From an uncultured Oscillospiraceae bacterium (GTDB lineage Bacteria; Bacillota; Clostridia; Oscillospirales; Ruminococcaceae), in NCBI GenBank assembly GCA_934463345.1, contig CAKSJL010000005.1, positions 1 through 47,808 of the forward strand: a stretch of DNA of 47,808 nucleotides. Direction: 5' to 3'. How positions within the stretch are numbered: position 1 is the stretch's first letter; each line of letters starts with the position of its first letter. Below, piece after piece: positions 1-47,808 of the stretch. The position numbers and the translations under genes were made by a program. The notes below the pieces were generated by a model. That model was given only the letters and a program-made list of their open reading frames with translations. It was not told where the DNA came from and ran no database searches.

Positions 1-1
1 C

Positions 2-559
2 GAAATTTACCCGAAAGACACAAAGAAAAACGGCAATTTTGCTTCCCAGAATGAGGACGATTATTTCTTTAACTGGTGGGGCGGAAACCTTAGAGGGGTT
101 GCAGATAATCCGGTTGATCTTGGAAAGCATCAGGATAAGCTTGTATATTCTCCGCATGACTATGGTCCGGCTGTATATGAACAGCCATGGTTTGAGGACG
201 GATATACGTTTGACTCGCTTTATAAGGACTGCTGGTATGACAACTGGTTCTACATTCAGGATAAAAATATTGCCCCTCTTCTTATAGGTGAATGGGGCGG
301 ATTCATGACAGAGCCAAATCTGACATGGATGACCTATCTGCGCCAGTTAATTTCCGAAAACAAAATAAATCATACATTCTGGTGCTTCAACGCCAATTCA
401 GGAGATACCGGCGGACTTGTAAAGGATGATTTCATGACATGGGACACCGAAAAATATGAGTTTGTAAAGGAGGTTCTCTGGCAGAAGGACGGAAAATTTG
501 TAGGACTGGATCACGAGATTCCGCTTGGCGAAAACGGCATAACACTAAGTGATTACTGA
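2..559 (+). CDS. GH5-family cellulase (endoglucanase), C-terminal part
   Basis: The gene enters from the left edge, so its start and any signal peptide are not visible; 185 residues remain. The fragment reads as the C-terminal part of a glycoside hydrolase family 5 barrel, which hydrolyses beta-1,4-glucan outside the cell. Visible motifs are YSPHDYGP near residue 50, typical of GH5 cellulases, and IGEWGG, whose Glu (codon 290-292) fits the catalytic nucleophile. [13 protein letters not shown] follows and fits the last barrel strands. The protein stops about 40 residues later without a dockerin, so any targeting module would have to be N-terminal and outside the window. A strong two-way terminator follows. 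The family call is firm; the exact substrate is inferred. Confidence 0.85.
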
Positions 560-575
560 TCTGCCTTAAAACAAT

Positions 576-627
576 AATAAAAAAGCGTCTTCACAAGCGT
601 ATGCGCTTGTGAAGACGCTTTTTTATT
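576..627. terminator. Bidirectional intrinsic terminator
   Basis: A perfect 24-bp inverted repeat (arms 576-599 and 604-627) encloses the loop TATG. GC-rich inner arms are flanked by A6 on one side and T6 on the other, so it can terminate the cellulase on the plus strand and groEL on the minus strand. Confidence 0.93.
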
Positions 628-640
628 ATAATCTCTGAGA

Positions 641-2275
<1,635 letters not shown>

Positions 2276-2317
2276 TCAGACTCCTTTATCTAAATCTAAA
2301 ATATAAAATGAAATTGC

Positions 2318-2617
<300 letters not shown>

Positions 2618-2643
2618 TTATAATAAAATGCAAATTAAGTTCT

Positions 2644-2670
2644 TTAGCACTCGAACTCTCTGAGTGCTAA
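2644..2670 (-). promoter_or_regulatory. CIRCE operator (HrcA-binding)
   Basis: TTAGCACTC, 9 bases, then GAGTGCTAA: an exact match to the CIRCE consensus. It lies just downstream of the groES -10 box and covers the probable transcription start. In Firmicutes, HrcA binds CIRCE and represses the chaperone genes until heat or unfolding stress. hrcA itself is not in the window. Confidence 0.97.
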
Positions 2671-2675
2671 TTACT

Positions 2676-2703
2676 ATTTTAACAACTTTCCTAAAAAAAT
2701 CAA
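2676..2703 (-). promoter_or_regulatory. groES-groEL promoter
   Basis: Read on the minus strand, -35 TTGATT (2698-2703) and -10 TAAAAT (2676-2681) are 16 bases apart, with CIRCE immediately downstream. Confidence 0.75.
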
Positions 2704-2826
2704 GTGGGTTTTGTGAATTAAATTTATTTTTGTATGATTGCACAATTATATAGCTGTATAATGTTTTAAATTGTGTATAATTTACGCAATTTCTAAATTA
2801 AATTTAAACTAATGCAATTTCAGGTA

Positions 2827-2855
2827 TTTACAAAATGCAAATAATTTGATATGAT
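2827..2855 (+). promoter_or_regulatory. Possible promoter of the two-component/HtrA operon
   Basis: TTTACA (2827-2832) and TATGAT (2850-2855) are spaced 17 bases apart, about 100 bases before the regulator's GTG start. The stretch 2671-2956 is very AT-rich and contains other TATAAT-like strings near 2755 and 2775, so the choice is tentative. I see no gene in this gap. Confidence 0.4.
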
Positions 2856-2956
2856 AATGTATATACATATAATCTGTTTAAAGCAGAATATATCCGGGAT
2901 AATACTGTATAATTATGTACGATACTGTCCTTATAAATGACAGGAGGAAAATTTTT

Positions 2957-3676
2957 GTGAACGCTGAAAAAGTCCTTATCGTAGATGACGATAAAAATAT
3001 ATGCGACCTTTTAAGAGTATATCTTGAAAAGGAAGGCTTTAGTACTATAATTGCAAATGACGGAAATGAAGCTCTGCTTAAATTCAATACTTTAAATCCG
3101 GATATGATTCTGCTTGATGTTATGATACCAGGTCTTGACGGCTGGCAGGTCTGCCAGGAAATACGCAAGATTTCTGATACGCCGATTATCATGCTGACTG
3201 CTAAAAGCGAAGTTACAGACAAAATTCTGGGACTTGGACTCGGTGCAGACGACTATATCATAAAACCATTCAACACAAGAGAGGTTGTAGCCAGAATAAA
3301 GGCCGTTACAAGGCGCTCTTCAAAAACAAACGTTGTTCCGGAAATAAAAGAGGTAAACTTCGACAAGCTCTCCATCAATCTGACAAGATACGTCCTGAAA
3401 GTTGACGGAAAGCTTATTGACGCTCCGCCAAAGGAAATTGAGCTTCTTTACTATATGGCTTCAAGACCTAATGACGTATTTACAAGAAACCAGCTTCTTG
3501 ACAATGTGTGGGGAGTCGATTATTACGGCGACTCAAGGACGGTTGACGTCCATATAAAGCGTTTGAGAGCCAAACTTGGAAATGTTTCGGATCAGTGGAG
3601 TCTTAAAACAGTGTGGGGAGTCGGATACAAGTTTGAATTCAGTGACACTGACATGAACAGTCAGGAAAACAAATGA
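2957..3676 (+). CDS. OmpR/PhoB-family response regulator
   Basis: A two-domain response regulator of 239 residues. The receiver domain (about 4-118) shows the acidic pocket DDD, the phospho-acceptor Asp54 in LLDVMIPGLDGW, the Thr in LTAKSE and the Lys in YIIKPF. The C-terminal winged helix (about 135-230) has VFTRNQLLDNVWG and RTVDVHIKRLRAKLG, typical of OmpR-type DNA binding. I chose GTG at 2957 because AGGAGG (2942-2947) lies 9 bases before it and the receiver begins right after. An upstream in-frame ATG at 2915 would add 14 residues and has no ribosome binding site. It overlaps its kinase by 4 bases (ATGA). Confidence 0.95.
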   Translation: MNAEKVLIVDDDKNICDLLRVYLEKEGFSTIIANDGNEALLKFNTLNPDMILLDVMIPGLDGWQVCQEIRKISDTPIIMLTAKSEVTDKILGLGLGADDYIIKPFNTREVVARIKAVTRRSSKTNVVPEIKEVNFDKLSINLTRYVLKVDGKLIDAPPKEIELLYYMASRPNDVFTRNQLLDNVWGVDYYGDSRTVDVHIKRLRAKLGNVSDQWSLKTVWGVGYKFEFSDTDMNSQENK

Positions 3677-5061
3677 AAAAAAACCTATTTTACAGATATC
3701 TTATACTTTTATCTATAATCATAGCATGCGTATTGCTAACAGGAATTGTAATAAATTATTATACCTACCGTTCACTGAAAAACACTGTCTGCAAGAACCT
3801 TGAACGAACTTCATCTCTGCTTGTAAACGATATAGCCGAACATCATCTTATTGAAAACGAAACTATTGATAATAATGTACTAAAAATTTACTGTCAGAAC
3901 GCATTGATAGATATTTATATATATGATGAAAACGAAAATGAAATAACGTCATGCAGTGCGCAGGACAGCTTTATAAGCCATGTGGACTGGGATTTTTCAA
4001 AAAGTCAGCAGACAGTTGTAAATTCTGATACAAACATCTGCCTTGTAAAAAAATGTTATCACAAAACAGGCTCCAGGTATTACTACATATGCTCAGTGAC
4101 GCCATATACAGAAATTTCTGTTCACACTGACAAGATCCTTTCTAACATATGGTTATCATTAGCCATTTCATCCGGTGTATTTTCTGCCGCATACTGGAGC
4201 ATCAGCCTTATCCGTTACCGTTATATATTTAAAGCTGAAAAAAGCAAATCAGACGAAGCTTTAAACGATGCCATTGAACGATACACCTCAAAGTACGTCA
4301 TTCCTGAATACAGACCTCTTTTAAATTCTGTTAAGATACTCCAGGAAAGACTTAACGACTATGATGCTCATATGGTCGAATTTATTTCCAACATTTCTCA
4401 TGAGTTGAAAACTCCTCTGACAGTTATAATCGGATTTATACAAGCCTATCTTGAAGGCGTAATTGAAAAGGAGCAAAGAGACAAATATCTCATTAAAGTT
4501 ATGGATGAAGCAGGACGCATGAACAAAATAGTTAAAAACATGCTGAAAGTTTCAAATATAGAAGCCGGAAAGATAACACTTAATATAAAGACCTTTGATA
4601 TTACTGATACAATCTCAGATATAATACTATCATTTGAGAAGAATATCGAAAAAAAGCAGGTTAGAGTTATAAGCATTCCTTATCCTGAAATTATGGTTTC
4701 GGCAGACCAGCTGCTTATCCATCAAATTTTTTACAACCTGATTGAAAATGCTGTTAAATTTGTAAACGAAGGCGGACTTATAACAATTTCCGTTGCATAC
4801 AAAAACGACAATATCTGCTTCTACATCAGAAATACAGGAAGCGGCATACCGCATAAAAAGCTCATTCATATATTTGACCGTTTTTACAAAGCAGATTATT
4901 CCAGATCTGAAAATCCGGACGGAGTAGGGTTAGGTCTTTCCATCGTAAAAAAATTTGTAAATATGCATAAAGGAACTATTACAATAAATAGTATCGAGGG
5001 GAAATATACAGAATTTACAATTGCATTCCCGTCTGATTTTGCTGCAAAAAAGGAGATTTGA
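3673..5061 (+). CDS. Membrane sensor histidine kinase
   Basis: A 462-residue sensor kinase, presumed partner of the preceding regulator. Two membrane segments (about 9-29 and 158-178) enclose an extracytoplasmic sensor of roughly 125 residues that resembles no domain I recognise. The HisKA domain holds His243 in FISNISHELKTPLTV. The ATPase domain has the N box (FYNLIENAVKF), the G1 box (NTGSGIP) and the G2 box (GVGLGLSIVKKF). I see no obvious HAMP domain. The start codon overlaps the regulator's stop, so the two are translationally coupled. The HtrA-type protease follows with no gap, which suggests that the kinase senses envelope protein damage, as in CssRS or CiaRH systems. That role is inferred from context. 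Confidence 0.94.
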   Translation: MKKNLFYRYLILLSIIIACVLLTGIVINYYTYRSLKNTVCKNLERTSSLLVNDIAEHHLIENETIDNNVLKIYCQNALIDIYIYDENENEITSCSAQDSFISHVDWDFSKSQQTVVNSDTNICLVKKCYHKTGSRYYYICSVTPYTEISVHTDKILSNIWLSLAISSGVFSAAYWSISLIRYRYIFKAEKSKSDEALNDAIERYTSKYVIPEYRPLLNSVKILQERLNDYDAHMVEFISNISHELKTPLTVIIGFIQAYLEGVIEKEQRDKYLIKVMDEAGRMNKIVKNMLKVSNIEAGKITLNIKTFDITDTISDIILSFEKNIEKKQVRVISIPYPEIMVSADQLLIHQIFYNLIENAVKFVNEGGLITISVAYKNDNICFYIRNTGSGIPHKKLIHIFDRFYKADYSRSENPDGVGLGLSIVKKFVNMHKGTITINSIEGKYTEFTIAFPSDFAAKKEI

Positions 5062-5063
5062 AT

Positions 5064-6425
5064 ATGAACGAAAATAATGATATATTTGAAGAAAAAACAA
5101 ATGAAACTTCAGCTGAACCGGATATATCTGACATCAGCCGTAATGATAAACCGGTTGATTCAGAGACTGATATACAGTTTTTCAGCGAATATACATCTGC
5201 TCCGGAGGAAACTGAAAACCGGAAAAAAAGCTCTCATGCAGCCATCATAGTCCTCCTGATACTTATTTTCACGATGATATCAGCACTTACAATATACTGC
5301 ATATATACCGATATACAAATTGGAAGTATAGAGTTTAATGCATCTTACAAAAACTCCGAAGCTGCACTGAAACTATCTGACAAACCGGAAGTCTCTATGG
5401 ATTATGTTGACGAAAACGGAAGATATACCACAGAGGGACTTGCAGAATATATACGCCCGCAGATCGTCGAAATATACACATATAACAGCATGCATCCGGA
5501 TACAGTCATTGCAAGCGGTTCAGGGATAATTATAACAGAGGACGGCTTTATTGTAACAAATACTCATGTTCTCGACGGCTCAGCCTATGAGTACCGTTCA
5601 GGCTCAGGTGAAGAACTTAAAGCTGACAGCTATGCTGTAAGAACCTATAATGATAAGCAGTATGAAGCAAAAATTGCAGGACGTGACACAAAAACGGACA
5701 TTGCTGTCATAAAAATAGAAGCTCATAATCTTCCTTGTGCTACATTCGGCAACTCAGATGAAACTGTCATGGGTGAACAGGTTGCCGCAATAGGGAATCC
5801 AGCGGGACTGTCCGGATCTATTACAGACGGTATAGTTTCCGGATTAAACCGTAAAATCAAGGCAGATTCCACTGGGTTTGAAATGAACTGTATACAGACA
5901 AATGCAGCCATAAGTCCTGGAAATTCCGGTGGTGCACTGGTAAATATGTACGGTCAGGTAATCGGCATAACATCATCAAAATATGTTAATTCAAGCTATG
6001 AGGGACTTGGCTTCGCAATCACAATAAATGAAGCAAAGCCCATAATTGACGAACTTATAGAACAGGGATTTGTAAGCGGAAGAGTAAGAGTCGGCATAAC
6101 ATTTTATTCAATGGACAATGAATTTGCGGCTACGGAATTCAAAAATAAATACAACAGGGATGTTCCGGAAAAGCTTAAAGGTCTATGGATTACAGATATA
6201 AGCGATGAATGTGATGTTTCAAATACTGATTTAAAGGTAGATGATTTTATACTTTCTGTAAATGGAACAAAAGTGTATAACTATGAAACGCTTAACTCCG
6301 TTCTGAATGGAAAAAAAGCCGGAGATACGCTGACAGCTGAATGTGCAAGAATTGACGGAGACATGAATATTTCATATTTTGAAGTGAAATTCAAACTAAT
6401 GTCAGATACATCAGGTGATTTCTAA
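5064..6425 (+). CDS. HtrA/DegP-like membrane-anchored serine protease with PDZ domain
   Basis: A 453-residue S1C-family protease. A cytoplasmic acidic tail of about 57 residues precedes one membrane segment (about 57-81). The outside part is a trypsin-like domain with the triad His168 (TNTHVL), Asp212 (KTDIAVI) and Ser288 (PGNSGGALVN), followed by a C-terminal PDZ domain (about 360-440; GLWITDISD and DDFILSVNGTKVYNYETL). The ATG at 5064 has AGGAG 8 bases before it; a TTG two codons upstream is less likely. It degrades or refolds misfolded exported proteins. It is the third gene of the two-component operon. A hairpin terminator follows. Confidence 0.95.
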   Translation: MNENNDIFEEKTNETSAEPDISDISRNDKPVDSETDIQFFSEYTSAPEETENRKKSSHAAIIVLLILIFTMISALTIYCIYTDIQIGSIEFNASYKNSEAALKLSDKPEVSMDYVDENGRYTTEGLAEYIRPQIVEIYTYNSMHPDTVIASGSGIIITEDGFIVTNTHVLDGSAYEYRSGSGEELKADSYAVRTYNDKQYEAKIAGRDTKTDIAVIKIEAHNLPCATFGNSDETVMGEQVAAIGNPAGLSGSITDGIVSGLNRKIKADSTGFEMNCIQTNAAISPGNSGGALVNMYGQVIGITSSKYVNSSYEGLGFAITINEAKPIIDELIEQGFVSGRVRVGITFYSMDNEFAATEFKNKYNRDVPEKLKGLWITDISDECDVSNTDLKVDDFILSVNGTKVYNYETLNSVLNGKKAGDTLTAECARIDGDMNISYFEVKFKLMSDTSGDF

Positions 6426-6428
6426 AAA

Positions 6429-6464
6429 ATAACGCTCAGACTTTTCAAACTGTCTGAGCGTTAT
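6429..6464. terminator. Intrinsic terminator between htrA-like gene and ybaK-like gene
   Basis: A 13-bp stem (6429-6441 pairing with 6452-6464) with a 10-base loop, followed by a T-rich run on the plus strand and A-rich sequence on the other side. It probably serves both convergent genes. Confidence 0.85.
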
Positions 6465-6467
6465 CTT

Positions 6468-6941
6468 TTATTTTATAATATCCGCTGTTCTGACCGGAAC
6501 TATTTTTTTGAGATCGTCAAAATTCATTTCGACCTGACAGCCAACCTTCCCTCCGCTGAAATATATCGTATCAAATTCCTCGACACTTCTATGGGCAGTT
6601 GTTGTAAAAAGCTTTTTCATGCCAATAGGTGAACATCCGCCATGGATATATCCTGTAAGTGGCAAAAGTTCTTTTGACTTTATCATTTCCACAGACTTTT
6701 CACCAACAGCCTTTGCAGCCTTTTTAAGGTCAAGCTCTTCACAGACAGGAACCATAAAAACATAATTTTTTCTGCTCTTCCCTACAGTTACAAGCGTCTT
6801 GAAAACCCTGTCCGGATTTTCATTAAGAGCCTTTGCAACCTCTTCTCCGTTAACCGTTTCCGGGCCATAAAAGTAATAATTGTATTTAAGCTTTTTGCTG
6901 TCAATTACTCTCATAACATTTGTTTTTTCTGTCTTTTCCAT
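6468..6941 (-). CDS. ybaK: YbaK/EbsC-type Cys-tRNA(Pro) deacylase
   Basis: A 157-residue member of the YbaK/EbsC editing family, whose members remove cysteine mischarged on tRNA-Pro in the cytosol. Seen: the RVFKTLVTVG segment carrying the family's catalytic Lys (near residue 43), the substrate-binding GYIHGGCSPIGMKK loop, and a C-terminal GCQVEMNFDDLKK. Length is normal. AAGGAG lies about 11 bases before the ATG. It lies 54 bases after a MATE exporter gene on the same strand with no terminator visible, so it may be the last gene of the marR operon. Substrate specificity within the family cannot be read from sequence alone. Confidence 0.9.
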   Translation of the reverse strand: MEKTEKTNVMRVIDSKKLKYNYYFYGPETVNGEEVAKALNENPDRVFKTLVTVGKSRKNYVFMVPVCEELDLKKAAKAVGEKSVEMIKSKELLPLTGYIHGGCSPIGMKKLFTTTAHRSVEEFDTIYFSGGKVGCQVEMNFDDLKKIVPVRTADIIK

Positions 6942-6995
6942 TTTTTTTAGCTCTCCTTAACTCAATTCTGATAAATTGCACTTACATAAAATGTC

Positions 6996-8387
6996 CTAAT
7001 TACCTGTAACAGAATTTGTATCTTCTTCAACAAGATTACTTATCCAGACTCCCTTTTTAATCAGCGTATACCCAACGGCAAGCTTTATAAAATCGGCTGC
7101 CGTTACAATTGTATATATCGCAAAGATTGGCATATCTGTACAAAAACACAGTATCAGCGCCAGCGGAACAGGAATTACCCAGGAATAAACGCTGTCAAAT
7201 AAAAATGTAACAAACGTTTTTCCTCCCGAACGAAGTGTAAAATAAAGAGCATTAAGAAATCCCTGAACCGGAAAAAACAGAGCAGTTATTATAATAAACC
7301 TCTGACCATAAAGCCTTATCTGATCAGTTGTATCATAAAATTTCGGGAAAACTCCGGAAACTGATATTAACACTACTGTAAGCAGTATACAGATGCCGCC
7401 CGTAAACCACATAAGATGAAATGAATCCTTTTTTGCTTTTTCATACTGTGACGCCCCCAGAGTCTGACCCGTCAGAATTCCGACAGCCGAACCCAGCGCA
7501 ACAAAAACAACATTCAGAAGATTACAAATCGCATTTGATATGTTAAGTCCTGAAACAATTTCCAGTCCTCTGGTTGAATAGCATTGTGTAAGCGCAGCAA
7601 CTGAACCAGCCCACAAAAACTCATTAAAGAATATCGGCAGACCCTTTTTTATCATCTTCACTGAAATATCATGCGGAACTAAAAGCGTCCTGTAAATTCC
7701 TTTAAGGAAAGTATGCTTTTTCTTTCGTGCAAATGACCACACAACAACAATAAACATTTCTACAAATCTTGCTAAAACGGTAGCCGCTGCCGCACCTCTG
7801 ACGCCAAGCTTTGGCATTCCGAAATTGCCGTATATAAGCATATAGTTGAACACTATATCAACGGCAACAGAAAACAATCCGCCAACCATAGGTTTTACGC
7901 TGTCTCCGCTTTCACGCAGACTGCTCGCATATATCTGTGTTATTACAAACGGCGGAAGTCCTATAAGCATTATTCTAAGGTACTGCTTTGCATAACTCAT
8001 TGTAAGCTGCGGATCAACATCAACGCTTTCGCCGTGCAGATACATCCCTATAAGAAAATCGTCACCAAATATAAAAACAGCAAGTCCGGCTATAAGACAA
8101 AAGCCGCATATCCAGTGCTTTATACGAAATGTGTTTCTAAAACCCTCAATGTTTTTCTGTCCGTAATACTGCGCACCATAAATCCCCGGACCGGAAAGTC
8201 CCCCGAAAATCGCAAGGTTAAAAACAAATATCAGCTGACCTATTATCGAAACACCGGTCATTGCTTCTGTTCCAAGCTTTCCGACCATAACGTTGTCGAT
8301 TAGGCTGACCATATTTGTTATTCCGTTTTGTATCATCATAGGCACAGCAAGCAGCAATGCCCTTTTATATATCTGTTTGTCTCTCAA
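6996..8387 (-). CDS. MATE-family multidrug/cation antiporter (first copy)
   Basis: A 463-residue polytopic membrane protein with about 12 hydrophobic segments and the MATE start pattern (ALLLAVPMMIQNGITNMVSLIDNVMVGKLG). MATE proteins export cationic drugs or metabolites using Na+ or H+ gradients. The start is TTG at 8387, supported by GGAGG 6 bases upstream; no better ATG exists. It lies 57 bases after a second MATE gene. The two differ strongly in sequence (this one has LGTEAMTGVSIIGQLIF, the other VGKVQFTAVNFIMPFLM), so they are not a recent duplication. Substrate is unknown. Confidence 0.93.
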   Translation of the reverse strand: MRDKQIYKRALLLAVPMMIQNGITNMVSLIDNVMVGKLGTEAMTGVSIIGQLIFVFNLAIFGGLSGPGIYGAQYYGQKNIEGFRNTFRIKHWICGFCLIAGLAVFIFGDDFLIGMYLHGESVDVDPQLTMSYAKQYLRIMLIGLPPFVITQIYASSLRESGDSVKPMVGGLFSVAVDIVFNYMLIYGNFGMPKLGVRGAAAATVLARFVEMFIVVVWSFARKKKHTFLKGIYRTLLVPHDISVKMIKKGLPIFFNEFLWAGSVAALTQCYSTRGLEIVSGLNISNAICNLLNVVFVALGSAVGILTGQTLGASQYEKAKKDSFHLMWFTGGICILLTVVLISVSGVFPKFYDTTDQIRLYGQRFIIITALFFPVQGFLNALYFTLRSGGKTFVTFLFDSVYSWVIPVPLALILCFCTDMPIFAIYTIVTAADFIKLAVGYTLIKKGVWISNLVEEDTNSVTGN

Positions 8388-8444
8388 TTTGTTCCTCCCT
8401 TTTCCGGCAATAATTGTTTTCGCCGAAAACTTTTAAATGCATTT

Positions 8445-9776
8445 TTACAGGTAATGATATTTTTTTCTCTTTGCAATAATAAATGTAAATGTAACAACAA
8501 CTGAAACTACTTCTGCAAACACAATAGACATCCATATTCCGTCTATATCAAATATAAGCGGAAGTATAAGAACTGCTGAAATCTGAAATACAAGGGTTCG
8601 CAGGAATGAAATAAGAGCAGATGTAAGTCCGTCACCCAATGCTGTAAAAAATGACGAACCATAAATAGAAAAGCCTGAACATAGAAATGCAAATGAAAAT
8701 ATTCTGAATGCTCTGGTTGTAAGCGACATGAGCGCATCATCATAGCTTACAAATATTCCTGCAAGCGGTACAGCCAAAACCTCAGCAAGTACAAACATTG
8801 CAGCTGCAAATACAATTATTATCCTGACGCTTTTTTTCAGTATTCCTTTAAGCTCAGGTATATTTTCCGCACCGTAATTATAGCTTGTGATCGGCGCTGT
8901 TCCTACTGAATATCCGATAAATGCGGCAAGGAATATCATGTTTACATACATAAGCACTCCATATGCCGCAACGCCATCTTCTCCGGCATACTTCATAAGC
9001 TGTGAATTATACAGCATACTCACTATGGACATTGAGATGTTTGACATAAGTTCTGATGAACCGTTTGTGCATGCCCTGAGTATAACCCTGCCCTCCGGAC
9101 GTGTCTTTGTAAGACGAAGCAGACTTTTGTTTGGACGGATAAAGTATATTACTGGTATAATACCTCCCACCATCTGACTTATTGCTGTAGCGGCAGCTGC
9201 ACCGACAATTCCCCAGCCGAAAGCAGCCATAAAAAGAGCGTCAAGTATAACATTTGTAAGTCCGGCAACAATCGTAACTGCAAGACCAAGCTGTGGCTTC
9301 TCAGCAGTCGAAAAGAAGCTCTGAAACTCATACTGAAGCATGTAGAATGGAAGGGCTATTAATATTACACGACCATATCTGACGCAATTGTCAAGCAATT
9401 CCCCTTCTGCGCCAAGAAATTCTGCAACGGGACGTATAAATATTATGCCCATAAGACCTATTACTACACCGCTTATAAATGTCGTATATACAAAAAGTGA
9501 AAAATGTCTTTTTGCCCGTTCATTATCGCCCTCGCCCATTGCCTTGGCAATAATCGCACTTCCGCCCGTTCCGAACATAAAGCCTACTGCACCGAGTATC
9601 ATAAGAAACGGCATAATAAAATTTACAGCCGTAAACTGAACTTTTCCAACAATATTTGAAACAAAAAATCCGTCAACAACACCATAAATAGAAGTAAACA
9701 CCATCATAATTATGGCGGGTAAAGTAAAACGCAGCAGCTTTTTATAATTAAAATGCTCTGAAAGCTGAATATTCAT
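8445..9776 (-). CDS. MATE-family multidrug/cation antiporter (second copy)
   Basis: A 443-residue MATE transporter with about 12 membrane segments. The first halves of the two repeats are visible (LPAIIMMVFTSIYGVVDGFFVSNIVG near the start, and FIGYSVGTAPITSYNYGA in the second half). The latter resembles the MepA-like branch, an assignment made by eye. The ATG directly follows the stop of the marR gene with no gap, and its AGGAGG lies inside that gene, so expression is coupled to the regulator. The likely role is export of toxic compounds under MarR control. Confidence 0.92.
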   Translation of the reverse strand: MNIQLSEHFNYKKLLRFTLPAIIMMVFTSIYGVVDGFFVSNIVGKVQFTAVNFIMPFLMILGAVGFMFGTGGSAIIAKAMGEGDNERAKRHFSLFVYTTFISGVVIGLMGIIFIRPVAEFLGAEGELLDNCVRYGRVILIALPFYMLQYEFQSFFSTAEKPQLGLAVTIVAGLTNVILDALFMAAFGWGIVGAAAATAISQMVGGIIPVIYFIRPNKSLLRLTKTRPEGRVILRACTNGSSELMSNISMSIVSMLYNSQLMKYAGEDGVAAYGVLMYVNMIFLAAFIGYSVGTAPITSYNYGAENIPELKGILKKSVRIIIVFAAAMFVLAEVLAVPLAGIFVSYDDALMSLTTRAFRIFSFAFLCSGFSIYGSSFFTALGDGLTSALISFLRTLVFQISAVLILPLIFDIDGIWMSIVFAEVVSVVVTFTFIIAKRKKYHYL

Positions 9777-10211
9777 TTATATTTCCTCCATATTTTTCTT
9801 CATATTGCATATAAATTTTTTATAAAGCCTGAAAAACTCTGAGCGTTCCTTATCTGAAAATGATGCCAGCGAGCCTCCCTCAGCAGCAATTACAGCGTCA
9901 GCCGTTCTCTTTGCCAGTTCAGTTCCCTTGTCTGTAAGACTTAAAAGCTTCTTTCGTTTATCTATATCAGCGGTCATTTCAATATACCCATCCTCATGAA
10001 GCTTTTTCAGCGATGAATTTATAGTCTGCTTAGACTGATAAATTCTGCTGCATATTTCGCTCTGTACTATAGGTTCACTCAGTCTTATCGTATACACGAT
10101 CCAGAGTCCACACTCCGATATTCCGAATTTCTTTGCGAACTTCCTGTATACGCTGTCGCATTCCTTCATTATTTCGTTAAACTGCAATATAAATTCAACA
10201 TTGACATCCAT
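9777..10211 (-). CDS. MarR-family transcriptional regulator
   Basis: A 144-residue winged-helix regulator. The DNA-binding segment reads SEICSRIYQSKQTINSSLKKLHEDGYIEMTADIDKRKKLLSLTDKG (about residues 53-97), with the wing DKRKKLLSLT typical of MarR proteins. These dimers usually repress their own operon and release DNA when a small phenolic or toxic ligand binds. It is first in the marR-MATE-MATE(-ybaK) operon and has a strong promoter (10282-10310). Its ATG follows GGAGAG at normal distance. The ligand is unknown. Confidence 0.93.
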   Translation of the reverse strand: MDVNVEFILQFNEIMKECDSVYRKFAKKFGISECGLWIVYTIRLSEPIVQSEICSRIYQSKQTINSSLKKLHEDGYIEMTADIDKRKKLLSLTDKGTELAKRTADAVIAAEGGSLASFSDKERSEFFRLYKKFICNMKKNMEEI

Positions 10212-10281
10212 CAGGCAGTCTCTCCTTTCATACGGCTCATAAGTAAATATCTGTCATAAAAAGTCCGAAACCGTACTATAC

Positions 10282-10310
10282 ATTATAACTGCTTTTATTG
10301 TGCTTGTCAA
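10282..10310 (-). promoter_or_regulatory. Promoter of the marR-MATE operon
   Basis: On the minus strand TTGACA (10305-10310) and TATAAT (10282-10287) are both exact consensus hexamers with a 17-base spacer, about 70 bases before the marR start. Confidence 0.92.
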
Positions 10311-10327
10311 GTTTTTTTCAGAGCATA

Positions 10328-10364
10328 CAAAAGCAGCCCCTGATAACTTCAGGAGCTGCTTTTT
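10328..10364 (-). terminator. Intrinsic terminator of adhE
   Basis: On the minus strand, a stem of about 15 bp (AAAAGCAGCTCCTGA pairing with TCAGGGGCTGCTTTT, one G-T pair) with a 5-base loop lies just after the adhE stop and ends in a T run. Confidence 0.85.
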
Positions 10365-10380
10365 CTTTATTTTACAGGAA

Positions 10381-13023
10381 TTACTTACCGTAGTAAGCGA
10401 GCATATAAAGGTGCTTGAGTTCGTCGATCTTAGGCAGACGTGGGTTAGCAGTTGTACACTGGTCGTTGAATGCCTTGTATGCGAGATCCTCAAGAGAATC
10501 CTCATAAACCTTAGGATCAATATATGATCTCTTGTCAACTTCTCCGGCTTCCTTGATTGTAAGCGGAATATTAACCTTCTTCATGAGGTTTCTAACAGCA
10601 TCAGCAAGAGCCTTTACACCTTCCTGAGTTGATGCGTTCTTTGGAACAAAGCCCATGATCTTAGCGATCTCAGCATAACGCTCAGGAGCAATATAGTGGT
10701 CATATTTTGGCCATGCAGCAAACTTTGTAGGTGTCGGCTCACCATTGTATTCAATAACGTGTGGGAGCAGATAAGCGTTTGCAAGACCATGCGGAATGTG
10801 GAATTCACCGCCAAGCTTATGAGCAAGAGAGTGGTTAACACCGAGGAATGCATTTGTGAACGCCATACCTGCAATACAAGAAGCATTGTGCATCTTTTCT
10901 CTTGCAAGCTCATCAGCTGTTTCGTATGAGCTTGGAAGATATTCAAATACAAGCTTGATTGCGTGGAGCGCAAGAGCGTCAGTATAATCATTAGCAAGGA
11001 TTGAAACATAAGCTTCAATTGCGTGAGTCAGAACATCAAGACCTGTGAAAGCTGTTGAAGCCTTAGGAACTGTATAAACGAACTCTGGGTCGATGATAGC
11101 AATATCCGGAGTAAGCTCATAGTCAGCAAGAGGGTACTTCATATTCTTGCTCTTATCAGAAATAACGGCAAATGATGTTACCTCAGAACCTGTACCTGAA
11201 GTTGTAGGGATGGCAACCATCTTAGCCTTCTTACCCATCTTAGGGAACTTGTAAACTCTCTTACGGATATCCATAAACTTCTGAGCCATACCGATGAAGT
11301 CAGCGTCCGGATTCTCATAGAAGAGCCACATTGCCTTAGCTGCGTCCATTGCTGAACCGCCGCCGAGTGAAACGATAGTATCAGGACGGAATGAGTTCAT
11401 AACCTCTACGCCCTTCTTAACTGTTGTAAGATCCGGGTCTGGCTCAACTTCGCTGAAGATTTCAATAATTGGCTTGTTAGCGTTCTTGTGAAGCTGATAT
11501 GTTACTCTTTCAACATATCCAAACTGAACCATTCCAGGGTCAGCAACGATCATAACTCTCTTGATGTCAGGCATCTTTGCAAGATACTGAACTGAACCTG
11601 GTTCAATATAAATCTTTTCAGGAACCTTAAACCACTGCATATTCAATCTCCTCTTAGCAACTTTCTTTCTGTTGATAAGGTTCTTGACTGTAACGTTCTC
11701 AGATACAGAGTTTTTACCGTAAGAACCGCATCCAAGTGTAAGTGATGGAGCCATTGCGTTGTAAACGTCACCGATAGCACCGAATGAAGCTGGTGAGTTA
11801 ACTACGATACGGCTTGCCTTCATTGTTTCGCCGTACTTTTCAATAAGCTCTTCATTTGTGGAGTGAATAACAGCTGTATGACCAGCACCATGCTTGAGCA
11901 TTTCTTCACACATTTCAAGTGCGTGTTCTGTTGTGTCAGCCTTAACAACTGCAAGTACAGGAGAAAGCTTTTCAAGTGCGAGCGGATACTGTTCAGCATT
12001 TGTGCCGCCGATTTCAACGCAGAGCACCTTTGTTTCCTTAGGAATTGTGATGCCAGCCTTTTCAGCGATCTGCCATGGATACTGTCCAACAACCCAAGGC
12101 TGAACAGCCATCTTTTCAACGTTAATAACAACGTCCTGTATCTTCTTTATCTCTTCCGGCTTTGCAAAGTAGCAGCCATGAACCTTCATGAAGTCAACTA
12201 CCTCGTCATAAACCTCTGTATCAACGATAGCAGCCTGTTCTGAAGCACAGATCATACCGTTATCGAATGACTTTGAAAGGATAAGATCGTTAACAGCCTG
12301 CTTGATCTTTGCAGACTTTTCAATATAGCAAGGTGTGTTACCAGGACCAACGCCAAGAGCCGGCTTACCAGCTGAGTAAGCAGCCTTAACCATTCCAGGA
12401 CCGCCTGTTGCAAGAATTGTTGCAACGTCAGGATGATTCATAAGACATCCTGTAGCTTCGATTGAAGGATGTTCGATCCACTGGATACAGTCCTTAGGAG
12501 CGCCGGCAGCAACTGCGGCATCTCTGATTATTTCAGCAGCTCTGATTGAGCAGTTCTGTGCATTTGGGTGGAAACCGAAGATGATCGGGTTTCTTGTCTT
12601 AAGGCAGCTGATTGCCTTGAACATTGTTGTTGAAGTCGGGTTTGTAACAGGTGTTACACCGGCAACGATACCAACAGGCTCGCCGATTTCGAGGTAGCTT
12701 TCATTTTCGTTGTCCTCGATGATGCCGACTGTCTTCTCGTACTTAATTGAGTGCCAGATATACTCTGTTGAGAAGATATTCTTTGTAACCTTGTCCTCAA
12801 AGATACCTCTGCCTGTTTCGTCAACAGCCATCTTTGCAAGTTCCATCTGTGCTGAAAGACCTGCAAGAGCTGCTGCCTTTGTGATCTTGTCGATCTGTTC
12901 CTGATTATAGCTCATGTATTCATCAAGAGCTACCTTAGCCTTAGCAACCAGTCCGTCGATCATTACCTTAGGATCAACCTGCGGCTGCTCAGCAGTCTTC
13001 TTTGGTTCCTTTTTGTCTGCCAT
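10381..13023 (-). CDS. adhE: Bifunctional acetaldehyde-CoA/alcohol dehydrogenase AdhE
   Basis: An 880-residue fusion that reduces acetyl-CoA to acetaldehyde and then ethanol, oxidising two NADH. The N-terminal aldehyde dehydrogenase half (about 15-440) has the NAD-binding segment GVGPGNTPCYIE and the catalytic Cys259 in NGMICASEQA. The iron alcohol dehydrogenase half starts near residue 462 (MQWFKVPEKIYIEPGS) and shows GGGSAMDAAKAM, TGLDVLTHAIEAY, and the metal-binding His in NHSLAHKLGG and HIPHGLANA. I start it at 13023, where AGGAGG lies 8 bases upstream. An in-frame ATG at 13062 would add 13 residues without a ribosome binding site. A Rex-type operator overlaps the promoter, so NADH probably induces it. 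Confidence 0.98.
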   Translation of the reverse strand: MADKKEPKKTAEQPQVDPKVMIDGLVAKAKVALDEYMSYNQEQIDKITKAAALAGLSAQMELAKMAVDETGRGIFEDKVTKNIFSTEYIWHSIKYEKTVGIIEDNENESYLEIGEPVGIVAGVTPVTNPTSTTMFKAISCLKTRNPIIFGFHPNAQNCSIRAAEIIRDAAVAAGAPKDCIQWIEHPSIEATGCLMNHPDVATILATGGPGMVKAAYSAGKPALGVGPGNTPCYIEKSAKIKQAVNDLILSKSFDNGMICASEQAAIVDTEVYDEVVDFMKVHGCYFAKPEEIKKIQDVVINVEKMAVQPWVVGQYPWQIAEKAGITIPKETKVLCVEIGGTNAEQYPLALEKLSPVLAVVKADTTEHALEMCEEMLKHGAGHTAVIHSTNEELIEKYGETMKASRIVVNSPASFGAIGDVYNAMAPSLTLGCGSYGKNSVSENVTVKNLINRKKVAKRRLNMQWFKVPEKIYIEPGSVQYLAKMPDIKRVMIVADPGMVQFGYVERVTYQLHKNANKPIIEIFSEVEPDPDLTTVKKGVEVMNSFRPDTIVSLGGGSAMDAAKAMWLFYENPDADFIGMAQKFMDIRKRVYKFPKMGKKAKMVAIPTTSGTGSEVTSFAVISDKSKNMKYPLADYELTPDIAIIDPEFVYTVPKASTAFTGLDVLTHAIEAYVSILANDYTDALALHAIKLVFEYLPSSYETADELAREKMHNASCIAGMAFTNAFLGVNHSLAHKLGGEFHIPHGLANAYLLPHVIEYNGEPTPTKFAAWPKYDHYIAPERYAEIAKIMGFVPKNASTQEGVKALADAVRNLMKKVNIPLTIKEAGEVDKRSYIDPKVYEDSLEDLAYKAFNDQCTTANPRLPKIDELKHLYMLAYYGK

Positions 13024-13078
13024 TTGAGTTTCCTCCTGTAAAATAAAGTTAATAAAATTCATTTCATTTCAATAACAG

Positions 13079-13096
13079 TTGTTAATTTCTTAACAA
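13079..13096. promoter_or_regulatory. Rex-type redox operator of adhE
   Basis: TTGTTAATTTCTTAACAA is a perfect palindrome with a 4-base centre, matching the known clostridial Rex site (TTGTTAA-N4-TTAACAA). It begins 5 bases after the -10 box, so bound Rex would cover the transcription start. Rex leaves DNA when NADH rises. Related half-sites (TAACAATG at 13091-13098 and CATTGTTA at 13110-13117) frame the -10 box. Confidence 0.85.
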
Positions 13097-13100
13097 TGTT

Positions 13101-13129
13101 ATTATACCACATTGTTATTTTTTTGTCAA
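13101..13129 (-). promoter_or_regulatory. adhE promoter
   Basis: TTGACA (13124-13129) and TATAAT (13101-13106), 17 bases apart on the minus strand, both exact consensus. The 5' leader to the adhE ATG is about 70 bases. Confidence 0.92.
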
Positions 13130-13263
13130 TAGAGATGTGAAATAAATTTATACTGAATTACAGGCTTATTTTTCCCCGTATTTCCGGCAATATGCCAAAT
13201 TCATATTTTTTTAAACAATATTTTCAGAGCGCTTCGGTTTTAAAGCTTATATTCTGACATTTT

Positions 13264-14449
13264 TCAGCTTAAAAGAGAGCGCTTTAATATGATTAAATCA
13301 AATACATTGATTACGCCGTCGCCGTTCATATCAGCAACAGCCGTCAGAATATCCTGGCTTGTCCCGCTGTTTGTCAAAAATTCATTCATAAGGACAGCAT
13401 CAGCTGACGATACTGTTCCGTCGCCGTTTAAATCGCCTATAATTTCAAATTTACGTCCATATTTTTCTGCATAAGCCTGAGCTGTTGAGTTTTCATAGCC
13501 GTAGATTGTGCCATCGAAATAAGATACATTTATTTCAGAATCATATTTGTTTGATATTGTTTCCTTATAATCATATATTTTACAATCCGGATTTCTAATT
13601 ATTATACTTTCAAGATTTATACAATAATCAAATGCATAGTTTCCTATACTTGTTACGCTATCCGGAATATTTATACTTGTAAAGCTTCTACAATTCATAA
13701 ATGCATTGTCACCTATACCTCTCGTTCCGTCCTTTATTTCAACAGTTGTTACATCTTTATCATAATCAACAATCCATTTATCTACATATTTAACACCTGT
13801 CTGACTTTCAAGCAATGCTGTCTTATCAAATGCATTTCTTCCTATACTCGTTACACTATCTGGAATACTTATATTTGTAAGATTTTCACAATAATAAAAT
13901 GCAGCTTCTCCTATACTTGTCACATTATCCGAAATATTTATGCTTGCTAAGCTTGTACATTTACAAAATGCATAATCTCCTATACTTGTCACACTATCTG
14001 GAATTTTTATGTTTGTTAGACTTGTACATTCACAAAATGCATAGTCTCCTATACTTGTCACACCATCTGGAATTTTTATATTTATAAGATTTGTACAAAA
14101 AGAAAATGCACTACCTTCTATAATCGTCACACCATCCGGAATATTTACGTTTGCTAAATTTGTACAATTATAAAATGCTTGCTTTCCTATCGCTGCAACC
14201 TTAAGTCCATCAATCTCGCTCGGAATTTCTACTTCAGTCGCAGATTCATCACAATCTGTAATGCATATATAATCGTATGTTCCGTCGTAATCTTCATCAA
14301 CTTTTTTATATTTCAGGTAATCGCCATAGGAGAGTTCGTCGCTGCTTGAATAGGCGCTGACGCTTATGTCAGAAATTAGAGGCTGTACCCCCCCCCATTG
14401 TGCATATTGCACAAATTGTTGCCGTAATTACTCCAAAAATTTTCTTCAT
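13264..14449 (-). CDS. Secreted BspA-like leucine-rich-repeat protein with C-terminal dockerin; frame interrupted at a G9 tract
   Basis: From the well-placed ATG at 14447-14449 (AAGGAG 9-10 bases upstream, strong promoter) translation gives a convincing signal peptide start, MKKIFGVITATICAICTMGG, then runs into a stop within 10 codons because of nine consecutive G. The next frame, open from about 14412 to 13264, carries the mature protein. Losing one G joins the two into about 394 residues with a cleavage-like ISVSA-YSSS. The mature part has five or more 23-residue LRR_5 repeats (about 13680-14230 in DNA) of the form NCTNLxxIxIPDGVTSIGDYAF. A dockerin follows (DLNGDGTVSSAD and DMNGDGVINVFD), which should dock the protein on a cohesin. 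Either a phase-variable gene in the off state, a recent mutation, or a base-calling error. Confidence 0.85.
13840..14180 (-). repeat. Tandem 69-bp repeats encoding leucine-rich repeats
   Basis: Near-identical units of about 69 bp (23 residues each) recur inside the LRR-dockerin gene. The most similar copies lie between about 13900 and 14110. They are coding repeats of the LRR_5 type and could recombine to change repeat number. Confidence 0.8.
14388..14396 (-). repeat. Homopolymer G9 tract (C9 on plus strand) in signal-peptide coding region
   Basis: Nine G in a row on the coding strand, 52 bases after the start codon. With 8 or 11 G the signal peptide and LRR-dockerin frames join; with 9 they do not. 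See the linked finding. Confidence 0.9.
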
Positions 14450-14490
14450 AATACATTTCTCCTTGCATTTTTTTGTAATATTGTAATTTA

Positions 14491-14519
14491 ATTATACCAT
14501 GTCCCGCATAACTTGTCAA
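14491..14519 (-). promoter_or_regulatory. Promoter of the interrupted LRR-dockerin gene
   Basis: TTGACA (14514-14519) and TATAAT (14491-14496) with a 17-base spacer on the minus strand, about 40 bases before the ATG. Both are exact consensus hexamers, so the gene is set up for strong transcription. Confidence 0.9.
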
Positions 14520-14561
14520 TTATTTTTTCCTTTTAAACTGAAATTTTTTCAGAACAAAAAA

Positions 14562-14582
14562 CACCGCACAAATGTGCGGCAT
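14562..14582 (-). terminator. Intrinsic terminator after the small conserved gene
   Basis: On the minus strand TGCCGCAC pairs with GTGCGGTG around a short loop and is followed by TTTTTTGTT. Confidence 0.8.
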
Positions 14583-14595
14583 TTTTATTCAAGCA

Positions 14596-14877
14596 TTAAT
14601 TTTTAACAGTTCTCCTGAGCCATGCGTTCGCAAGATCCAGCGCCTCATAAAGGCTCTCCTTCTCGCTGCTCTTTGTGATGGCCTTGTTCGGCGGGAGACT
14701 CAGATCTGTTGACATCTGATATACCTTTATTTTGCTTGCGACCTCCAGGTCCTTGATCTTCTTCTTCTGAAGAATCTGAAGCATCACAACATAATCGTCG
14801 GTCATGTTTCCGTAGTAAATAACATTATCATGTCTGACAAGCGGATATCCCTTGTAAGTAAAAAAACTGCTGCTCAT
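14596..14877 (-). CDS. Small conserved-looking cytosolic protein of unknown function
   Basis: A 93-residue protein starting MSSSFFTYKGYPLVR, with an AGGAGG site 6 bases before the ATG at 14877. Upstream codons are open for another 11 residues but have no ribosome binding site. It has no signal peptide or membrane segment. The end (SLYEALDLANAWLRR) looks like an amphipathic helix; the first half looks like short beta strands (YPLVRHDNVIYYGNM). The style resembles small conserved proteins I have seen in Clostridia, but I cannot name a domain or function. It has its own terminator and is probably monocistronic. I see no clear promoter in 14878-15091; a TTTACA/TATATG pair with poor spacing is the best candidate. 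Confidence 0.75.
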   Translation of the reverse strand: MSSSFFTYKGYPLVRHDNVIYYGNMTDDYVVMLQILQKKKIKDLEVASKIKVYQMSTDLSLPPNKAITKSSEKESLYEALDLANAWLRRTVKN

Positions 14878-15091
14878 AATATTCCTCCTTCTTGGGGCAA
14901 TTATGTGCAATAAATGAGGAGTCAGACACCGCAGCTTTTGGCGTAACTGTTCCTCTTCCGGACATTTTTCGTCTGTCGAATGTGCCGGATATTGTCTGAA
15001 TTGCCTTAAATGTCATATATCAGTGTATGTCTGATGTAAACACGCTTTGTTTATTTTAACACATCTGTGCTGCGCCTGGTGTCGAAAAAGG

Positions 15092-16561
15092 TCACCAGTT
15101 CATAACAAATTCTTCGTCTGTATCAAATTTGCTCAGATTGTCGATCAGCAGATCAACATAAGCCATTCTGCATTTGAAGCAAGGCGTTCCGTTAACGCTT
15201 ATAAGCGCTTTCTTTCCGTCCGCCTTATAGAAGTCAATGGTCTGCTTTGTCTTGCCATCCTGAGTTTCAAGGCTTATCGAAACAACCGGATCTCCCGAAG
15301 GCTCTTCGTCAATTACAAATTCCTCCGCCGAGGTTTTGAGAAGGAACGTATAGAAGCTCCTGAAACGCTCGCTGTCGCATTCCTTTCCGTTTTTTGTAAC
15401 CTTATAATCGTCCTGAGAAGTTCCGCTTCCCTCAAAGCTTACCTTCTCGCCGCCGTCAACGCTTATATCAAGCTTTCCGATATCCCACACATATGTGCCG
15501 AATACCATTCTTGACGTTATATCTCCCGGCTGGAGAGTTGCCCAGCAGAGATTTTCCGAATCAACGGCATATATGATATCGTTGTCGTTGAACATTACAA
15601 GATAACAGCTGCTGCCGCCAACCTCAAGCTTGCTTCCGATTTTCAGCGTATACTCCTTCGGTTCGTCTGTTTTCATGGTTACAGTACACAAAGGCTTGTC
15701 AAGTCCTGACGCTGCGATCTCATCATCAGACGGCGAAACGATCATTACCGACTGAGCACTCAAACCGAAAAGTCCCTGCGTTGCATCCTGTGATTTTTCC
15801 ACATCCAGATATGCAAATACCGGCTCTGTCATATAATGTGTTGCGAGAGTACCGCTTGTTGTATTTTCATCATCCGTTGAATCATCATACTTTAAAACAA
15901 TGTCATAGTCAAGGTCGGGTCTTTCGATTTTTATCTCTTCCACAGTCGGCATAGCATCATCAGCAGGTTTTTCGAGCAGCGTTGTTGAGATATATTTTTC
16001 AGCGTCGTTCAGAAAAACGCTCAGACTGCTTGTTGCTGCAAGGTAAACAGAATCCCCGTCCTTTTCCATGCAGTAGGTTTCGCCTTTGACAGGTGATTCA
16101 TTTCCGACAAGTATCGTCTTTTCCCCTGAGCCTGCCTTGACCCTAATCTCAGCAAGCGGACTTTTCAATCCATACTTTTCCAGGTCAGCCGGATTTTCCT
16201 CTGCTGTTGAGTCCGAATTCAGCGCTGCACTGCTGTTTAAAAGCGAGGATGTCAGCGTTGTATTAATATCAAACTTTTCAAAGCCTTTTATTGTAAATGT
16301 AACTGTTCCGTCCTCAGCCGGTTCGCCGTCAGGTATACCTGTGTATTCGCCGGATGAATTCTTAACAGTAACAGATTCAATATCTGATTTTTCAAAGTCC
16401 AGAAGCGAAACCGGAACAGAGCTTTCATCCATTGAAACAGCCTCGCTTGAAGCTGATGAGCTTTCATCACCGCCGTCTGTCAGCATAAGAGCTGCATAGC
16501 CTCCTCCGGCAGCAAGAAGTGCCACAGTACAGGCAATTAAAGCTATGGTGTTTTTTTTCAT
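15092..16561 (-). CDS. DUF4340-type exported/membrane-anchored protein of a Gld-like ABC system
   Basis: A 489-residue protein with one N-terminal hydrophobic segment (about 7-27; no lipobox Cys) and a large extracytoplasmic part made of repeated beta-rich units. It shows features of the DUF4340 family found next to GldG-like transport proteins: SGEKTILVGNESPVKGETYCMEKDGDSVYLA near residues 130-160, and a similar TLKIGSKLEVGGSSCYLVMFNDNDIIYAVDS near 305-335, which looks like an internal duplication. The start overlaps the upstream gene by 4 bases, so it is translated with the ABC genes. Function is unknown; it may form the outside part of the machine with the GldG-like protein. Confidence 0.82.
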   Translation of the reverse strand: MKKNTIALIACTVALLAAGGGYAALMLTDGGDESSSASSEAVSMDESSVPVSLLDFEKSDIESVTVKNSSGEYTGIPDGEPAEDGTVTFTIKGFEKFDINTTLTSSLLNSSAALNSDSTAEENPADLEKYGLKSPLAEIRVKAGSGEKTILVGNESPVKGETYCMEKDGDSVYLAATSSLSVFLNDAEKYISTTLLEKPADDAMPTVEEIKIERPDLDYDIVLKYDDSTDDENTTSGTLATHYMTEPVFAYLDVEKSQDATQGLFGLSAQSVMIVSPSDDEIAASGLDKPLCTVTMKTDEPKEYTLKIGSKLEVGGSSCYLVMFNDNDIIYAVDSENLCWATLQPGDITSRMVFGTYVWDIGKLDISVDGGEKVSFEGSGTSQDDYKVTKNGKECDSERFRSFYTFLLKTSAEEFVIDEEPSGDPVVSISLETQDGKTKQTIDFYKADGKKALISVNGTPCFKCRMAYVDLLIDNLSKFDTDEEFVMNW

Positions 16562-18174
16562 CGGTTCTTTCTCCTCAGGAATACCACGATTCCGACAGCT
16601 ACAACAGCAAGCGGAATTATATAGATAACTGTATTTTTGATAGCCTTGAGCTGTGATGCCTTAACATCTATGGTCTTGGCTGAAAGATCCTTTTCAGCTA
16701 TAATAATACCGTTTTCCTTGCCGCACATTTTGTTTACAGCATTTATAACATACTCAGCATTATTATAAGTATTTGAATAGGTAAGAACCTGATCAAGAAT
16801 TGTTGCGCCACCTATTACCATAACATTATTGACATGAGCTGTATTTTCACTGTCCATATTTGTCTTGGTTGCAACAGCCATAACTGTCTGTGCCGACTTT
16901 TCTGCGCTGTCCGGATCAAATTCCGTTGTTTCTTCGGTTTCAGCCTCTGTAGCCTCCTCGCCGTTTTTTGCAGCCTCAGCTTTTGCCTTTGCTTCCTCAG
17001 CAGACTGCATTTCAAGCGGATAAAGGAAAGACGTATCCGAAGTTGTCAGCAGAGCTGTAGTCGTTCTGTCAACATTTGCGTCAAACAGGAGATTAACAGG
17101 TCTCGCAAGTGGAACAATAACTGGCAGCTTTGTATTTGAAAGACCTTCGCTGTAGGTTTCATCAGCCATTTCAGCAATTGGTGCGCTCAGCTGTCCCTTC
17201 ATAGTTGTAACATACTGGCTCTTATTCTTATCTGATTCATATACAATGCTTCCGCCTACTTCAATTCCCCATACCTCAAGGAAATCGTTGATGTTAGGAG
17301 TTGAATATTGCAGAACATCTGCTATATAAATAAGATCCCTGTCAAGATCACCGTTATTGTAAAGAAAATCATCAAGCTTCTTTATACTGTCCTCTGACAG
17401 ATCGTTTACCGGTGCCGGAAGAACCACAATATTATAGTCGTCCGGAGAAATCTCGTCTGTCATTATATCCACCTCGGAAACCTCATAGCCGTTTTTGTCC
17501 ATAAGATTATAAAGAGCAGATATTGAATATGCATTGTCCGAATGATATATAGCAGAACCATTATACTTGCTTATAAACGCTGCCTTCTGCGGATTTGCGT
17601 CTGTAACGCTCATTATTGCAGATGTAAGCTCCTGTTCACCCTTATAGCTTGTTATGCTGCTGCTTCCGTAATAATCTGACTGAATATTGAACAGGTCATT
17701 GACGCTCATTACCTTTACCCTGTCAGAAGCAGCAACAACGATATCTCCCTCAGATATCTCTCCGTTGTAATTTGCAGAATATTTTGTAACAACGTCCGGA
17801 TTTGAAGCAACATCATAGAAATTAACCTTGATATGGTCAGAATACTGCTGATACTTTTCGAGAGTTTCTAAAACCATCTTCATATATGTGCTTCCGGTCT
17901 CAAAGTTAGATTCTTTTGCCATAACGGCAATCTCAACATCATTTTTGATGCCCTTTACATAATCAATCGTATCCTGAGACACTTCATAATACTTTTCGCT
18001 TGTCAGATCAAGCTTTATATCCTTCTTTTCAGTAATAACGCCGGCAATAAGGTTTATGACAACTACAAAAGCAATAAAAAATACTGTTATAACTGTCGCA
18101 AGCGTTCCGTATTTAAGCTTCTTTTTATTAAAAGGCTTTTTTTCCTTTTCAGGTTTAACCGTTTCGTTAGCCAT
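16558..18174 (-). CDS. GldG-like ABC transport auxiliary protein
   Basis: A 538-residue protein with an N-terminal membrane segment (about 25-46), a long outside region and a C-terminal membrane segment (about 510-533, VIYIIPLAVVAVGIVVFL). It matches the ABC_transp_aux/GldG family pattern: the early KYYEVSQDTIDYVKGIKNDVEIAVM segment, the central VLPAPVNDLSEDSIKKLDDFLYNNGDL segment and the late MVIGGATILDQVLTYSNTYNNAEYVINAVNKM segment. A Glu/Ala/Thr-rich low-complexity insert (about 395-425) interrupts the outside region. In Bacteroidetes the GldAFG complex is needed for gliding; in Firmicutes the role is not established. The gene overlaps the DUF4340 gene and follows the permease by 16 bases. 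Confidence 0.85.
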   Translation of the reverse strand: MANETVKPEKEKKPFNKKKLKYGTLATVITVFFIAFVVVINLIAGVITEKKDIKLDLTSEKYYEVSQDTIDYVKGIKNDVEIAVMAKESNFETGSTYMKMVLETLEKYQQYSDHIKVNFYDVASNPDVVTKYSANYNGEISEGDIVVAASDRVKVMSVNDLFNIQSDYYGSSSITSYKGEQELTSAIMSVTDANPQKAAFISKYNGSAIYHSDNAYSISALYNLMDKNGYEVSEVDIMTDEISPDDYNIVVLPAPVNDLSEDSIKKLDDFLYNNGDLDRDLIYIADVLQYSTPNINDFLEVWGIEVGGSIVYESDKNKSQYVTTMKGQLSAPIAEMADETYSEGLSNTKLPVIVPLARPVNLLFDANVDRTTTALLTTSDTSFLYPLEMQSAEEAKAKAEAAKNGEEATEAETEETTEFDPDSAEKSAQTVMAVATKTNMDSENTAHVNNVMVIGGATILDQVLTYSNTYNNAEYVINAVNKMCGKENGIIIAEKDLSAKTIDVKASQLKAIKNTVIYIIPLAVVAVGIVVFLRRKNR

Positions 18175-18190
18175 TGTAATCTATACCTCC

Positions 18191-18895
18191 TTAACTCCAG
18201 CGTCTTTTCTCAAATACCCTGACAGTCAGGAAATTGAAAATAACAGCTGTACTTATAAAGAAAAGCACACTTGAAAGATTGAAAATACCACAGGTAAATT
18301 CATAGTATTTCGTATAGAAAGAAAGTGAATTGAGAATGTTGGCAATAAAGTCCACCTTAACATAGCCTGCGATGAAATCAAGAAGATACAGAACCATCAG
18401 CAGAAGAATGCCGAATACGGCAGCTACCACCTGATTTTCGGTAAGTGATGAAACGAACATTGTAACTGCAATAAATGCGCTTCCTACGAAAAACAGCGCC
18501 GCATAGTTGGAAATTATAATATTCCATGAAACATCGCCGAAATAGCTGAGTATGAGCGCATAGACAAATACAATGCTGATTCCCATTATGTACATGAGAA
18601 GAGTTGCAAAATATTTTCCTAAGACAATTCCCCCCAGGCTAACCGGAGCTGTCAGCAGTCCCTGTTCTGTCTTCTGCTTTTTTTCCTCACTGAATGATTT
18701 CATTGTCAGTATCGGAATAAGTATAACAATAATCAGAAACAGGCTCGAAAACAGTCCCGACATATCAGTCGTTGCTGAATAAAGGCTTGTACTGTAGAAG
18801 AAATAACCTGAGAAAGCGTAAAATACCGCAAGAAATACATAAGCGATACTTGATGTAAAAAATGAACCGATCTCACGTCTGAATATAGCACCCAT
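18191..18895 (-). CDS. ABC-2-type permease (GldF/NosY-like)
   Basis: A 234-residue membrane protein with six hydrophobic segments. Family signs are the start (GAIFRREIGSFFTSSIAYVFLAVFYAFSGYFF) and the ELxxRT-like MKSFSEEKKQKTEQGLLTAPVSLGGIVLGKYFA segment (about 66-98), typical of GldF/NosY-type permeases. Its ATG shares a base with the stop codon of the ATPase gene (TGATG), so the two are coupled. It should form the membrane channel of the ABC complex. Substrate is unknown. Confidence 0.9.
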   Translation of the reverse strand: MGAIFRREIGSFFTSSIAYVFLAVFYAFSGYFFYSTSLYSATTDMSGLFSSLFLIIVILIPILTMKSFSEEKKQKTEQGLLTAPVSLGGIVLGKYFATLLMYIMGISIVFVYALILSYFGDVSWNIIISNYAALFFVGSAFIAVTMFVSSLTENQVVAAVFGILLLMVLYLLDFIAGYVKVDFIANILNSLSFYTKYYEFTCGIFNLSSVLFFISTAVIFNFLTVRVFEKRRWS

Positions 18896-19902
18896 CAGTC
18901 ATTACCTCCGTTTTCGGCTTTATCTGATCCGGACTTTGAGTTTCTGAGCTTTTTAACATGCTCTGAAACGCCGTCGCCCATTGTAATCTTCAGGAATATG
19001 TCCTCAAGCGTTGCCTCTGCTGACTGCATAAGCAGGATAGTCCAGCCCATCTTGTTGATAAGTGCGCTGACTTCTCTTCTCAGGTCAATGCCGTCATTTG
19101 CTTCAAGCTCATACTCATAAACATTAGTTTCCTTTTCCATGGCTGCCCTTGCATATTTAAGCCCCGGAATCCTTTTTAGTTCAGGAAGAATCTCGTCCTT
19201 GTTTCCCTCAAGCCTTATTATAAGCCTGTGGTCAGTCGATATTTTCTTTGAGAGATTGTCAATAGTGTCGTCAGCCGCTATCTCTCCCTTATTGATAATG
19301 ATAACTCTGTCACAGACCATCTTTATCTCGGAAAGGATATGCGACGAAAGAATCAGCGTATGATTTCTTCCAAGCTTCTTTATAAGTTCTCTGATTTCCA
19401 CCATCTGCTCCGGGTCAAGTCCTACAGTCGGTTCGTCCAGGATCAGAACCGGTGGATTGCCTATCAGAGCCTGTGCAAGTCCGACACGCTGTTTATAACC
19501 CTTTGAAAGATGTTTTATAATTCTGTCCTTTACATCAGTTATCTTGCAAAGCTCACAGATGTCAGACAGATGAGTCTTTCTTGGCAGTTTGCATTTTTTC
19601 AGGTCAAACACGAAATTAAGGTATGACTTTACGGTCATATCCAGATACAGTGGCGGAAGTTCCGGAAGATATCCTATATTTGCTTTTGCCTTTATAGGGT
19701 CGTCAAGAATATCAACGCCGTTGATAAGTACAGAACCGGAGGTTGATGAAATATATCCGGTCAGCATGTTCATTGTTGTGGATTTTCCAGCACCATTCGG
19801 CCCTAAAAATCCGAGTATCTCTCCGTCATTGACAACAAAGCTTATATCGTTTACAGCTCTTTTGTCGCCGTAATGTTTAGTGAGATTTTTAACCTCTATC
19901 AT
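18895..19902 (-). CDS. ABC transporter ATPase (GldA/CcmA-like)
   Basis: A 335-residue ATPase. The nucleotide-binding domain (about 1-220) has Walker A (GPNGAGKST), a Q-loop near LPELPPLYLDM, the signature LSKGYKQR (a Gly-Tyr variant of LSGGQ), Walker B (VLILDEPTVGLD) and the switch His in LSSHILSE. About 110 extra residues follow, as in the CcmA/GldA and bacitracin-exporter branch. It powers the permease and auxiliary proteins encoded downstream. It is first in the four-gene operon and has its own promoter overlapped by an inverted repeat. AGGAGG lies about 11 bases before the ATG. Confidence 0.95.
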   Translation of the reverse strand: MIEVKNLTKHYGDKRAVNDISFVVNDGEILGFLGPNGAGKSTTMNMLTGYISSTSGSVLINGVDILDDPIKAKANIGYLPELPPLYLDMTVKSYLNFVFDLKKCKLPRKTHLSDICELCKITDVKDRIIKHLSKGYKQRVGLAQALIGNPPVLILDEPTVGLDPEQMVEIRELIKKLGRNHTLILSSHILSEIKMVCDRVIIINKGEIAADDTIDNLSKKISTDHRLIIRLEGNKDEILPELKRIPGLKYARAAMEKETNVYEYELEANDGIDLRREVSALINKMGWTILLMQSAEATLEDIFLKITMGDGVSEHVKKLRNSKSGSDKAENGGND

Positions 19903-19941
19903 TTAAAGTGCTACCTCCTAACACAGCTTGTCACACCCGGG

Positions 19942-19978
19942 ACGCAATCCGCACAGAAATAATTATGCGGTATTGCGT
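19942..19978. promoter_or_regulatory. Inverted repeat over the Gld-like ABC operon promoter (candidate operator)
   Basis: ACGCAATCCGCA (19942-19953) is the complement of TGCGGTATTGCGT (19966-19978) with one bulged base and a 12-base centre. One arm lies in the -10/-35 spacer, the other around the start site. No T run follows on either strand in the direction of a preceding gene, so it is a poor terminator and a good operator candidate. Confidence 0.6.
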
Positions 19979-19990
19979 TAATTTTAACAA
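19962..19990 (-). promoter_or_regulatory. Promoter of the Gld-like ABC operon
   Basis: TTGTTA (19985-19990) and CATAAT (19962-19967), 17 bases apart on the minus strand, between gltX and the ABC ATPase gene. It separates this operon from the translation operon. Confidence 0.65.
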
Positions 19991-20016
19991 TTTAATGTGA
20001 CAGTTCTATGAAAACA

Positions 20017-21468
20017 TTATGAAAGCTTTTCTATACCCTTTCTGATTCGTGCAAGTGTATCCTCTTTACCCAGAATATCACAAAGTTCAACACCGCCGCC
20101 CGGAGTAAACTGCTTTCCGGAAACAGCTGTTCTTACCGGCCACAGCAGCCATCCGTTTTTAACCTCAAGCTTCGCAATAAGGTCAAACAGAGCCTTGTGA
20201 ATAGATTCTGTATTCCACTCGCCAAGCTCCTCCAGAACAGGCAGAACTGCTTTTAATGCCTCAAGAGAGGTTTCCTCATTTGTTTTCATTTTCTTGTGGC
20301 AGTACATTGCCGTATCATAGTCCGGAAGCTTGTCAATAAAGTCAACCATCTCCGGAACATCATTGAAAATTTCTGTTCTCGGCTGAAGCACTGATGCCAG
20401 CAACGGGAGGTCAATATCCTCTCTCTTTACTGTCTGACGGATATAAGGTGTAACATGCTCCAGGAAAACCTCAGGAGTCATTCTTCTTATATGGGCAGCA
20501 TTGACAGCCTTGAGCTTTACAGGGTCAAATATAGCAGGAGATTTTGAAATGCCGCTTATATCAAAATTCTCGATAAGCTCATCAAGAGTAAATATCTCCT
20601 CTTCACCCTTAGGTGCCCAGCCCAGAAGCGCAATAAAGTTGACAACAGCTTCAGGAAGGAAGCCCTTTGCAACAATATCCTCAAATGAAGCGTCTCCGTT
20701 TCTCTTTGAAAGCTTGTTATTCTGATCCTTCATTACCGGAGGACAGTGAATGTATACAGGAACTTCCCAGCCGAAAGCCTTGTAAAGCAGATTATACTTC
20801 GGCGCTGACGAAAGATATTCGTTTCCTCTTACAACATGTGTGATACCCATTGTGTGATCGTCAACAACATTTGCAAAGTTATATGTCGGCATACCGTCCG
20901 TCTTTATAAGAATCTGGTCATCAAGAGTTGAGTTTTCAACAGTGATATCGCCGTATATTTCATCATGGAAGGTTGTTGTGCCTTCAAGCGGCATTTTCTG
21001 TCTTATAACATAAGGAACTCCGGCAGCAAGCTTCTCCTCAATTTCTTCCTTTGAAAGATTACGGCAATGCCTGTCATACATCGGAGGAATATGAGATGCC
21101 TCCTGAATCTTCCTTACCTCGTCAAGTCTTTCCTTGTCACAGAAGCAGTAATATGCGTCGCCGCTTTCAACAAGCTTCAGAGCATACTCCTTGAACATGC
21201 CCATTCTTTCCGACTGAACATAAGGGCCATAATCTCCGCCGATATCCGGACCTTCATCCCATTTAAGTCCAGCTTTTCTCAGTGTATCATAAATTACATC
21301 TACTGCCCCCTCGACATATCTTTCCTGGTCAGTATCCTCAATTCTCAGAATAAAATCTCCGCCATTTTTTCTGGCAATTAAATATGTATAAAGAGCTGTT
21401 CTCAGATTTCCTATATGCATATAGCCTGTCGGACTTGGTGCAAATCTTGTTCTTACTCTTTTAGCCAT
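20017..21468 (-). CDS. gltX: Glutamyl-tRNA synthetase
   Basis: A 483-residue class I aminoacyl-tRNA synthetase charging tRNA-Glu (and possibly tRNA-Gln). Seen: the HIGH-type motif in [17 protein letters not shown] (about 11-27), the zinc-region segment with YCFC and CRNLS, the [22 protein letters not shown] active-site region, and the KMSKS-type [14 protein letters not shown] (about 253-266). The C-terminal anticodon-binding domain is complete. The ATG directly abuts the ribF stop, which makes gltX the last gene of the rimP-infB operon, a less common place for it. Confidence 0.97.
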
Positions 21469-22401
21469 TTATTTCATTTCCTTTCCTGAAGGTTTCTGCA
21501 TTTCTGTTATTACAGAATTCTGCCTAACATAATCAATATCTGCAAAAACCTGTTTTTTAAGCTCTTCAAGCGAGCCAAACTTTTTTTCATCTCTTACAAA
21601 TTCCATAAATCGCACCTCGGGCTTTCTGCCGTAAAGGTCACCGCTATAGTCCAGTATATGGGTTTCCGCAAGAGGCTTTATATCCTTTTCAACTGTCGGC
21701 TTAACGCCTATATTTGTAATTGAATTATATATCTTACCATCAATTCCCGTTAAAGTGTGGTACACGCCTTTTCTCGGAACAAGCTGTCGTTCTCCGAAAA
21801 GCTGATTTATGGTCGGAAAATCAAGAGTTCTTCCGAGTCTGTTTCCTTCGACTACCTCTCCGTAAATCGAATACATTCCGCAGCCTGAAGTATAAATCTC
21901 CTGAACCTTTCCCTCTCTGAGCATTTCCCGAAACCTTTCAGAAGAAAAATGGTTTTTCCCAAGACCTATGACTCTGACTTCAAAGCCATACTTTTCCCCA
22001 AGCTTTTCAAGTTCGTGTACTGTGAATAATGCGTCCTTTCCAAAACGGAAGTTGTCGCCGCAGACCACAGCACCGGCATTCATTCTCTCACAAATAATCT
22101 TTCTGACAAATTCTTCGCCGTCCATTTCTCTGAGAAAGTCAAAATCCGGTGAAAATACATATTCAGCTCCGAGTTTATCCAGAATCCTCAGCTTCTGCTC
22201 ATTTGTATAAATATACTCAAACGGTTTGCCATGCTTGAAGCTCATAGACTCTGTCTTAAAGGTAAACACAGCCGGAACAAGACCGGTAAATTTTTCAGCT
22301 TCTGAAATAACAAGCCTGTGTCCACAGTGAACTCCGTCAAATATCCCCATAGCAACGGCAGTTTTATCCTTTATCCGTCCGCTTTCAGTTATATTTATCA
22401 T
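21469..22401 (-). CDS. ribF: Bifunctional riboflavin kinase/FAD synthetase
   Basis: A 310-residue enzyme that makes FMN from riboflavin and FAD from FMN. The N-terminal FAD synthetase part has AMGIFDGVHCGHRLVI (the GxFDGVHxGH nucleotidyl-transfer motif, about 17-32) and VVCGDNFRFGKDA. The C-terminal riboflavin kinase part (about 180-300) has GRTLDFPTIN, GVYHTL, NIGVKPTV and ETHILDYSGDLYG. The start overlaps truB by 4 bases. Location after truB in an infB cluster is standard for Firmicutes. Confidence 0.97.
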   Translation of the reverse strand: MINITESGRIKDKTAVAMGIFDGVHCGHRLVISEAEKFTGLVPAVFTFKTESMSFKHGKPFEYIYTNEQKLRILDKLGAEYVFSPDFDFLREMDGEEFVRKIICERMNAGAVVCGDNFRFGKDALFTVHELEKLGEKYGFEVRVIGLGKNHFSSERFREMLREGKVQEIYTSGCGMYSIYGEVVEGNRLGRTLDFPTINQLFGERQLVPRKGVYHTLTGIDGKIYNSITNIGVKPTVEKDIKPLAETHILDYSGDLYGRKPEVRFMEFVRDEKKFGSLEELKKQVFADIDYVRQNSVITEMQKPSGKEMK

Positions 22402-23315
22402 TTCTGACTGTCACCGTCCCCGGAAAGGTTTTTAAATACTCTCAGCTCATTGTTCGGAATATCCGAAACAGCTATTCCCAAAAACTCATTCTTATCTGAA
22501 TAAATACGATACTGTTCCTTTCCGTCAAAGCCTTTAAGCTTGTCAAGGTGAAGCTTAACGCCGTTTCTGTACATTTTTGTTTTCATCTCACTAAGGCGTA
22601 TTTCCGGAAGAGTCTCAAAAAGCCGTTCAACAGAAATAACCGCATTTTGCAGCTCACCTCTGTCACGAAGCTGTTCGAGCTGTTCAAGCGTTACACATTC
22701 ATCAAGTGAAAATCCGTTTGAAAACGTTCTGACAAGAGAAGTCATAACAGCTCCGCAACCAAGCTGCTGACCTATATCATGAATAAGCGTTCTTATATAA
22801 GTTCCTCCGGAACAGTCCGTTTCTATGATTCCCTCTCCGGTCTTTTCACTGAACTGTATAATTTCAAGCCTGTTTACTGTAACGCTTCTTGCCTCACGCT
22901 CAACCTCGATTCCTTTTCTTGCAAGCTCATAAAGACGCTTTCCTCCGACGGAAACAGCCGAATACATCGGAGGTATCTGTTCTATATCGCCTGTAAAACT
23001 GCGTACAGTATCTTCAAGCTGTGCAGCTGAAACACTAAAGGCATTTTCAGACAGAATCTTTCCCGTTATGTCCTGGGTATCAGTTGTGATCCCAAGCCTG
23101 AATCCGGCAGTATATGACTTCCCGGTGTGCGGAATAATGCTTACTGCCTTTGTAGCACTGCCGCAGAAAACTGGAAGCACACCTGTTGCCATAGGGTCGA
23201 GCGTGCCTGAATGCCCCAGTTTCTTCATTTTAAGGATTCCCCTCATCTTTGCTATAACATCAAAGGAAGTAAAGCCCTGAGGTTTATTTACTGCAATAAT
23301 GCCGTTCAGCTGCAT
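22398..23315 (-). CDS. truB: tRNA pseudouridine-55 synthase
   Basis: A 305-residue TruB enzyme that forms pseudouridine 55 in the tRNA T-loop. The N-terminus shows INGxx-type GIIAVNKPQGFTSFDV and the catalytic Asp40 in KKLGHSGTLDPMATGVLPV; SGGTYIRTLIHDIGQQLGCGA follows near residues 170-188. It overlaps nrnA by 10 bases and ribF by 4, so it lies in a tightly coupled row of the translation operon. Confidence 0.97.
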   Translation of the reverse strand: MQLNGIIAVNKPQGFTSFDVIAKMRGILKMKKLGHSGTLDPMATGVLPVFCGSATKAVSIIPHTGKSYTAGFRLGITTDTQDITGKILSENAFSVSAAQLEDTVRSFTGDIEQIPPMYSAVSVGGKRLYELARKGIEVEREARSVTVNRLEIIQFSEKTGEGIIETDCSGGTYIRTLIHDIGQQLGCGAVMTSLVRTFSNGFSLDECVTLEQLEQLRDRGELQNAVISVERLFETLPEIRLSEMKTKMYRNGVKLHLDKLKGFDGKEQYRIYSDKNEFLGIAVSDIPNNELRVFKNLSGDGDSQK

Positions 23316-24265
23316 TTTTCAATTCCCTCTGCAACTGCTGCAACTATCTGCTTTTTAACCTCGTCAAGAGTTCCATTCAAAAGACAGCCTGCTGCCTTGA
23401 CATGACCGCCTCCGCCAAGAGATGCGCATATATCCGAAACATTCACATTATTTGCTGAACGCATGGATATCTTATAGCTGTTTTCATCTCTCTGTTTTAT
23501 GGTAACTCCGACCTCAACTCCCTCAACCTGAAGCGGGATTCCGGCAAGGCCTTCAAGCTCGGACGCATCAACGCCCCATTTTTTCAGGATGTCAGTCGTA
23601 ACGCATATCATAGTACAGCGGTCGTCAAGATAATATTCCATTATATCTGTAACGGCTCTCTCAATTTTTATTCTGCCCTTGCTCTTGACCTCGAACATTT
23701 CACGATTTATATGCGCATATCCGATATCATGGGTTCTTTTAAGCTCTGCTACGATCTCATGACATCTCGCCGTAGTGTTTTCATACTTAAAGCAGCCGGT
23801 ATCAGTAGCAATGCCGGTATAAATACATCTAGTAATATCCTCCGTAACGGGGATATCCAGAAGCTTTATAAGCTCGAACACCACCTCGCATGCAGCTGAA
23901 GCGTCCGGACATACCAGCGTTTTCTTGGCATAGAACGTATTTGAAATGTGGTGGTCAATACAAAGATCGACCTTATCGCCATAAATCGCCTTATATCTGC
24001 CCAGCAAATTTATATCCGCCACGTCAGAAGCTATGATAAAATCAGGTTCAAATTCCTCGTCAGTATATCCGTCCGTTATAAATTTATATCTCGGCGGTAT
24101 TTCATCAGAGCATATAACCCTGGCTTTTTTGCCCATATATTTAAGCATGTGATAAATTGCCGTTCCAGAGCCTGTACAGTCGCCGTCAGGACTCTGGTGA
24201 ATAAGAATATAGGCATTTCCGCAGTTTTTCAGCAGTTCTGCCGCTTCACTAAAATCTATTTTCAT
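23306..24265 (-). CDS. nrnA: DHH-family oligoribonuclease/pAp phosphatase
   Basis: A 319-residue DHH/DHHA1 phosphoesterase, the family that degrades short RNAs (nanoRNA) and 3'-phosphoadenosine 5'-phosphate in the cytosol. Metal-binding motifs: HQSPDGDCTGSG (about 23-34), ASDVAD, the name-giving DHH in CIDHHISN, and DTG in ATDTGCFKYE. The DHHA1 end has LGGGGHVKAAGC. I chose the ATG at 24265. A GTG three codons upstream (24274) is also possible, as neither has an ideal ribosome binding site. Placement between rbfA and truB is typical. Confidence 0.93.
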   Translation of the reverse strand: MKIDFSEAAELLKNCGNAYILIHQSPDGDCTGSGTAIYHMLKYMGKKARVICSDEIPPRYKFITDGYTDEEFEPDFIIASDVADINLLGRYKAIYGDKVDLCIDHHISNTFYAKKTLVCPDASAACEVVFELIKLLDIPVTEDITRCIYTGIATDTGCFKYENTTARCHEIVAELKRTHDIGYAHINREMFEVKSKGRIKIERAVTDIMEYYLDDRCTMICVTTDILKKWGVDASELEGLAGIPLQVEGVEVGVTIKQRDENSYKISMRSANNVNVSDICASLGGGGHVKAAGCLLNGTLDEVKKQIVAAVAEGIEKCS

Positions 24266-24307
24266 TCCTTCCACATCCTCTGAATTAAAAATCCTGTCAC
24301 AACCGCC

Positions 24308-24643
24308 TTAAAGCTCTCTGAGCTTCTGATTTATTTCCGCACTGTGTGCAATTGAATCATCAGCTATAAATTTCAGATCAGGACATTTTCTCATATGAAG
24401 CCTATGAAAAAGCTCCCTTTTTATAAATCCGGACGCACTTGTCAGTCCCTCAGCTGATCTTTCAGCCTTTTCAATTCCCTCAAAGCAGGATACATAGACC
24501 TTGCAGTGCGAGAGATCATTTGAAAGGTCAACCCTGACAACAGTCAGCATCTGATCCACTCTCGGATCCTTTACATCCCTGAGTATATCTGTAAGCTCAC
24601 GCTTTATATCCTCAGCCATTCTTCCGACCTTGAAGCTTGACAT
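24308..24643 (-). CDS. rbfA: Ribosome-binding factor A
   Basis: A 111-residue KH-like protein needed for late maturation of the 30S subunit. Family features: MAEDIKRELTDILRDVKDPRV near the start, LTVVRVDLSNDLSHCKVYVS, and the C-terminal HRLHMRKCPDLKFIADDSIAHSAEIN. GGAGG lies 7 bases before the ATG. It lies 60 bases after infB. Confidence 0.97.
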   Translation of the reverse strand: MSSFKVGRMAEDIKRELTDILRDVKDPRVDQMLTVVRVDLSNDLSHCKVYVSCFEGIEKAERSAEGLTSASGFIKRELFHRLHMRKCPDLKFIADDSIAHSAEINQKLREL

Positions 24644-24703
24644 ATGCTACCTCCGATCATTTTAATGACCGGCGCCGCCAGTCTGACAGCACCGGATCAG
24701 CAA

Positions 24704-27163
24704 TTATTCAGTATATTCTTCCATAATAAAGCCTTCGAGTATATCGCCTTCCTTTATATCAGAAAAACGCTCCAGACTTATTCCGCATTCATAGCTCTGA
24801 GCAACTTCCTTGACATCATCCTTAAAGCGCTTGAGCGAATCGATCTTATCCTCAGCAATAACAATACCATCACGAACAACTCTTATCTGACATGCTCTTG
24901 TGATCTTTCCGTCAATTACATATGAACCGGCAACAGCTCCGACATTTGATATCTTGTATACCTGTCTTACCTCAGCCTTTCCAAGAACGACCTCTCTGAA
25001 CTTAGGCGCAAGCATACCCTTCATAGCTGCTTCGATTTCCTCGATTGCGTCATAAATAATTCTGTAAAGTCTTATGTCAACGCCGTCACGCTTTGCATTT
25101 TCCTCAGCAACCGGATCAGGACGAACGTTAAATCCGACAATTATAGCACCCGAAGCCTCAGCAAGCATGATATCGCTTTCCGATACCGCACCGACGCCTC
25201 CATGAATCACCTTTACTCTTACCTCGTCATTAGTAAGCTTTTCAAGTGACTGTCTTACAGCTTCAACAGAACCCTGAACGTCAGCTTTTACAATAATAGG
25301 AAGTTCCTTGACCTCTCCCTGTGCGATCTGGCTGAACAGGTTGTCAAGAGTAACCTTCTGATAAGCCTTGAACTGTTCCTGCTTGGCTTCATGCTTTCTC
25401 TGTTCAACAAGCTCTCTTGCCAGCTTTTCATCCTCAACAGCATTGAATGTGTCGCCTGCGCTCGGAACCTCTGCAAGACCTGTAATCTCAACAGGTACAG
25501 ACGGACCGGCTGAGTCGATCTTGCTGCCCTTGTCGTTTGTCATAACTCTGACCTTTCCGACAGCTGTTCCGGCTATGATAACATCGCCTGTGTGAAGAGT
25601 ACCGTTCTGAACGAGAAGTGTTGCAACTGGGCCTCTTCCCTTATCAAGTCTTGCCTCAATGACAGCGCCCTTTGCAAGTCTCTCAGGATTTGCTTTCAAC
25701 TCCTTCATCTCAGCAATAAGCAGAACATCCTCCAGAAGCTCGTCAATGCCTTCGCCTGTCTTTGCAGAAACAGGTACGCACATAACGTCGCCGCCCCATT
25801 CCTCTACAACAAGACCATGCTCAGTAAGCTCCTGCTTTACTCTTTCAACATTTGCACCTTCCTTATCCATTTTGTTGACAGCGACAACTATTGATACATT
25901 TGCAGCCTTTGCATGGTTGATGGATTCAATAGTCTGAGGCATGATGCCGTCGTCGGCAGCAACAACAAGTATTGCTATATCCGTAACGTCAGCGCCTCTT
26001 GCTCTCATGGATGTAAACGCTTCATGACCAGGAGTATCAAGGAAAGTTATCATCTTGTCCTGAACCTTAACCTGGTAAGCACCTATATGCTGTGTAATGC
26101 CGCCTGCTTCTGAAGCAGTTACATTTGCGTGTCTGATCCTGTCAAGAAGTGAAGTCTTACCATGGTCAACGTGACCCATAACAACAACGACCGGACTTCT
26201 TTCCTCTGTGTTGTTATCATCGTCGTCGCTGTTGTCGATAAGACGTTCTTCAATTGTAACAATAACTTCTTTTTCAACCTTAGCGCCCATCTCATCAGCA
26301 ATAAGCGCAGCTGTATCAAAGTCAATAACCTCATTGATGGACGCCATAACTCCCAGACCCATAAGTTTCTTGATTACCTGCGTCGCAGCAGCTTTCAGTC
26401 TTACCGCAAGCTCTCCGACTGTAATTTCATCAGGGATCATTACCTTGAGCTGCTGATTTCTTGCCTTTTCAAGCTGTATGCGGCGGAGTCTGTCTGCCTC
26501 AGTTTCTTTCTTGCTTGAATACTTGTTTTTGTTTCTCTGTGCAGATTTCTGATTTATTTTCTGCTTCTTTGAGTAATTGTCCTTGTGCTGCTTTCCGGCA
26601 GTCGGAGCAATCTGCTCATATCGCTCGTTATACTTGTCAAGATTTACATAAGAACCTCTTGTGTCAATTGTTCTTCTGTTGTCGGAAACATTTTCAACAG
26701 TTGTTGACATATTTGTTCCGAGCTTCTGCTTTTCGCCATGCTTCTGAGCCTTTGCCGGCTGCTTTGAGGTCTTTTTGCCCTGTTCAGCCTTAGCAGGCTC
26801 CGGCTTTTTCTCCGGCGCAGCCTTCTTCTGAGCTTCCTGCTTCTCAGGCTTTTCATTTTCTGACTTAGCCAGTGTTTTTTCAGCCTTTTTAGCCTTCGGA
26901 GCCGATTTTTTAGGTGCTTCCTTTTTAGCAGGCTTCTCTTCATTCTCTGATACTGGTTTATTCTTTGACTCAAAATAGCTGTCAAAGCTTTCAACCTGAT
27001 TCTGCTGTGAATAATGCTCTAAAACATAATTCATCTCATCGTCTGAAAGTCCGGTTGTATTTTTTCTCTTTACACCGTCATATTTTTCAAGAAAATCTAT
27101 AAGCTCCTGATTTTCTATTTTAAGGTCTTTTGCAGCCTCTGCAAGCTTTACTTTTTTCGTCAT
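24704..27163 (-). CDS. infB: Translation initiation factor IF-2
   Basis: An 819-residue GTPase that brings initiator tRNA to the 30S subunit. Order: an N-terminal IF2_N domain (about 1-45), a Lys/Glu/Ala/Pro-rich linker (about 65-150), a second IF2_N segment ([25 protein letters not shown]), then the G domain from about residue 325 with [45 protein letters not shown] and SAKTGEGI, and the C-terminal domains. I start at 27163 because AGGAGG lies 8 bases upstream and [14 protein letters not shown] is the usual beginning. A more upstream ATG at 27187 lies before that site. The linker is long and strongly charged. Confidence 0.98.
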
Positions 27164-27299
27164 AGGCGAAACCTCCTGTATGTTCATGAAAATTTTTCAG
27201 GCAGCCGCACCGTTTTTCAGGCACAGTTAAAAGCCTTTCATAAAGCTTCTGCCAGCGATTTTCTCCGCACTGAAAGCGGATATCTATATAAACGCAAGC

Positions 27300-27671
27300 T
27301 CATCGCTCACTGTTGTTTCTTTCGGATCTTCTCTTCCTTCTGGTTTTAGTTTTTCCGGGACTCCAGACTGTTCCAAGCGTTCTTATCCTGTTTGCAAAAC
27401 CGAAATCGCATATTGCCGCAACGACCACCTGTTTCCTTACAATGTCAAACATATCATAGGAATCCAGATCAAGCGACACTATGTCAACAAGACTGTTAGT
27501 ACAGATAAAGCGTATTTCCTTTAAGGTTTTCTGCGATATATCCTCTGTCACAATAACACAGGAAACATTCCCCTCATAAATCATTTCCTTTACAGCATCA
27601 AACCCCAGAACGATCTTTCCCGCCTTCCGGCACATTGAAAGAATATTAAATATCTTCTGCTGTGAGTTCAT
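27300..27671 (-). CDS. ylxQ: L7Ae-family RNA-binding protein YlxQ
   Basis: A 123-residue protein of the ribosomal L7Ae/L30e/YlxQ family, which binds kink-turn RNA. The core reads SMCRKAGKIVLGFDAVKEMIYEGNVSCVIVTEDISQKTLKEI. A basic tail ends in KTKTRRKRRSERNN. It overlaps ylxR by 26 bases and its ribosome binding site (GAGGGG) lies inside that gene. It sits between nusA-ylxR and infB as in other Firmicutes. A 136-bp gap to infB holds nothing I can name. Confidence 0.93.
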   Translation of the reverse strand: MNSQQKIFNILSMCRKAGKIVLGFDAVKEMIYEGNVSCVIVTEDISQKTLKEIRFICTNSLVDIVSLDLDSYDMFDIVRKQVVVAAICDFGFANRIRTLGTVWSPGKTKTRRKRRSERNNSER

Positions 27672-27921
27672 TTTTCATCCCCTCATAAACCGAATCATCA
27701 ATTTTGCAGGACAATGACTTTTCAAAGCGCCTTGCCTTTCTCGCCTTTTCAAAGCATTCACTGCTGCGGCATATATACGCTCCCCTGCCGGATTTCTTTC
27801 CGGTAAAATCAAGCGAAACCTCGCCCTCCGGCGATTTTACCACCCTTATCATTTCACGCTTGTTTTTCATCTCGCTGCAGCCTAAGCACATTCTCATGGG
27901 TATTTTCTTTGTTTTCATCAA
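27646..27921 (-). CDS. ylxR: YlxR-family nucleic-acid-binding protein
   Basis: A 91-residue YlxR protein. The family motif PMRMCLGCSEMKNKREMIRVV is followed by the GRGAYICRSSECFEKARK segment; the Cys residues and Arg-rich surface fit RNA binding. YlxR has been linked to RNase P and to general regulation in Bacillus, so a role in RNA metabolism is likely but not shown here. It lies 21 bases after nusA and overlaps ylxQ. Confidence 0.94.
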   Translation of the reverse strand: MMKTKKIPMRMCLGCSEMKNKREMIRVVKSPEGEVSLDFTGKKSGRGAYICRSSECFEKARKARRFEKSLSCKIDDSVYEGMKNELTAEDI

Positions 27922-27942
27922 AATTCCCCCTTGCAGAATATA

Positions 27943-29082
27943 TTATTTAACAGCTTCGCCGGAATTTTCAGATTTCTGATCCGATTTTTCTTCCGCCGGC
28001 TGTTCCTTTTCAGGCTCTTCACTGCTCATTCCCTTTATAGGAATTTCAAATTCCGGCTTTATGTCGATCTTGTATCCTGTAAGCTTTGCCGCAAGCTTTG
28101 CATTCTGACCTCTGTTTCCGATTGCGAGTGAAAGCTGATCGTTCGGAACGATTACTCTGCATTCCTTTGTATCGCCTTCAGCAACTGTAACACTTAAAAC
28201 CTTTGCCGGTGCAAGAGCCTTTGCAATAAACTCTGCCGGATCTTCGCTGTAATTGATAATATCAATTTTTTCCCCGTTCAGCTCATCAACAACTGCCTGT
28301 ATTCTTGACCTTTTCGGGCCGATACATGCGCCGACAGCATCAACATTTTCATCCTTTGACCAGACAGCAACCTTTGTTCTTGCTCCAGCTTCTCTTGAAA
28401 TTGACTTTATTTCAACAATTCCGTCATAAATTTCAGGAACCTCAAGCTCAAAAAGACGCTTTACAAGATCCCTGTGTGCTCTTGAGATCTTAATAATAGG
28501 TTTCTTAGATTTGTTGACAATACCTGTAACATAAACCTTTACCTGATCACCTTCCTTGAGATGCTCTCCCGGTATCTGCTCGTTTCTGAAAAGATAAAGC
28601 TCGGTCTTGTCGTAAACGACTGTAACTGTTCCGCTTCCCGGCTCAACCTGCGAAACCTTTGCTGTAATGCATTCGTTTTCCTTGTCCTGAAAACGGCTGA
28701 GTATATTTTCACGATTTATTTCTCTTAAATCGCCCTTTATCGACTGCTTTGCTGACTGCGCCGCAGCTCTTCCGAATTTTGCAGCGTCCAGCGGATACTC
28801 AACAGTACCGCCAAGATATGCATTAGGGTCAATAGTTCTGGCTTCATCAATGTTTATCTCGTTATAGTCGATAGGTTCATCATCAACTACTGTCTTTATA
28901 AGATACATCTCAAGCTTTTTCTTTGCGGGATCAATATCAACTCTTATATTGTCCTCACAGTCCGGATACGCCTTTCTTATTGCCTTCAGAAGAGCAGACT
29001 TTACCTTTTCCACCAGTATGCCTGTTTCAACGCTGTTTTCGTCTCCCAGAAGAGAAAGCGCCTCAAAAAAACCGTTGTTCAT
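27943..29082 (-). CDS. nusA: Transcription factor NusA
   Basis: A 379-residue NusA, the elongation factor that binds RNA polymerase and promotes pausing and termination. Domains in order: N-terminal RNAP-binding (about 1-130, NGFFEALSLLGDENSVE), S1 (about 135-200), and two KH domains (about 205-345; GACIGPKRSRIQAVVDELNGEKIDI and LAIGNRGQNAKLAAKLTGYKIDI). It ends in an acidic low-complexity tail (EEPEKEQPAEEKSDQKSEN) rather than the acidic repeats of enteric NusA. It lies 73 bases after rimP. Confidence 0.98.
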   Translation of the reverse strand: MNNGFFEALSLLGDENSVETGILVEKVKSALLKAIRKAYPDCEDNIRVDIDPAKKKLEMYLIKTVVDDEPIDYNEINIDEARTIDPNAYLGGTVEYPLDAAKFGRAAAQSAKQSIKGDLREINRENILSRFQDKENECITAKVSQVEPGSGTVTVVYDKTELYLFRNEQIPGEHLKEGDQVKVYVTGIVNKSKKPIIKISRAHRDLVKRLFELEVPEIYDGIVEIKSISREAGARTKVAVWSKDENVDAVGACIGPKRSRIQAVVDELNGEKIDIINYSEDPAEFIAKALAPAKVLSVTVAEGDTKECRVIVPNDQLSLAIGNRGQNAKLAAKLTGYKIDIKPEFEIPIKGMSSEEPEKEQPAEEKSDQKSENSGEAVK

Positions 29083-29155
29083 TTTCTTAAATTCCTCCGT
29101 TTAAATTAGAATTGTCAGTTATTATCATAATAAAATCCGAAAACTGCCGCAAATC

Positions 29156-29656
29156 TTACTCTGCGTCAAAATCCTCGTAAATTTTTATATAAGCGATATC
29201 AGAAAGCGTAAGCTCTGAGTATACCTCTTCCTCTTCCTCCGTTTCGCCCGGAAACGCAAGAGTTATTTTTTCACGGTCATAACCGCCCAGAAGTCCTACT
29301 ATTTCCTTTTCGCCGTTAAAATCTCTTATCGCCCTTACTCTGACCGGCATTCCGATACTCGCCTCAAAATGGGATTCCCTTACAAGTTCACGCTCCAGCC
29401 CCGGAGAGCCTATCTCAAGTATATAGCTCTGCTGTATCGGATCAGCTTCATCGAGCAGCTTATTTACAGGACGTGTGAAATTCTCACAGTCGTCTATGCC
29501 GACTCCGCCTTCCTTTTCAATAAATATTCTGAGGTACCAGCCGGCGCCCTCCTTTTCAAATCTGACATCCCATATGTCAAGATTCTGGCTTTCCGCCTCA
29601 TCCTTTACAAGGGCATATATTTTCTGTTCGGTTGCCCCGAATTTTTTTATTTTCAT
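29156..29656 (-). CDS. rimP: Ribosome maturation factor RimP
   Basis: A 166-residue RimP, needed for 30S assembly. Seen: WYLRIFIEKEGGVGIDDCENFTRPVNKLLDE (about 45-76) and YILEIGSPGLERELVRESHFE, both typical of the family. I start at the ATG at 29656, with AGGAGAG 8 bases upstream; an in-frame ATG at 29704 would add 16 unrelated residues. It is the first gene of the long translation operon. Its leader holds a perfect 22-bp palindrome. Confidence 0.96.
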   Translation of the reverse strand: MKIKKFGATEQKIYALVKDEAESQNLDIWDVRFEKEGAGWYLRIFIEKEGGVGIDDCENFTRPVNKLLDEADPIQQSYILEIGSPGLERELVRESHFEASIGMPVRVRAIRDFNGEKEIVGLLGGYDREKITLAFPGETEEEEEVYSELTLSDIAYIKIYEDFDAE

Positions 29657-29709
29657 AATTATCTCTCCTGATTGATGCAGACAGGCTTTCAAATGCCCCT
29701 GCAATAAGA

Positions 29710-29731
29710 AAGACCGGAAATTTCCGGTCTT
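29710..29731. promoter_or_regulatory. Perfect 22-bp palindrome in the rimP operon leader
   Basis: AAGACCGGAAATTTCCGGTCTT is fully self-complementary and on the minus strand is followed by TCTTATTG. It may end transcripts reading in from the dockerin gene, attenuate the rimP operon, or be a protein-binding site. The U run is weak, so termination is uncertain. Confidence 0.55.
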
Positions 29732-29759
29732 AGCTTATACTTTATACATACTATTTCAT

Positions 29760-29788
29760 AGTATAACACATTATGTCCGGAAAATCAA
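29760..29788 (-). promoter_or_regulatory. Promoter of the rimP-nusA-infB operon
   Basis: TTGATT (29783-29788) and TATACT (29760-29765), 17 bases apart on the minus strand. The -10 box is part of an inverted repeat ATACTAT-TTC-ATAGTAT (29748-29764), which also covers the probable start site. Confidence 0.7.
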
Positions 29789-29809
29789 GTATTTTTTTAA
29801 AAAAACTCA

Positions 29810-30244
29810 TCAGGACATATTGAGTATTTTCTGCCATCTCTCCTCATGCGTTCCGGAGGTTATAAGATATCGTGCAACATTTACAGCGTCATAAAGGTCA
29901 ACGCTTCCGCTAAGGTTTGTATCAGACATTGCAAAACCGAGAGAGCTTTCAAAACCCTCCGAAGCGATCCCCATGATATACTTTGCTATTGCAACAGCAT
30001 CATAAAGTGAGATATCTCCGCTTTCATCTGCATCTCCTCTTACTCCTATACCTATAGGTACAACTGCGGCAGTCTGTCCGTCAGCAATTATATTTACCTT
30101 ATAAGGTGTTGTGTCATTGCTTATAAGTCCGCTTTCGCCGACGCTGAAATCTATAAGCGAAAATGCGTCAATACCGAATGTCAGAAAAGCCACAGAGGCA
30201 GATACTGTACATGCCAGCATTTTTAACGTCTTTTTAATCTTCAT
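29810..30244 (-). CDS. Small secreted dockerin-only protein
   Basis: A 144-residue protein starting at the ATG at 30244 (AAGGAGAG 6 bases upstream). A signal peptide (about 1-28, LKMLACTVSASVAFLTFGIDAFS) is followed by only about 40 residues (SLIDFSVGESGLISNDTTPYKVNIIADGQTAAVVPIG) and then a full dockerin (about 70-130) with the duplicated loops DADESGDISLYDAV and DTNLSGSVDLYDAV. There is no catalytic or binding module I recognise. Its job could be to cap cohesins, or to attach a short peptide to the scaffold. It is transcribed away from the solute-binding protein gene. Confidence 0.85.
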   Translation of the reverse strand: MKIKKTLKMLACTVSASVAFLTFGIDAFSLIDFSVGESGLISNDTTPYKVNIIADGQTAAVVPIGIGVRGDADESGDISLYDAVAIAKYIMGIASEGFESSLGFAMSDTNLSGSVDLYDAVNVARYLITSGTHEERWQKILNMS

Positions 30245-30369
30245 AAGCCTCTCCTTTCCGGCATGCGCCAGTCTATAGCAATCCAATAAAACAGCATAAG
30301 ACAATATGTAATCCAAGTTGTCAGATTATGTTTCAGAATTTTGCTGGTCTGCTGTAGTTCACTGCTTAT

Positions 30370-30399
30370 ATAATACCATATAAGCACAGTACATGTCAA
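30370..30399 (-). promoter_or_regulatory. Promoter of the dockerin-only gene
   Basis: TTGACA (30394-30399) and TATTAT (30370-30375), 18 bases apart on the minus strand. The leader to the ATG is about 120 bases and holds no feature I can name. Confidence 0.75.
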
Positions 30400-30450
30400 A
30401 TATTCTTTTGACGAATCAACGTCTTTTACTGCCGGAAAGTGCATTTTTTC

Positions 30451-30479
30451 TTGACATTGAGAAATAAATTTTATATAAT
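30451..30479 (+). promoter_or_regulatory. Promoter of the solute-binding lipoprotein gene
   Basis: TTGACA (30451-30456) and TATAAT (30474-30479), both exact, 17 bases apart, and divergent from the dockerin-gene promoter 50 bases away. Confidence 0.92.
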
Positions 30480-30560
30480 TATAGTGTGAAAAAGTATATA
30501 ACAATAATCATGCGGCAGTGCCTCAGCCGTTTACCCATTGAATAAAAGGAGAATAATAAA

Positions 30561-31967
30561 ATGAATAAAAAGAGAATTCTTGCAGGACTTGCCGCTGTCC
30601 TTATGACGGCAGTAACGCTTACAGCCTGCAAAGGCGATTCGGATAAATCTTCTTCTGAAAAATCTTCAGATAATGCCGGAGAAAGTTCAGATATTGCAGC
30701 TGATGCTTCTGTGGACGCTGATAATGCTGAAAAAAAGGGACAGACTATAAAATGGCTCAGCTATTATGATGTAAATCCGTCGGGAAACGACAGCCGTTCA
30801 ATCGCGCTCACCCTTTTTGAGGATGTTTACGGCGGAAAGGTTGAATGGGTTCCGACTACAAACGACACAAAGTATGACGATCTTGCAAATATTCTTTTAA
30901 GCGGCGATTCTGTGGATATGTTCCCTTACGAGTGGGACGCTGTTCCTAACGGAGTATCCAAAAATCAGTATCAGCCTCTCGATGACTACATAGACTTAAA
31001 CGATGAGCTGTGGGCAGGAATGAAGGATACAGCGGATAAAATGGCTTATAAAGGTTCACACTATGTTGTGCCTTATTCAATAGACGATCCCGTCTGCCTG
31101 ATATACAGCAGGAAAATGATGAAGGACGAGGGTCTTGACGATCCGTATGAGCTTTACCAGAAGGGCGAATGGGACTGGGACGTTTTTATGGATATGATGA
31201 AAACCTTTGCTGAAAACGGCGGTGAAGAGACAAGGTATGGCTGTGCAGGCTGGATTGAACAGGCGCTTATGCAGTCATCCGGTCAGACAATCGTAAATTA
31301 TGACGGGCAGAAGTTCACTAACAATATTGATAGTCCTGAAATTGAAGCAGCTGAAAAGGTGCTTGAGGAAATCTGCGATTCTAACCTTTATTCTGATTCA
31401 TGGTACACATATTTCCCTGATGACGGCTCTGTTCTTTTCTGTGGAATAGCTCCATGGGCGCTTGCTGAATCAAACGGTATGAATCCTGACGAGGATATAT
31501 TCCTTGTGCCATTCCCTAAGATGCCTGGCTCTGACAAATATTACACAAGCTGTTCATATGGCGCAAAAATGCTTGTTGCCGGTTCTGACAAGGGTGAAGC
31601 AGTTGCTGAATATATAAAATGTGAAAGACTTGCCGTTACAGAAGAACAGTATGTTCAGGCTGCAAAGGAAAAGGCTCTTACTCCCGAAGTAAATTCAGAC
31701 GGCGAAAAAACAAAGTTCCTGACAGAGGAACAGTGGAATGCATGGCAGTCAATGCTTGATCCGAAAAACATCACACCTGTTTTTGATTACGGATTTGGCA
31801 TGGGTTCTGAAATGACTGAGGAAACCTATGATTACAGTACGAGAGGTACTATGCTAAATCTTACAGATTCTGTTTTAAGACCAATTGAAGGTTCTACTGC
31901 CGACTGGTCTGAAATTCGTGATTCCTTCAAATCCGCCGTTGATAAGGCAATTGAAAAGTATAACTGA
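30561..31967 (+). CDS. Extracellular solute-binding lipoprotein (ABC sugar-type, UgpB-like)
   Basis: A 468-residue lipoprotein. The signal peptide ends in a lipobox (LTAC, Cys23), followed by a Ser/Asp/Ala-rich linker (about 25-60). The mature part fits family 1 extracellular solute-binding proteins of carbohydrate ABC importers: KWLSYYDVNPSGNDSRSIALTLFEDVYGGKVEWV at the beginning, DMFPYEWDAVPNGVSKNQYQPLDDYID, and the VVPYSIDDPVCLIYSRKMMKDEGLDDPYEL segment. AGGAG-type site GGAGAA lies about 8 bases before the ATG. No permease or ATPase gene is nearby, so it must work with a transporter encoded elsewhere, or have another role. The sugar is unknown. Confidence 0.88.
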   Translation: MNKKRILAGLAAVLMTAVTLTACKGDSDKSSSEKSSDNAGESSDIAADASVDADNAEKKGQTIKWLSYYDVNPSGNDSRSIALTLFEDVYGGKVEWVPTTNDTKYDDLANILLSGDSVDMFPYEWDAVPNGVSKNQYQPLDDYIDLNDELWAGMKDTADKMAYKGSHYVVPYSIDDPVCLIYSRKMMKDEGLDDPYELYQKGEWDWDVFMDMMKTFAENGGEETRYGCAGWIEQALMQSSGQTIVNYDGQKFTNNIDSPEIEAAEKVLEEICDSNLYSDSWYTYFPDDGSVLFCGIAPWALAESNGMNPDEDIFLVPFPKMPGSDKYYTSCSYGAKMLVAGSDKGEAVAEYIKCERLAVTEEQYVQAAKEKALTPEVNSDGEKTKFLTEEQWNAWQSMLDPKNITPVFDYGFGMGSEMTEETYDYSTRGTMLNLTDSVLRPIEGSTADWSEIRDSFKSAVDKAIEKYN

Positions 31968-31979
31968 TAAATTTATTCA

Positions 31980-31998
31980 GGGCGACCATTGGTCGCCC
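31980..31998. repeat. Intergenic hairpin between solute-binding protein and nucleoside phosphorylase genes
   Basis: GGGCGACC-ATT-GGTCGCCC, an 8-bp GC-rich stem with a 3-base loop, 12 bases after the stop codon. No T run follows, so it is more likely an mRNA-stabilising or partial-termination hairpin that lowers expression of the next gene. Confidence 0.6.
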
Positions 31999-32050
31999 AT
32001 TGCATTAGAACGTATCCACATAAAATGCTCTGACAGGAGGATTTTCTTAA

Positions 32051-33349
32051 ATGAATGCCTGCGATATTATTTTTAAAACCAAAAGAAAACAGCCGCTGAG
32101 CTATGACGAAATGAAATGGTTTATAGACGGATATGTAAACGGAAACATTCCTGACTATCAGGTCTCTGCCTGGCTCATGGCTGTCTGCTTTAACCCTCTC
32201 ACAAAGGAAGAAACAAAAAATCTTACAATTATAATGCGTGATTCCGGCGAAGTTTCTGATCTTTCCGGAGTTGGAACTGTAACAGCCGACAAGCACAGCA
32301 CCGGTGGAATCGGCGACAAAACAAGCCTTGTGATCGCTCCCGTATGCGCTGCATGCGGACTTCATGTCCCGAAAATGTCCGGCAGAGGTCTGGGATTTAC
32401 CGGCGGAACTATAGATAAACTTGAAAGCATTTCCGGTTTCAATGTAAGCATGAGCTTTGAAAAATACATCGAAACGGTTAAGAATACCGGAACAGCAATA
32501 ATTTCACAAAGCGGCAACCTCGTTCCGGCAGACAAAAAGCTCTATGCACTTCGTGACGTAACTTCAACTGTTGACAGCATACCGCTTATATGCTCCAGCA
32601 TTATGAGCAAAAAGCTTGCGACCGGCGCAGACTGCATACTGCTTGATGTAAAGACAGGAAGCGGAGCGTTTATGAAAAATCCGGATGAAGCTGAAAAGCT
32701 CGCCTCTCTTATGACCGAAATCGGCAATGATTCCGGAAAGAAATGCCGCGCACTTATAACAGATATGAATCAGCCGCTAGGTCATGCTGTTGGTAATGCG
32801 CTTGAAGTTGAGGAAGCCGTACAAATACTCAGAGGAAGCCAGAAGGGCAGACTTTATGAGCTTTGCATGATACTTGCTGCCAATATGCTTGAGCTTGCCG
32901 GAAAAGGTTCATACGACAAATGCCTGAAAAATGCAGAAAGCTCAATACAAAACGGAGATGCGCTGAGAAAATTCAGGGAAATGGTCGAAGCACAGGGCGG
33001 TGACAGCCGTTTTACCGAAGACCTGTCATTGCTTCCGCACGCTGAACATAAGCTTGAAATACACGCTGATATGGATGGCTTTATATCCTCCGTAAACAGC
33101 GAAGATATTGGATTTGCCGCATTAATGACAGGCGCCGGAAGAAGCCGCAAGGAGGATAATATTGACCACAGCGCCGGAATTATCATGAACTGTGAAATTG
33201 GAAGCTTTGTCAGCAGAAATGATGTAATAATGACGCTTTATTCCGGAAACAGAAAAAATCTTGACGCCGCCGCAGAACGTGCGAAAAGGGCTATAGCAAT
33301 AACCCCGGATATGCCGGAAATCCCTCCGCTTGTATACAAAATTATTTAG
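32051..33349 (+). CDS. pdp: Pyrimidine-nucleoside phosphorylase
   Basis: A 432-residue enzyme that splits uridine, thymidine or deoxyuridine with phosphate to a base and (deoxy)ribose-1-phosphate. The N-terminal helical domain starts NACDIIFKTKRKQPLSYDEMKWFIDGYVNG. The glycosyltransferase core has DKHSTGGIGDKTSLVIAPVCAACG (about 80-103), the family signature SGRGLGFTGGTIDKLESI, and KTGSGAFM. The C-terminal domain is slightly divergent but complete. AGGAGG lies 9 bases before the ATG. Thymidine-only phosphorylase (DeoA) is the close alternative; the length favours the Firmicute Pdp type. Confidence 0.94.
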   Translation: MNACDIIFKTKRKQPLSYDEMKWFIDGYVNGNIPDYQVSAWLMAVCFNPLTKEETKNLTIIMRDSGEVSDLSGVGTVTADKHSTGGIGDKTSLVIAPVCAACGLHVPKMSGRGLGFTGGTIDKLESISGFNVSMSFEKYIETVKNTGTAIISQSGNLVPADKKLYALRDVTSTVDSIPLICSSIMSKKLATGADCILLDVKTGSGAFMKNPDEAEKLASLMTEIGNDSGKKCRALITDMNQPLGHAVGNALEVEEAVQILRGSQKGRLYELCMILAANMLELAGKGSYDKCLKNAESSIQNGDALRKFREMVEAQGGDSRFTEDLSLLPHAEHKLEIHADMDGFISSVNSEDIGFAALMTGAGRSRKEDNIDHSAGIIMNCEIGSFVSRNDVIMTLYSGNRKNLDAAAERAKRAIAITPDMPEIPPLVYKII

Positions 33350-33374
33350 CTTGCCATAAACATTCTCAAAGCTA

Positions 33375-33403
33375 TTGACATATCATAAAAAAAAGTATAC
33401 AAT
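33375..33403 (+). promoter_or_regulatory. Promoter of the membrane protein/zinc-ribbon gene pair
   Basis: TTGACA (33375-33380) and TACAAT (33398-33403), 17 bases apart, about 75 bases before the next start codon. Confidence 0.8.
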
Positions 33404-33481
33404 AAAGGGTAATACCGATAATAGTACAAATGACGCATTAATTCGTCAGTAATGTACAGCTGTTAAAGGACGGTTGCCGCA

Positions 33482-33925
33482 ATGCAAAAAACAACATCAG
33501 GAATCAAAGCCGGTGCTCTTGGAGCAGTAATTTATTTTTCAGCTCTGTTAGGCGGCTATATCCCGCTTTTTCTGCTGTCGGGCTACATTTTTCTGAAGGA
33601 AAGCAACAGCTGGCTTAAACGGGCAGCATTTAAAGCAATTGTACTCATGCTTGTTTTTTCCGGCCTTATTGCTGTAATAGATATGCTTAATGAGATTCTT
33701 GGCATTTTCAACAGTCTTTTTATGCTTGAGCTTGAAATACCGCTTGAGCTTGACAGAGTGCTTGAAAATATCGTAAGCATTGCCAAAACTATTACTTTTG
33801 CAATTCTTGGATTCAAGGCGCTCGGACAGGAGGACGTCCGTATTCAGACAATTGATAATGCGATTTGCAGTGAACAAGATATTTCTGCAAATGTCAGCGA
33901 TAAAAATAACTTTAAAAAGGAGTAA
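33482..33925 (+). CDS. Small integral membrane protein of unknown function
   Basis: A 147-residue protein with about three hydrophobic segments (about 12-35, 48-68 and 95-112) and a short hydrophilic C-terminus. The arrangement, with an amphipathic stretch (FNSLFMLELEIPLELDRVLENIVS) between the last two segments, recalls DUF4870-like small membrane proteins, but I cannot assign it to a family. An AAAGGA site lies about 11 bases before the ATG, a weak match. The next gene starts 7 bases after its stop, so the two probably act together. Confidence 0.75.
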   Translation: MQKTTSGIKAGALGAVIYFSALLGGYIPLFLLSGYIFLKESNSWLKRAAFKAIVLMLVFSGLIAVIDMLNEILGIFNSLFMLELEIPLELDRVLENIVSIAKTITFAILGFKALGQEDVRIQTIDNAICSEQDISANVSDKNNFKKE

Positions 33926-33932
33926 TAATATT

Positions 33933-34391
33933 ATGAGCTTTTTAGACAAACTTAAAAATACTGCCGGAAGTGCAATGGCAGCTGTTAGCGATGCCGCAAA
34001 GGACGTTTCCGACAAGGGCAAGGAAATGACTGAAAAGGCAAGAATCAACAAAGCTATCAAAAATGAGCAAACAAAGGTCAATAATCTTTACATGATTATC
34101 GGTCAGAAGGTTTTTGAGCAGAATGCATCTGCTCCGGCAGGACTTGAAGATCAGTTTAACGGAATCAGAACTGCAAAGGCTGAAATCGAAAGACTCCAGA
34201 AAGAAGCCGACCTTATGTCAGCCAATGCTTCACCAAAATGCCCGTCATGTGGCGCTGATGTATCAGCAGGTCAGCCATTCTGTCAGAAATGCGGAACAAA
34301 GCTTGGCACAGCACCGGCTCAGACAGTGAACAGCGCTCCTGAAACTCAGCCGGGAACACCTGAAACAACAGATAATAACACAGCAAAATAA
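33933..34391 (+). CDS. Zinc-ribbon protein with N-terminal helical region
   Basis: A 152-residue cytosolic protein beginning at the ATG at 33933, with AAGGAG about 11 bases upstream. The first 100 residues are helical and Lys/Ala/Glu-rich (FLDKLKNTAGSAMAAVSDAAKDV, then a probable coiled coil near AEIERLQKEADLMSA). A zinc ribbon follows (CPSCGADVSAGQPFCQKCG, four Cys), then a low-complexity Pro/Thr/Glu tail. Such zinc-ribbon proteins are common in Clostridia, but the role is not known. It is co-transcribed with the preceding membrane protein and followed by a strong terminator. Confidence 0.85.
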   Translation: MSFLDKLKNTAGSAMAAVSDAAKDVSDKGKEMTEKARINKAIKNEQTKVNNLYMIIGQKVFEQNASAPAGLEDQFNGIRTAKAEIERLQKEADLMSANASPKCPSCGADVSAGQPFCQKCGTKLGTAPAQTVNSAPETQPGTPETTDNNTAK

Positions 34392-34404
34392 TATGCTGTC
34401 TGAT

Positions 34405-34437
34405 TTCCCCCGATTTTTGGATCGGGGGAATTTTTTT
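34405..34437 (+). terminator. Intrinsic terminator after the zinc-ribbon gene
   Basis: TTCCCCCGAT pairs with ATCGGGGGAA around a 6-base loop, followed by T7. Confidence 0.95.
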
Positions 34438-34507
34438 GCAAAAAATAAGGACGGAAAAAATACCGCCCTTACAAATATACTCTTTATGCCAAGCCATTTT
34501 ACTCCGT

Positions 34508-34625
34508 CTACTGCCACTCATCATAATACGGCTGCGCTTCGTCCTGATTCCATTCATCATATGGTTGTGCTTCGTCATAATTCCATTCATCGTACGGCTG
34601 CGTTTCATCCTGACTCCATTCATCA
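34508..34625 (-). repeat. 33-bp tandem repeat encoding the acidic tail
   Basis: Three and a half units of about 33 bp at the 3' end of the carboxypeptidase gene, each encoding an Asp-Glu-Trp-rich 11-residue block. Confidence 0.85.
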
Positions 34626-35671
34626 GTCGGCAAAGCTACTTTTGGTATCGTTTCCCCATTCAACGCTGCTGCAAGCCTCTCATACACATTTAATGCATCG
34701 CTTATGTGAAGCGGTTCTGTATAATGTGATCCCGGCGCTCCTGTTGTTACCAGAACGTACTGTTTACCGTCTATCTCTGCCAGAGACGCCAGACATAAGC
34801 CGGCTTCGTCTGTGTAGCCTGTCTTTCCGCCAAGTATCCTTCCGCCATCAAAATAGGACGAATCCAGTTCAGAAAACAATGTGCTTGAAAGTGTTATGCC
34901 GTCCGGATGCTCATCTGTTTCGGTATAGTAGCTCTGGGATGTAAATATCTCATAGAATGTGTCATTTTTCAGCGCATACCTCAGAAGCAGTGAGATATCA
35001 GCTGCTGTTGAATAGTGCTCATAATTCTGGAATCCACATACATTTGTAAAGTTTGTATTTTCCATTCCAAGCTCCTTAGCCTTCTGGTTCATAAGCTGAA
35101 CAAAATCCCATTCACTTCCGCTTATATAGTTTGCCAATGTCAGGCAGCATTCCGCACCAGAGCTTAAAACCGCACCATAAAGCAAATCACGATAGCTTAC
35201 CTCTTCATACGCCAGAAATCCAGCAGTCGAACCGTTTTCCGCATTTACCTGATCGTATATGCTTCCGCTTATCATTATTGTTTCGTCAATATTATAGACA
35301 TTTTCTATAGCAACTATAGCCGTCATTATTTTTGTAAGCGATGCCGGATAAATCTGTTCATATTTATTCTGCGAAAACAGTTCATTTCCGTCTATGTCCG
35401 TCAGAAGTACTGCCTCGCTGTCTATTTCAAGTCCCTCAAAGCTCTCTGCGCCGACTGTTGGCTCAGGATCTGTAGGTGTCTGGGTTGTCGTTTCAGTTTC
35501 AGACTCTCCACCAGTTTCAGAAACAGATTCACTTGCAGAAACGGAAACTGCCTCTGTTCCTCCCGAACGCTTTTTCATAAGTGTGATGCCGCCCAGAATT
35601 ATAAGCAGAAGCAGCAAAATAATAAAAAGCCAGAGCGCAACTCCTCCGGCAGAATTAGACTCTTTTTTCAT
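34508..35671 (-). CDS. D-alanyl-D-alanine carboxypeptidase (S11) with repetitive acidic C-terminal tail
   Basis: A 387-residue penicillin-binding protein that trims stem peptides outside the cell. One membrane segment (about 13-33) anchors it; a Ser/Thr/Glu-rich linker follows. The catalytic SxxK is in PASLTKIMTA and the KTG in GGKTGYTDEAG. At the SxN position the protein reads SSGAECCL, so the usual Asn seems replaced by Ala, which is odd. The last 45 residues are 11-residue repeats (DEWSQDETQPY, DEWNYDEAQPY, DEWNQDEAQPYY, DEWQ) instead of the usual membrane-contact helix. Start at 35671 because GGGGAG lies 4 bases upstream; upstream in-frame codons lack a site. Confidence 0.9.
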   Translation of the reverse strand: MKKESNSAGGVALWLFIILLLLLIILGGITLMKKRSGGTEAVSVSASESVSETGGESETETTTQTPTDPEPTVGAESFEGLEIDSEAVLLTDIDGNELFSQNKYEQIYPASLTKIMTAIVAIENVYNIDETIMISGSIYDQVNAENGSTAGFLAYEEVSYRDLLYGAVLSSGAECCLTLANYISGSEWDFVQLMNQKAKELGMENTNFTNVCGFQNYEHYSTAADISLLLRYALKNDTFYEIFTSQSYYTETDEHPDGITLSSTLFSELDSSYFDGGRILGGKTGYTDEAGLCLASLAEIDGKQYVLVTTGAPGSHYTEPLHISDALNVYERLAAALNGETIPKVALPTDEWSQDETQPYDEWNYDEAQPYDEWNQDEAQPYYDEWQ

Positions 35672-35753
35672 TTTCTCCCCTTTTAGACCTTTTAAAACCG
35701 TCATTCCGACAAATTGCAGACAATAGCTGTTCATCATTGTCTGCACACATTTT

Positions 35754-35786
35754 AAGGCAGTACCGTACATCCTACAATACTGCCTT
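35754..35786. repeat. Inverted repeat at the start of the carboxypeptidase transcript
   Basis: AAGGCAGTACCG (35754-35765) and CAATACTGCCTT (35775-35786) share 9-bp complementary ends. On the minus strand it begins 4 bases after the -10 box. A near-identical pair of ends occurs at 47336-47403 before gmd, at the same distance from a -10 box. Confidence 0.7.
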
Positions 35787-35790
35787 AATA

Positions 35791-35819
35791 ATTTTATCAT
35801 ATCTGAAAGGTTACGTCAA
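35791..35819 (-). promoter_or_regulatory. Promoter of the D,D-carboxypeptidase gene
   Basis: TTGACG (35814-35819) and TAAAAT (35791-35796), 17 bases apart on the minus strand, followed at once by the inverted repeat. Confidence 0.75.
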
Positions 35820-35940
35820 TGTTCATAAAATACAAAACTCGGAAATCAAAACGCATAAAAACAGTGCAAAAATGTGCAATCTGATTGTATGCAAAGCTTT
35901 CAGACAACATTTATTAAGCGCCGGCCAGGGTGTGTTGACG

Positions 35941-36444
35941 CTATATTATAAGCTTATTAAAATGCGAAACTATATCATTCCAGAGATCTGCGTTTACACC
36001 TTCACTCTGTACACCGCTCCCGGATACTTTCCTGAATGTCTCAACTGAATTTTCTGTCGGTGCATCATATATTCCCGTAATTTCAACAAACGGTATATTC
36101 AGATACTGCTTTCCGATCTTATTAAGCATAACCTGCAATATGTATATCTCTGCCCCTGCGCTCCCCGGAATAAGCTCATAATCCCTTCTGAATACATCCG
36201 GCTTCAATATCTCTTTATAGTAGCTGTCATATACTTCAGTAAGCTTTTCCCACGTCTGTGAATTCACAGTTCCGGTCTGCGGCATACCGTATATACGCTG
36301 AAACGCCCTCACTGCCTCTGCGGTCTGCTCATCATAAATTCCGTCCGGAGAAACCGGAGGAATAAGCGAGTTATAAAAGGATATTTCATACAAAAGTCTT
36401 TGAAGCTCCTTTATATGCTCCCTCTGCTGTTCATCGCTGTACAA
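35941..36444 (-). CDS. Peptidoglycan-binding-domain protein without signal peptide
   Basis: A 167-residue protein made of two PG_binding_1-type units. The first (about 8-70) is clear: HIKELQRLLYEIS, DGIYDEQTAEAVRAFQRIYGMPQTGTVNSQTWEKL. The second (about 97-160) is weaker: IYILQVMLNKIG, ITGIYDAPTENSVETFRKVSG, NADLWNDIV. It has no signal peptide or membrane segment. It lies 17 bases after a larger gene built from the same modules, so the two are probably co-translated and bind the same polymer. Confidence 0.82.
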   Translation of the reverse strand: MYSDEQQREHIKELQRLLYEISFYNSLIPPVSPDGIYDEQTAEAVRAFQRIYGMPQTGTVNSQTWEKLTEVYDSYYKEILKPDVFRRDYELIPGSAGAEIYILQVMLNKIGKQYLNIPFVEITGIYDAPTENSVETFRKVSGSGVQSEGVNADLWNDIVSHFNKLII

Positions 36445-36461
36445 AGTCCGTCACCTCCCGC

Positions 36462-37853
36462 CTATTCAATAACATATCCCGGATTCTGATAGGGACGCTT
36501 GTCATAACCGTATCTCAGATCGGAATAAACTCCGGCAATCTCATTCCAGGTTGCCGCACCCGCAAGTCCGTTTGCCGGAAGTCCGAACTGATTCTGAAAT
36601 GCAAGTACAGAGGAGCGTGTAACCGGCCCGAAATATCCTGTATTTTCAACGGCAGGTATATTCGGGTATGTCTTGTTGATAAAGCTCAGATATTCCTGAA
36701 GAAGCCTTACATCCTCGCCTCTCATCCCTTCTCTCAGAACTCTTCCCTGGAAAAGGATTATATCAGAACCGTCATCCACAGGTATTGACCTTACAATACC
36801 TTCATACGCTCTGTAAATGTCAAGCCATGTCTGCCGGTCAACTGTTCCTGTCTGAGGAAGTCCGTAAACCTGCTGAAATGACTTTACAGAAGCCTCCGTC
36901 TGTTCTCCGAAATATCCTGTAATGTCAACCGGCTGAACTGCTGAATAATACGCTCCTATTACTGCAAGAAAATACTGTAATATGCGAACATTTCCATTCT
37001 GCATTCCTATGCTCAGTTCCTCATTATACCTTTTTTGCACATCCTCAAGGCTTAGTCCCTCCGAGTTAAGCTCCGCAAGCCTTTTTATACTGGTATAGAT
37101 ATACATGATCTTGTACCACGTTGCCTTGTCAACCTCTCCGGTCTGCGGAAGATTAAAGATCTCCTGAAATTTTTTCACTGCATCCTCGGTTGCGTCATCA
37201 AAAACGCCGTCAATTTCCGGAATTTTCGGAATAGCAGGATAGTTTCTGGATATTCTGTTAAGCCTTATCTGTATATCACGAACCTCGTTGGACATAAGTC
37301 CGTTTTTAAGCTCAATTCCGGGATATGATTCCTCTATCCTTGCAATCGGCGCATTTCTTACTATATTTATATCATTTCCGTAATAGTACTGCAATATCTC
37401 ATAGGGCGTATACCCTCTTTCCGCAAGATCAACCGTACCCCACTGTGAAAGTCCGTCGCATACCACAGTTGTACCGTTGCAAAATTGTGTAAAAAGCGGT
37501 TCAACACTGCCCTGGTGCACAACATAGTCATTGAATATTTCATCGACAATTTCACTTATATTCTCAAAAATTTCACGACCGTAAATAAACTTCTGATCGT
37601 ACTGCGTTGAATTCGTTATATCGAAATCATATCCCTTTGAACGATACCACTCAGTATATATACGGTTAAGCGCAAACGTTATTATTGCATAAATATTCGC
37701 TCTGAGGGAGCTTTCCGGCCAGGTCGGAAATATCTCACTGCTTGCTACATTTTTAACGTAGTCCGGAAAGCTTACAGTTACATTTTCAGCATTGTCCCCC
37801 GGACGTCCAAGATGAACTGTTATAGTTTCCGGTATAAACGGTTCTGCTGCCAT
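36462..37853 (-). CDS. SpoIID-like protein with three peptidoglycan-binding domains
   Basis: A 463-residue protein. The N-terminal region (about 10-165) resembles the SpoIID lytic transglycosylase domain: ASSEIFPTWPESSLRAN holds a Glu (residue 40) where SpoIID has its catalytic Glu, and CDGLSQWGTVDLAERGYTPYEIL (about 132-154) matches the family's SQWGA-MA-x-G-Y end. Three PG_binding_1 units follow (about 185-250, 284-348, 376-440), each with DGVF/GYFG-x-T-x-x-(A/S)V-x-x-FQ. No signal peptide is present. Clostridial proteins of this build are often labelled spore cortex-lytic protein, a name that is not proof of function. It is the middle gene of a three-gene cluster. Confidence 0.83.
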   Translation of the reverse strand: MAAEPFIPETITVHLGRPGDNAENVTVSFPDYVKNVASSEIFPTWPESSLRANIYAIITFALNRIYTEWYRSKGYDFDITNSTQYDQKFIYGREIFENISEIVDEIFNDYVVHQGSVEPLFTQFCNGTTVVCDGLSQWGTVDLAERGYTPYEILQYYYGNDINIVRNAPIARIEESYPGIELKNGLMSNEVRDIQIRLNRISRNYPAIPKIPEIDGVFDDATEDAVKKFQEIFNLPQTGEVDKATWYKIMYIYTSIKRLAELNSEGLSLEDVQKRYNEELSIGMQNGNVRILQYFLAVIGAYYSAVQPVDITGYFGEQTEASVKSFQQVYGLPQTGTVDRQTWLDIYRAYEGIVRSIPVDDGSDIILFQGRVLREGMRGEDVRLLQEYLSFINKTYPNIPAVENTGYFGPVTRSSVLAFQNQFGLPANGLAGAATWNEIAGVYSDLRYGYDKRPYQNPGYVIE

Positions 37854-37895
37854 ATCATCACTCCTTTTTCAGCACAGGCCTTGTAAGATGTTGTA

Positions 37896-38651
37896 TCAGA
37901 TATCCGGCTCTGTGTTTTCATTTACAATTGACTGTCCGTTATCCTGATAACTAAAAGGAATCGGAATCAGATTAAACCGTTGTATTGACGTTATTCCTCC
38001 AAAAATCGGAACATCTGAACTTACTGCCCTGTAATATCCGTCAGAATAAACGCTCACCGTATAGACCGCATAATTTTGAAAGGATTCCGGAAGAACCCTT
38101 TTCGTATTCGGCGGTGCAGGAAGCTTTATTTTTTTCACAGAACCGCTTTCGTCCGTACTTCCGCTGAATATCAGCTCATCTCCGTTTTCGCCTTTCTTTA
38201 CAACTGTTACCGCAGCGTTCGGCACAGGCATGCTGTTGTCAGCCGTTCTTACCTCAACCTTTAAAAAGCCATAGTCAGTGTATGGGACACTTTCCTCCTC
38301 AACACGCTGCGCAGAAATTCTCCGGTAGCCTCTTTTAGTATCCTCTCCGACAGCTCCCGGATCTCCGAACATATTGCTTTCCCTTATAAATTCAGGTATA
38401 ACAGGCTCTGGAAAACGCTCCTCGAAATCAGTCTCCGGCATTTCTTCAATGTCCGAAGCTTCTTCAGACGGCTTCTCAGAAATATCCTCCTGTTTTAAGG
38501 TTTCCTCTGTCATGGACTGGCTCTCCGCAGGTTCAGGCTCTATACTGGCTGCTTCCCCGGTGCTGACCGACGCATCCTTATTCATTGAATAAAACCTCAT
38601 CATTTCGTCAAGATATTTCTGACTTTCGTTCTTCATATCATTTTCGTTCAA
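37896..38651 (-). CDS. Carboxypeptidase-regulatory-like domain protein of the peptidoglycan-binding cluster
   Basis: A 251-residue protein. The first 110 residues are acidic and disordered (rich in Glu, Pro and Ser). The C-terminal half (about 125-230) looks like a CarboxypepD_reg-type beta sandwich: KVEVRTADNSMPVPNAAVTVV, GSTDESGSVKKIKLPAPP, YTVSVYSDGYYRAVSSDVPIFGG. There is no signal peptide. I chose the TTG at 38651 because GGAGGGG lies 5 bases upstream; an ATG at 38618 and an upstream start at 38669 are alternatives. It is first of the cluster, 42 bases before the SpoIID-like gene. A structural partner role is inferred only. Confidence 0.75.
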   Translation of the reverse strand: MNENDMKNESQKYLDEMMRFYSMNKDASVSTGEAASIEPEPAESQSMTEETLKQEDISEKPSEEASDIEEMPETDFEERFPEPVIPEFIRESNMFGDPGAVGEDTKRGYRRISAQRVEEESVPYTDYGFLKVEVRTADNSMPVPNAAVTVVKKGENGDELIFSGSTDESGSVKKIKLPAPPNTKRVLPESFQNYAVYTVSVYSDGYYRAVSSDVPIFGGITSIQRFNLIPIPFSYQDNGQSIVNENTEPDI

Positions 38652-38811
38652 ACTGACCCCTCCGTTCAATCAACATATTTTCCGTCATATCATATCATAT
38701 TATAATCTGCCGAACATTATAACCTTTTTTCTCAGCATCTGTACAAATTGTTTAATCTGCTGTAAATAATCATTAAATTTTATGATATGGCACAAAAGTT
38801 TTCTATAACTA

Positions 38812-38840
38812 TTGACCATTTGAACGTCATAAGTTATAAT
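38812..38840 (+). promoter_or_regulatory. Promoter of the second LRR-dockerin gene
   Basis: TTGACC (38812-38817) and TATAAT (38835-38840), 17 bases apart. The leader to the ATG is about 135 bases. The rest of the gap 38652-38982 is AT-rich and holds nothing else I can name with confidence. Confidence 0.82.
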
Positions 38841-38982
38841 TATTTATGTATAGGAACGATTATTTTGTATTGCTTCTGCTTCACTGTACTCAGATTTCAC
38901 CTTGGAATATCAGCACTCTGTAAATGTTAATGCAAATACAAAATATATCAAATATTTTTCCGACAAACAAGGAGGTAGTTCT

Positions 38983-41055
38983 ATGAAACATTACGCAAAA
39001 AAAGCCCTGTCATTACTGCTGTCGGCAGGTACAATTCTGTTATCCGTTCCTTTCATAAATGCTCATGCAGCTCAGGAAATGTGGCTTGAAGGAGAACAAA
39101 ACGGATTTAAGTATAAGATACAGCTGAATTACGGATATGTTGAAATAACCGGATATGACGCAGATAAAACAGGGGTTGTGGAAATTCCTGCCGAAATCAG
39201 CGGCAATCCCGTAACAACTATCGGATATGCAGCATTTCGTGGCTGCGGAACAGTAAACACTTCTTCCGACTATACGCATGGCTACTCAGGCTGCGGAATA
39301 ACGGAAATCATTATCCCTGACAGCGTAACCACAATAAAAGATTGTGCATTTGAAAACTGCGAAAACCTGGTTAAAATTCATTTTCCTTCAGGTCTGAAAG
39401 ACTTTTACGGAACTGAGGACGGCAGATTCAGTGGCTCATGCATCGGATATGCTTCATGGATCAAGGGCTGTAGTAATCTAAAAGAGTACACAATCAGCAG
39501 CGATAATCCGTATTACAAGTCTGTAGACGGAATTATATACAGCAAGGACGGCAAAACGCTCGGTCCTGTTCCACTGGCTGTTTCCTACGATTCCATAGAC
39601 CTTGACGGAATTTCATCAATTGGCGACTTTGCTTTCAGCAGTCATAGTGACATGAAAGGTGACATTGAAATACCATCGCATATAACCTCTTTAGGAAATT
39701 ATGCGTTTTACGGATGCGGAGCAGATTTTTACTCAGATTATGAAGCGCCTATAAATATCCTGCTGAACGAAGGTCTGACATCGATCGGTGAATACAGTCT
39801 TGCAAATATAGGATTCCTGAAAGAAATTGATTTGCCGGATTCTCTTGTTTCATTAGGAAAAGGCGCTCTGGCTGAGGATCGTTCTATTGAAACAGTTGTA
39901 GTTCCTCCGAATGTAACCGTAATACCTGACTCATTTCTTGAGGACTGCTACAACATAGAAAGCGTTGAGCTGCCGGAAGGAATCACAGACATCGGCGATT
40001 ATGCATTTCATGGTTTTATAAAAATGAATTCAATCAAGCTGCCGTCAACTCTTGAAACAATTGGCAAAGGCGCTTTTATGCCGCTTTCGGCATTTGAGGA
40101 TGATGAAGGACTTTTTTATATCAGCATTCCTGACTCTGTTGAATATATTGGAGAAAAAGCATTTGCCTATAACAAAAATTTAGGAGGTGTAAAGCTGTCC
40201 AAAAATACAAAAAAGATTGAACCTGATACTTTCACTGAGTGCGGAATCATAAGTCTTGTCATTCCGGAAGGGGTTACTGAAATATGCGAAAGAGCATTTC
40301 AGCAAAACTCTCTTGTTTCGCTGAAGCTGCCTGATACACTTGTTAAAATCGGACCTGCCGCATTTAAGAATGGCTTTGTATATGACGAAATGGAAGGAAA
40401 CAAATCGGTTATTATTCCTGACAGCGTTACAGAAATCGGCGCCGGCGCTTTTAGCGGATGTTTTCTAAGTGATATAAAGCTTTCATCCAATCTGAAATCA
40501 TGCGGTTTTCTGGTCGTATCAGGATGCAATCTTTCTTCACTCGAAATTCCTGAGGGAGTAGAAACACTGATCGGACCTACAGTCATGGACACTGACAAAA
40601 CCACCAGAATTTATCTTCCGAAGAGCCTTAAAGAGCTTTCACCTATTGCAATTGCAAAAAGCGGATACGGCACCCTCACTAACAACAGTGCGCCTTATGA
40701 AATTGATTCATACCAGTTTTACGGCGAAAGTATAATAGATGAGATATATTTTGCCGGAACTGAACAACAGTGGAATGCCCTTACAAAGAACTGGAATCTG
40801 GAAGAATATTATTCAGATTCATCCGTTATGGACAATGTAAAGATTTATTTCAACGCTTCTGTGGGAAGTAATATTATGGGCGATGCAAACGCAGATGGTA
40901 TCTTTAATATCGCAGATATTGTTATGATGCGTAATTATATGCTCGGTCAGGGCAGACTGCTCTGCACAGAAGCAGCTGACCTGAATTCAGACGGCAAAGT
41001 TGATATATTTGATTTCTGTCTGATGAGACGTACATTGCTTGCGAATGGCAATTAG
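38983..41055 (+). CDS. Secreted BspA-like leucine-rich-repeat protein with C-terminal dockerin
   Basis: A 690-residue protein starting at the ATG at 38983 (AAGGAGG 6 bases upstream). The signal peptide is MKHYAKKALSLLLSAGTI plus about 10 residues, ending in NAHA. About 16 LRR_5 repeats follow (VTTIGYAAFRGC, VTTIKDCAFENC, ITSLGNYAFYGC, LETIGKGAFMPL and so on; about 55-620), more diverged than those of the gene at 13.3 kb. The C-terminus is a dockerin (DANADGIFNIADIVMMRNYML and DLNSDGKVDIFDFCLMRRTLL). BspA-type LRR proteins bind host or food surfaces; a dockerin would place this one on a cohesin scaffold. The TAG stop is followed, in the same frame, by a xylanase remnant. Confidence 0.92.
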   Translation: MKHYAKKALSLLLSAGTILLSVPFINAHAAQEMWLEGEQNGFKYKIQLNYGYVEITGYDADKTGVVEIPAEISGNPVTTIGYAAFRGCGTVNTSSDYTHGYSGCGITEIIIPDSVTTIKDCAFENCENLVKIHFPSGLKDFYGTEDGRFSGSCIGYASWIKGCSNLKEYTISSDNPYYKSVDGIIYSKDGKTLGPVPLAVSYDSIDLDGISSIGDFAFSSHSDMKGDIEIPSHITSLGNYAFYGCGADFYSDYEAPINILLNEGLTSIGEYSLANIGFLKEIDLPDSLVSLGKGALAEDRSIETVVVPPNVTVIPDSFLEDCYNIESVELPEGITDIGDYAFHGFIKMNSIKLPSTLETIGKGAFMPLSAFEDDEGLFYISIPDSVEYIGEKAFAYNKNLGGVKLSKNTKKIEPDTFTECGIISLVIPEGVTEICERAFQQNSLVSLKLPDTLVKIGPAAFKNGFVYDEMEGNKSVIIPDSVTEIGAGAFSGCFLSDIKLSSNLKSCGFLVVSGCNLSSLEIPEGVETLIGPTVMDTDKTTRIYLPKSLKELSPIAIAKSGYGTLTNNSAPYEIDSYQFYGESIIDEIYFAGTEQQWNALTKNWNLEEYYSDSSVMDNVKIYFNASVGSNIMGDANADGIFNIADIVMMRNYMLGQGRLLCTEAADLNSDGKVDIFDFCLMRRTLLANGN

Positions 41056-42906
41056 CAGTATAAACAAGGCAGAAGTCTTGAAAATTACATTAAAAACCTT
41101 ATGGAAACCCTCGCCGAGGAATATCCTGATGTTGAATTCTATGCCTGGGACGTTGTAAACGAGGCTTTCTCCGAACAGGGTACAATGCGTGAGGCAGGCT
41201 CCAGCAAGGTCGTTTCCGGTCAGTCAACATGGGTGCAGGTATTCGGGGACGATTCGTTTATGAACTATGCATTCAAATTTGCAAGAATGTATGCGCCGGA
41301 GGGCTGCAAGCTTTTCTACAACGACTATAACGAATATTCACCAAAAAAGCGTGACGGAATCTATAATAAACTTAAAGAACTTGTCGCTGAAGGAAATATT
41401 GACGGCGTTGGTATGCAGTCGCACATCGGCATGAGCTATCCGTCAACAGAGCTTTATGAAGAAGCTTTCAGAAAGTATAACGAGCTTGGTCTGGAGATTC
41501 ATGTAACTGAGCTTGACATTGACCAGAAATCAAACTCACAGGAAGCACAGCTTGAACTGGCACAGCGCTATCAGGATGTATTCAGACTCTACAAAAAGCT
41601 TGTAAATGATGGCGTTAATATCACAGCAGTTATTACCTGGGGAATTTAAGATAACAACTCCTGGATCGGCGGATACCCTAACCTCTTTGACGCAGACTAT
41701 CAGGCAAAGGACGCTTTCTATGCAGTAGCAGATACAGGCATGGAAATACAGAAGATAAAGACAGCAAATGCTCTGAGCTTTGACGGAACTGATATGGATT
41801 TTGAGAAAGCATTTAAAATTCAGAAAGAAAATGAAATAGGAAGCGCAGGTTCATTCAAGGCTGTATGGAACAAAAACAGTGTAACACTTAGAATAATCTC
41901 TGGCATTGATGGAACTGCAACAGTTATTTTCAGTAATTCTGACGGCACAACAACTGAAAAAACAGCAGATGTAAAGAAAAATGAAAGTCAGGATATAACC
42001 ATTGACCTTTCAGAAATAAAAAACGGCGGATCGGCAGATATGGAAATTATTATGAGTCCTGCCTTCGGAAAGAATGTCCTCTGGAACACACTCAACTACA
42101 AGAACGAGTATGTATTCGGGAAGCTTTATTTCCTTTCGCAGCCTCTTACAGCAGAAGCTGCTCTTGCATCCAGTGCACCAGTCATTGACGGAACTGTTGA
42201 TGATATCTGGCAGAACGCCTCACCTATTGATATAAATAAATATACTATGGGCAAGGATGGCGCTTACGGTACAGCAAAAATGCTCTGGGACGGGGACTGT
42301 ATTTACGTTCTTGTTGATGTAAAGGACAAGAAGCTGAGCAAGGCAAGCGCAAACGCATACGAACAGGACACTGTTGAGATATTCCTTGACGAAAACAATG
42401 GCAAAACCTCTACTTATGAAGCAGACGATGTCCAGCTGAGAATCAACTATGACAACGAAGTTACGATAACTGACGGTAAATCCGCAGACGGTTATATAAC
42501 AGCCGCAAAAACAACAAGCGATGGATACATTGTCGAAGCTGCAATACCTTACACGATAAGCCCGTTTAGCGCAGACCAGGTTGTCGGATTTGATGTTCAG
42601 ATTAACGATGACGGCGATGGTGAGGGCAAGAGAACAGGCATTGCCAACTGGAGCGATCTCACAGGTCAGGGTTACATCAACACCTCCGGCTTTGGTGTGC
42701 TTGAATTAAAAAGCGGTTCAGCATCAGCAGTCAAGGGCGATATAAACCTTGACGGAAAGGTAAATACAGCAGACCTTGTTCTTCTCCAGAAATATCTGGT
42801 TAACGCTGTAAAGACTCTCAACAGCGCTACAGCAGCCGATATTAACGAAGATAATACAGTAAATGTATTCGATGCAGTACTCCTGAGAAGCGAGTTTCTT
42901 AAATAA
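41056..42906 (+). pseudogene. Broken GH10 xylanase-CBM9-dockerin gene
   Basis: The frame opens directly after the LRR gene's stop and reads QYKQGRSLENYIKNL and then the GH10 core. The acid/base Glu (AWDVVNEAF) and the nucleophile Glu (HVTELDI) are both present, but the N-terminal barrel strands and signal peptide, over 100 residues, are missing. After TWGI a single TAA (41647-41649) interrupts the frame where GH10 enzymes read WG-x-x-D-x-x-SW; the next codons give DNNSW. The frame then stays open to 42906: a linker domain, a CBM9-like xylan-binding module (about 42175-42710) and a dockerin (DINLDGKVNTAD, DINEDNTVNVFD). An ATG at 41740 could start the last 388 residues but has no ribosome binding site. 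Most likely a decaying gene. Confidence 0.88.
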
Positions 42907-42930
42907 AATTTGATAAATATCGTAAAATAA

Positions 42931-42964
42931 AAGTATCGTCGGTGGAAACCGGCGATACTTTTTT
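42931..42964. terminator. Bidirectional terminator between xylanase remnant and manA
   Basis: AAGTATCGTCGGT pairs with ACCGGCGATACTT (one G-T pair) around GGAA, followed by T on the plus strand and by TTTATTTT on the minus strand. Confidence 0.88.
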
Positions 42965-43003
42965 GGAAAATTAGTTTTTAAAATTATTATGTCATAATCT
43001 TTT

Positions 43004-44011
43004 TCAACAACTCACTATAAGAAGTTGTCCCTTACCATGAATCTTTATTTCAGCCGCACCGGCAGGAACAAATATACAGTCGCCCTTAAAGAAATTCAAC
43101 GACTCTCCGTTACTCATAAACATTACACCGCATCCGTCAATACAGAGCAAAACCTTGAAGGACCCTGCATCTGACCTGAAATTCACAAGCTGACGTGTAC
43201 GCTCTGTATTAATCAGGCATCGATGAACCTGAAAGTATTTACAGCGTGAAATCAGCTCTGTTGCCTCTCCCCTGCGGTATCTGAGCGTTCTCATCGGCTG
43301 CCTTGGATCTGCGCTTCCCTTTGTGTTCACAACATCCAGAGCCTTGTCTATGTGAAGCTCTCTCTTTTTGCCGTTTTTGTCAATGCGATTATAATCAAAC
43401 AACCTGTAGGTAAGATTGGAATTTTCCTGTATTTCCGCAATAAGAGAACCTTTGCAAATCGCATGAACTGTTCCAGCCTCAATGAAAAATGTATCATTTT
43501 TGCTGATCTTTACTTTCTGGAGATACTTTTCAACAGTGCCATTTTCAAGGCTTTCTCTCAGCTGTTCCTTTGTTATATCATGATAAAAGCCATAAATAAG
43601 CTCTGCTTCCGGCTCTGCATCAAGAACATACCACATTTCCGATTTTCCAAGCTGTCCGTTTTCGTATGTTTTGGCATATTCATCATCCGGATGAACCTGC
43701 ACCGAAAGATTTTTATATGCGTCAATAAACTTTATAAGAATCGGAAGCTCTCCATCATCATTTGCATAAGCTCCGAGAAATTCCGGATTTTCTTTCAGAA
43801 CATCCTTTAAAGTTCTGCCCTTGAACTTTCCGCTTGAAATACTGCAAAGTCCGTCCTTATGAGTCGAACATTCCCAGGTTTCAGCAAGCGGAGTCAGATC
43901 AATATTTTTTCCGAATTCCGTTTTAAGACGGTTTCCGCCCCATAAGTAGTCCTTTCCAACGGGTTCCAGCAAAAAAGGATTATTATCACAGCTCGAAAAT
44001 TTGTTTGTCAT
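43004..44011 (-). CDS. manA: Mannose-6-phosphate isomerase, class I
   Basis: A 335-residue zinc enzyme that interconverts fructose-6-phosphate and mannose-6-phosphate, feeding GDP-mannose synthesis. Seen: DYLWGGNRLKTEFG near the start, the zinc-binding SVQVHPDDEYA (about 99-109), and IEAGTVHAICKGSLIAEIQENSNLTYRLFDYNR (about 178-210), which are standard for the class. The short length fits the Firmicute type. I use the ATG at 44011, with GGGAG about 10 bases upstream; a GTG two codons earlier is possible. The start lies inside the 3' end of manC, overlapping by 26 bases. Confidence 0.95.
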   Translation of the reverse strand: MTNKFSSCDNNPFLLEPVGKDYLWGGNRLKTEFGKNIDLTPLAETWECSTHKDGLCSISSGKFKGRTLKDVLKENPEFLGAYANDDGELPILIKFIDAYKNLSVQVHPDDEYAKTYENGQLGKSEMWYVLDAEPEAELIYGFYHDITKEQLRESLENGTVEKYLQKVKISKNDTFFIEAGTVHAICKGSLIAEIQENSNLTYRLFDYNRIDKNGKKRELHIDKALDVVNTKGSADPRQPMRTLRYRRGEATELISRCKYFQVHRCLINTERTRQLVNFRSDAGSFKVLLCIDGCGVMFMSNGESLNFFKGDCIFVPAGAAEIKIHGKGQLLIVSC

Positions 44012-45296
44012 GAACACTTATCTCCCTGCCAAGCTGAACCTCAATAAGCTGAAGCTCAGTATCCGCAAATATCGTATGTCTGCATCCGGCTTCCATTGTT
44101 ATGACATCGCCCGGTTTGACAGACTCCTCCATTCCGTCAACAACTGTTCTTCCATTTCCGGAAATTATTGTCCATACCTCATCACGATGCTCATGGCTGT
44201 GATAGTTCATGCTGTGTCCTGCATTAAGAGTAACCTTTATTGTCATGCTTTCGTCCTGTGCGTCAATAACAGTATAGCTTCCCCAGGATTTTTCAGCAAA
44301 CATGACATCCTGTTCAATACTGTCAACATAAGGCTTGATATTTGCCGACTGTTCCTTTTCACTTACAAGGATTCCCTCAGGACTTGCCGAAACAATAATA
44401 TTTTTAAGACCCATACATAAAACTGGTATGTTAAGCTCGTTTATAACGTAAGTATTTTCACATTCCTCATTTAAAACCGCTCTGCCTATCTTATTTTCGG
44501 AAATTTCAGATGTAAGAGCATCCCATGTTCCAAGGTCATTCCAGTAGCCGGAAAATCTCATTACTCTGATGTTTTTTTCCTTTTCAGCAACAGCATAGTC
44601 AAAGCTTATCTTTTCAAGAGTTTCATACTTGTCAAAAAGATCATAGTAATCAGTAAAATCAATTATCTCATGAGCCTTTTTCACAAGATATCCAAGCTTG
44701 AATATGAAAACACCACAGTTCCAGAGAGCACCCTGTGAAATATATTTTTCAGCTGTCTTTTCATCAGGCTTTTCCTTGAATTCCGAAACTTTACTTATAG
44801 TATCCGTTGTTTCAGGAATAATATAGCCGTATTTTTCGCTCGGACAGGTAGGCACAATTCCCATAAGGTAAAGACCATCACTGCCATTTTTGGCTTCTTC
44901 CTGAAGCTTTGCTATCGTCCTGAAATATTCGCAGTCAACGTAAGGATCAACCGGACACACAGCAACTGTATCGTCCTCAGGTATTTTCTTTACATCGTGC
45001 AGATACATAGCAGCCAGAGCAATTGCCGGAAAGGTATCACGCCTGCATGGCTCTATGCTTATATCAACATTGTTTCCAAGCTGATTCTTTATGGAAGAAA
45101 CCTGCGTCTTTGATGTAGCAATGGTAATTCCTGCGCCCTCAGAAACAGTGTTTATCTGTCTGTAGACACGCTGTACCATGGATTCATAAATGCCCTCATC
45201 ATTTTTGAATATTTTAATAAACTGCTTTGAACGAACATCATTTGAAAGCGGCCAGAGTCTTTTTCCTGACCCGCCTGAAAGTAAAATAAAATTCAT
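43986..45296 (-). CDS. manC: Mannose-1-phosphate guanylyltransferase with C-terminal isomerase-type cupin
   Basis: A 436-residue enzyme making GDP-mannose from mannose-1-phosphate and GTP. The nucleotidyltransferase domain (about 1-270) has LSGGSGKRLWPLSNDVRSKQF (GxGxRLWP...K), the CPVDPYVDC segment, and FSGYWNDLGTW. The C-terminal cupin (about 330-425; KVTLNAGHSMNYHSHEHRDEVW and GCRHTI) is the type II mannose-6-phosphate isomerase module found in bifunctional ManC/AlgA enzymes. A separate class I isomerase gene follows, so the cupin may be redundant. It lies 10 bases after fcl. Confidence 0.95.
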   Translation of the reverse strand: MNFILLSGGSGKRLWPLSNDVRSKQFIKIFKNDEGIYESMVQRVYRQINTVSEGAGITIATSKTQVSSIKNQLGNNVDISIEPCRRDTFPAIALAAMYLHDVKKIPEDDTVAVCPVDPYVDCEYFRTIAKLQEEAKNGSDGLYLMGIVPTCPSEKYGYIIPETTDTISKVSEFKEKPDEKTAEKYISQGALWNCGVFIFKLGYLVKKAHEIIDFTDYYDLFDKYETLEKISFDYAVAEKEKNIRVMRFSGYWNDLGTWDALTSEISENKIGRAVLNEECENTYVINELNIPVLCMGLKNIIVSASPEGILVSEKEQSANIKPYVDSIEQDVMFAEKSWGSYTVIDAQDESMTIKVTLNAGHSMNYHSHEHRDEVWTIISGNGRTVVDGMEESVKPGDVITMEAGCRHTIFADTELQLIEVQLGREISVHDKQIFEL

Positions 45297-45306
45297 AGGC
45301 AGCTCC

Positions 45307-46248
45307 TTATCTCTGTGTTCTGATTGGATTGTTCAGGAAGTCATCATACGCCAGACGTATGCCCTCTTCAAGCTCTGTCTTGTACTTCCAGCCAAGTCCC
45401 TCAAGCTTTGAAACATCAAGCAGCTTTCTCGGAGTTCCGTCCGGCTTTGAGGAATCCCAGCGTATTTCCCCCTTATAGCCGATAACCTCGGCAACCTTTT
45501 CTGTAAGCTCCTTTATTGAAAGCTCCTTGCCTGTACCGATATTAACTGTTTCGTCTCCGGAATAGTTATTCATAAGATATACGCAAGCGTCAGCAAGATC
45601 GTCAACGTACAGGAATTCACGAAGCGGCTTTCCAGTTCCCCAGCATTCAACAAACGGCAGATTGTTCTCCTTTGCCTCATGAAAACGTCTTATAAGCGCC
45701 GGAAGAACATGACTGTTTACCGGATGGTAGTTATCGTTCGGACCATAAAGATTTGTCGGCATAACTGAAATATAGTCTGTTCCGTACTGTCTGTTTAAAT
45801 ACTCACAGTATTTAAGACCGGAAATCTTTGAAAGAGCATAAGCTTCATTAGTCTGCTCCAGGGATGAAGTAAGCAGGCAGCTTTCCGGCATAGGCTGTGG
45901 AGCCATCTTAGGATATATGCATGAAGAGCCTAAAAACAGCAGCTTCTTGCAGCCGTTTTCCCATGCCGAATGAATGACATTCATTTCAAGCGTCATGTTC
46001 TCATACATAAAATCAGCCGGAGAATTGGAATTTGCCATAATTCCGCCTACCTTAGCGGCAGCAAGAAATACATATTCCGGCTTTTCAGAATCAAAAAATG
46101 CCTTTACATCCGCCTGAGAGCAGAGATTAAGCTCCTGTCTTGTGCGTGTTATTATATTATTGTAGCCCTGTGCCTTTAAAACTCTTACAATTGCAGAACC
46201 AACCATTCCTCTGTGGCCGGCAACATATATTTTAGCTGACTTTTCCAT
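45307..46248 (-). CDS. fcl: GDP-L-fucose synthase
   Basis: A 313-residue NADPH-dependent epimerase-reductase of the extended SDR family that turns GDP-4-keto-6-deoxymannose into GDP-L-fucose. It has the nucleotide-binding [12 protein letters not shown] (about 11-22), [11 protein letters not shown], the active-site Ser in [11 protein letters not shown], and the [20 protein letters not shown]yr-x3-Lys pair. It shares one base with the end of gmd (46248), so the two steps are coupled. It is the third enzyme of the nucleotide-sugar route encoded in this operon. Confidence 0.97.
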
Positions 46249-47303
46249 TATTCTTTTCCTCCGTCTTTAAGTTTGGCTTCACGCTTTGCAATTTCCATAT
46301 CGTGAGATACCATAATTCTGATAAGCTCTGAATAGCTTGTTTTCTGTGGATTCCAGCCTAAAATCTTCTTTGCCTTTGAAGGATCTCCCCAGAGGTTATC
46401 AACATCAGTAGGTCTGAACCATTCCTTGTTCACCTCAACGATAACCTTGCCTGTATCTGCATCAATACCCTTTTCATCAATGCCGCTGCCTTCCCAGCGA
46501 AGCGTTATGCCAACTTCCTTAAAAGCTCTTCTTGTAAAGTCACGAACTGTATGCTGCTTGCCAGACGCAATAACGAAGTCATCCGGTTCGTCCTGCTGGA
46601 GCATAAGCCACATACATTCAACGTAATCTTTGGCATATCCCCAGTCACGAAGTGAATCCATATTTCCCAGCTGAAGCTTTTCCTGCAATCCGCATGCAAT
46701 TCTTGCTGCTGCAAGAGTGATCTTTCTTGTAACGAAGTTTTCGCCTCTTCTCTCAGATTCATGGTTAAACAGGATACCATTTGTTGCAAACATGCCGTAA
46801 GCCTCACGATATTCCTTAACCATCCAGAATCCATACTGCTTAGCGATCGCATAAGGACTGTAAGGATGGAACGGAGTTGTTTCCTTCTGAGGAATTTCCT
46901 CAACTTTTCCGAAAAGCTCAGATGTCGAAGCCTGATATATTCTGGTCTTTTCTGTGAGTCCCAGAATTCTCACTGCCTCAAGTATACGAAGAACACCGAT
47001 TGCGTCAACATCACCGGAATATTCCGGAACGTCAAATGAAACCTGAACGTGTGACTGTGCAGCAAGATTGTATATTTCGTCCGGCTGAACAAGACCGATT
47101 ATTCTGATAAGTGATGATGAGTCTGAAAGATCGCCGTCATGAAGCGTAACTGCATTCTGTGCAATAAGATGATCTATTCTTGAAGTATTTGAAGTGGAGG
47201 CACGTCTTGTTATTCCATGTACCTCATAGCCCTTTTCAAGCAGGAATTCTGCAAGATATGAACCATCCTGTCCTGTTATTCCTGTAATTAACGCTTTTTT
47301 CAT
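46248..47303 (-). CDS. gmd: GDP-mannose 4,6-dehydratase
   Basis: A 352-residue SDR enzyme that converts GDP-mannose to GDP-4-keto-6-deoxymannose with NADP. Motifs: [28 protein letters not shown] at the start, the [14 protein letters not shown] substrate region, the [20 protein letters not shown]yr-x3-Lys pair and [18 protein letters not shown] start at the ATG at 47303 with GGAGG 5 bases upstream; an upstream in-frame start at 47315 lies before that site. It is the first gene of gmd-fcl-manC-manA. No phosphomannomutase gene is in the window. Confidence 0.97.
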
Positions 47304-47335
47304 AAAAACCTCCATTAACTGGTCAAATTATATTT

Positions 47336-47403
47336 AAGGCAATACCGCAGAAGTATTTTTCAGTACTGTCTTAACAGATTTTCCATTATAGCAATATTGC
47401 CTT
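47336..47403. repeat. Inverted repeat at the start of the gmd operon transcript
   Basis: AAGGCAATACCG (47336-47347) and CAATATTGCCTT (47392-47403) match the ends of the repeat before the carboxypeptidase gene at 11 of 12 positions each, but enclose 44 instead of 9 bases. The middle contains TGCTATAAT on the minus strand, an extended -10-like sequence. Confidence 0.65.
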
Positions 47404-47407
47404 TACT

Positions 47408-47436
47408 ATTTTAAAGAGTACGAAAGAAGTTTACAA
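47408..47436 (-). promoter_or_regulatory. Promoter of the gmd-fcl-manC-manA operon
   Basis: TTGTAA (47431-47436) and TAAAAT (47408-47413), 17 bases apart on the minus strand. A second candidate -10 (TGCTATAAT) lies about 30 bases closer to gmd. Confidence 0.6.
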
Positions 47437-47466
47437 GTAATAATCTTGATAAATATAAGCACAATA

Positions 47467-47495
47467 TTGACATGAAAATAAAACCGAAGTATAAT
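47467..47495 (+). promoter_or_regulatory. Promoter of the AraC-type regulator
   Basis: TTGACA (47467-47472) and TATAAT (47490-47495), both exact with a 17-base spacer, divergent from the gmd operon. Confidence 0.9.
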
Positions 47496-47530
47496 TATAC
47501 AAAAGAAGCACTATGCCGGAGGTGATATTT

Positions 47531-47808
47531 GTGAAAAATTCTTTTTTTCAGAATGAAATTGAAAAATCCAACAGAATACTCTACACACCTGCACAATTTG
47601 CAAAATCAAACCTTATCTATCTTCAGGAAACCGGAGAGTTAAAGGCACACCGGAATCATAAAAGCCAAAAAAGCAGCGTTAAATCATACTTGTTTTTTAT
47701 AGTTATGGAAGGCTCAGGAAAAATAACACACAAAAATCAGGACTATATTGCTGTTAAAGGAGACTGCGTTTTTCTTGACTGTGAAAATGAATATATTCTT
47801 GAAACGAC
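47531..47808 (+). CDS. Probable AraC-family regulator, N-terminal part
   Basis: The gene starts with GTG at 47531 after GGAGGTGAT (4 bases away) and runs off the window after 92 codons. The visible part reads as an AraC-type cupin sensor: KSYLFFIVMEGSGKITHKNQDYIAVKGDCVFLDCENEYIL, the usual beta-strand pattern with a GxG turn and a metal- or sugar-pocket fold. The DNA-binding domain is not visible, so the family call rests on the cupin and the context. It is divergent from the GDP-fucose operon and may or may not regulate it. Confidence 0.7.
   Translation, partial: MKNSFFQNEIEKSNRILYTPAQFAKSNLIYLQETGELKAHRNHKSQKSSVKSYLFFIVMEGSGKITHKNQDYIAVKGDCVFLDCENEYILET

Follow-up and report, generated by a model that had tools for sequence, protein, structure and literature searches.

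A G9 tract within the signal-peptide codons of a clostridial LRR-dockerin gene as a probable phase-variation locus

Organisation of the LRR-dockerin locus

The window, a stretch of 47,808 nucleotides from an uncultured Oscillospiraceae bacterium (contig CAKSJL010000005.1), carries on its minus strand a gene in which the start of a signal peptide and the body of a leucine-rich repeat (LRR) and dockerin protein lie in different reading frames, with a run of nine G between them (Table 1). The leader frame reads MKKIFGVITATICAICTMGGGTASNF from its ATG, while the body frame continues for 373 codons after the tract, beginning GGVQPLISDISVSAYSSSDELSYG, and the two are one base out of register at G9. 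An additional ATG at 14456 lies in the third frame. Sequence reading, translation and profile searches confirm the arrangement given in a preliminary description of this DNA, namely a promoter, ribosome-binding site and signal-peptide start in one frame, then G9 and LRR-dockerin in another. The long LRR-dockerin frame also stands, although its length, put there at about 390 codons, is 382 from the mechanical GTG start and less when counted after the tract.

The dockerin is full length (52.7 bits for PF00404 against a cut-off of 22.9, covering profile positions 2–57 of 57), and the LRR_5 repeats qualify the window product as a BspA-type LRR protein. Because the signal peptide is out of frame with this product, the window allele as it stands is not classed as a secreted cellulosomal protein. 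Synthesis of a cytoplasmic protein from the internal GTG (14412) was considered and rejected, as the nearest GGAG lies 18 bases upstream, judged by eye to be too far for the usual spacing; the start-site script scanned sites 20 bases or more from the tract.

Perfect promoters number two among the 12 promoter-like sites of any quality there, and sites of any quality show no excess over shuffled sequence (12 versus 8.0 ± 3.1). The hairpin upstream weakly suggests that the LRR-dockerin gene is probably transcribed alone; terminator-like sites number one, versus 0.8 in shuffles.

Table 1. Features of the window locus, with coordinates in the window, and the G9-gated signal peptides located in genus genomes (genome: contigs).
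Feature	Position	Strand	Details
Hairpin	14564–14579	T tail on +; T run also 3' on −	Between upstream ORF 14596–14910 and LRR-dockerin gene
Sigma-70-type promoter	14519–14491	−	TTGACA-17-TATAAT; 12/12 consensus bases, TG before −10
Shine-Dalgarno AAGGAG	14464–14459	−	9 nt 5' of ATG 14449; sequence reading and start-site script
Leader frame	14449–14369	−	26 codons; signal-peptide start MKKIFGVITATICAICTM, then GGG and early stop (stop codon 14371–14369); three-frame translation
Body frame	13264–14412	−	382 aa from mechanical GTG start; signal-peptide end GGVQPLISDISVSA, LRR region, dockerin
G9 tract (C9 on + strand)	14388–14396	−	Between leader and body frames
Best LRR_5 (BspA-type) stretch	13819–14193	−	Body residues 74–198; PF13306, E 1.4e-58
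Type I dockerin	13270–13437	−	Body residues 326–381; PF00404 (Dockerin_1), E 4.9e-14
G9-gated signal peptides	G005: C14, C26, C86, C107, C159, C178; G009: C336; G003: C108, C139		

The tract is the sole G/C run of at least 7 in the window, where runs of length 1 to 6 number 12644, 2905, 327, 53, 8 and 1; extrapolation of this decay within the window predicts approximately 0.0025 runs of 9 or more. The G7 word is not significant in dinucleotide-preserving shuffles (mean 1.27; 17 of 100 shuffles reach the observed three overlapping matches). Tract length by itself is only suggestive, and the real evidence is its recurrence in related genes.

Further dockerin genes occur in the window. A second LRR-dockerin gene (38902–41055, plus strand) has its signal peptide in frame (MKHYAKKALSLLLSAGTILLSVPFINAHAAQ) and carries no G tract. 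It is adjoined by a gene encoding a CBM9 domain and a dockerin in one protein (41740–42906, plus strand). In addition, a 168-codon frame at 29810–30316 (minus strand) includes a dockerin-like stretch at 29861–30067, matched by tblastn with the database homologues P0011, P0013 and P0122.

Homologues in protein databases

Among 5.8 billion proteins searched, 7992 homologues were obtained, 120 of them listed. The window's own product forms a cluster of 2 sequences found on 3 contigs, possibly one sample assembled more than once. Nine homologue sequences, the window's own included, were read, and these do not constitute a sample for ON/OFF rates. P0003 begins MYYEENFWSNYGNNLCNMHNGGVQPLISDISVSA, which corresponds to the window leader in the third frame, so that the protein implies a tract of 7 G in the OFF state. 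P0122 begins MKKIIGVITAIICAICTTGGGVQPLISDISVSA, the leader joined to the body, and as a protein implies 10 or 11 G and the ON state. In P0011 and P0013 the leader is joined without a Gly run, the signal peptide of P0011 being in frame. A protein search with the N-terminal region matched the window's own protein and P0122 only, and a protein-database search with a tract-gene body from genome G005 gave no match.

Recurrence of tract-gated signal peptides in the genus

Relatives were reached through the neighbouring DUF4340 gene, which led to four metagenome-assembled genomes (49–77% identity) and hence to a genus of 11 genomes, a set with one genome per species that lies apart from the window's own genome. 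The LRR and AdhE genes had no match in the DUF4340-linked flank (8.7–10 kb) of the four relatives, placing orthologues at the window's own locus beyond comparison. Across the genus set, the pattern of a non-G base followed by eight G occurred at 30 places in 8 of the 11 genomes, and all 30 loci were read. Nine of these runs sit in the signal peptides of LRR-dockerin genes (Table 1); each is exactly G9 and each leaves its gene out of frame. A search based on the domain C-terminal to the signal peptide added three tract genes, two on contig G003:C69 with G6 and G7 and one on G011:C110 with G7. The preliminary description had suggested looking for other LRR-dockerin genes with poly-G near the start, and 12 were thus found in four genus genomes (G003, G005, G009 and G011); the arrangement was not found in the other 7 of the 11.

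All 13 tract genes, counting that of the window, are out of frame while keeping their starts, ribosome-binding sites and signal peptides. Tract lengths are 6, 7 or 9, with exactly G9 in 10 of the 13; these differences lie between family members, each locus being represented by a single length. The length class that would join the frames divides the genes into two groups, ten against three. Immediately 3' of the tract, G(V/T/A)QPLI is present in 8 of the 13 genes and as a variant in four (G005:C86, G005:C178, G003:C69b and G011:C110), with none in G005:C159. A family-wide search for GGGGGGGTACAGCC matched G005 only, 1 of 297 genomes in a sample that does not include G009.

LRR_5 repeats were identified in all 13 bodies and Dockerin_1 in 12, the exception being the G009 body, which runs off its contig. 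The bodies extend for 373–1184 codons without stops. Values of dN/dS were 0.10–0.45 across 10 N-terminal pairs and 0.00–0.14 across 9 dockerin pairs, from 19 hand-chosen pairs that share genes and omit the G009 and G011 bodies, two of them being near synonymous saturation (0.71–0.73). Apart from their frame, the genes appear intact and look alive, as if under selection. Recombination with ON paralogues could contribute by homogenising the bodies, which would weaken the argument for purifying selection.

The cohesin domain was above cut-off in 11 of the 11 genus genomes (the window's own genome lies outside this set), making a docking partner plausible. A cohesin inside one of the tract genes themselves (G005:C86, locus L139) was considered and not confirmed: two profile matches exceeded the cut-off, and hmmscan of the body gave none. 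Were that cohesin real, the switch would also govern a protein resembling a scaffoldin.

Association between tract and reading frame

The domain search yielded 90 places, all of which were read; 14, mostly internal domains, were set aside because their frame either ran without a stop to the edge of the stretch or stayed open over more than 100 codons upstream, leaving 76 that were scored. At a contig end, one of those set aside (L088) has a start resembling that of a signal peptide. Where a run of at least six G lay just before the domain, 10 of 10 places were out of frame as judged from their start sites, versus 2 of 66 without such a run. For the first 80 places (10/10 versus 2/60), Fisher's test gave p = 1.7e-10, or 9.7e-10 without L061. 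The body frame of that locus (G005:C14) reaches the edge without a stop, and under the set-aside rule the locus would be dropped and the count reduced to 9/9; its body frame clears the hydrophobic threshold, while its start and ribosome-binding site lie in another frame. When the hydrophobic-segment rule was applied alone, ignoring start sites, 9 of 10 tract-bearing places failed against 3 of 60 (p = 3.2e-8).

Among places free of a tract, 64 of 66 were in frame, L083 falling slightly below the hydrophobic threshold, and the two out of frame were L105 and L079, the latter also being truncated. A close comparison is offered by genome G005, where the out-of-frame gene on C107 reads TTTTC-G9-TACAGCC and in-frame paralogues with the same leader (L068 and L054) have the interrupted sequences TTTTCAGGAGTACAGCC and TTTTCGGGTGGACAGCC. 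A fixed non-homopolymer sequence at this point in the same protein had been put forward in the preliminary description as evidence that would tell against a switch. Tract-free members in frame do exist, but they are paralogues.

A probable phase switch and its alternatives

We consider it likely that the G9 locus of the window is a translational contingency (phase-variation) locus. Slipped-strand mispairing at replication would reversibly add or remove G within the signal-peptide codons and shift the frame, and only certain tract lengths would join the signal peptide to the LRR-dockerin body and permit export. At G9, the ribosome would stop after 26 codons and nothing would be exported. In the ON state, a cohesin of the cell's scaffoldin would retain the secreted protein, which may act as an adhesin or in surface recognition. 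The family appears to be wired alike in at least 4 of the 11 genus genomes and would rest OFF at its commonest tract length, so that each LRR-dockerin protein would be displayed by a minority of cells within mixed ON/OFF populations. The phase switch had been proposed in the preliminary description for the window gene; it gains support from the 12 further genes, tract lengths of 6, 7 and 9, two frame relations and a joined homologue.

An unbiased switch would be expected to be ON in one gene in three, and the observed 0 of 13 tract genes departs from this (p = 0.005), as does 1 of 15 when P0003 (OFF) and P0122 (ON) are included (p = 0.019). With the other genus tracts classified by hand, the ON share is 4 of 18, no marked departure from one in three (p = 0.23); in this count the genes for the FkbM methyltransferase, acyltransferase and radical SAM protein and that on G003:C82 are in frame and hsdS is not. 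Among the genus runs outside this count, many are G8 or lie close to the end of a contig. It follows that the excess of OFF genes belongs to the LRR-dockerin family, and 13 OFF genes of 13 suggest a default-off, rarely-on design. In Campylobacter jejuni, according to the available part of PMC8355987, poly-G tracts tend to gain units at G8 and to lose them from G11 upwards, which keeps them mainly at G9 and G10. A similar bias between insertion and deletion would account for the many G9 tracts here. At the same time, exactly nine G in 10 of 13 tracts is little spread for a hypermutable sequence and counts against a switch.

The broader reading, to which we give even chances, is that several species of a clostridial genus keep an LRR-dockerin repertoire behind signal-peptide G tracts as a default-off phasome, so that each protein would appear in rare cells only, and a clonal population would present a shifting mosaic of docked LRR proteins, with variation in what is attached to the cellulosome. 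Under this reading, G005 alone would hold six G9 genes, and the bacteria concerned are presumably non-pathogenic and fibre-associated.

The best surviving alternative, a fixed frameshift, holds that the runs slipped once and that the genes are dying, the tracts being mutation hot spots with no switching function. It would fit the out-of-frame state of all 13 tract genes and the short or interrupted runs of their in-frame paralogues. Nevertheless, it is improbable given the long stop-free bodies and dN/dS of 0.00–0.45 in the pairs compared, the retention of start, ribosome-binding site and signal peptide, and the joined homologue P0122. In addition, a G9 run can by its nature slip in both directions, which argues against a permanently fixed state.

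RNA slippage is the main rival that would also account for the OFF excess. RNA polymerase slipping on G9, or ribosomes shifting there, would give a constant low output of full-length protein with the DNA unchanged, which would explain both 13 out-of-frame genes of 13 and the prevalence of exactly G9, and the presence of both frame relations is compatible with two-way slippage by the polymerase. Members with G6 and G7 are also out of frame, however, and such runs are probably below the length threshold for strong polymerase slippage. Close homologues moreover differ in tract length, as implied by their proteins, and two opposite frame relations oppose programmed ribosomal frameshifting in one direction; we therefore regard RNA slippage as very unlikely. 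A programmed frameshift in a fixed direction is disfavoured for the same reason, as two frame relations exist.

An assembly or sequencing error, by which the true tract would have another length and the gene would simply be ON, was named in the preliminary description as the main alternative, and although homopolymers are error-prone and the contigs of the window product may re-assemble one sample, it is the least credible of the three. Such an error would have to strike 13 genes of this family, spread over five assemblies (those of the window, G003, G005, G009 and G011), with two frame relations, and include tracts of 6 and 7 G. It would yet have to spare both the tract-free members and, in G004, the in-frame G9 tracts of the genes for the FkbM methyltransferase, the acyltransferase and the radical SAM protein. 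Given two frame relations, a single base-calling bias is insufficient as an explanation.

Comparison with known systems

Phase variation through poly-G tracts is known in pathogens. In Neisseria, phase-variable surface proteins have a homopolymer near the gene start, and poly-G is also found in hsdS and in promoter spacers. As in Neisseria, the tracts described here lie close to where a surface-protein gene begins, and the genus also has poly-G in hsdS (G003:C90) and in a promoter spacer (G005:C102). In contrast, Neisseria belongs to another phylum and has another type of envelope, and the protein encoded here has a dockerin for attachment to cohesins.

The likeness to C. jejuni, as far as the available part of PMC8355987 goes, lies in a G tract within the coding frame, a frame change of one unit, lengths of mainly G9–G10 and several such genes per genome. 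C. jejuni differs in being a Gram-negative pathogen, said in the same part of that paper to lack functional mismatch repair, whereas MutS1 was above cut-off in 9 of the 11 genus genomes here. Mismatch repair is therefore probably present in the genus, and slippage may proceed at a lower rate than it does in C. jejuni; an origin of the tracts in missing mismatch repair is likewise unsupported. The genes here further differ from those of C. jejuni in forming one family, in having the tract within the signal peptide and in being OFF without exception.

The protein architecture itself has a precedent in Ruminococcus flavefaciens FD-1, for which the available part of PMC2930009 describes SIGN-LRR-Doc cellulosomal proteins, with 28 leucine-rich-repeat entries in the module table. 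Signal peptide, leucine-rich repeats and dockerin are thus combined in one protein there as here, while homopolymers and phase variation go unmentioned in that part of the paper, and 'frameshift' occurs 0 times in its text. Phase variation of dockerin proteins was likewise not described among the literature matches listed, in a search that most subscription journals and all preprints lay outside, nor in the available parts of PMC3796261, PMC13317340 and PMC12413058. For a signal-peptide-gated gene family in Clostridia, no prior description of this combination was found in the literature as searched. Among gut commensals, Bacteroides thetaiotaomicron is cited in the available part of PMC12413058 for phase-variable capsules and lipoproteins, and 153 genera with long simple repeats appear in the table of a review.

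If the phase-variation reading is true, the parts docked on a cellulosome-type scaffold would vary randomly from cell to cell. The occurrence of several poly-G loci of contingency type in one genome would also make the question testable outside pathogens, in presumably commensal Clostridia. In practice, the secreted repertoires of such bacteria are under-counted, because databases hold such genes (P0002 and P0003) as proteins without a signal peptide.

Other poly-G tracts in the genus and family

Other poly-G tracts of the genus lend support to the phase-switch reading in that they lie at classical contingency positions. On contig G003:C90 (L152, near 1984, reverse strand), a G10 splits a type I hsdS gene, both halves of which match Methylase_S (PF01420), and the gene looks like a phase-variable specificity subunit. 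In-frame G9 tracts occur in genes for an FkbM methyltransferase, an acyltransferase and a radical SAM protein (L150, L151 and L153; G004:C30 at 9642 and 33276, and G004:C12). Contingency control is common among genes for FkbM methyltransferases and acyltransferases.

Promoter spacers form a further class. On contig G005:C102, a G9 lies within the 18-base spacer of a perfect promoter, and among the loci collected, five near-perfect promoters with G9 between −35 and −10 were identified, at L043, L172, L179, L189 and L205, with spacers of 18, 17, 15, 19 and 18 bases (genomes G005, G314, G072, G054 and G072, of which G054 and G072 belong to the 297-genome family sample). A G tract in the promoter spacer is the layout of promoter-type phase variation in Neisseria. 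Two similar LRR-type genes have a G7 (L126, G009:C18) and a G6 (L127, G002:C34) located 149 bases before the domain and 5' of the start, representing a length difference between two species in a possible promoter tract.

Exact G9 tracts are numerous in some relatives, with 11 in G054, 10 in G304, 9 in G338 (four of them in a stretch of about 9 kb on contig C2) and 18 in G046 (many at contig ends). These genomes possibly have large phasomes; the loci read comprise 11 of 11 in G054, 5 of 9 in G338 and none in G304 or G046. In G054, the tract has the context C-G9-T in 9 of the 11 cases.
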